Below are positions 1-33,260 of a stretch of 33,260 nucleotides of DNA, piece by piece (positions within the stretch are counted from its first letter, which is position 1; each line of letters starts with the position of its first letter). The notes beneath the pieces were generated by a model. It saw nothing but the letters and a program-made list of their open reading frames with translations, searched no databases and had not been told where the DNA came from. This stretch comes from Anaeromyxobacter sp. (lineage in GTDB: Bacteria > Myxococcota > Myxococcia > Myxococcales > Anaeromyxobacteraceae), in assembly GCA_025360965.1 (NCBI GenBank), contig JANYBC010000056.1:1-33260 (forward strand). Direction: 5' to 3'. The position numbers were made by a program, and so were the translations under genes.

Positions 1-1
1 C

Positions 2-76
2 TACAACCAGAAGAAGAAGCACAACCCTTCACTGAAGCCCGCGATTGCTGTTTCCGAATCGCGATCGGCCGTTTAG
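2..76 (+). CDS. C-terminal tail of an unidentified protein (partial at left edge)
   Basis: An open frame enters from the left edge and ends at TAG (74-76). It would give a 24-residue tail beginning YNQKKKHNPSLKP and ending SRSAV. The stretch is clearly less GC-rich than the rest of the window, and its lysine and asparagine codons look like real coding use rather than a GC-driven shadow frame. No domain can be recognised from so few residues. It could equally be the end of a non-coding transcript or a chance frame, so the call is weak. Confidence 0.3.
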   Translation, partial: YNQKKKHNPSLKPAIAVSESRSAV

Positions 77-249
77 TGACCGCCGAGGTGGGTGGATGGG
101 ACATTGTGCCGGACGGCCCGTTCGGGGGGCGTCGGGACGGCGTCCGGTTGGCGCCTGTACCGCGTCAGGTCGCCGCTAAGCCGGACGCGCCGCGGACGGG
201 TGGTAAACCGTGACCCGGGGGTGGGCCGGTTGCTAAGGTGGTGCCCACC
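77..249. other. Intergenic spacer upstream of the sigma factor, with a 7-base inverted repeat
   Basis: No gene is seen here. The arms CCGGACG (109-115) and CGTCCGG (141-147) form a 7-base inverted repeat with a 25-base loop, and CCGGACG recurs at 181-187. The hairpin could end transcription of the gene to the left, but it has no T-run. AAGGTGG (235-241) is a good ribosome binding site for the ATG at 250. No convincing -35/-10 pair was found, which would fit transcription by an alternative sigma factor but does not show it. Confidence 0.3.
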
Positions 250-873
250 ATGGCTCAGCAGTCCACGGCGGCGGGCAGTGCGGGGGCGGAAGCGCCGACC
301 CTCCCGGATCCATTGGAGATTCGGATCCGCGAATTACTCTCGGTCGGGGACACGAGGGGGGCGGCGACCGTGGCCATCAAGGGATATGGCCCCCACCTCC
401 TCCGCTTTCTCCGCGGCCTGCTCGGGACCGAGACCGAGGCCGAGGAAGCCTTCGCGCGGACCTCCGAGCGAATCTGGCGCGGCCTCCCTGAATTCCGGGG
501 CGAGGCGGTGACCCGGACCTGGTGCTTCAGCCTGGCTTGGAGCGCTGCGGCCGACCTGCGCAAGGAGGCCTGGAACCAGCGCGGGCGCCGGCTCGAGACC
601 GGCGAGGCGGCCGACCTGGCCGCCGCCGAAGGGACTGCCACCTGGCTGCGCCACGAGCGACTCCGGCTCTCCCTCGCCGCGCTCCGCGCCGCGCTGACGC
701 TGGAGGAGCAGGGGCTGCTGCAGCTGCGCATCGACCAGCGGCTCTCCTGGGGCGAGTGCGCCGAGGTGCTGGCGACCGAAGGCGCCGGGCCGTCGGCCGA
801 GTCGCTGATGAAGCGGTTCGAGCGGATCAAGTCGAAGCTCAGGGCGCTGGCCGAGGCCGGGGAGGCCGGGTGA
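250..873 (+). CDS. ECF-like RNA polymerase sigma factor
   Basis: Predicted 207-residue sigma-70 family protein of the small ECF type. Residues ~34-110 look like region 2 ([20 protein letters not shown], then a helical stretch ending ADLRKEAW). Residues ~135-202 look like region 4: a helix with [20 protein letters not shown], then [10 protein letters not shown] and a basic helix [13 protein letters not shown]. Region 3 is absent, as in ECF factors. ATG 250 is chosen over GTG 238/241 because AAGGTGG lies 8 bases upstream. The stop overlaps the GTG of the kinase gene (GTGA, 870-873), so the two are translationally coupled. Phosphorylation of an ECF factor by a genetically linked kinase is known from EcfP/PknT of Vibrio parahaemolyticus, and the same logic is plausible here (inference). 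No zinc-finger anti-sigma gene is adjacent. The region 2 sequence is divergent, so the exact ECF group is open. Confidence 0.72.
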
Positions 874-2570
874 GCCGCGAGCCGGGACAGACCGGCCCGG
901 GGACCCTCACCTCGCTCATCGAGCAGGTGGTGAAGGGGGCCGCGCCGGCCTCGCGCGAGGGCTCGTGGACCGACGGGATGCGGTCGGGCACGGTGATCGG
1001 CCGCTACGAGCTCTTGCGCGAGGCGGGGCGCGGCGGCTTCGGCGTGGTCTGGGAGGCGCGCGACCGGGACCTCGGCCGGACGGTCGCCTTCAAGGCGCTC
1101 AGGGCCCGAGGCGAGGCGGGGCGGGAGAAGCGGCTGCTGGCCGAGGCCGAGGTGGCGGCGCGGCTCTCGCACCCAAACATCGTCACGGTGCTCGACGTGG
1201 GGCGCAGCGACCAGGGGGTCTACCTGATCCAGGAGTTCCTGGCCGGTCACTCGCTGGCGCACCGGCTGGAGGGCGGGGCGCTGCCGCTGCGCGAGGCCCT
1301 GCAGATCGGGGTGGCGCTGGCGCGCGGGCTGGCCCACGCCCACGCCCACGGCGTGGTCCACCGGGACTTGAAGCCGGAGAACGTGCAGCTCTGCGACGAC
1401 GGGCAGGTGAAGCTGCTCGACCTCGGCATGGCGGCGGCGCTGGGGCGGCGCAAGCTGGAGGGCGGGACGCCGGCCTTCATGGCGCCGGAGCAGGCCGACG
1501 GGGCCCCGGAAGACGAGCGGACCGACGTCTACGCGCTGGGCGCGCTGCTCTTCAAGATGCTGACCGGGGCGGCGCCGGTGGAGGTCGACCCGCTCGGCCG
1601 GCCGCGCTCCATCTCGCGCGGGCTGGAAGTGTCGGCGGCGCCGGCGCTGGGGGCGCTGGTGGAGGCGACGCTGGCGAGAGCGCCGACCGACCGGCCGCGC
1701 GACGCCGGCGAGGTGCTCGAGGCGCTGCTGGAGATCGAGGCGGCGCTGCCGCGAGGCGAGGTGAGCCGGGCCCGGGCGGCGCGGGTGCGGCGCGGGCCGC
1801 GGGTTCGCTGGGCCATGGCCGGAGGGGTGGCAGGCCTGCTGCTGGCGGCGGCGGTGGGCTTGCCGGCGCAGGTCTGGCTACGGGGGGCACCGAGGCCAGA
1901 GGGGGCGATGGTGCTGGCGGCGTCGGCGACGCAGGTGCCCTGCACCTGGAAGACCGTGACCCGGAGCGACTTCGACGCGCCGGTGCCGGGGCTGCGCTGG
2001 CGCAACGGCGAGGCCGGCAAGCAGGAGATGGTGACCTCCGAGGGGCGAGGCGCCTGGCTGCAGGCGTCGGACTGGAACCAGCTGTTCGTCCCCGCTGGGG
2101 CGAGGCAGCCCGACGTCTTCGCGGTCACTGCCAACTTCTTCGCCCCTCCGATGCAGGGCCAGGCAATCGCGGTCGGCTTTCACGTCTATGGCGACCCGGG
2201 CGGCACCATGGACCATCGGTCGAGCGACCTGCATCACGGCCGCGGCATTGCCCTCATCGAAGCCTCGAACGGCGCCGTCCGCTACGAGTGGGGGATCATC
2301 GGCGGTCGAAACACCACCCAGGTGGTGGCCAAGGGGACCTTGCCTGGCACCATCTCCGGCAAATGGCACACGCTGCGGATCGAGGGATCGCGCTCCCGGT
2401 GCTGGACCCGGGCGCTGCTCGACGGCGAACCGGTGGCCTTCGAGGTCGGAGCCTGTGACCTGGAAGGCGGAGAGATCGTCCTCTCCGGGGCCGGGCGCGA
2501 GGCCTACGTCCCGGCCAACGTGCTCTGGCGCGACTTCAGCCTCTTCGAAGGCGAGCCGAGCTGCCAGTAG
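870..2570 (+). CDS. Transmembrane Ser/Thr protein kinase with a Cys-containing ectodomain
   Basis: 566-residue PknB/Hanks-type kinase. A Gly-rich loop ([11 protein letters not shown], ~53-63), the ATP-binding lysine in VAFKAL (K75), the catalytic loop HRDLKPEN (164-171), the metal motif DLG (184-186, in place of DFG) and APE (205-207) are all present, so the kinase should be active. Residues ~313-337 form one membrane segment. Residues 358-566 should lie outside the membrane and are homologous to the C-terminal half of the next gene: they begin CTW, contain [17 protein letters not shown] and LLDG, and end PSC. Four cysteines (358, 510, 529, 565) match it, suggesting two disulfides. The fold may be a jelly-roll/concanavalin-like domain, but that is a guess. 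GTG 870 overlaps the sigma-factor stop. The likely role is to sense an envelope signal and phosphorylate the co-encoded sigma factor. Confidence 0.9.
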
Positions 2571-2696
2571 GTGGGCCAGGCCGTCGTTGGGTCACGGGAC
2601 ACCGCAGCGCGTCAGCTTCCCTGGTCGAGGTCGTCAAACCATGAAGGGGCGCATCTCGTGCCCTGCGCCGCCTTCGGGCGGTAGTCGGGAGAGCAC

Positions 2697-4124
2697 ATGC
2701 GTCATGGCTGCTGGGTGGCACTGGTCGTCGCGGTCTCCTGGTTGGCTTCCGGCTGCTCCGAGACCAAGCCCGACTGCCTCGGCGCCGCGGTGGTCTGCGG
2801 TGGCACCTGCGCCGAGCTCAAGTCGGACAACCTGAACTGCGGCGCCTGCGGCACGGCCTGCGAGGCCGGCAAGGTCTGCTCCAACGGCGCCTGCGCGGTG
2901 ACCTGCGCCGCCGGCCAGGTCAACTGTGGCCGGAGCTGCATCGACCCGGGGACCGACCGGGGCCACTGCGGCGCCTCGGCGGCCTGCAGCGGCGCGGCGG
3001 CGGGCGTGGCCTGTGGCTCCGGCGAGGTCTGCAGCGCGGGGGCCTGCGTGTCGAGCTGTCTCGCCGGCCAGGTGCTCTGCGGCGGCACGTGCGTCGATCC
3101 CATGGCGGACCGGTCCTTCTGCGGCGCCTCGAGCGACTGTGTCGGCGCCAATGACGGTGTCGTCTGTGCCTCTGGCCAGGTCTGCTCGGCCGGCGCCTGC
3201 GCGCTCTCCTGCCAGCCCGGGCTGGTGAACTGCGGCGGCAAGTGCGTCGATCCGAAGACCGATCCAAACTACTGCGGCGCCACCTCGGCCGCTTGCACCG
3301 GCGGGACGGCCTGCGGGCCGAGCGCCGGCTGCTACCAGGGGCGTTGCGAGCCGCTCTGCGCGGCCGGGCAGGTGATGTGCAACGGGAACTGCATCGATCC
3401 GCTCACCGACGCGAGCTTCTGCGGCGCCAGCGGGTACTGCACCGGGGTGAGCGCCGGCAGCGTCTGCCAGGCAGGGACCGCCTGCCAGGCCGGGGGCTGC
3501 GTCTGCACCTGGACGCAGGTGCTGACCGCTCCGCTCACCGCCGCACCGGCAGGCGCCATCGTTCGCGGGAGTGGCTCAGCGGCCGCGGTCTACGGCCGGA
3601 CAGCGTGGTACCAGCCCTCGGACTGGAACGTGCTGCTCATTCCGCACGGGCTCGCCGCCTCCGACGCCGTCTTCGCGGTCGAGGCGGACGTCTACATCCC
3701 GGCTGTAGCGACCAGCTACAGGTACGGCGGCATCGCTCCGTTCACGACCAGTGCCACCGCCTCGGGGGCGCTCGGGACGTGCCAGTTCATGGGCGGCATC
3801 GAGGGGGCCCTCTTTGCGAGGGCCGGCGCGGGCTCGACCGTCGAGTGGTGGAACACCTCGGTCTGTGCGTGGTCGCTCCTGTCGAGCCAGTCCCTGAGCC
3901 CCTCACCGGCTGGAGCGTGGCACCGGCTGCGGATCGAAGGCGTCCGCACGACCTGCCGGTATCGGCTGCTGCTCGACGGTCAACTGCTCAGCACCTCGAC
4001 GGCGAGCTGTGATCCGGGCGGCACGTACCTGAGCCTCTTCGGTGGTGCGTTGGGTCAGGCCGGGCAGGTCGCCTGGTCCAACCTGGCCGTCTACAAGGGG
4101 GGCGCGCCTTCCTGCGTCCCGTAG
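2697..4124 (+). CDS. Cys-rich repeat lipoprotein sharing the kinase ectodomain
   Basis: 475-residue predicted lipoprotein. The signal peptide ends in the lipobox LASGC, with C20 as the lipidated residue. Residues ~27-270 hold five ~45-residue Cys-rich repeats with the pattern CxxGQVxCGGxCVDPxTDxxxCGAS followed by GqVCsaGaC. Such repeats are common in myxobacterial surface proteins. Residues 270-475 (CTW to PSC) are homologous to the ectodomain of the adjacent kinase, including PSDWNVLLIP, WHRLRIEG and LLDGQ, with four shared cysteines (270, 420, 438, 473) plus an extra pair (C362, C390). GGGAGAG (2687-2693) is the ribosome binding site. The gene lies 126 bases after the kinase, probably in the same transcript. 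It may compete with, present a ligand to, or pair with the kinase ectodomain. The ligand is unknown. Confidence 0.85.
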   Translation: MRHGCWVALVVAVSWLASGCSETKPDCLGAAVVCGGTCAELKSDNLNCGACGTACEAGKVCSNGACAVTCAAGQVNCGRSCIDPGTDRGHCGASAACSGAAAGVACGSGEVCSAGACVSSCLAGQVLCGGTCVDPMADRSFCGASSDCVGANDGVVCASGQVCSAGACALSCQPGLVNCGGKCVDPKTDPNYCGATSAACTGGTACGPSAGCYQGRCEPLCAAGQVMCNGNCIDPLTDASFCGASGYCTGVSAGSVCQAGTACQAGGCVCTWTQVLTAPLTAAPAGAIVRGSGSAAAVYGRTAWYQPSDWNVLLIPHGLAASDAVFAVEADVYIPAVATSYRYGGIAPFTTSATASGALGTCQFMGGIEGALFARAGAGSTVEWWNTSVCAWSLLSSQSLSPSPAGAWHRLRIEGVRTTCRYRLLLDGQLLSTSTASCDPGGTYLSLFGGALGQAGQVAWSNLAVYKGGAPSCVP

Positions 4125-4144
4125 GCCGGGGAGACCCGACCCGG

Positions 4145-4183
4145 ACCGACAGTTACTTTGGGCACAAAGCGACTCTGAATCCG
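4145..4183 (+). repeat. Dispersed hairpin repeat, copy A (39 bases)
   Basis: Imperfect direct copy of the element at 4809-4849. Both start ACCGACAGT, carry an ACTTTGG...AAAG core and end GACTCTGAnTCCG. Here the hairpin arms are 4151-4160 and 4165-4174 around a GGCA loop, with one wobble and one mismatch. It starts 20 bases after the lipoprotein stop and may act as that operon's terminator, or as one boundary of the small cassette that follows. Confidence 0.6.
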
Positions 4184-4206
4184 CCTCGGAGCCGTCTCCC
4201 CCAAAA

Positions 4207-4230
4207 GCGATTCCCGACGTCGGGAATCGC
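4207..4230. repeat. 24-base perfect palindrome
   Basis: The arm GCGATTCCCGAC is followed directly by its exact reverse complement, with no spacer. A palindrome with no loop is a better dimer-binding site than a terminator, and no T-run follows on either strand. It lies 143 bases upstream of the truncated nucleotidyltransferase-type gene, so it could be an operator for that two-gene unit or a target for a site-specific enzyme. Confidence 0.6.
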
Positions 4231-4360
4231 GAAAGAGGGGCCACCCGGGTAGGGGTGGGACCTGATCGCCATGGGGGCCGTGCCGGTCCGGACGCGAGGC
4301 TCCGCGGCGATCCCAGCCGCAGGAGACCGCCCTGCGCTGTACGCGGCGCCAAGGGGTCGC

Positions 4361-4366
4361 TAGGCT
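4361..4366 (+). promoter_or_regulatory. Candidate -10 element for a leaderless transcript
   Basis: TAGGCT matches TANNNT and is followed by exactly six bases (GGGAAG) before the ATG at 4373. Transcription would then start at or next to the start codon. GGGAAG touches the ATG and is too close to serve as a normal ribosome binding site. No good -35 hexamer is visible. Confidence 0.35.
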
Positions 4367-4372
4367 GGGAAG

Positions 4373-4654
4373 ATGAAGGCCGCGGTCCAGTTCGTGCCGA
4401 CCTTCTCTTCGCTCACCCGGGAGGCGATGGAACTGGCCGAGACCGCCGACTTCGACGGCGTGCCCCTCCGCGTGGTGGGGGCTGCTCACCTCGCCGTCAT
4501 CGCGCTGAGCGTGGGCCGGGCCAAGGACTTCGCCCGCGTCCTGGCGCTGCTCGAGTCGGGGAGCGTCACCCGCCCGGAGATCCGGCAGCTCGCCGCTCAG
4601 CACGGCCTCGTCGCGGCCTGGGAGCGGTTCGAGGGGAGGTTTCCCCGTGAGTGA
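4373..4654 (+). CDS. Truncated nucleotidyltransferase-like protein (C-terminal part only)
   Basis: 93 residues resembling the C-terminal segment of AbiEii/DUF6036-type nucleotidyltransferases: VQFVP and LTREAMELA, then DFDGVPLRVVGAAHL, a GRAKDFARVLALLE segment and a final helix. The N-terminal catalytic half, with its Gly-Ser and Asp metal motifs, is missing. A TAG stands in frame 12 bases before the ATG, and no catalytic remnant was found in the 248 bases upstream. It is therefore either a decayed toxin-type gene or a stand-alone regulatory piece. The end overlaps the next gene by 8 bases, so the pair is coupled. The family assignment is from memory of sequence patterns and is moderate. Confidence 0.55.
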   Translation: MKAAVQFVPTFSSLTREAMELAETADFDGVPLRVVGAAHLAVIALSVGRAKDFARVLALLESGSVTRPEIRQLAAQHGLVAAWERFEGRFPRE

Positions 4655-4838
4655 CCTCAAGCAATTGCTGGAGCGTCAGGCCAACTGGCAGCGGACGCGG
4701 CAGGCGCTGACCTGGCCCGAGAAGGTCCGCATGGCGGAGCAGGTGCGCGAATCGATCCTGCAGCTCCGCCGCTCCGGCAAAGTCGAGGCGCCGCCCGACC
4801 CGAACCGAACCGACAGTCACTTTGGACGCCCAAAGTGA
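4647..4838 (+). CDS. Small helical protein paired with the nucleotidyltransferase-like gene
   Basis: 63 residues beginning MSDLKQLLERQANWQRTRQA, then WPEKVRMAEQVRESILQLRRS, probably two or three amphipathic helices. It starts with GTG inside the end of the previous gene, with GAGGGGAGG about 6 bases upstream as the ribosome binding site. Small proteins of this type are often found next to nucleotidyltransferase-like genes, where a toxin-antitoxin role is suspected but not proved here. The last ten residues (RTDSHFGRPK) are encoded by repeat copy B, so the natural C-terminus may have been replaced when the repeat arrived. Confidence 0.6.
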   Translation: MSDLKQLLERQANWQRTRQALTWPEKVRMAEQVRESILQLRRSGKVEAPPDPNRTDSHFGRPK

Positions 4839-4849
4839 CTCTGAGTCCG
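4809..4849 (+). repeat. Dispersed hairpin repeat, copy B, overlapping a stop codon
   Basis: Imperfect direct copy of 4145-4183. It holds a strong hairpin: 11-base perfect arms AGTCACTTTGG (4815-4825) and CCAAAGTGACT (4830-4840) around the loop ACGC. The TGA stop of the 63-residue gene (4836-4838) lies in the descending arm. It could serve as a terminator without a T-run or as a REP-like repeat. Confidence 0.65.
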
Positions 4850-4895
4850 GGTCGCTGATCGGTCCGGGTCGCTGATCGGTCCGGGTCGCTGATCG
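4845..4895 (+). repeat. Three perfect tandem copies of a 17-base unit
   Basis: GTCCGGGTCGCTGATCG occurs three times head to tail (4845-4861, 4862-4878, 4879-4895), directly after repeat copy B. The 13-base string TCGGTCCGGGTCG that spans two units is the exact reverse complement of 4137-4149, just before repeat copy A, so the cassette has both direct and inverted sequence at its ends. There are no spacers, so this is not a CRISPR array. Confidence 0.85.
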
Positions 4896-4950
4896 CGCCC
4901 AACCTGCTGAAAGGTTGTAGGAAGTATCCTCACCCCCCCCGGAGACCACC

Positions 4951-5520
4951 ATGCCGCCCTTCCTCGTCCTGACGCCGTCGCTGCGCCGCCTCTCCGATGG
5001 CTCGTTCTTCCGGACCGCCTTCCCCGTCTTCCTGCGTGGCTGCGCGGCGCTGGGCGTGGTGGCGGCGCTCTACGGCTCCTACCTGCTCTGGAAAGGGCCG
5101 AGCGGTGGGGAGGGGTTCAACTTCTTCCTGGCGCTGCTGCTGGCGCAGCTGCTGATCCTGGCGCTGGGGCTCACGGCCCTGAACGTCTTCTGGGTGAGGG
5201 CGGCCGACTGCGATGAGCTCCCCGAGGCCGGGGCGAGCGTGACGCCGGCGGTGGCGGTGGCGCTGCGGGCCTTCGGCGAGGTGGCGGCCGCGGCCCAGGT
5301 GCTGGGCGGCCTGGCCATCGCGGTCCTGGGCTGGCTCGGCCAGCCCTACGTGGCCGCGCGGATCTTCGGACCGATCTGGATGGCCCCTGGCAGCAGCGGC
5401 GTGGTGGCCATCCTCTCCGGGTGCGTCTACGGCTTCGTGCTCCTGGCCGGCAGCTACTTCGTGGCCGAGCAGGCCACGGCCCGCTACCAGACCCTGACCC
5501 GCTCGCCGGGAGCCAGGTAG
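4951..5520 (+). CDS. Hypothetical four-helix inner-membrane protein
   Basis: 189 residues with four likely membrane segments at ~26-47, 57-82, 102-130 and 148-172 and short polar links. GGAG (4941-4944) lies 6 bases before the ATG. TATCCT (4925-4930) could be a -10 element, giving a leader of about 14 bases. No family is recognised. The 3' end overlaps the convergent peptidase gene by 37 bases (5484-5520), so the two transcripts would pair at their ends. The protein is probably real because codon bias is strong and hydrophobicity is regular. Its function is unknown. Confidence 0.7.
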   Translation: MPPFLVLTPSLRRLSDGSFFRTAFPVFLRGCAALGVVAALYGSYLLWKGPSGGEGFNFFLALLLAQLLILALGLTALNVFWVRAADCDELPEAGASVTPAVAVALRAFGEVAAAAQVLGGLAIAVLGWLGQPYVAARIFGPIWMAPGSSGVVAILSGCVYGFVLLAGSYFVAEQATARYQTLTRSPGAR

Positions 5521-7571
5521 AGCGCCTGCCCCGGCGCGGCACCGAAGGCCGCGTACCAGTCGTCCAGGTTGCGCACCGTCAGCGCCCGATACTGGTCGGG
5601 GGCGTGGCCGTTGGTCTGGATCGACTCGCGGAGCGCCTGGTCCCGCTCCTTGATGCGCCAGGTCTGGGCGAAGGAGAGGAAGAACTGCTGCTCCCCGGTG
5701 AAGCCGTCCATCACCGGCGCCGGCTTGCCGCCGAGCGAGGCCCTCCAGCCGTCCCAGGCCACCGCCAGGCCGGCCAGGTCGGCGATGTTCTCGCTCAGGG
5801 TCAGCTTGCCGTTGACCGCCAGGTCCGGGAAGGGGCGGTAGGCGTCGAACTGCGCCACCAGCTTCGCCCCGGCAGCCTCGAAGTGCGCCAGGTCCTCCGG
5901 CGTCCACCAGTTGGAGAGCCTGCCCGACGCGTCGAACAGAGCGCCCTGATCGTCGAAGCTGTGGCTGATCTCGTGGCCGATGACGGCGCCGATGGAGGCG
6001 AACTTGACGGCCGGACTGGCGGCGCGGTCGTAGAAGGGCGGCTCGAGGAAGCCGGCCGGGAAGTTGAGGGCGTTGCGCACCGGCAGGTTCACGGCGTTGA
6101 CGGTCTGCGGGAGCATGACCCACTCGTCGCGGTCCGGCGGGAGCGCCAGCTTGGCGAGCGCACGGCGGTACTCGTGGAGCTCGGAGCGCTGCAGGTTGCC
6201 CAGGGCGTCGCCGCGCACCACCACCAGCCCGGCGTAGCTGCTCCAGCGGTCCGGGTAGGCCACGCCGACCTTCAAGGTCGCCAGCTTGGCCTTGGCCTGG
6301 AGCCTGGTGGCCGGCGCCATCCAGTCGAGCCGGTCAACGCGGCGGCCGAAGGCGGCCACCAGCTGCGCCACCATCTCCTGTAGCTCGCGGCGCGCCTCGG
6401 GCGGGAAGTGGCGGGCCACGTAGCGCTTCCCCACCGCGTCACCGAGGGCCTCGTCGGTGAAGTTCGCGGCCCGCTTCCATCGCTCCAGCAGCTGCGGGGT
6501 TCCTTTCAGCGTGGTGCCGTAGAAGCGAAAGCGCTCGGCGACGAAGGTTCGGGGCAGGACCGGGGCGGCGTGCACCACGGCACGGACGGCCAGGTACTCC
6601 TTCCAGGTCTCGAGCGGCTCGCTCTTCACCAGCGCAGCCAGGCCGGTCACGGCGCTCGGGTGCCAGACGATGAAGGCCGGCTGCCGCTCCAGCCCGGCGG
6701 CGCCGAGGAAGGCGTCCCAGTCCATGCCCGGGGCCTTGCGGCCGAAGTCGGCGCGGGACCACGGGTTGTTCCCCTTGGCCACGTCCGCCGAGTCGGTCCG
6801 GCTGGCGTGGGCGCGGGCCAGCCTGGTCTCCAGCGCCAGCACCCGCCCGGCCCTGGCTTCGGCGTCGGCGAACCCGCCCAGCTTGAACATGGTTCCGAGG
6901 TGGGTGCGGTAGGCGGCGCGCAGCTCGACGAAGCGCGGCGTCTCCTCGAGGTAGTAGCTGCAGTCGGGCAGGCCCAGGCCGCCCTGCAGCAGGTAGGCGG
7001 TGTTGCGGGTCGGGGCGTCGAGGTCCTGCTCCACCCAGAGGCCGAGCACGTGGTCGGTGTAGAAGTTGGTGGCGTTGAAGGCGTCGACGTCGGCGCGGAT
7101 CGAGCCACCCAGCTCGGCGGCCAGCGCCCGCTTGTCGGCGAGGGCGGCGAGGCGGGCCAGCGTCGGTTGGAGCGGCGCGAGGCCGCGGGCCTCGATGCCG
7201 TCCTCGTCCATGATGCTGGCGTAGTAGTCGCCGACCTGCTGCGTCTCGCTGCCGGGGGCGCCCCCGGCGCGCGCCGCCTCCTCGTCGATGGCCCGGGTCC
7301 GGGCGGTCACGGTGTCGACGACGGCGAGGAAGGGGCCGGTGAAGGAGCGCTCGGGCGGGATGACCGCCGACTTCAGCCAGGTGCCGTTGGCGTAGCCGTA
7401 GAAGTCGCCGCCGGGGAGGGCGGCGCGATCGATGCCGGCCAGGTCGAGGCCGCTCGAGGGCGCCTTCGCGGCGACCGGTGCGGCCGGCGTGCCGGCGGCG
7501 GGGCGGCTGGTGGTGCAGCCGGCGAGCGCGGCGAAGGCGGCGAGGAGCAGCGCGGTCACGGAGCGGGTCAT
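5484..7571 (-). CDS. M13-family zinc metallopeptidase (neprilysin-like), lipoprotein
   Basis: 695 residues, the usual full length for bacterial M13 enzymes (PepO-like). The N-terminus MTRSVTALLLAAFAALAGC is a lipoprotein signal with C19 as the lipidated residue, so the enzyme should be anchored facing the periplasm or the outside. Zinc site: HEISH (H533, E534, H537), then E594 in ENIAD, with D598 as the supporting residue. A family-typical NLPVRNALNFPAGFLEPPF stretch lies before it, and the protein ends GERVRVW, similar to the conserved C-terminal tryptophan of the family. It should cleave short peptides. It follows the small gene at 7582-7974 after 10 bases, so the two are probably co-transcribed. 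Confidence 0.93.
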   Translation of the reverse strand: MTRSVTALLLAAFAALAGCTTSRPAAGTPAAPVAAKAPSSGLDLAGIDRAALPGGDFYGYANGTWLKSAVIPPERSFTGPFLAVVDTVTARTRAIDEEAARAGGAPGSETQQVGDYYASIMDEDGIEARGLAPLQPTLARLAALADKRALAAELGGSIRADVDAFNATNFYTDHVLGLWVEQDLDAPTRNTAYLLQGGLGLPDCSYYLEETPRFVELRAAYRTHLGTMFKLGGFADAEARAGRVLALETRLARAHASRTDSADVAKGNNPWSRADFGRKAPGMDWDAFLGAAGLERQPAFIVWHPSAVTGLAALVKSEPLETWKEYLAVRAVVHAAPVLPRTFVAERFRFYGTTLKGTPQLLERWKRAANFTDEALGDAVGKRYVARHFPPEARRELQEMVAQLVAAFGRRVDRLDWMAPATRLQAKAKLATLKVGVAYPDRWSSYAGLVVVRGDALGNLQRSELHEYRRALAKLALPPDRDEWVMLPQTVNAVNLPVRNALNFPAGFLEPPFYDRAASPAVKFASIGAVIGHEISHSFDDQGALFDASGRLSNWWTPEDLAHFEAAGAKLVAQFDAYRPFPDLAVNGKLTLSENIADLAGLAVAWDGWRASLGGKPAPVMDGFTGEQQFFLSFAQTWRIKERDQALRESIQTNGHAPDQYRALTVRNLDDWYAAFGAAPGQALYLAPGERVRVW

Positions 7572-7581
7572 GGTCGGTCCC

Positions 7582-7974
7582 CTACTGCTTCAGCACCGGG
7601 CCGCGGTGGCCGGAGCCCTCGTCCTCGAAGCCGTGGGCCACCAGGAAGTGGTAGATCGGGTACGGCTCGTCGCCCCCGCCGATCACCTCGAAGACGTGCT
7701 GCCCCTCCTCGCTGGAGTTGGGGTCGGGCATGGCCTGCACGAAGAGGATGTCGCGGGTGTCGATGGCGATCTCGCCGATCAGCGCCTTGCCGCGCAGCAG
7801 CTGGACGGTCGGCACACGGTCCTCGTCCTCGTCGAGGTACCAGTGCAGGTCGTCCTGATCGAAGAGGAAGGAGTCGGCGGTCCCGGCCCGCAGGATGCAG
7901 TGGGGGTGACGCTTCAGCCAGCGCCAGAAGCGGTCGAAGACGAGGGTGGCGCCGGTCTCTACGGTGAGGCTCAT
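7582..7974 (-). CDS. Conserved hypothetical acidic protein
   Basis: 130 residues beginning MSLTVETGATLVFDRFWRWL. The middle is rich in Asp and Glu (FDQDDLHWYLDEDEDR), the predicted structure is mixed alpha/beta, and there is no signal peptide or membrane segment. No family is recognised. ATG 7974 is chosen because TATATT (7981-7986 on this strand) ends exactly six bases upstream and no ribosome binding site is visible, suggesting a leaderless message. It is upstream of, and probably co-transcribed with, the M13 peptidase. Confidence 0.7.
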   Translation of the reverse strand: MSLTVETGATLVFDRFWRWLKRHPHCILRAGTADSFLFDQDDLHWYLDEDEDRVPTVQLLRGKALIGEIAIDTRDILFVQAMPDPNSSEEGQHVFEVIGGGDEPYPIYHFLVAHGFEDEGSGHRGPVLKQ

Positions 7975-8064
7975 GGGGGCAATATAGTCGTTCGGGCCCC
8001 GACGTGCCCGAGTCGCTCCGGGCCCGGCTGCGCTACAATGGCCGGCCATCGCCGGAGCCCGCCC
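7975..8064. promoter_or_regulatory. Divergent promoter region between the hypothetical/M13 operon and ilvE
   Basis: 90 bases. On -, TATATT (7981-7986) lies six bases before the ATG at 7974. On +, TACAAT (8034-8039) is a good -10 for ilvE, with a leader of about 20 bases and GGAG (8054-8057) as ribosome binding site. No clear -35 hexamer is seen on either strand. Confidence 0.5.
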
Positions 8065-9156
8065 ATGAAGATCCGCTACGACCTGAAGCCCGCCGCGCAG
8101 CGCCGCACCGCCCCCTTCACGCCGCAAGGGCCGCTCTCCTTCGGGCAGCTGCGCACCGACCACATGTTCCTGATGGACTACGCGGACGGCGGCTGGCGCG
8201 ACCCGCGCATCGTCCCATACGGCCCGTTCTCGCTCGACCCGGGCGCGGTGGTGCTCCACTACAGCCAGGAGATCTTCGAGGGGGCCAAGGCCTTCAAGCA
8301 CGCCGACGGGGAGATCCAGGCCTTCCGCATCGACAAGAACGCCGAGCGGCTCAACCGCTCCGCCCCCGGGGTCTGCATGCCGACCATCCCGGTCGAGGAC
8401 CAGGTTCAGGCCATCCTGGCGCTGCTCGACGTCGACCGGCTCTGGTTCCCGGAGCAGGACGGCGCCTCGCTCTACATCCGCCCCTTCATGATCGGTACGC
8501 AGGACTCACTCGGCGTCAAGCCGTCGACCAGGTACCTCTTCTGCGTCTTCCTCTCGCCGAGCGGACCCTACTACCCGAAGGGCTTCACCGAGCCGATCAA
8601 GCTGCTCATCTCCAGGCGCTTCCACCGGGCCGCGCCGGGCGGCACCGGCGCCATCAAGACCGGCGGGAACTACGCGGCCTCGCTGCGGGCCGGCGTGGCG
8701 GCGCACGAGCTGGGCGCCTCCCAGGTGCTCTTCCTCGACACCACCGACACCTGGATCGAGGAGGCGGGTGCCATGAACCACTTCCACGTGACCCGCGGCG
8801 GCAGGCTGGTCATCCCCACCTTCACCGACACCATCCTGCGCTCGGTCACCTCCGAGTCGGTGCTGGCGCTCGGCGCGGCGGCGCTCGGCGTGGAGGCGGT
8901 GCAGGAGCGGATCCCTCTGGCCGCCTTCCTCGAGGGGTTGAAGAGCGGGGAGATCGCCGAGGCCGGTGGGTTCGGGACCGCGGCGGTGGTCTCGCCGGTC
9001 GGGGCCTACGTCTTCGAGGACAAGTCGGAGGTGAAGGTCGGTGCCGGCGGGATCGGACCGCACACCAGGCAGGTCTACGACGTGGTCACCGGGATCCAGC
9101 GCGGGACCCGGCCGGCCCCGGCCGGCTGGATGTTCAAGGTCCCGCGGATCGCCTGA
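8065..9156 (+). CDS. ilvE: Branched-chain amino acid aminotransferase
   Basis: 363-residue class IV PLP transaminase of the longer type. It moves the amino group between glutamate and the keto acids of leucine, isoleucine and valine in the cytoplasm. Visible signatures are FGQLRTDHMFLMDY, HYSQEIFEGAKAF, the PLP lysine K198 in IKTGGNYAAS, and WIEEAGAMNHF with the family's cofactor-contacting Glu, then FTDTILRSVT. Start ATG 8065 has GGAG 7 bases upstream and gives the family-typical N-terminus. It is monocistronic: it is divergent from the 7582 gene and converges on purQ with only 12 bases between the stops. Confidence 0.95.
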   Translation: MKIRYDLKPAAQRRTAPFTPQGPLSFGQLRTDHMFLMDYADGGWRDPRIVPYGPFSLDPGAVVLHYSQEIFEGAKAFKHADGEIQAFRIDKNAERLNRSAPGVCMPTIPVEDQVQAILALLDVDRLWFPEQDGASLYIRPFMIGTQDSLGVKPSTRYLFCVFLSPSGPYYPKGFTEPIKLLISRRFHRAAPGGTGAIKTGGNYAASLRAGVAAHELGASQVLFLDTTDTWIEEAGAMNHFHVTRGGRLVIPTFTDTILRSVTSESVLALGAAALGVEAVQERIPLAAFLEGLKSGEIAEAGGFGTAAVVSPVGAYVFEDKSEVKVGAGGIGPHTRQVYDVVTGIQRGTRPAPAGWMFKVPRIA

Positions 9157-9168
9157 TCCCGATGCTGT

Positions 9169-9972
9169 TCAGTCGGCGGTGATCCCGGCACGGAAGATGG
9201 CCAGCCCGCCGGCCTCGACCGCCTCCAGCTCGGCCCGGCGCCGGGCGTAGTCGGGGTGGTGCCAGGGGTAGAGGAAGGCGTCCGGGTGCGGCATCAGGCC
9301 GAGGATGCGCCCGGTCGAGTCGGTCACCCCGGCCACGCCGAGCGCCGAGCCGTTGGGGTTCTCCGGCCAGGCCTCGGTCGGCGTGCCGGCCGCGTCGATC
9401 CAGCGGAAGGCGAGCTGGCCGCGCCGGTCGAGGTCCGACAGCACCGCGGAGGACTCGACCACGAACTTCCCCTCGCCGTGGCGGGTCGGGACGTCGAGCG
9501 CGGTGACGCCACGGGTCCAGGCCGAGGTGGTCCTGGGATCGACGCCGATGCGGACCCAGGCGTCGCGGTAGCCAAGCCGGTCGTGGTTGGTGAGGGCGGC
9601 GCGGGGCAGGAAGTCCGGAGGGCCCAGCTCCGGCCCGGGCAGGAGCCCGAGCCGGACCAGGGTCTGGAAGCCGTTGCAGATGCCGAGCACGCGGCCGCCG
9701 CTCCCGAGCAAGTCGGAGAGGTCTGCCTGCAGGTGGGCGCGGATCCGGGTGGCGAGCACCAGGCCGCCGGCCACGTGGTCGCCGTAGGAGAAGCCGCCCA
9801 CCATGGCCAGCACCTGGTAGTCGGCGATGCGGCGCGGGGCGCGGCGGGCGAAGAGGTCGGTGAGGTGGACCAGCTCCACCTCGGCGCCGACCATGCGGAA
9901 GGCGGCGGCCGTCTCCTCCTCGCAGTTGAGGCCGAAGCCGACCGGGATGAGGACGCGCACCGGGCGGCTCAA
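9169..9972 (-). CDS. purQ: Phosphoribosylformylglycinamidine synthase glutaminase subunit
   Basis: 267-residue class I glutamine amidotransferase that supplies ammonia to PurL for step four of purine synthesis. The nucleophile is C99 in LGICNGFQTL, preceded by GGFSYGDHVAGG. The catalytic histidine is in GLMPHPDAF near the C-terminus, and the PENPNGS segment is also typical. A TTG start at 9972 is chosen because AAGGGCGG lies about 8 bases upstream and it overlaps the purL stop (TTGA). GTG 9960 is possible but has no ribosome binding site. The protein is longer than the ~225-residue Bacillus form, as in the forms that accompany long PurL proteins. Confidence 0.93.
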   Translation of the reverse strand: MSRPVRVLIPVGFGLNCEEETAAAFRMVGAEVELVHLTDLFARRAPRRIADYQVLAMVGGFSYGDHVAGGLVLATRIRAHLQADLSDLLGSGGRVLGICNGFQTLVRLGLLPGPELGPPDFLPRAALTNHDRLGYRDAWVRIGVDPRTTSAWTRGVTALDVPTRHGEGKFVVESSAVLSDLDRRGQLAFRWIDAAGTPTEAWPENPNGSALGVAGVTDSTGRILGLMPHPDAFLYPWHHPDYARRRAELEAVEAGGLAIFRAGITAD

Positions 9973-12971
9973 GACGCCCGCCCTTCGCGCTTCCAGGCCC
10001 GCGCCAGCGCGTCCACCGGGCTGTCGACCAGCGGCGTGGCGCCGAGGCCGATGCGCAGCGTCCCGCCCGCGTCGAAGGTGCCGACCACGGCGTGCGGCAC
10101 GCCGGCCAGCGCGGCCTGCAGCGCCGCGAGCCGGCCGGGCTCGATCGCCAGGAGGAGGCGGCCGGTGGTCTCGCCGAGCAGCAGCCCCTCCCAGTCGACG
10201 GCGCCGGCCACGCGGGCCCTGGAGAGATCCGCGGAGAGCCCCAGGCCGCTGGCCCGGGCCATGAGGAAGAGGGAGTGGAGCAGCCCGCCCCGCCCGACGG
10301 CGTGGGCCGCCTGCACCAGGCCGCTGGCGATGGCCCTCGCCACCGCCTGGTAGCCGGGCCAGAGGGCGGCCGGGGTGGTGCGGGGGACCTCGCCGCCGGT
10401 CAGGCCGCGGGCCGCGGCCCACTCGGTGCCGCCCAGCTCCTGCCGGGTCTCGCCGACCAGCACCAGCAGCTCGCCTGCCGCCGCCGCCTCCAGCGTCACG
10501 GCGCGGCGCACGTCGTCGACCACGGCGATGGCCGAGGCGAGCAGGGTGGGCGGGATCGAGATGCGCTTGCCGCCGACCACGGCGTCGTTCTTCATCGAGT
10601 CCTTGCCGCTGATGAGCGGCACGCCGTAGGCGATGCAGATCTCGGCCAGCCCCTTGGAGGCGCGGACCAGTTGGGCCGCCTTGTGCGGGGCGTCCGGGTT
10701 CTTCTCGCCGGGCATGGGGTCGGGCCAGCAGTAGTTGTCGAGGGCGGCGATCCGATCGACGCGGGCGCCGGCGGCGATGACCCGCCGCACCGCCAGGTCG
10801 ACGCCGGCCTGCGCCATGGCCCAGGCGTCGTGGTCGGAGTAGGTGGGGAAGACCCCCTCGGCCAGGGCGTAGCCGGTCAGGTCGCCGTCGTGCGCGATCA
10901 TGAAGACGGTGGCGTCGGCCGGGACGTCGCGCCCGGCGCCGATCCACGGCTTCACGACCGTGAGCCCCTTGACCTCGTGATCGTAGGTCCGCGAGAGCTG
11001 CTCGGAGGAGCGCAGGTTGTCGCGGGAGAGGAACTCCTCGGCCAGGGCGTTGCCCTCGGCGGCCGTGGCAGGCGCGGCCAGGGCCGGCGCCTGGGCGGGC
11101 GACGGCGCCGCCCAGACCGCCTCGATCCGCAGCTCGGGATCGCCGTCATGGAGGAAGTCGAGCGGCAGGAGCCCGACGGTCTCGGCCCCCCAGCGGACCT
11201 CGAGCGCACCGCTCCCGGTGAAGGCGCCGAGATCGGTCGCCTCCACCTCGCGCAGCCTGGCCAGCGCCAGGAAGGCCGGGAGGCTGGCCGGCGGCACCGC
11301 CAGCGTCATCCGCTCCTGGGCCTCAGAGACCAGCACCTCCCAGGGCGCCAGCCCCTGGTACTTGAGGGGGGCCAGCGAGAGGTCGAGCCAGGCGCCGCCC
11401 GGCTGCCGGGCCATCTCGCCGACCGAGGAAGAGAGGCCGCCGGCGCCGTTGTCGGTCACCGACGAGTAGAGCCCTGCCTCACGCGCCTCCAGAAGGAAGT
11501 CGAACATCATCTTCTGGGTGATGGGATCACCGATCTGGACCGCCTGCACCGGGCTCTCCTCGGTGAGCTCGGCCGAGGAGAAGGTGGCGCCGTGGATGCC
11601 GTCCTTGCCGATGCGGCCGCCCACCATGACGATGCGGTCGCCGGGCCGGGCCGACTTGACCTCGGTGGGGCGCCCGGTGACGGTGACCGGCATGCGCCCG
11701 ACCGTGCCGCAGTAGACCAGCGGCTTGCCGAGGAAGCGGTCGTCGAAGAACTCCCAGCCGCGGCCGTAGGGGATGCCCGACTGGTTGCCGCCGTCGATGA
11801 CGCCGCGGTGGACGCCGTCGCGGATGCGGCGCGGGTGGAGCAGGCCGGGTGGCAGCGTGCCGGTCCAGCCCGGTGGGCCGAAGCAGTAGCCCCAGACGTT
11901 GGAGAGCAGGTCGGAGCCGAGGCCGGTGGCGAAGGGGTCGCGGTTGACGCCGACGATGCCGGTCATGGCGCCGCCGTACGGGTCGAGCGCCGACGGGCTG
12001 TTGTGGGTCTCCACCTTGTAGACCAGGTGGTAGCGGGCGGTGGCGGCGATGACGCCGGCGTTGTCGTGGAAGACCGAGACCAGCCAGCTCTTCCCCTCGC
12101 GGGCCGTGATGGCGGCGTCGACCGCCGCGGTGGTGCCGCGGATGTACTGCTTGAAGAGCGAGCGGATCTCCTCGGGCGGCCTGCCGGTTTCACGGTAGGT
12201 GATGGTGGCGTTGAAGATCTTGTGCTTGCAGTGCTCGGACCAGGTCTGGGCCAGGCACTCCAGCTCGACGTCGGTCGGGTCGGCGCCGAGGCCGGCCCGG
12301 ACCCTGGCCGGGTCGGTGGCGGCCGCTGCGAAATAGTCGCGGATGGCCAGGAGTTCGGGGGTGGAGAGGGCCAGCAGCTTCTGGCGCGAGAGCGCCTGCA
12401 GGGCGGCGGCGTCGAGGCCGCGGAGCCGGACCGTCTCGGCGGGGAGCGGCGGGTGCTCCACCACGCGCGGCACCTTCAGGTCGGGCGCGGCGGTCTGCCA
12501 CTCGGCGAAGGCCTGCACGGTGACCCGCTCGATCACCTCGTTGGCCAGCAGTTGGGTCGCGGCGCGCCGGGCGTCGGCGACCGAGACGCCCGAGAGCAGG
12601 TAGACGCGCGAGGCGTAGACGGCGCCGCCGGCCCCGAGGGGGCGGCCGAGCAGGTCCTCGATGGCGACGCGCGCCGACTTGCCGACCGGGTCGGTGACGC
12701 CCGGCTTGAAGCCGACCGAGACCGCCACGTCGAAGGGGCCGTCCTCGATGCGACCGACCGCGCCCCGGCGGACGATGGGGCCGGCGAACTCGCTGGTGAC
12801 CCGGGCCGCGTCGGTGGCCGGGAGGGCCGGCTCGACGTGAAAGACGTCGCGGGTGCGCACCGCGCCGATCTGGATGCCGAGGTGGGTGCGGATGGTGGCG
12901 GCGACGGAGAGACCGCGGCTGTCGGCGAAGCCGGAGCGGGTGGCGATCTCGATGCGGGTGACGTCATCCAC
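9969..12971 (-). CDS. purL: Phosphoribosylformylglycinamidine synthase, PurS-PurL fusion form
   Basis: 1000 residues, intermediate between Bacillus PurL (~740) and the E. coli three-domain enzyme (~1295). Residues ~4-75 and ~80-160 look like two PurS-like modules; the second has KPGVTDPVGKSA. Then come a linker domain and the ATP-dependent synthase. The catalytic-site segment TWSEHCKHK is at 244-251, followed by GVNRDPFATGLGSD, DNGAGGLSSSVGEMA and a second ATP-grasp-like half with SGKDSM. The glutaminase is separate (purQ, directly downstream with overlapping codons). It starts at GTG 12971 with GGAGGG (12982-12987) 10 bases upstream; the nearby ATG at 12967 is out of frame. Confidence 0.95.
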   Translation of the reverse strand: MDDVTRIEIATRSGFADSRGLSVAATIRTHLGIQIGAVRTRDVFHVEPALPATDAARVTSEFAGPIVRRGAVGRIEDGPFDVAVSVGFKPGVTDPVGKSARVAIEDLLGRPLGAGGAVYASRVYLLSGVSVADARRAATQLLANEVIERVTVQAFAEWQTAAPDLKVPRVVEHPPLPAETVRLRGLDAAALQALSRQKLLALSTPELLAIRDYFAAAATDPARVRAGLGADPTDVELECLAQTWSEHCKHKIFNATITYRETGRPPEEIRSLFKQYIRGTTAAVDAAITAREGKSWLVSVFHDNAGVIAATARYHLVYKVETHNSPSALDPYGGAMTGIVGVNRDPFATGLGSDLLSNVWGYCFGPPGWTGTLPPGLLHPRRIRDGVHRGVIDGGNQSGIPYGRGWEFFDDRFLGKPLVYCGTVGRMPVTVTGRPTEVKSARPGDRIVMVGGRIGKDGIHGATFSSAELTEESPVQAVQIGDPITQKMMFDFLLEAREAGLYSSVTDNGAGGLSSSVGEMARQPGGAWLDLSLAPLKYQGLAPWEVLVSEAQERMTLAVPPASLPAFLALARLREVEATDLGAFTGSGALEVRWGAETVGLLPLDFLHDGDPELRIEAVWAAPSPAQAPALAAPATAAEGNALAEEFLSRDNLRSSEQLSRTYDHEVKGLTVVKPWIGAGRDVPADATVFMIAHDGDLTGYALAEGVFPTYSDHDAWAMAQAGVDLAVRRVIAAGARVDRIAALDNYCWPDPMPGEKNPDAPHKAAQLVRASKGLAEICIAYGVPLISGKDSMKNDAVVGGKRISIPPTLLASAIAVVDDVRRAVTLEAAAAGELLVLVGETRQELGGTEWAAARGLTGGEVPRTTPAALWPGYQAVARAIASGLVQAAHAVGRGGLLHSLFLMARASGLGLSADLSRARVAGAVDWEGLLLGETTGRLLLAIEPGRLAALQAALAGVPHAVVGTFDAGGTLRIGLGATPLVDSPVDALARAWKREGRAS

Positions 12972-13000
12972 GGGCAGGGGACCCTCCGGAAAGAGGCGAC

Positions 13001-13006
13001 CTTATA
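13001..13006 (-). promoter_or_regulatory. Candidate -10 for purL-purQ
   Basis: TATAAG on the - strand, 30 bases upstream of the purL GTG and followed by the GGAGGG ribosome binding site. The -35 match (GTCCCA, 17 bases further upstream) is weak. It lies after the hairpin at 13031-13050, so purLQ could be transcribed separately from alr. Confidence 0.35.
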
Positions 13007-13030
13007 CCCGATCTGGAGGGGGCTGGGACG

Positions 13031-13050
13031 GTCCCGGGCTACCCCGGGAC
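13031..13050 (-). terminator. Hairpin across the alr stop codon
   Basis: The perfect 8-base arms GTCCCGGG and CCCGGGAC enclose a four-base loop CTAC that contains the alr stop codon. It is very GC-rich with no T-run, so it would be an atypical terminator or an attenuator between alr and purL. Confidence 0.4.
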
Positions 13051-14223
13051 GGGAACCGGGATCCGGTCCAGCAGGGTGGAGACCGCCGTCACCCGGCCCC
13101 CGCGGAGGTAGAGGCGGGGCACCCGCGCCGAGATGCCGGCCAGGATCTCCCAGGAGATGGTGTCGGCCAGGTCGGCCAGTTCGTCGGCGGTGACCTCGGC
13201 GTCGCCGTCCCGGCCCAGCAGTGTCACCACGTCACCCACCGCCGCGGCGGGGATGGCGGTGACGTCGACCATCGCCATGTCCATGGCGACCCGGCCCACC
13301 ACCGGCGCCAGCTGGCCGCGCACCGCCACCGGCGCCCGATTGCCGAGCGCGCGCCGGTAGCCGTCGGCGTAGCCGCACATCACCAGCGCGATTCGGGCCG
13401 GCTTGCTGGCGGCCCAGGTCCGGCCATAGCCGACCGTCGCGCCCCGCTCGATGTCGAGGAGGCGCGTGATTCGGGCGCGCAGGGAGAGCACCGGCCTCAG
13501 CTCGGCGTCGGTGCCGACCCACGGGGCCGGCCGGTAGCCATAGAGCGAGAGCCCGGCGCGCACGGCGTCGAGCCCCATCTCGTGGTCGAGCAGCACGCTG
13601 GCCGAGGCGGCGCAGTGACGCTCCTTGACCCAGGGGAGCCGGGCCGAGAGGGCCCTGAGCTGGTCGAACTGGCTCCGCGTGAAGCGCTGGTCGCCCTCCT
13701 CGGCGGCCGCGAAGTGCGTGAAGAGGCCGCGCACCTCGATGCCCGGCGTGGCGCGAGCCTGCCCGGCCAGCGCGACGCAGGCCTCCGGGGTGAGCCCGTG
13801 GCGGTTGAGGCCGGTCTCGACCTCCAGGTGAATGGGGACCGTGGCGCCGGACGGGGCGGCGGCCGCGGCCAGGGCCTCCACCAGCCCGAGCGCGCCGACC
13901 GTGGGCATGAGGCCGAGGGCCACCACCCGCGCCGCCTCGGAAGGGAGGATGGCGCCGACCACCAGCACCGGCGCCGTGATCCCGGCCTGGCGGAGCTCGG
14001 CGGCCTCGTCGACGCAGATCACCGCGAGGCCGGTGGCCCCGGCCTCGACCGCGGCCCGGGCGCAGGCGACGGCCCCGTGGCCGTAGGCGTTGGCCTTGAC
14101 GACCGCGTAGAGCCTGGCCGGCCCGGCGCGGAGAGCCATGAGACGGACGTTCGAGGCGAAGGCGTCGAGGTCGACCTCGGCCCAGCACGGGCGTCCACCA
14201 AAAGCCGCTGGGAGGAAGGGCAT
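13039..14223 (-). CDS. alr: Alanine racemase
   Basis: 394-residue PLP enzyme that converts L-alanine to D-alanine for peptidoglycan. The N-terminal barrel carries VVKANAYGHG with PLP lysine K43. The C-terminal beta domain carries GYGRTW, whose Tyr is the second catalytic base in this family, and the family signatures ETGLNRHG, FTHFAAAEE and MDMAMVDVT. ATG 14223 gives the usual short lead into RPCWAEVDLDAF. A GTG at 14262 would add 13 residues with no family match. TATCAT lies five bases before the ATG, and no ribosome binding site is seen. It is divergent from the gene at 14286 and 67 bases upstream of purL on the same strand. Confidence 0.94.
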   Translation of the reverse strand: MPFLPAAFGGRPCWAEVDLDAFASNVRLMALRAGPARLYAVVKANAYGHGAVACARAAVEAGATGLAVICVDEAAELRQAGITAPVLVVGAILPSEAARVVALGLMPTVGALGLVEALAAAAAPSGATVPIHLEVETGLNRHGLTPEACVALAGQARATPGIEVRGLFTHFAAAEEGDQRFTRSQFDQLRALSARLPWVKERHCAASASVLLDHEMGLDAVRAGLSLYGYRPAPWVGTDAELRPVLSLRARITRLLDIERGATVGYGRTWAASKPARIALVMCGYADGYRRALGNRAPVAVRGQLAPVVGRVAMDMAMVDVTAIPAAAVGDVVTLLGRDGDAEVTADELADLADTISWEILAGISARVPRLYLRGGRVTAVSTLLDRIPVPVPG

Positions 14224-14285
14224 GTCGTATGATACGGCCTCCCGGCGCCGATGGGCAGCCACGGCGACCCCTGAGGAGGATGAAC
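14224..14285. promoter_or_regulatory. Divergent spacer between alr and the 14286 gene
   Basis: 62 bases must hold both promoters. On -, TATCAT sits five bases before the alr ATG. On +, GAGGAGG (14273-14279) is a strong ribosome binding site. No paired -35 elements are clear. Confidence 0.35.
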
Positions 14286-14816
14286 GTGAGCCCGAACACC
14301 ACCCCGTACCAGCTGATCACCAAGGCCTACGCGATCTCGCGCGAGAACTACGCGGCCTATCGCTCGGAGTGCGCGCTCTTCGCGGGCACCTTCTCCCGCG
14401 GCTTCGCCGAGTACCTGGGCGGCGCGCGCGACGCCATCACCTACGAGTCGCTGCGCGGCGTCCGTGAGGGCGACGGGCCGGTCGACGTCCAGGAGGCGAT
14501 GCACCTGGACGAGGACACCTTCTGGCACTTCGGGATGCAGATCCGGGTGGCCGGCGAGAAGACCACCGACCTGGTCAGGGTGTCGGTCCGCTTCAAGAAG
14601 ATCGAGCGGCGCTTCGTGATCAGCCTCTTCGGGCACGAGGACTTCGAGATCAGCGAGCCGAATGCGCTGACGCTGGAGCCGGTCTACGAGCTGCTGGTGC
14701 ACTCGATCCGCCGGCACTACGAGGATGGGCTGCGGCTCTTCCTCGACAAGCGCGGCCAGAACCTGCACCTGCCGTTCTCGGCGGCGCGGCAGGCCGACAT
14801 CGCCGGCGGGGCCTAG
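14286..14816 (+). CDS. Conserved hypothetical cytoplasmic protein
   Basis: 176 residues beginning MSPNTTPYQLITKAYAISRE. There is no signal peptide or membrane segment. The middle (TFWHFGMQIRVAG and LVRVSVRFKKIERRFVISLF) suggests a beta sheet, and a C-terminal helical part includes YELLVHSIRRHYEDGL. GTG 14286 is preferred over ATG 14280 because GAGGAGG ends at 14279, six bases before the GTG but touching the ATG. Its stop TAG (14814-14816) shares CTAG with the stop of convergent hmgA. No function is recognised. Confidence 0.75.
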   Translation: MSPNTTPYQLITKAYAISRENYAAYRSECALFAGTFSRGFAEYLGGARDAITYESLRGVREGDGPVDVQEAMHLDEDTFWHFGMQIRVAGEKTTDLVRVSVRFKKIERRFVISLFGHEDFEISEPNALTLEPVYELLVHSIRRHYEDGLRLFLDKRGQNLHLPFSAARQADIAGGA

Positions 14817-15961
14817 ACGAAGCTGTCGTCGTAGGCGGCGTCCTCGATCCCGAGCGCCGCCGCGCTGGCCTTGAGGGGCCTCTCGCAGTCGAGCATGACC
14901 GCCAGCTCGTCGGTGCTTCGGGCCCCGATGGAGCCCTCGTACGCCCCCGGGTGGGGGCCGTGCAGGACGCCGGCCGGGTGGTGCGAGATGGAGCCCGGGC
15001 CGACGCCCCGGCGGCTGGTGAACTGCCCCCGCACGTAGAAGAGCAGCTCGTCGACGTCCACCGAGGCGTGCGGGTAGGGGCAGGGGATGGCGTCGGGGTG
15101 GAAGTCGACGACCCTGGGGACGAAGGAGCAGACCAGCGCCCCGCGGGCGGCGAAGGTGCCGTGCCAGGTCGGCGGCAGGTGGACCAGCCCCGCCCTCGGC
15201 TGGAAGGCCAGGATGGGGAACGCCACCGGGTAGACCGCGCCGTCCCAGCCGACCACGTCGAGCGGCGAGTGGTCGAGCCGGAGGCCGTGGAAGGCGCCCC
15301 CCTTCTTGACGACGATCTCGCGCAGCCCCTCGTCGCGCGGAGGCTGCCAGGCCACCCGCCGGAAGTCGCGGTGGCAGTACGGCGCGTCCATCCGCAGCTG
15401 CCCGGCCTCGTTGCGCCACTGCGCCGGCAGCCGCAGGTGCTGGACCTCGAGCCAGAGCCAGCGCTGGGTCCCGGGGTCGGGCAGGAACCGGTGCAGGAGG
15501 CCGCGCGGCAGGAGGACGTAGTCGTCGACGCCGAAGCGGAGATCTCCCAGGGCGGTCCGCAGCACCCCGCCACCCTCGAAGACGAAGAAGAGCTCGTCGG
15601 CGTCGCCGTTCTGGAAGTAGACCGGGTCGGCCTCGGTCGGGGTGACCAGCCCGACCTGGAGATCCTCGTTCCAGAGCAGCGGCGTCCGCGCGTCGACCGC
15701 GGGCCCGGACGCCCCACCGGTGCCCGCCCGGTAGTGCCGCCTCGCCAGCCGCCGCGGCGGAGCGGCCACCGGTGCCGGCCAGCCGTGCCGCGCTTCGGCG
15801 GCGCGCGTGGCGTGCGGCCGGCCCAGGTGGTAGCTCAGGGTGTAGGCGCCGTCGAAGCCGGCCCTCGTGAAGGCCTGCTCGGTGCGCAGCGCACCGTCCG
15901 GGCCGCGCAGGGCCAGGTGGTGCTTGGGCGGGACCTCCCCGGCGATCACTCGGTCAAGCAC
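14813..15961 (-). CDS. hmgA: Homogentisate 1,2-dioxygenase
   Basis: 382-residue cupin-fold iron dioxygenase, the short bacterial form. It opens the ring of homogentisate to maleylacetoacetate. Family features are PVYFQNGDADELFFVFEG, VDVDELLFYVRGQF, and the HHPAGVLHGPHPGAYEGSIG stretch (327-346), whose His and Glu residues include metal ligands. It starts at GTG 15961, with GGGAGGT about 5 bases upstream and 18 bases after the hpd stop. It is the last gene of the tyrosine operon. Its position after hpd fits the reaction order. Confidence 0.93.
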   Translation of the reverse strand: MLDRVIAGEVPPKHHLALRGPDGALRTEQAFTRAGFDGAYTLSYHLGRPHATRAAEARHGWPAPVAAPPRRLARRHYRAGTGGASGPAVDARTPLLWNEDLQVGLVTPTEADPVYFQNGDADELFFVFEGGGVLRTALGDLRFGVDDYVLLPRGLLHRFLPDPGTQRWLWLEVQHLRLPAQWRNEAGQLRMDAPYCHRDFRRVAWQPPRDEGLREIVVKKGGAFHGLRLDHSPLDVVGWDGAVYPVAFPILAFQPRAGLVHLPPTWHGTFAARGALVCSFVPRVVDFHPDAIPCPYPHASVDVDELLFYVRGQFTSRRGVGPGSISHHPAGVLHGPHPGAYEGSIGARSTDELAVMLDCERPLKASAAALGIEDAAYDDSFV

Positions 15962-15979
15962 CTGGCACCTCCCGCGCGC

Positions 15980-17151
<1,172 letters not shown>

Positions 17152-17155
<4 letters not shown>

Positions 17156-17838
17156 GTGGACCTCGCGGCCGGCGCGGGGGCCGGCGCGGGGGCCGGGGCA
17201 TCGGGCTGGCGGTCGGGGTGGGCCGCCTGGAAGGCCGGGAGCGCGGCGCAGGCCGCCTCGACCCGCAGCAGGGTCGGGAAGCCGGCCGTCTCCACGCCGA
17301 AGCGCCGGGCGTTGTAGAGCTGGGGGACGAGGTAGCAGTCGGCCAGCCCGGGCGCGTCGCCGTGGCAGAAGCGCCCGGCCCCGCCGTCACCCACCGCCGT
17401 CTCCAGCGCAGTGAGCCCGCCGCCGATGGCGTTCCGGGCCCACTCCTGGTCCCATCCCGGCACCTTCTCGCGGAGCAGCTTGAGCACGATGGCGTTCTGC
17501 ATGGGCTGGATCCCCGAGTTGACGTGCTCGGCGAGGGCCCGGACCCGGGCGCGGCCGTCGGCGGTGGGCGGCAGCAGCGGCGGCGAGGGGTGGACCTCGT
17601 CGAGCCACTCGATGATGGCCATCGACTGCACCAGCCGGCGCAGCGGCCGGGCCCCCTCCAGCACCTCGAGCACCGGCACCTGGTGGGTCGGGTTGCGGGC
17701 CTTCTGCTCGGCGCTCCACTGCTCGCCGTGCAGCAGGTTCACGGCCGCGTACTGCCAGGCGAGCCCCTTGAGCTCCAGCGCGATGCGCACCCGCCACGCC
17801 GAGGAGGAGCGCCAGTAGGAGTAGAGCGTGAGGTTCAC
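17152..17838 (-). CDS. maiA: Maleylacetoacetate isomerase (zeta-class glutathione S-transferase)
   Basis: 228 residues. An N-terminal thioredoxin-like domain begins LTLYSYWRSSSAWRVRIALE, where the SS(C/A)xWRVR motif binds glutathione; HQVPVLE carries the cis-proline; and a helical domain contains DCYLVPQLYNARRF. It isomerises maleylacetoacetate to fumarylacetoacetate. GTG 17838 overlaps the upstream stop (GTGA), and its own stop overlaps hpd. The C-terminus has a simple Ala-Pro tail (four AP units, 17155-17195) absent from typical MaiA proteins and encoded by a GC-rich tandem repeat. Confidence 0.92.
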
Positions 17839-18809
17839 GCAGTCACCCGCTGGTCGATGGTGCCGAAGAGGTCGCGCCCGTCCGGCCCGGCCGCCGAGAT
17901 CTCGACCCGGTCCCCCACCGCCAGGAACGGCGTCCTCGCCTCGCCGGACTCGATCTGCTCGCGCGCCCGGCGCTCGGCCAGGCAGGAGACCCCGCGCGCC
18001 GGGTCCTGGTTGGAGACGGTGCCGGAGCCGAGGATGGTGCCGGCTGTCAGGGCCCGGGTGCGGGTCACATGGGCCAGCAGGTCGGCGAAGGAGAAGTGCA
18101 TCTCCGGGCCGGTCTCGAGGTCGCCCACCAGCAGGCCGTTGAGCCGGACGGTGAGGCGCAGGTGGGCGCGCCCGTCGCGCCAGGCCCCGCCTAGCTCGTC
18201 GGGCGTGACCGCGAAGGGCGAGAAGGCGGTGGCCGGCTTGCCGACGAAGAAGCCGAACCCCTTGGCCAGCTCGTCCGGGATCAGCCTGCGGAGCGAGACG
18301 TCGTTGGCCAGGCAGATGAGCCGGACGTGGCGCAGCGCCTCGGCCGCCTTCACGCCGAGCGGGACGTCTCCGGTGATGACGCAGACCTCTCCCTCGAAGT
18401 CGAGGCCGAAGTCGCTGGCGCCGAACCGGAGCGGAGCGCGCGGGCCCAGCAGCACCCCCGAGCCGCCCTGGTAGACCAGCGGATCGGAGGCCAGCGTCGC
18501 CGGGGGCTCGGCCTGGCGCGCCTTCCGCACCAGCCGCACGTGGTTGAGGTAGGACGAACCGTCGATCCACTCGTAGGCGCGCGGCAGCGGCGGGCCGATC
18601 CGGGCGAAGTCGAGGGGCCTGGCCTCGACCCGGCCGGCCTCGAGGGCCTCCGCCAGCGCCCCCAGGCGCGGCGCGGCCTCCTCCCAGCGGTCCAGGGCGG
18701 CCTGCAGGCAGGGCGCGATCTGGCCTGCGTCGGTCCAGGCGGCGCCATCGCGCCGGACCACCGCCATCCGGCCGTCGCGTGATCCATCCGCCAGGGTCGC
18801 GAGTCGCAT
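17835..18809 (-). CDS. Fumarylacetoacetate hydrolase family protein, probable fumarylacetoacetase
   Basis: 324-residue FAA-hydrolase-fold enzyme. The N-terminus MRLATLADGSRDGRMAVVRRD matches the shorter proteobacterial FAH group. Later segments FDFEGEVCVITGDVP (beginning GLDFEGEV) and LGSGTVSNQD fit the metal site and the conserved GTV(S/C) region. In this operon the natural substrate should be fumarylacetoacetate, giving fumarate and acetoacetate. ATG 18809 is chosen by family alignment; ATG 18842 adds 11 residues but has a better GGGGGTGG site. It is the first gene of the operon. The chain is shorter than the ~420-residue animal-type enzyme. Confidence 0.85.
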   Translation of the reverse strand: MRLATLADGSRDGRMAVVRRDGAAWTDAGQIAPCLQAALDRWEEAAPRLGALAEALEAGRVEARPLDFARIGPPLPRAYEWIDGSSYLNHVRLVRKARQAEPPATLASDPLVYQGGSGVLLGPRAPLRFGASDFGLDFEGEVCVITGDVPLGVKAAEALRHVRLICLANDVSLRRLIPDELAKGFGFFVGKPATAFSPFAVTPDELGGAWRDGRAHLRLTVRLNGLLVGDLETGPEMHFSFADLLAHVTRTRALTAGTILGSGTVSNQDPARGVSCLAERRAREQIESGEARTPFLAVGDRVEISAAGPDGRDLFGTIDQRVTA

Positions 18810-18946
18810 CGGCCGCTTCACTAATGCCCGCCATCCAGGCATGCCACCCCCGTTGATGGCAGGGCACCCGCCTGGCCGCCGGCCGGCTGCTCGACGCGCC
18901 GCGGCGCGTGGCGGAGCGCCCCCCCGGACGGCTATGACATGAGGCC

Positions 18947-20131
18947 ATGGTCCACTCTCCGGTGCCCGCCGACGGCGAGACCAGCGTCCTGCCCGCCATC
19001 TCCTCGGTGCCGGCCGGGGAGTGGGACGCCCTCTTCGCCCATGAGGTGGAGCTGGCCAGCCCGTTCGTCCGGCATGCCTTCCTCTCGGCGCTGGAGGAGA
19101 GCGGCTCGGCCACCGCGGCCAGCGGCTGGACGCCGCGCCACCTGCTCCTGCGCCGGGCCGGGCGGCTGGTGGCCGCGGCGCCGGCCTGGCTGAAGGAGGG
19201 CTCGGAGGGGGACTTCGGCCGCGACTGGGAGTGGGCGGCGGCGGCGGCGCGGGCCGGCGTCCCCTACTACCCGAAGCTGGTGCTCGGGGTCCCGGCCACG
19301 CCGGTCACCGGCCGGCGCATCCTGGTGGCGGCCGGCGAGCCGCGCGCCGGCGCGGTGTCCCGGCTGATCGAGGCGGCGCGGGAGGTGGTGCGCGCCGAGG
19401 GGGCCGGGGGGATCCACGTGCTCTTCACCCCGGCCGAGGAGGCGCTGGAGCTGGAGGCGGCCGGGCTGGCCCGCCGCGTCGACTTCCAGTACCACTGGCG
19501 CAATCAGGGCGACGCCACCATGGCGGAGTTCCTGGCCCGCTTCCCCTCCAAGCGTCGCCACGCCATCCGCCGTGAGCTGCGCGCCCCCGCCGAGCAGGGG
19601 ATCGCCATCCGCACCGTCCGCGGCGACGAACTGGCGCGGGATCCGGGCGGCTGGGCCGACGACTGCTACGAGCTGCACCGCAACTCGACCGACCAGATGG
19701 CCTGGGGCATGCGCTGGGTGAACCATGCCTTCTACCAGCTGGTCCTCTCGCGCATGCCCGACGCGGTCGAGGTGGTCGAGGCGCGCCACCACGGCCGGCT
19801 GGTCGGCATGGCCTTCAACCTCGCCACCCGCACCGCCCTCTACGGCCGCTATTGGGGCGGGGCCGAGCACTTCCCCTTCCTCCACTTCAACGTGGCCCTC
19901 TACCACTCCATCGACCAGTGCCTGGAGCGCGGCCGGCAGCGCTTCGAGGGTGGGGCCGGGGGCGAGCACAAGCTGGCGCGCGGCTTCGAGCCGGCCGAGA
20001 CCTGGAGCTGCCACGCCTTCTCCGATCCCCGGCTCGACGCCGCCGTGCGCCGGCACCTCGTCCGCGAGCTGCCGTCCCGGCTGGCGGGGGTGGCGGGCTG
20101 GCGCGAGGCGCACCCGCGCCTCGGCGGCTGA
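18947..20131 (+). CDS. GNAT-superfamily acyltransferase (COG3146/DUF482-like)
   Basis: 394 residues with the double acetyltransferase architecture of the COG3146 group. An N-terminal half contains WTPRHLLLRRAGRLVAAAPAW and the tripeptide YYP near PKLVLGVPATPVTGRR. A second half contains FQYHWRN, a basic SKRRHAIRREL helix, then GRYWGGAEHFPFLHFNVALY and GGAGGEHKLARGFEP. The substrate is not known. Some relatives are annotated as peptidoglycan-related, which is not demonstrated. TATGAC (18933-18938) lies eight bases before the ATG, and GAGG is only two bases from it, so start selection may be leaderless. The gene precedes the ABC exporter by 46 bases. Confidence 0.8.
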   Translation: MVHSPVPADGETSVLPAISSVPAGEWDALFAHEVELASPFVRHAFLSALEESGSATAASGWTPRHLLLRRAGRLVAAAPAWLKEGSEGDFGRDWEWAAAAARAGVPYYPKLVLGVPATPVTGRRILVAAGEPRAGAVSRLIEAAREVVRAEGAGGIHVLFTPAEEALELEAAGLARRVDFQYHWRNQGDATMAEFLARFPSKRRHAIRRELRAPAEQGIAIRTVRGDELARDPGGWADDCYELHRNSTDQMAWGMRWVNHAFYQLVLSRMPDAVEVVEARHHGRLVGMAFNLATRTALYGRYWGGAEHFPFLHFNVALYHSIDQCLERGRQRFEGGAGGEHKLARGFEPAETWSCHAFSDPRLDAAVRRHLVRELPSRLAGVAGWREAHPRLGG

Positions 20132-20177
20132 GAGACCCGACCGCGGGTCGCCGTCCCGGGCTAGACTCGACACCTGC

Positions 20178-21431
20178 ATGAAGACCATCGAGCTCGCCCA
20201 GCGGGTCGGCAGCGCCCTCCTCGCCACCCGGACCCGCCGCATCGCCGTCGGGGTGGTGGCGCTCCTCATCCTGCTCCTCGCCTACCGCGGCTGGCGCGGG
20301 CGGGAGGTGCCCGCCTACCTCGCCGAGTCGCGCCAGGTGGTGCAGAAGGTGGTGGCCACCGGGCGGGTCCGGCCGCTGGCGCGGGTCTCGCTCGCCAGCG
20401 TGGCGCTCGGGCGGATCCGGAGCGTGCTGGTGCGCGAGGGGGAGCGGGTGACGGGTGGGCAGTTGCTCGTCAAGCTGGAGGACGTGGAGCAGGCGGCGGC
20501 GCTGCGCCAGGCGCAGGGGAAGGTCGGCGAGGCGGCGGCGCGGCTGGAGCAGGTGCGCGGCGCCGCCGGCCGGCAGGCGGCCGAGGCGCTCCACCAGGCC
20601 GAGCTCAAGGTGGCGCAGGCCGAGCAGGACCAGGCCCGGGCGCGGCAGCTGGGCGACGCCGGCAGCATCTCGCGGCAGGCGGCCGAGGAGGCCGAGCGGA
20701 CCCTGGCGGTGGCGAGCAGCCAGCGCGAGACGGCCGCGGCCCAGGCGGTCTCGGCCGGCGGCGCCGACGAGCGGCTGGCGGCCTCGGCGCTGGCCCAGGC
20801 CGAGGCGGCGCGCGCGGTGGCCGCCTCGAGGCTGGCCGAGACCGAGGTCAAGGCCCCCACCCCGGGGCTGGTGGTGGCCCGCGAGGTGGAGCCGGGCGAC
20901 GTGGTCGCGGCCGGGAAGCCCTTGCTGGCCATGACCAGCGACGGGGCGGTCGAGCTGGCGGCGCAGGTCGACGAGAAGAACCTGGCCCTGCTCCAGGCGG
21001 GCCAGCTGGCCCGGGCCAGCGCCGACGCCTTCCCGGCCCAGGTCTTCGAGGCCAGGGTCACCTACATCGCACCGTCGGTCGACGCCGCGCGCGGCACGGT
21101 CGAGCTGCGGCTGGCGGTGCCGGCGCCCCCGCCGGTGCTGCGCGCCGATATGACCGTCTCCATCAACGTCGAGGTGGGGCGCAAGGCGGCGGCGCTGGTG
21201 GTCCCGGCCGACGTCATCCGCGATCCGACCGGTGCGCCCTGGGTGCTGGCCATCGTCGGCCGCCAGGCCGAGCGGCGGGCGGTGACGCTGGGGATGCGCG
21301 GCGACGGGCTGGTCGAGATCACCGCCGGGCTGGTGCCCGGCGACGCGGTGGTGGCCCCGTCGGGCGGCTTCGTGGCGGCCGGCGAGCGGGTGCGGCCGCG
21401 GATCCTGCCGGCCCCGGGGGCGGTCCGCTAG
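20178..21431 (+). CDS. Periplasmic adaptor of an ABC efflux system (MacA/HlyD-like)
   Basis: 417 residues: a single N-terminal anchor (~21-36), a first half of the biotinyl-lipoyl/barrel-sandwich domain (~62-101, VLVREGERVTGGQLLVKLED), a long coiled coil (~105-215, heavy in Ala, Gln, Glu and Arg), the second lipoyl half (APTPGLVVAREVEPGDVVAAGKP begins with APTPG), and beta-barrel and membrane-proximal domains. It should link the permease to an outer-membrane channel, which is not encoded nearby. A short hairpin (GACCCG at 20134-20139, CGGGTC at 20144-20149) and TAGACT (20162-20167) lie upstream of the ATG. No ribosome binding site is visible. It ends two bases before the permease ATG. Confidence 0.9.
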   Translation: MKTIELAQRVGSALLATRTRRIAVGVVALLILLLAYRGWRGREVPAYLAESRQVVQKVVATGRVRPLARVSLASVALGRIRSVLVREGERVTGGQLLVKLEDVEQAAALRQAQGKVGEAAARLEQVRGAAGRQAAEALHQAELKVAQAEQDQARARQLGDAGSISRQAAEEAERTLAVASSQRETAAAQAVSAGGADERLAASALAQAEAARAVAASRLAETEVKAPTPGLVVAREVEPGDVVAAGKPLLAMTSDGAVELAAQVDEKNLALLQAGQLARASADAFPAQVFEARVTYIAPSVDAARGTVELRLAVPAPPPVLRADMTVSINVEVGRKAAALVVPADVIRDPTGAPWVLAIVGRQAERRAVTLGMRGDGLVEITAGLVPGDAVVAPSGGFVAAGERVRPRILPAPGAVR

Positions 21432-21433
21432 CC

Positions 21434-22651
21434 ATGCCGTTCGAGCTCTTCGTGGCGCTGCGCTTCCTGCGCGAGGGCAAGGCGCAGACCGCGCTGATCC
21501 TGGGCGGCACCACCATCGGCGTGGCGGTGATCATCTTCCTCTCCGCGCTCATCGGCGGGCTGCAGGCCACGCTCATCGACCAGACGCTCTCGGCGCAGGC
21601 CCACGTGATCCTGAAGCGCCCCGACCGCGTGGCCCGGGTGGTGACGCCGGCCGACGGCGCCGCGGTGGTGGCCCGGCTGGAGAAGACGCCGGAACGCGAG
21701 AAGTCGATCGAGCAGTGGCAGGCCCTGCTCGGCGAGATCCGCGCCACCCCGGGCGTGGTCGCCGCCACCCCGACCGCGGCCGGCTCGGCCTTCGCCTCGC
21801 GCGGCGAGCTCTCCAGGTCGGTGGCGCTGCGCGGGCTCGACCGCCAGAGCTTCGACCAGGTCATCAAGCTGGTCCCGCGCATCACCGTGGGGGCCTTCCG
21901 CGTCGACGGCACCGAGGCCGTCATCGGCACGGTGCTGGCCCACGACCTCGGCGTCGAGGTGGGCGACAAGCTCCGCATCACCACGCCGCAGGGGCGCGGC
22001 GACGTCTTCACGGTCAGCGGCATCTTCGACGTCGGCAACAAGGACGTGAACCAGCGCTGGGTGCTGGTCTCGCTGCGCCAGGCCCAGACCCTGCTCGACC
22101 TGGCCGGGGGCATCACCACCATCGAGGTCAAGGTCGACGAGGTCTTCGCCGCCGAGGGGGTGGCCCAGGAGCTGGGGGCGCTCACCGGCCTGACCGCCGA
22201 GAGCTGGATGAAGCTCAACCAGCAGCTGCTCACCGGGCTGCAGGCGCAGAGCTCGTCGTCGGTGATGATCCAGGTATTCGTGGTCATCGCCGTTGCGCTC
22301 GGCATCGCCTCGGTGCTGGGGGTCTCGGTGATCCAGAAGAGCCGCGAGATCGGCATCCTCAAGGCCACCGGCACCAGCACCGGCACGGTGCTGCGCATCT
22401 TCCTCATCGAGGGGGCCATCGTCGGCGTGGCCGGCTCGCTGCTCGGCGGCTTGATCGGCGCCGGGCTCTCCACCTTCTTCGCCCACGCCGTGAAAAACCC
22501 CTACGGGGAGTCGCTCTTCCCCATCGACCTGACGCCGCGCCTCTTCCTCACCGCCTCGGCGGTGGCGCTGGTGACCGGCCTGCTCTCGGCCTGGTACCCG
22601 GCCCGCCACGCGGCCCGGCTCGACCCGGCCCAGGTGATCCGCGGTGGCTGA
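21434..22651 (+). CDS. ABC transporter permease (FtsX/MacB-type)
   Basis: 405-residue membrane protein with the FtsX-family layout. A first membrane segment (~19-44) is followed by a large periplasmic domain (~45-275), then three segments (~275-298, 325-350, 372-395). The cytoplasmic stretch [18 protein letters not shown] is the family's coupling region for the ATPase, and the C-terminus [13 protein letters not shown] is characteristic. It partners the adaptor upstream and the ATPase downstream, whose gene it overlaps by 8 bases. Unlike E. coli MacB, the ATPase is a separate chain. The substrate could be a peptide, drug or lipoprotein. Confidence 0.93.
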
Positions 22652-23348
22652 TCCGGTCGTCGAGCTGCGCGGAGTGGTCAAGGAGTACGGGGACGTCATC
22701 CGCACCCGGGTGCTGCACGGCCTCGACCTGCGCGTCGAGGCCGGCGAGTTCACCGCGCTCATCGGCCCCTCCGGCTCGGGCAAGTCGACGCTGCTCAACC
22801 TCATCGGCCTGCTCGATCGCCCCACCGAGGGGAAGCTCTTCATCGCCGGGCAGGAGATCGGCCTGCTCGACGACGACGGCCTGACCGCCTGCCGGGGCCG
22901 CTCCATCGGCTTCGTCTTCCAGTTCCACCACCTGCTCCCCGAGTTCAGCGCCATCGAAAACGTCATGATCCCCATGATGGCGCTGCATGGCCGCCAGGAC
23001 CCGTCGATGCGCGAGTGCGCCGGCACGCTCCTCGGGCAGGTCGGGCTGGGGAGGTTTCTCGACCAGCGGGCCACGCTGCTCTCGGGCGGGCAGCAGCAGC
23101 GGGTCGCCATCGCCCGGGCCCTGGCCATGGCCCCCAGGCTGGTGCTGGCCGACGAGCCGACCGGGAACCTCGACACCGCCAGCGCCGACGAGATCTTCAC
23201 GCTGCTGCGCACCTTCAATGAGAAGGCCGGCGTCACCTTCCTGATCGTCACCCACGACCCGCGCCTGGCGGCGCGCTGCGACCGGATCGTCGAGCTGGTC
23301 GATGGCCGGATCGTCGCGGACCGGCCCAACCAGGCGAGGCGGACATGA
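22644..23348 (+). CDS. ABC transporter ATP-binding protein (MacB/LolD group)
   Basis: 234 residues, complete. Walker [10 protein letters not shown] (41-49), Q-loop [10 protein letters not shown], signature LSGGQQQR, Walker B LVLADEP followed by TGNLD, and H-loop VTHD are all intact. The TGNLD form and short length are typical of LolD/MacB exporters. It starts with GTG 22644 inside the end of the permease gene. Its stop shares ATGA (23345-23348) with the release-factor-like gene, so four genes from 20178 form one coupled operon. Confidence 0.95.
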
Positions 23349-23725
23349 GCGAGCCCATCATCCCGGCGGCCCTGCGCGCGGCGGCCAGGCGGGCGGTGAG
23401 GCTCCCCGAGGCGGCGCTCCGGGCTGAGTGCGAGGAGACCTTCTTCATCGCCAGCGGGCCGGGCGGCCAGCACCGCAACAAGACCGAGAGCGGGGTGCGG
23501 CTGCTGCACCGGCTCACCGGCCTGCTGGTCACCGCCACCGAGCGGCGCAGCCAGGTGCAGAACCGCGGCGAGGCGCTCAAGCGGCTGCGGGCCAGGCTGG
23601 CGGAGCTGGGAGTCGAGCCGAAGCGGCGGCGGCCGACCAAGCCGACGCGTGGCTCACAGGAGCGGCGCATCGCCGAGAAGAAGCACCGGGCCGCACACAA
23701 GGCGGCGCGGAGCCGACTCGACTGA
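23345..23725 (+). CDS. Release-factor-like GGQ-domain protein (ArfB/C12orf65 type)
   Basis: 126 residues consisting only of the class I release factor catalytic domain: [17 protein letters not shown] with the GGQ at 40-42, a helix with [19 protein letters not shown], and a basic C-terminal tail ([29 protein letters not shown]). It has no codon-recognition domain. Proteins of this build hydrolyse peptidyl-tRNA on stalled ribosomes (ArfB/ICT1) or are less characterised paralogues. Its start is fused to the ABC ATPase stop (ATGA), an unexplained pairing that may simply reflect operon packing. Confidence 0.88.
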
Positions 23726-23735
23726 GAGGGTGAGG

Positions 23736-23760
23736 AGCTGGACCCGGGCCCGGCTCAGCT
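23736..23760. terminator. Possible bidirectional terminator hairpin
   Basis: AGCTG (23736-23740) pairs with CAGCT (23756-23760) around an internal CCGGGCCCGG palindrome, between two convergent genes. There is no T-run, and it overlaps the stop of the - strand gene. This is tentative. Confidence 0.3.
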
Positions 23761-24117
23761 CGCCGACGGCTCGGCCACCGGCGCCGGCTCGGCCAGGCCA
23801 GCCACCACCAGCCGCTCGACGGCGGCCTTGACCTCGGCCGGCTCGATGCCGCTGGTCTCCAGCGCGCTGGCCAGATCGTTGAAGCCTCGCCGCTGTCCGC
23901 GCAGCTCGCCGAGCAGCACGCCGTCGGTCGGCTTGACGCCGAGCGGGGTGGCCCAGGCCAGCAGCGCCGCGTCGAGCGAGGAGCGGCCGCTGCTGCGGGA
24001 GCCGTTGACGGTCTCGCGGTGGAGCTGGTCGGCCACCTCGCCGGCGGCGGAGAGGACGAACTTCTGGCCGCGAGGCCAGCGTTGCTTGGCGTTGCCGGGG
24101 AGGGTGTCGCTCTGCAT
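23755..24117 (-). CDS. Hypothetical small protein with a winged-helix-like C-terminus
   Basis: 120 residues beginning MQSDTLPGNAKQRWPRGQKF. The C-terminal part (VLLGELRGQRRGFNDLASAL and a helix EVKAAVERLVVAGLAEP) looks like a winged-helix fold, with a helix pair and a terminal hairpin. That is a pattern-based guess. No ribosome binding site precedes the ATG, and a longer start is possible. Upstream (24118-24203) there is only an 86-base spacer before the helicase stop, with no feature seen. Confidence 0.6.
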   Translation of the reverse strand: MQSDTLPGNAKQRWPRGQKFVLSAAGEVADQLHRETVNGSRSSGRSSLDAALLAWATPLGVKPTDGVLLGELRGQRRGFNDLASALETSGIEPAEVKAAVERLVVAGLAEPAPVAEPSAS

Positions 24118-24203
24118 GGGAGGCGCAGGTATGAGCCGTCGAGACCCCGAAGTCAACGACAGGAGCGCGGCGGCGAGCACCACCCGCCGGCGCGGGGGCG
24201 GCG

Positions 24204-26744
24204 TCAGGTCCCGATGCGCAGCAGCGTCAGCAGCGGCCGGTCGGGATCGAACGATCCGGTCAGGTCGACCTCGCACTGCACCATCCAGTCGACCTCGCCG
24301 GCCTCGTCCACCAGTCGCTGCACCGCCTCCCAGCGGCGGGGCTCGAGCTCCTTCAAGAAGGTCTGGTGCGGCTTGCGGGCCGCCGGGGTCTGGTCGATGC
24401 GGTCGTGCTCGGCGAAGTACGGGGCCAGCTCGGCCTCCAGCCGCGCCGGCGGCCACGCGGCCGGGTCGGCCAGCGCCTCGGCGGCGGCCGGCCAGTCCTC
24501 GCGCGCCAGCGCCGCCACCAGCCGGTGCAGCTCGGTGCGCAGCCGCGCGGCGAAGGTCTTCGCGTCGGCCCAGATGGGCGGCGGGGCCACCGGCCGGACC
24601 AGCGCCTCGAGCGGCGCCGCCTGCCAGGTCGGATCGCGCAGCCGCTCCCACTCGTCGAGCAGCGAGGAGTCGACGCCGCGCACCGTGGTGCGCAAGAAGG
24701 CGATGACGTCGTCGAGGGTCTCGTCGCGGTAGCTGGCCGGCACCGTCTGCACCAGCGTCTTGTAGCTCTCGGTCAGGTAGCGCAGCAGCAGCCCCTCGGA
24801 GCGCGGCAGCTCGTACTCGCGCACGTACTCCCCGAAGGTCATGAAGCGCTCGGCCATCTCGCGGGCCACGGACTTGGGGCGGATGTTCTCGGCGCCCACC
24901 CAGGGGTGCTTGTCAGCGAACTCGTTGAAGGTGGCGTAGACGAAGTCGCGGTTGGGCTTGGGGTACTCGACGTTCTCCAGCTCCTTCATGCGCTCGTCGT
25001 ACTCGATCCCCTCACCCTTCATGCGGGCCACCGCCTCGCCGCGGGCCCGGTCCAGCTGCTTCCAGAGGATCTGCTCGGGGTTCTCCTGGATCGACTCGAC
25101 CATGGAGAGCACGTCGAGGGCGAAGGTCTCCGAGTCGCGGGGGATCCTCGGCAGGGTGTCGAGCAGGTAGAGCGCCAGGGTGTGGAAGAGCGAGAAGTCC
25201 TTCTGCAGCCCGGCCGCCGGGCGCAGCCAGGCGCCCCGGTAGCCGTCGATCCGCTCCAGCAGGACCAGCCCGGCCACCCGCAGCGTCCGCAGCCGCTGGG
25301 CCGCCGCCACCCGGTGGCGGTGCTGGAGCACCTCGGTGCCGTGGGAGCGGGCGATGAGCCGGACCAGGCGGCCGTAGCCGCCCCCGCGCTCGGCGGTCTC
25401 GCTCTGCAGCAGGTTGACGAGCAGCGTGAAGGATGGCTCGAAGCGGCTCTGCAGCGGCTCGGGCTCCTTGGCCTGCAGCCGCTCGAAGGTGAGCCGGTCG
25501 AAGTGGACGTAGCCCTTGGTGGGGGGCTGCTTCTTGACCACCTTCTTGCCGGCCTTGGCCTTCTCCTCCAGCCGCTTGTTCTCGATGACGTGCTCGGGCG
25601 CCTGGGCCATCACGTAGCCGCGCTCGTCGAACCCCTTGCGCCCGGCCCGGCCGGCGATCTGGTGGAAGTCGCGGGCCGCCAGCACCACCGTCTTCTCGCC
25701 GTCGAACTTGCAGAGCTGCGTGAAGAGCACGGTGCGGATGGGGATGTTGACGCCCATGCCGAGCGTGTCGGTGCCGGAGACCACCTTGAGCAGCCCCTGC
25801 TGCGCCAGCTTCTCGACCAGCAGCCGGTACTTGGGCAGCAGCCCGGCGTGGTGCAGCCCGACGCCGTGGCGCAGGAAGCGCTGCAGCTCCTTGCCGTACG
25901 GTGAGTCGAAGCGGAAGCCGTCCAGCGCCACCCGGATCGCCTCCTTCTCCTCCTTCGACGAGAAGGTGGCGCTCATCAGGTCCTGGGCCCGCTCGGCGGC
26001 GGCCCGCTGCGTGAAGTTCACCAGGTAGACCGGGGCCCGCTTGCTGCTGACCAGCTCCTCGAGGGTCTCGTGGAGCGGCGTCTCGCGCCAGGAGAACTCC
26101 AGCGGCACCGGCCGCAGCGCCGAGCGGACCGCCGTCACCTTCCGGCCGGTCACCGCCTCCAGCGAGGCCTCGATGGCGGTGGTGTCGCCCAGCGTGGCCG
26201 ACATGAGCAGGAAGGTGGCCTGCTCCAGCGCCAGCAGCGGCACCTGCCAGGCCACGCCGCGCTCCTTGTCGCCGTAGTAGTGGAACTCGTCCATGACCAC
26301 GGCGTCGTCGCGCAGGGTCTTCTCGCGGACCGCCACGTTCATGAGGATCTCGGCGGTGCAGCAGAGGACGGGGGCGTCGCGGTTGACGGCGCCGTCGCCG
26401 GTCATCATGCCGACCCGCTCCGGGCCGAAGAGCCGGCAGAGGTCGAAGAACTTCTCGTTGACGAGCGCCTTGATGGGGCAGGTGTAGAAGCTGCGGCGTC
26501 CCTCGCAGAGCGCCTTGTAGTGGAGGAAGGTGGCCACCAGCGACTTCCCCGAGCCGGTCGGCGTGGCCAGCACCACGTGGCGGCCGTCGAGCAGCTGCAG
26601 CAGCGCCTCCTCCTGATGGAGGTAGAGGGTCAGCCCGCTGCTGGTCACCCAGCCGACGAAGCGATCGAGGATGACGTCGGCGGCCAGGGTCTCCCCGGGT
26701 GCGGGGAGCAGTGCGGCCAGCGGGGCGGGCGGTGAGGTGGTCAT
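24204..26744 (-). CDS. Ski2-like DEAD/DEAH-box helicase with DUF3516-type C-terminus
   Basis: 846-residue superfamily 2 helicase. Motif I is ATPTGSGKS (60-68), motif II is DEFH (152-155), motif III is SAT (182-184), and motif VI is QIAGRAGRKG (~370), with HHAGLLPKYR and SGTDTLGMGVNIP in the second RecA domain. The remaining ~400 residues form a helical domain with NVEYPKPNRDFVYATFNEFADKHP, like the DUF3516 family, with relatives in actinobacteria and myxobacteria. It probably unwinds RNA, or RNA/DNA duplexes; this is not shown. ATG 26744 lacks a clear ribosome binding site, and TTG 26756 is an alternative. No partner gene is evident. Confidence 0.9.
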   Translation of the reverse strand: MTTSPPAPLAALLPAPGETLAADVILDRFVGWVTSSGLTLYLHQEEALLQLLDGRHVVLATPTGSGKSLVATFLHYKALCEGRRSFYTCPIKALVNEKFFDLCRLFGPERVGMMTGDGAVNRDAPVLCCTAEILMNVAVREKTLRDDAVVMDEFHYYGDKERGVAWQVPLLALEQATFLLMSATLGDTTAIEASLEAVTGRKVTAVRSALRPVPLEFSWRETPLHETLEELVSSKRAPVYLVNFTQRAAAERAQDLMSATFSSKEEKEAIRVALDGFRFDSPYGKELQRFLRHGVGLHHAGLLPKYRLLVEKLAQQGLLKVVSGTDTLGMGVNIPIRTVLFTQLCKFDGEKTVVLAARDFHQIAGRAGRKGFDERGYVMAQAPEHVIENKRLEEKAKAGKKVVKKQPPTKGYVHFDRLTFERLQAKEPEPLQSRFEPSFTLLVNLLQSETAERGGGYGRLVRLIARSHGTEVLQHRHRVAAAQRLRTLRVAGLVLLERIDGYRGAWLRPAAGLQKDFSLFHTLALYLLDTLPRIPRDSETFALDVLSMVESIQENPEQILWKQLDRARGEAVARMKGEGIEYDERMKELENVEYPKPNRDFVYATFNEFADKHPWVGAENIRPKSVAREMAERFMTFGEYVREYELPRSEGLLLRYLTESYKTLVQTVPASYRDETLDDVIAFLRTTVRGVDSSLLDEWERLRDPTWQAAPLEALVRPVAPPPIWADAKTFAARLRTELHRLVAALAREDWPAAAEALADPAAWPPARLEAELAPYFAEHDRIDQTPAARKPHQTFLKELEPRRWEAVQRLVDEAGEVDWMVQCEVDLTGSFDPDRPLLTLLRIGT

Positions 26745-26820
26745 GGACCGCGGCAACCTACCGCGCGGGGCGCGTGGCGAGGAAGCGATCCGGTCCGAGC
26801 AGATCCCCCACCCCCCTTTT

Positions 26821-26837
26821 CCGGTCGCCGGGACCGG
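26821..26837 (-). terminator. Hairpin downstream of the chemoreceptor operon
   Basis: CCGGTC (26821-26826) and GACCGG (26832-26837) with a five-base loop, 17 bases after the end of the receptor gene. On the - strand it is followed by AAAAGG rather than T residues, so it is an incomplete match to a terminator. Two and a half copies of GCGTCAC (26844-26862) overlap the receptor's last codons. Confidence 0.3.
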
Positions 26838-26853
26838 CGCCGTGCGTCACGCG

Positions 26854-28461
26854 TCACGCGTCGAGCCTGAAGCCGCCCACCAGCTGCGAGATCCGCGCCG
26901 CCGTGCCCTGCAGGTGGAGGGCGGCCCGCTCCAGCCCCTGGATCCGCGCCAGGGTCTCGTCCATCCCCACGTCGAGCTCGCGCATGGCGCCGGCGATCTG
27001 CCCGACGCCGAGCGACTGCTGCTGCACCACCGTGGCGATCTGCTGGGCGGCGTCGCCGGTCTCCTTGACGATGGCCCCGATCTCGCCGAGCCGCAGCCCC
27101 GAGGCGCGCACCTCCTCGAGGCTCCCCTCCATGCCCCGGCGCGATTCCTCGGTGAGCGCCAGCGTCGACTGGATGGCCTCCAGGCTGGCCTCGACCAGCT
27201 TGCCGATGCGCGCCGCCGCCGCGCCCGACTGCTCGGAGAGGGCCCGGACCTCGGCCGCCACCACCGCGAAGCCGCGCCCCGCCTCCCCGGCCCGGACCGC
27301 CTCGATCGAGGCGTTGAGCGAGAGCACGTGAGAGCGGGTGGCCAGGTCCTTCACGGTCTCCACCACCTCGGTGACGGCGCGGGCCTGGTCGAGGGCCAGC
27401 GTGCTCTGCGAGACGATGAGCGAGACCGCCGCCTGGATCTGCTCGATCCCGGCGATGGAGCGCTGCGCCGAGTCCTGCCCGGCGGCGCTGGCGGCGGCGG
27501 CGCGGCGGGCCACCTGAAGCACCTCGCTGGCCCGGATGGCGGCCACCGCCGAGGCCTGGTCGAGCTCGCGGGTGGTGGTGGTGGTCTGCGAGACCCCGGC
27601 GGCCTGCCGCTCCAGCAGGCGGGTCTGGGCCGCGGTGGCCTGCTCCAGCTCAGCGGCCGAGCGGGTCAGGTCGGTGGCCGAGTCGCGCAGCGTGGTCAGG
27701 ATCTCGCGCAGCCGGCGGGTCATGGTGTCGAAGCTGGCCGCCAGGGCACCGACCTCGTCGGTGCGGCCCAGCGCCACCGGCACCGTCAGGTCGCCGTCCG
27801 AGATGCGACGGGCGGCCCGCTCGAGCGCCTCCAGCGGTCTGGAGAGGTCGGCCGCCAGCCACCAGGAGAGCGCGGCGGCGAAGAGCGCGGCGGCCAGCAG
27901 GATGCCGGCGCCGAGCACGGTGGCGCGGGCCTGGAGCTTGCGCGCCTCCTCGAAGCCGGTGGCCATGCCCTGGCGGGAGCGGGCGGTCTGGCCCGCGAGT
28001 GCGTCGCGGAGCCGCTCGTGGTGGGCGGTCATGCTGGCCAGCAGGGGCGTGATCCCCTCGCGCCCCTCGCGCCGGATGAGCCGGCCGGTCGCCTCTCGCG
28101 CCACCCGGTGGTAGTCCTCGATCTCGCGGTGCAGCACCGCCAGGGGCCGGACCGCCTCGCCGACCTCGCGGCCCAGGGTCAGCCGCTGCACCATCTGGTC
28201 GCGGAGCCGGTCGGTCTCCATCAGGCCGTTGGGATCCTCCGTGGCGGCGCACTCGGCGAAGACCTGCTGCATCCGGACCAGCAGGGCCTCCAGATCGCGG
28301 GAGGCCTCCAGGGTCGGGGCGTGGACCTGCTCGATCCGCGTCAGCTCCAGCGAGGCCTGGCGGGAGAGCAGCGCCGTCACCAGGCTGGCCACCGCTGCGG
28401 CCACCAGCACCACCAGCGTCGGCAGCACCAGGCGGTGCCGGAACTTGAGGCCGGGCTGCAT
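26854..28461 (-). CDS. Methyl-accepting chemotaxis receptor
   Basis: 535 residues: membrane segment 1 (~11-33), a ~145-residue helical periplasmic domain (~34-180, probably a four-helix bundle), membrane segment 2 (~181-204), a HAMP domain (~205-258, LSRPLEALERAARRISDGDL), and a long coiled-coil signalling domain. The hairpin tip is intact: HVLSLNASIEAVRAGEAGRG then FAVVAAEVRALSEQS (~379-412), so it should bind CheA/CheW. The ATG overlaps the stop of the PstS-like gene by one base (TGATG). The context suggests it senses the occupancy of that periplasmic protein, or whatever the barrel protein admits. Confidence 0.93.
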   Translation of the reverse strand: MQPGLKFRHRLVLPTLVVLVAAAVASLVTALLSRQASLELTRIEQVHAPTLEASRDLEALLVRMQQVFAECAATEDPNGLMETDRLRDQMVQRLTLGREVGEAVRPLAVLHREIEDYHRVAREATGRLIRREGREGITPLLASMTAHHERLRDALAGQTARSRQGMATGFEEARKLQARATVLGAGILLAAALFAAALSWWLAADLSRPLEALERAARRISDGDLTVPVALGRTDEVGALAASFDTMTRRLREILTTLRDSATDLTRSAAELEQATAAQTRLLERQAAGVSQTTTTTRELDQASAVAAIRASEVLQVARRAAAASAAGQDSAQRSIAGIEQIQAAVSLIVSQSTLALDQARAVTEVVETVKDLATRSHVLSLNASIEAVRAGEAGRGFAVVAAEVRALSEQSGAAAARIGKLVEASLEAIQSTLALTEESRRGMEGSLEEVRASGLRLGEIGAIVKETGDAAQQIATVVQQQSLGVGQIAGAMRELDVGMDETLARIQGLERAALHLQGTAARISQLVGGFRLDA

Positions 28462-28895
28462 CACGGCTCCCGCCCCATCGCCACCAGCGTGACCCCGGTG
28501 GTGTCGGCGCCGGCCGCGACGTAGCCGATGGCGCCGGGGGTGGCCCGGACGTAGGCGACCACGTCGGCGTCGGCCGCCTTCTCCAGCGGCGGCATCTCCC
28601 GCCCCGAGAAGATGAGGGCGTTCCAGTAGGCGGCCACGTCGGCGGAGCTCCGTTGGTGCACCCGCCGGGCGAAGCTCTCGCGCAGCCTCGGGTCGAGCGG
28701 CTCGACCGGGCGCACCGGCGAGCCGTCGGGCCACTGGGTGCTCTTCTTGAGGAAGAGGCGGGAGAGCTGGAGCCGCGGAAGCTCGGAGACGGTCACGGCG
28801 GGGTGGGTCACCACCACGAAGGCCGTCTCGCCGGCCGAGGACGGCCCCGCGGCGAGGACGCCGAGCGCAGCGAGGATGGTGAGCAGCCTGGGCAT
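28461..28895 (-). CDS. Small periplasmic PstS-like substrate-binding protein
   Basis: 144 residues with a Sec signal peptide (MPRLLTILAALGVLAAGPSSAG, cut after about residue 21). The mature part has the features of the short phosphate-binding-like family: LSRLFLKKSTQWPDGSPVRP, then SFARRVHQRSSADVAAYWNA and a closing AYVRATPGAIGYV. In the full PstS family the last motif contacts the ligand. It is about half the normal length, so it may be a single-lobe sensor rather than a transport component. No permease or ATPase is nearby. It sits between the barrel gene (5-base gap) and the receptor (1-base overlap), suggesting it feeds the receptor. Confidence 0.8.
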   Translation of the reverse strand: MPRLLTILAALGVLAAGPSSAGETAFVVVTHPAVTVSELPRLQLSRLFLKKSTQWPDGSPVRPVEPLDPRLRESFARRVHQRSSADVAAYWNALIFSGREMPPLEKAADADVVAYVRATPGAIGYVAAGADTTGVTLVAMGREP

Positions 28896-28900
28896 CGGGG

Positions 28901-30016
28901 CTAGAAGGCGAACTGGACGCCGGCCAGGAACATGCTGGTCCGCTCGGCCGGAGGGGTGGTGACCAGATCCTGGTAGGTGGCGCCGTCGGGGTAGACGAAG
29001 CGGTTGCCGACGATCCGGTGGGCCGAGGCCTTCACGACCAGGGTCGGGGTGAACCAGTAGTCGAGGGCCAGCGCCGCCTCGCGGTGGTCGAGCAGCGGCG
29101 ACGTGACGGAGATGGTGTGGACCTTCGACCGGTAGCCCTCCAGCCGGACCGCGACCTGCCAGTGGTCGTCGAAGAACCAGGAGGCCTCCAGCGCGGTACC
29201 CACGGCGTGCTCGATGCCGACCTCGACGGTGTAGAAGAGCTCCGCTCCGAGCTTGAGGCGGCTCACCTGGTACTCCGCCGAGAGGCCGGTGACCAGGAAG
29301 GTGACGTTCTCGAACTCGTCCTTGTGCATCTTCCCGCCGTAGCCGGAGAGCCGCAGCTTCAGGTCGAACGGGGAGGTGACCGAGAGGCGCCCGCCGATGA
29401 TCTGGCGCACCTGCTGGCGGTCCACCCTGATCGGCTGGTCGGAGGTTGGATCGGCCGGCACCTCGAGCGCCCGGTAGGTCTCCAGCTCGACGAGCTTGAG
29501 AGCGCCGGCGTAGAGGTCGTAGTCGAGCGTCCAGTTCGAGTCGGAGGTGAAGGCCCCGGTGGCCCCGGCGCCCAGGTAGGCGGTGGCGGCGATGTTGGCG
29601 GGGCCGTAGAGGCTGGTGGCGAGGTCGTAGAACGGGCGGGTGGTGCCGGCGTAGACCAGCTCGCCGGAGTTCCCGATGGGCTGCTTGACCCGTCCGGCCC
29701 GGAGCCGAAGCCGGTCGCTGATCCGCCACTCCACGAACATCCACTCGACGCCGGTGTGGTCGGGGTCGAACTCGAGGTAGACGTTGAAGGTGACGGCAGG
29801 TGTCGGCCTCACCGCCAGCAGCAGGTTGAAGGAGGCGGTGTTGTAGTTCCCTGCCGGCGTGGCGTCCTGGTAGCCGTTCTTGCCGGTGGTCCTCTGGTAG
29901 GACCAGGCACCGTCGCCGTGGATGGCCAGTTGGCCGTCGTTGACGTTGACGTCGACGGCGGCGGCGGCCGGGGCGAGGAGGATCGAGGCGGCGGCCAGCA
30001 GGGCGAGGCTGCGCAT
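28901..30016 (-). CDS. Outer-membrane beta-barrel protein (porin-like)
   Basis: 371 residues with a signal peptide (MRSLALLAAASILLAPAAAA), then alternating amphipathic strands (FNVYLEFDPDHTGVEWMFVEW, minus its last two residues, and ISDRLRLRAGRVKQPIGN). The C-terminal strand ends VQFAF, with the terminal Phe needed for BAM-dependent insertion. RLRAGRVKQPIG resembles the phosphate-selective porin O/P and related families. It is first in the three-gene operon. ATG 30016 is set by the signal peptide. An in-frame ATG at 30118 would add 34 residues that spoil it, but it shares the leader repeat discussed at 30116-30201. Confidence 0.82.
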   Translation of the reverse strand: MRSLALLAAASILLAPAAAAVDVNVNDGQLAIHGDGAWSYQRTTGKNGYQDATPAGNYNTASFNLLLAVRPTPAVTFNVYLEFDPDHTGVEWMFVEWRISDRLRLRAGRVKQPIGNSGELVYAGTTRPFYDLATSLYGPANIAATAYLGAGATGAFTSDSNWTLDYDLYAGALKLVELETYRALEVPADPTSDQPIRVDRQQVRQIIGGRLSVTSPFDLKLRLSGYGGKMHKDEFENVTFLVTGLSAEYQVSRLKLGAELFYTVEVGIEHAVGTALEASWFFDDHWQVAVRLEGYRSKVHTISVTSPLLDHREAALALDYWFTPTLVVKASAHRIVGNRFVYPDGATYQDLVTTPPAERTSMFLAGVQFAF

Positions 30017-30115
30017 GCGTGCTTTCAGGTGCTCCAGGTTGGAGGGCGCGGCCCCTCCGGTGTAGCAGAAAGCCGGCCGGTCGGCCTGCGCCGCGATTCC
30101 GCGGCGGGGAGGCTC

Positions 30116-30201
30116 CATTGGGGTGGCGGGGGGCGGCGTCCTGCGTCACAATCCGGCTCCCGATCCCCCGGGACCGTCGCAGGAGCCAAGCCACCCCAAT
30201 G
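30116..30201. promoter_or_regulatory. Divergent regulatory region with a 12-base perfect inverted repeat
   Basis: CATTGGGGTGGC (30116-30127) is the exact reverse complement of GCCACCCCAATG (30190-30201). The second arm includes the ATG of the receptor gene, and AGGAG (30181-30185) lies in the intervening region. A transcript starting upstream of 30116 could fold and hide the start codon. As DNA, it could be a pair of half-sites for one regulator controlling both directions. Confidence 0.55.
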
Positions 30202-31263
30202 AACGCGCGCAAGTACTCCCTCTATGGCGTGATCCTCGGCGTCTTCCTCCCCATCGTCGGGGTCATCGTCGAGTCTGGCACCAGCCCGGCAGGGCTCACC
30301 GCCGACGGGATCCTGCTGGCGCTGCAGAAGCCGCTGGTCCTGATCGTGGTCACCGCTCCCCTCTTCCTCGGCGCATTCGCCTACATGGCCGGACACGCCC
30401 AGGACGAGGCGGTCCGGTCGGAGGCCGGCAAGCGCGACGGCTTCACCCAGGCGGCCAAGACCCTGGTGGCCATGGCCCAGTCGCTCCTCTCCAACGTCAG
30501 CGCCTTCTCCAGCATGACCGCCGAGACCGCGGCCAGCGTGCGCGAGACCACCGCCACCATGGGGCAGCTGGCCCAGACCGCCACCAAGGCGGCGCTCACC
30601 GCCGAGACCGTGATCGGGCTGGCGCAGGCCGGCGCCCGGGTCTCCACCGAGGGGCTCAAGGCGGTCGACACCAGCCAGGCCGAGATGGCCAAGCTGGCCG
30701 ACGAGGTCCGGCAGCTCTCGCAGCGCATCGAGGCCCTCAACGCCCGGATGCGGGACATCTTCGAGATCGCCTCGGTCGTCAACTACATCGCCGACCGCTC
30801 CCAGCGCCTCTCGGACCGGGCCGCCCAGGAGGCGTCGGCGGCGGGCGCCGCCGGGGGCGGGTTCGCCGACGTGGTCGGAGAGATGCGCCACCACGCCGAG
30901 GACGCCAAGCGGGCTGCGGCCCAGGTCAAGGGGATCCTCTCCGAGGTCCACAAGGCGATGCTGGCGGCCATGACGGCGGCCGAGGTCGGCATCCGCCGGG
31001 CCGAGCAGGGTGCCATGGTGGCCTCCGGCACCGGCGACACCATCCGCCGGCTGGCCACCGCGCTGCGCGACTCGTCCGAGGCGGCCCGCGAGATCGCGAC
31101 CGTGGCCCAGCAGCAGGATCACGGCATCGACCAGGTGCTCAAGGCCATGAACGAGATCTACCTGGCCACCCAGGAGACCATGTCCAACATCCAGTCGGTG
31201 GCCTCCGAGGCGCGCGCCCTCAACGACATCGCCACCGGGCTGAAGCGGGCGGTCTCGGACTAG
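30199..31263 (+). CDS. Atypical chemoreceptor-like protein without sensory or HAMP domain
   Basis: 354 residues. Two membrane segments (~8-25 and ~44-63) are joined by only about 18 residues, leaving no periplasmic domain, and no HAMP follows. Residues 65-354 are a long coiled coil with receptor-like heptads (TAASVRETTATMGQLAQTA, REIATVAQQQDHGIDQVLKA). The tip that normally binds CheA/CheW is degenerate: the usual NxxxEAARAGE...GFAVVA is replaced by DRAAQEASAAG and GGGFADVVGEMRHHAED (~206-235), keeping the GGGF turn but losing key Glu and Arg residues. It may sense membrane state or act as a partner of the full receptor encoded divergently. The ribosome binding site AGGAG is 13 bases away, which is far. 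Confidence 0.8.
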   Translation: MNARKYSLYGVILGVFLPIVGVIVESGTSPAGLTADGILLALQKPLVLIVVTAPLFLGAFAYMAGHAQDEAVRSEAGKRDGFTQAAKTLVAMAQSLLSNVSAFSSMTAETAASVRETTATMGQLAQTATKAALTAETVIGLAQAGARVSTEGLKAVDTSQAEMAKLADEVRQLSQRIEALNARMRDIFEIASVVNYIADRSQRLSDRAAQEASAAGAAGGGFADVVGEMRHHAEDAKRAAAQVKGILSEVHKAMLAAMTAAEVGIRRAEQGAMVASGTGDTIRRLATALRDSSEAAREIATVAQQQDHGIDQVLKAMNEIYLATQETMSNIQSVASEARALNDIATGLKRAVSD

Positions 31264-31270
31264 TGCCGCG

Positions 31271-31301
31271 ACCCAGGCTGGGCCGGCCGGCCGAGCTGGG
31301 T
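31271..31301. terminator. Imperfect hairpin between convergent genes
   Basis: ACCCAG (31271-31276) pairs with CTGGGT (31296-31301) around a GGCC-rich centre, in the 78-base space between the receptor stop and the gdhA stop. There is no T-run, so it may be a weak or factor-assisted terminator used from both sides. Confidence 0.35.
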
Positions 31302-31341
31302 GACGAACAGGTTCGGCGCCCCGGCTGCTCCCGCAGCGCGC

Positions 31342-33260
<1,919 letters not shown>

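Follow-up and report, generated by a model that had tools for sequence, protein, structure and literature searches.

The sigma factor, Ser/Thr kinase and lipoprotein genes at the start of the window, meaning the whole 33,260-nucleotide stretch of DNA analyzed here, form a three-gene unit, larger than the kinase–lipoprotein pair first noted at this locus. The gene order is conserved in a second family of the same order, and the kinase ectodomain is homologous to the C-terminal domain of the lipoprotein, both being predicted to adopt the ConA-like lectin fold. On balance, we regard the unit as a sensory cassette comprising a lectin-like kinase sensor, modification of the sigma factor, and a lipoprotein that binds the same class of ligand. 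To our knowledge, few bacterial Ser/Thr kinases have a known sensor; a predicted lectin-type sensor that recurs on a lipoprotein of the same cassette gives a practical, testable way to approach the ligand.

Organization of the locus

The window is contig C181; the draft genome to which it belongs, 3.8 Mb in size, is referred to below as the window genome. The contig starts at base 1 of the window, 237 bases upstream of the sigma gene. The features of the cassette are as follows.

238–873, forward strand: gene for an ECF-type sigma factor of 211 amino acids, first in the cassette (Pfam Sigma70_r2, E = 1e-6)
870–2570, forward strand: gene for a transmembrane Hanks-type Ser/Thr kinase of 566 amino acids, with a GTG start (Pfam Pkinase, E = 5.8e-44)
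1005–1583, forward strand: kinase catalytic domain (Pfam match at residues 46–238; aligned to PknA 6b2q, E = 9.7e-35)
1809–1868, forward strand: predicted membrane helix, kinase residues 314–333 (top hydropathy window of the protein)
1941–2564, forward strand: kinase ectodomain, predicted ConA-like (lectin-like), with Cys 358, 511, 529 and 565 (BLASTP, AlphaFold2, Foldseek)
2697–4124, forward strand: predicted lipoprotein gene, 475 amino acids (sequence; NF041328, E = 8.4e-35)
2775–3500, forward strand: Cys-rich Stig1-like stalk of the lipoprotein (Pfam Stig1, E = 5e-13, three stretches)
3504–4115, forward strand: C-terminal domain of the lipoprotein, predicted ConA-like (lectin-like), with six Cys (BLASTP, AlphaFold2, Foldseek)

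The genes follow one another in the order sigma, kinase, lipoprotein, and the GTG start of the kinase overlaps the stop codon of the sigma gene as GTGA at 870–873. No anti-sigma gene lies between sigma and kinase, so the pair has the layout of an ECF sigma–Ser/Thr kinase module in the general sense. The sigma gene also matched the sigma70-ECF model TIGR02937 (E = 1.2e-7), under the model cut-off. No shared ECF-type promoter was recognized upstream of the sigma and lipoprotein genes by eye or in a sigma-70 scan, and an Rfam search returned no match.

The window genome contains a second copy of the 5′ part of the sigma gene at the edge of another contig (L093; C177:1–469, 80% identical to window positions 74–554). 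In this copy, a block of 60 bases lying about 105 bases upstream of the sigma start is nearly identical, and the stretch of about 110 bases that runs to the end of contig C177 is identical. It may represent either a true duplicate cassette or an assembly break caused by strain mixture.

In alignment with PknA, the catalytic Lys, HRD, metal-binding Asp and APE elements of the kinase are all present, with DFG reading DLG, and by these residues the protein is classed as a Hanks-type Ser/Thr kinase. The predicted signal peptide, lipobox (ASGC, read from VALVVAVSWLASGC) and acceptor Cys20, followed by Ser at +2, identify the third product as a putative bacterial lipoprotein. Its N-terminal half scores 119.8 bits against the model for MXAN_6577-like cysteine-rich proteins (NF041328, cut-off 100), placing it in that family, and its Stig1-like stalk can be divided by eye into five repeat units.

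Homology of the two domain copies

The two segments run from CTW to PSC, as the preliminary description had claimed, at kinase residues 358–565 and lipoprotein residues 270–473. They are homologous along their whole length: BLASTP aligned them over 220 columns at 30% identity (69.7 bits, E = 2e-19), bearing out the proposed relationship, and their local BLOSUM62 score is 195, whereas 1000 shuffles averaged 33.7 (sd 5.4) and never exceeded 70. In the pairwise alignment, the motifs described as common (SDWN.L..P, VFAV.A, WH.LRIEG and LLDG) match exactly, and the four cysteines reported as aligned do correspond (positions 1, 154, 172 and 208 of the kinase copy; 1, 151, 169 and 204 of the lipoprotein copy). 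Two further cysteines, at 93 and 121, occur in the lipoprotein copy.

At E ≤ 1e-3, a search of the window genome recovered these two copies and no others. A third match, on contig C186 (E = 0.07), falls in what looks from its sequence like an acyl-CoA synthetase gene and was dismissed as chance. The viral contigs searched yielded no relative.

Predicted fold and family identity

The domain could not be named when first noticed, and it is indeed unnamed in Pfam and NCBIfam, neither window copy matching a family in either library. The accompanying suggestion of an undescribed sensory fold did not hold, since structure prediction for each copy gave the same, known fold. AlphaFold2 models built from a small alignment of five sequences are all-beta, with pLDDT values of 86.8 (kinase copy) and 86.4 (lipoprotein copy), and both display the two-sheet beta jelly roll that defines ConA-like lectins and glucanases. 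All of the 50 Foldseek matches listed per copy against the PDB belong to ConA-like lectins, glucanases or carbohydrate-binding modules, or to other proteins that contain domains of this kind. E values are about 2e-7, TM scores normalized by query length reach 0.68, and identity is mostly 10–15%. The matches include the carbohydrate-recognition domains of Emp46p/Emp47p, galactocerebrosidase, legume lectins, galectins, CBM66 and beta-glucanases; CBM66, Emp46p/47p and galectins are among those of the lipoprotein copy. As modeled, then, the fold is already known, and the sequence family is one without a name in the libraries searched.

A profile search of the kind proposed earlier recovered the domain as a pair in other genomes. 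No curated sequence family of the superfamily matched above threshold for either window copy or for the 11 relatives scanned. One of these relatives gave a sub-threshold match to Laminin_G_3 (E = 0.0023; 18.5 bits, with the cut-off at 27.6), which spans exactly the W-H ... LDG segment flagged in the preliminary description. We set aside as chance a hit of the kinase copy to GYF_2 in Pfam (E = 0.08) and sequence matches to CD4/monobody entries in the PDB (E > 0.1).

The beta-glucanases among the structural matches raise the question of whether the domain is an active or degenerate glycan-cleaving enzyme of the GH16/ConA-like type instead of a binding domain. However, none of the 13 copies scanned contains the GH16 catalytic signature E-x-D-x(1-2)-E, which makes binding likelier than catalysis, and no glycosidase family was matched; we therefore consider the enzymatic reading highly improbable. 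ConA-like folds bind proteins and lipids as well as glycans.

Cysteine conservation and putative disulfides

Cysteines of the domain are lost in pairs. The inner pair (154 and 172 of the kinase copy) is jointly missing from three copies in genomes G008 and G013, which keep the outer pair, and the outer pair (1 and 208) is jointly missing from the copy in G016. These two independent loss events suggest disulfide bonds 1–208 and 154–172. The extra pair of the lipoprotein copy (93 and 121 in window numbering) is present in the window and G029 lipoprotein copies and missing from that of G009. In the G016 lectin-like kinase (L023:3568–5724), bacterial Ig-like domains flank the domain on either side.

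Distribution and history of the domain

A profile built from 11 copies found the domain in 8 of the 145 genomes of the order and in 10 of 195 genomes sampled across the phylum, one of the ten being weak. Kinase-borne copies occur in the window genome, G029, G009, G008, G013 (two) and G016; that of G009 is cut by the contig end, with the kinase part outside the contig. Copies on lipoproteins or other surface proteins occur in the window genome, G029, G009, G002 (two), G136 and G184. Thus, among these draft genomes, G008, G013 and G016 have a kinase copy and no lipoprotein copy found in the genome, while G136 and G184 have a lipoprotein copy and no kinase copy. The domain is carried on Stig1 repeats (window, G002), CarboxypepD_reg (G009), an unrecognized stalk (G029), collagen-flanked repeats (G136) and, in G184, also on a collagen-like surface protein.

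Two of these copies have individual features. The second lectin-like kinase of G013 (contig C63, L022:3662–4902) is broken, its kinase domain being frame-split and partly missing, and its lectin-like domain is intact and in frame. G002, which belongs to the genus of the window, encodes a further Stig1-repeat protein that ends in this domain, the second of that genome and strongly diverged (contig C418, L035:1465–3339; E = 7.9e-18).

In the phylogenetic tree, a branch with support 93/87 separates the seven kinase copies from the rest, and 90% of bootstrap trees recover them as a single clade. The kinase copies of the window and of G029 pair with each other; the lipoprotein copies of the same two genomes fall in one weakly supported group and are mutually closest, at 48% identity. 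With the kinase copies united in this way, the simple duplication within the locus that had been assumed is not supported and a recent one is rejected; the lipoprotein copy of the window groups with other lipoprotein copies instead. The topology of the tree places the split between kinase and lipoprotein copies before the divergence of the window locus from the G029 locus.

Conservation of the cassette

In G029, a member of another family of the order, sigma, kinase and lipoprotein genes occur in identical order, with 60% identity for the sigma factor and 54% for the kinase. The G009 contig opens inside a kinase-type ectodomain, which is followed by a lipoprotein gene. The kinase and lipoprotein versions are therefore adjacent in three genomes, with differing surroundings; four neighboring genes in the window have no counterpart in the other loci, G029 included. 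Conversely, the lectin-like kinases of G008, G013 and G016 have no adjoining sigma or lipoprotein gene (the G008 contig ends just past the kinase, and no lipoprotein copy was found elsewhere in that genome). The kinase can thus do without both partners, so the association is conserved and not obligatory.

This pattern bears on two alternatives to a shared ligand. In one, the two proteins bind each other, the lectin-like domain of the lipoprotein docking on the kinase ectodomain as ligand, inhibitor or co-receptor. Adjacent, co-conserved genes with paralogous domains would fit such docking, as would the variation in stalk length and type beneath a terminal domain that is kept, but the genomes with a kinase copy alone or a lipoprotein copy alone argue against it, and we judge it unlikely. 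The other treats the lipoprotein gene as a hitchhiking neighbor or as one that the sigma factor targets, and the shared domain as a reused myxobacterial C-terminal binding module with no functional tie to kinase sensing. The domain does end several unrelated surface proteins, namely those with collagen-like sequence in G136 and G184 and the Stig1 protein of G002; yet it is too rare in the order for the adjacency of its two versions in three genomes with different surroundings to fit easily with casual reuse, and we give this explanation a low probability as well.

Relatives of the window sigma factor are more widespread than the domain, occurring in 65 of the 145 genomes with up to seven matches per genome. 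Of 20 such regions read, several have an adjoining Ser/Thr kinase and most have none. The window genome has another ECF sigma–Ser/Thr kinase pair, with a WD40-looking ectodomain (L068, C177:6300–12492). TPR-looking ectodomains occur in the window genome (contig C184), G005 and G134 (L070, L073 and L087), and a Kelch-looking one in G029 (L086); the labels WD40, TPR and Kelch come from reading the sequences and correspond to no library match. Because related sigma genes adjoin kinases with these different ectodomains, the ectodomain of the sigma–kinase module looks swappable, the lectin-like form being one version, and a clade of myxobacterial ECF sigma factors appears to adjoin kinases whose sensors are interchangeable. 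We considered and rejected a rule that a lipoprotein with the ectodomain of the kinase accompanies every sigma–kinase pair, as no such lipoprotein was present at the loci read whose kinases look WD40-, TPR- or Kelch-like.

Proposed mechanism

In the sensory cassette that we favor, the ConA-like kinase ectodomain, predicted to be stapled by disulfides and to lie outside the inner membrane, would act as the sensor. Judged from the fold, its ligand would most likely be a glycan or a cell-envelope polymer. Contact with this ligand would activate the kinase, leading to modification of the co-encoded sigma factor, presumably by phosphorylation; the modified sigma factor would then redirect transcription, probably including that of the cassette. 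Domain homology and co-conservation lead us to infer that the lipoprotein, with its paralogous domain on a variable stalk, probably binds the same ligand class at the outer membrane, where it may serve as an adhesin, a ligand concentrator or an accessory receptor. By analogy, the cassette likely works like an ECF–kinase module, as exemplified by ECF43 sigma factors, which are activated by phosphorylation from adjacent Hanks kinases in the EcfP/PknT and EcfK/PknS systems (PMC8999054, PMC13147305). Several observations weigh against this model: the acidic EAEE sequence of the sigma factor, the three genomes whose lectin-like kinase stands apart from both partners, the lack of a kinase next to most related sigma genes read, the absence of a recognizable common promoter, and the ability of ConA-like folds to bind proteins and lipids.

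A more elaborate, and doubtful, version is a two-tier receptor in which the outer-membrane lipoprotein and the inner-membrane kinase use their paralogous lectin-like domains to bind the same ligand or each other, the lipoprotein setting the threshold of the sigma–kinase switch as a co-receptor, ligand carrier or decoy. If true, this would be a paired-lectin arrangement that we have not found described for bacterial Ser/Thr kinases.

Comparison with known systems

The cassette resembles the ECF43 modules EcfP–PknT of Vibrio parahaemolyticus and EcfK–PknS of Xanthomonas citri in that an ECF sigma gene adjoins the gene of a membrane-spanning Ser/Thr kinase that has its sensor outside the cytoplasm, and no anti-sigma gene intervenes. 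Unlike in these modules, the ectodomain is predicted to be lectin-like, and a lipoprotein with a paralogous ectodomain follows. The defining feature of ECF43 is that region 2.2 has an uncharged QTTA/STTA sequence where the acidic DAED motif would otherwise stand (PMC8999054, PMC13147305). The window and G029 sigma factors both read EAEE at this position, aligned by eye to the DAED consensus, which by this motif places them outside ECF43. Since the acidic residues are kept, the known phospho-switch is not directly transferable; a review notes that other kinase-linked ECF groups also keep them and may work differently.

With PASTA-type kinases (PknB/Stk1), the window kinase shares a Hanks kinase domain, a single membrane helix and an extracytoplasmic sensor, and its kinase domain is closest to PknA among solved structures; it differs from them in having no PASTA repeats, scoring 198 against a cut-off of 450 for NF033483. 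The predicted jelly roll and the W-H ... LDG segment recall the ConA-like superfamily (Emp46p/Emp47p, galectins, CBM66, Laminin_G_3), whereas the window domain, at about 10–15% identity, is set apart from the solved members by its two putative disulfides, one of which would staple the N and C termini together. The lipoprotein, finally, matches MXAN_6577-like (NF041328)/Stig1 lipoproteins in its N-terminal half and differs from them in presenting a lectin-like C-terminal domain on its Cys-rich repeats.

Follow-up and report, generated by a model that had tools for sequence, protein, structure and literature searches.

A porin-like barrel, a single PstS-type lobe and a HAMP receptor encoded together in Anaeromyxobacter sp.: a probable sensing line from the cell surface into the cell

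What do a porin-like barrel, half of a PstS-like protein and a chemoreceptor, encoded in direct succession, do together? The question is raised by three genes on the minus strand of the 33,260-nucleotide stretch of Anaeromyxobacter sp. DNA (contig JANYBC010000056.1) which was analyzed here and is called the window. The first gene (28901-30016) codes for the barrel P0003 (371 aa), the second (28461-28895) for the half-length PstS-like protein P0001 (144 aa), in the following called half-PBP, and the third (26854-28461) for the HAMP-MCP P0002 (535 aa). In the sequence, a gap of 5 bases separates the barrel stop from the half-PBP start, and the half-PBP stop overlaps the MCP start by 1 bp (TGATG). 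This is the spacing given in the initial annotation of the locus, which had also seen no transport permease or ATPase; the ORF list likewise shows none within the trio, and no ABC transporter gene, such as a linked Pst permease and ATPase, within or beside it. Because the three genes recur in distant bacteria with exchangeable output domains, the trio is probably an as yet undescribed sensing line that runs from the cell surface into the cell. No description of it was found in a literature search, which reached few subscription papers.

A scan of positions 26700-30300 found neither promoters nor terminators. An ABC pair, which by eye resembles lipoprotein export, is located at 21434-23348 on the strand opposite to the trio, with an RF-1-domain gene and a helicase in between. 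The GC3 of the barrel (0.962) and half-PBP (0.972) genes agrees with that of their neighbors (0.953-0.985), and a recent acquisition of the two genes as foreign DNA was therefore rejected.

The AlphaFold model of P0003 (pLDDT 86) has 16 predicted transmembrane strands. Its nearest structural neighbors are OprP (2o4v, Z 27.7) and OprO (Z 27.1), followed by the next family at 24.3. P0003 thus shares the 16-stranded barrel of these phosphate and polyphosphate porins, which are its top structural match, but the identity is only about 12%, P0003 is shorter (371 versus 411-426 residues) and its gene sits with a gene for a signaling receptor. In Pfam, BBP2 stays slightly under its cut-off, and Porin_O_P (E = 0.11) reaches 12.1 bits, below the curated cut-off of 20.9. 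The Porin_O_P profile matches 14 of 21 relatives when E values up to 1 are counted, the best being 1.1e-7.

P0001 has a signal-peptide-like N-terminus and, as judged by eye, no lipobox cysteine. It matches the Pfam family PBP_like_2 (PF12849) under the cut-off (E = 0.0018) over profile positions 93-199 of 267, so that the label half-length PstS-like, under which the protein had been annotated, is right. Its AlphaFold model (pLDDT 89) aligns with residues 108-217 of 4lat (Z 14.9, rmsd 2.1 over 105 residues), and a profile match to 1twy has an E value of 1.6e-11. Judged from this model, P0001 is only lobe 2, the insert lobe, of a PstS-type protein; with 144 aa and a match restricted to this part of 4lat, it lacks the two-lobe fold with its cleft. 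Lobe 2 of PstS binds phosphate through Arg135, Ser139, Gly140, and Thr141 in E. coli numbering. When the alignment is mapped by eye, P0001 has P66, P69, R70, and L71 at these positions and therefore lacks the ligand set. The corresponding columns were counted in 69 of 72 sequences, leaving out L036, L041, and L144, which are full-length or fused. With the mapping made by eye, the Arg135 equivalent is Arg in 1 of the 69 relatives; by the same mapping, the Ser139 equivalent is Ser in 38 and the Thr141 equivalent Thr in 8, and at the Gly140 equivalent Gly is not among the seven commonest residues. The family has a signature of its own, in which F75, W91, G98, and P103 are each found in 67 of 69 relatives. 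What it shares with PstS is the lobe-2 fold and a GAIGYV stretch, whereas lobe 1 is absent and the Arg and Gly-Thr ligands are mostly replaced.

These features bear on the initial proposal that the small binding protein is a ligand carrier, for which a precedent is known. In the phosphate chemotaxis of Pseudomonas aeruginosa, Pi-loaded PstS acts on the chemoreceptor CtpL, which does not bind the solute itself (PMC4926252). Applied to the trio, the porin would admit phosphate or a related oxyanion, and the half-PBP would bind it and present it to the receptor. Barrel and lobe both point to phosphate by their nearest relatives OprP/OprO and PstS, a 5′-nucleotidase gene follows barrel and half-PBP in the distant locus L065, and the Ser139 equivalent is often kept. 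However, the P. aeruginosa protein is the full-length PstS of an ABC transporter and the CtpL domain comprises 286 aa (PMC4926252), whereas the trio has one lobe, no transporter, a dedicated porin and a receptor domain of about 150 aa. The carrier idea is weakened, because one lobe alone cannot make the usual two-lobe cleft and most members carry other residues in place of the lobe-2 ligands Arg and Gly-Thr, and we consider it rather unlikely. A phosphate carrier assumed from the family name alone was rejected on the same loss of ligand residues. As to the anion itself, which had been given as phosphate or a related one, the phosphate-family relatives and the L065 nucleotidase speak for it and the lost lobe-2 ligands against it; a phosphate-like ligand is possible.

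P0002 consists of a periplasmic ligand-binding region (residues 26-175; 27937-28386, minus strand), a HAMP domain (residues 201-253; 27703-27861, minus strand) and an MCP signaling domain (26971-27477, minus strand). Both HAMP (1e-15) and MCPsignal (1.7e-25) are above the Pfam cut-off, which identifies the protein as an MCP. Its hairpin tip RSHVLSLNASIEAVRAGE, the part that serves CheA/CheW contact in canonical receptors, is mostly canonical, with RSH replacing QTN of the usual tip, QTNLLALNAAIEAARAGE. The latter is present at several loci, and the tips of the L026 and L030 receptors are degenerate. A search of the genome gave two CheA-type matches over the cut-off, i.e., a CheA partner is encoded, as well as nine MCPsignal matches and no flagellin. 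Delivery of the signal to a chemotaxis array is plausible.

The periplasmic domain of P0002 has no Pfam family match, its matches to solved structures are at chance level only, and it found no match in the plasmids queried with it. A profile built from 12 receptor domains of MCPs, however, finds 18 of 19 receptor domains of histidine kinases encoded in the same gene position (E 1e-34 to 6e-11; best decoy 0.003), and hhalign compares the two groups with 99.9% and E = 2.5e-32. By sequence comparison, the domain is thus homologous to that of these kinases. The same profile had no match in 5 of 12 non-seed MCP/HAMP receptor domains (L040, L041, L089, L132, L136). The size of the receptor domains at half-PBP loci lies in a narrow range, mostly 144-160 aa.

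The initial annotation had suggested a survey for the trio in other genomes. Loci were gathered using the half-PBP alone as query, which gave 91 matches (E ≤ 1e-10). Reduction to sequences no more than about 90% alike left 79; of these, 70 had enough flanking sequence and 9 on short contigs were set aside. A barrel is encoded at most 400 bp away on the same strand at 58 of the 70 non-redundant loci, a transducer sharing the receptor domain of P0002 at 38, and both together at 33. An ORF-based count found the barrel at 56 of 66 loci and any same-strand transducer at 45 of 66; L036, L041, and L144 are included in both sets. The profiles for barrel and receptor domain were built from half-PBP neighbors, therefore only matches outside the seed sets are independent. 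Twenty regions were taken from homology-search matches; some close Corallococcus-type copies and G073:C270 were not among them. Half-PBP carriers include Myxococcota, Gammaproteobacteria, Betaproteobacteria, and Bacteroidota, and Massilia (L051) and Labilibacter (L090) have the identical gene order with MCPs. The trio is more than local chance. Since it is conserved beyond the Anaeromyxobacter genome, the case named in advance as speaking against the initial reading, no conserved trio together with no predicted interaction, does not hold.

What does not stand is the dedication of the line to the chemotaxis array. At the 66 loci with both neighbors, the transducers, assigned by motif and profile with 10 neighbor proteins checked by Pfam, were 19 MCPs, 18 histidine kinases, 2 GGDEF proteins and 6 other HAMP/MCP-profile proteins, and 21 loci had no same-strand transducer. 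Five of the six other proteins were run through Pfam; all five match MCPsignal, one of them under the cut-off. The loci without transducer include barrel-PBP pairs on Alteromonas plasmids (10 of 13 plasmid records were examined), and phages gave no match. In the reverse direction, a search of 156 genomes by the receptor domain showed that 20 of the 24 strongest matches adjoin a half-PBP, whereas 46 of all 67 matches have none alongside. Distances between half-PBPs correlate with those between receptor domains (r 0.64) and, as a weak control, with those between HAMP regions (0.55).

Barrel and half-PBP behave, as far as can be judged from sequence, as a two-gene cassette that may or may not precede the MCP gene. 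A segment of the minus strand (28464-30056) is precisely missing from the syntenic locus of the congener L183, where blastn shows window positions 26858-28463 and 30057-31264 meeting across an 11-bp gap. Like L183, the family members L185 and L186 have the MCP but no cassette at this locus, so that the receptor can persist without the cassette in cis. Identity in L185 and L186 is 30-31% in the receptor domain and 59% in the signaling part. In the MCP tree, cassette-less receptors are nested among cassette-linked ones with at least four changes; the half-PBP tree does not resolve. The receptor domain gave no sign of relaxed evolution following a loss of the cassette; the congener shows no excess of polarized changes (11 in the window, 14 in the cassette-less congener). 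The pair might have an uptake or envelope role of its own, with the MCP as a separate receptor sharing the transcript by chance. This would agree with the precise presence or absence of the pair, the plasmid-borne pairs without transducer and the receptors occurring without the pair, but the same receptor-domain family accompanies the pair under differing outputs, and such a separation appears improbable.

The reading which we favor with moderate confidence is that of a sensor spanning the envelope, each compartment containing one of the proteins, in which the half-PBP is a docking or adaptor subunit and the outputs are exchangeable. Gene order, conservation, porin and lobe folds and receptor-domain homology across outputs were computed, whereas the physical contacts, signal direction and ligand in what follows are inferred. 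An OprP/OprO-like 16-stranded porin would lie in the outer membrane, the free PstS lobe 2 in the periplasm and the receptor in the inner membrane, where its helical periplasmic domain would read which state the lobe is in. When a solute passes through or occupies the porin, or binds to a composite site of lobe and partner, the docking of the lobe on the receptor domain would change, and from this domain the signal would run through HAMP to the cytoplasmic output, here the MCP signaling domain. Barrel and half-PBP would form the input cassette, outputs (MCP, histidine kinase, GGDEF/EAL) would be swapped, and the half-PBP would not serve as a free two-lobe solute shuttle. The sensor reading is favored by the frequencies of barrel and receptor domain, the domain shared under MCP and kinase outputs with its narrow size, the Massilia and Labilibacter gene order, the strongest reverse matches, the lobe-2 fold with most phosphate ligands lost, the cassette being there or missing as a unit and the distance correlation with its weak control. 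Against it count the MCPs of L183, L185, and L186, the domain matches lacking a half-PBP, the 11 versus 14 changes, the five profile misses, the loci without transducer and the L026 and L030 tips.

Such a sensor can be read as a modular counterpart of YfiBNR (TpbB) made of unrelated parts. There, outer-membrane, periplasmic and HAMP-containing inner-membrane parts are encoded in one operon and output domains are exchanged between species (PMC3375315). A special form of the sensor reading would follow YfiR: the half-PBP would keep the receptor in one state until the lobe is drawn off by the porin or as a result of porin damage, and the envelope state rather than a solute would be sensed. The three-compartment layout with output swapping, as known from YfiBNR (PMC3375315), and the ligand residues lost from the half-PBP are in line with this titration. 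However, a Pfam scan of the trio gave PBP, porin and MCP families plus one chance-level match and no homology to YfiB, YfiR, or YfiN, and the porin, being a channel, differs from a lipoprotein that binds peptidoglycan. YfiB belongs to the PAL-type lipoproteins, the periplasmic domain of YfiN is PAS-type, and YfiR has another fold. We regard the titration as unlikely.

If the trans-envelope sensor holds, the porin would serve as a component dedicated to sensing, linked to an inner-membrane receptor via a single PBP lobe. Proteins of about 140 aa recorded as phosphate ABC transporter substrate-binding protein, though no ABC transporter adjoins, would gain a function, chemoreceptors and histidine kinases would have a new receptor-domain family in common, and the output swapping would make the signal easy to read. 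More tentatively, and somewhat short of an even chance, the trio may stand for an undescribed class of trans-envelope receptors that is widespread and spans several phyla. In this class, porin and single lobe would form the sensory input module for a helical domain without Pfam family, which has been joined to outputs of chemoreceptors and of histidine kinases; with the lobe acting as signaling adaptor, half a transport protein would have become a signal relay coupled to a porin.

Finally, an MCP-like gene (P0004, 354 aa; 30199-31263, plus strand) diverges from the trio. By eye, its product has two N-terminal transmembrane helices, no HAMP domain and a degenerate hairpin tip. The gene stays beside the MCP gene even where the cassette of barrel and half-PBP is missing.

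The three-gene layout described in the initial annotation was borne out: on the minus strand, the gene of a porin-like barrel (28901-30016, weak Pfam support) is separated by a 5-base gap from that of the half-PBP (28461-28895, weak Pfam support), which overlaps by one base (TGATG) with that of the HAMP-MCP P0002 (26854-28461, strong Pfam support). The host genome, a 3.83-Mb draft from the Myxococcota, encodes one barrel of this type and one clear half-PBP, while four PBP_like_2 matches outside the trio are full-length or near full-length. Nine MCP signalling domains and two CheA-type matches over the cut-off were found in this genome, and a search of it for flagellin detected none. Elsewhere in the same genome (locus L042), a full-length PBP is located directly 5′ of a protein of 683 aa that contains a kinase-like motif. 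At another locus, L041, an MCP lies directly 3′ of a full-length PBP; the barrel is absent from both loci.

The AlphaFold model of the half-PBP (pLDDT 89) fits PstS structures at lobe 2 only, with 105 residues superposed on residues 108-217 of 4lat (Z 14.9, rmsd 2.1). Each of the 25 Foldseek matches of this model (E<=0.001) bears the name of a phosphate-type binding protein or receptor, and a 20-member profile matched 1twy of V. cholerae (E 1.6e-11). In the alignment with 4q8r, the family's DL..SS.VR..F aligns with the PstS stretch SREDGSGTRDAF. The phosphate ligands in lobe 2 of PstS (Arg135, Ser139, Gly140 and Thr141) were mapped by eye onto 69 small half-PBP members. By this mapping, the position of Arg135 is arginine in one member only and that of Ser139 is serine in 38, Gly140 is chiefly replaced by proline or alanine, and Thr141 corresponds to valine in 31 and threonine in 8. 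The family keeps a signature of its own (F75, W91, G98 and P103, each in 67/69), so the half-PBP is taken to be a conserved single lobe with its own constraints rather than a decayed PstS.

The barrel model (pLDDT 86) has 16 strands of membrane-crossing length. VIA-align placed OprP and OprO on top (Z 27.7, 27.1, 27.0), with OmpF-type porins trailing by about 3 Z units (24.3); ranked by Foldseek E-value, other porins come first. The Pfam family Porin_O_P was found in 14 of 21 relatives (best E 1.1e-7), and the barrel of the window itself scores under its cut-off.

A search with the single protein detected half-PBP homologues in 17 of 60 relatives, and a profile search detected them in 32 of 156 genomes from the phylum. 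A scan of named genomes, many of whose records are metagenome bins, yielded 41 loci, most of them from Myxococcota, with others in records named Gemmatimonadaceae, Acidobacteria, Schekmanbacteria, Eisenbacteria, Pseudomonadales and the isolate Labilibacter sediminis. Plasmid records of Gamma- and Betaproteobacteria added 13 loci, ten of which were inspected. Loci were gathered via the half-PBP alone, neighbours playing no part in selection. Using profiles on all reading frames, a same-strand barrel within 400 bp was found at 58 of the 70 assessable non-redundant loci and a same-strand receptor domain (P0002 residues 26-175) within 2.5 kb at 38; the trio, for which a survey of other genomes had been proposed, recurs with both at 33. 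By gene calls, the barrel is present at 56 of 66 loci, and the same-strand transducers comprise 19 MCPs, 18 histidine kinases, six other HAMP/MCP-profile proteins and two GGDEF proteins, with none at 21 loci. Annotated plasmids are in line with this. A Massilia plasmid carries a porin-like gene, a half-PBP (both annotated as hypothetical) and an MCP; in a Pseudoalteromonas plasmid the MCP is convergent to porin and half-PBP. Caballeronia plasmid loci pair with an EAL-domain protein, which at L047 also has GGDEF, and Alteromonas plasmids have half-PBP and barrel with no transducer. In two of the latter (L044, L048), csf (type IV CRISPR) genes adjoin the pair. In a congener (L036:2178-3134, genome G001), a region of about 200 residues is fused N-terminally to the half-PBP, with the barrel upstream.

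The receptor domain of P0002 matched no Pfam family and gave chance-level matches at most among solved structures. A profile of 12 MCP receptor domains recovered 18 of the 19 half-PBP-adjacent histidine-kinase receptor domains (E 1e-34 to 6e-11; best reversed or shuffled decoy 0.003), and profile-profile comparison gave 99.9% (E 2.5e-32). The 12-member profile also recovered the MCP domains of Labilibacter (1.6e-24), Gemmatimonadaceae (7.6e-19) and Massilia (2.6e-12), and missed five other MCP/HAMP domains (L040, L041, L089, L132, L136). That one input domain sits on different outputs argues most strongly for joint action of half-PBP, barrel and receptor domain. The hairpin tip of P0002 is almost canonical; two half-PBP-linked receptors (L026:5461-7047, L030:5393-6994) have MCP signalling domains without the conserved tip, that of L030 being under the Pfam cut-off. 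Large hybrid kinases at L064, L067, L073, L080, L082, L083 and L182 also bear this type of receptor domain, each followed 3′ by a protein of about 275 aa, CheR-like by eye, and at several of these loci by response-regulator-like genes too.

Several results speak against such joint action. A reverse search of the 156 genomes with the receptor domain gave 67 matches; among the top 24 (E<1e-33), 20 adjoin a half-PBP, yet only 21 of all 67 do. The inspected matches lacking the cassette of barrel and half-PBP genes are MCPs and one histidine kinase (G114). The congener locus L183 keeps the helicase, the MCP and the divergent P0004 homologue and lacks the cassette. Since the counterparts of 26858-28463 and 30057-31264 join there across 11 bp, the 1,593 bp with both genes are a clean presence/absence difference. 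No excess changes were seen in the L183 receptor domain. A distant half-PBP occurs elsewhere in that genome, near a large efflux-pump-like gene (by eye) and with no barrel match beside it. The cassette is also absent at L185 and L186, and the receptor tree requires at least four changes of cassette state. Distance correlations are positive for every pair, the gap between half-PBP/receptor domain (0.64) and half-PBP/HAMP region (0.55) being modest. At L184:2026-5477, two tandem MCPs with the receptor domain have no adjoining half-PBP; that genome has four half-PBP matches on other contigs.

With moderate confidence, the trio is read as a trans-envelope sensor: the lobe would act as adaptor, its state being read by the receptor domain, and the porin would be its outer partner. 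The output may go to a chemotaxis array; the nearly canonical tip of P0002 stands here against the degenerate tips of P0004 and of the L026 and L030 receptors and the failure to detect flagellin. Fold assignments, gene order and the common receptor domain provide the computed support, while contacts, direction and ligand are what we infer. The foremost guess at the ligand is phosphate itself or a compound that contains it, because porin and lobe are both closest to phosphate families and a 5′-nucleotidase comes after the cassette in L065; against it, the lobe has lost most of its own residues for phosphate binding. The trio would work much like PBP-stimulated receptors, of which PstS-CtpL is one (PMC4926252), and like the modular YfiBNR system (PMC3375315), but belongs to neither, having a single lobe, no transporter and unrelated parts. 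No earlier description of the trio was found in the literature searched.

In the Gemmatimonadaceae locus (L065:2300-5569), barrel and half-PBP are followed by the 5′-nucleotidase-type phosphoesterase in the receptor's place, a hint at a phosphate-related role. P0004 (30199-31263), encoded divergently from the trio, resembles an MCP but lacks HAMP; two TM helices lie at its N-terminus, and its hairpin tip is degenerate. P0002 and P0004 may be receptor partners. P0004 is 93% identical in the congener and stays beside the MCP in L183, L185 and L186.
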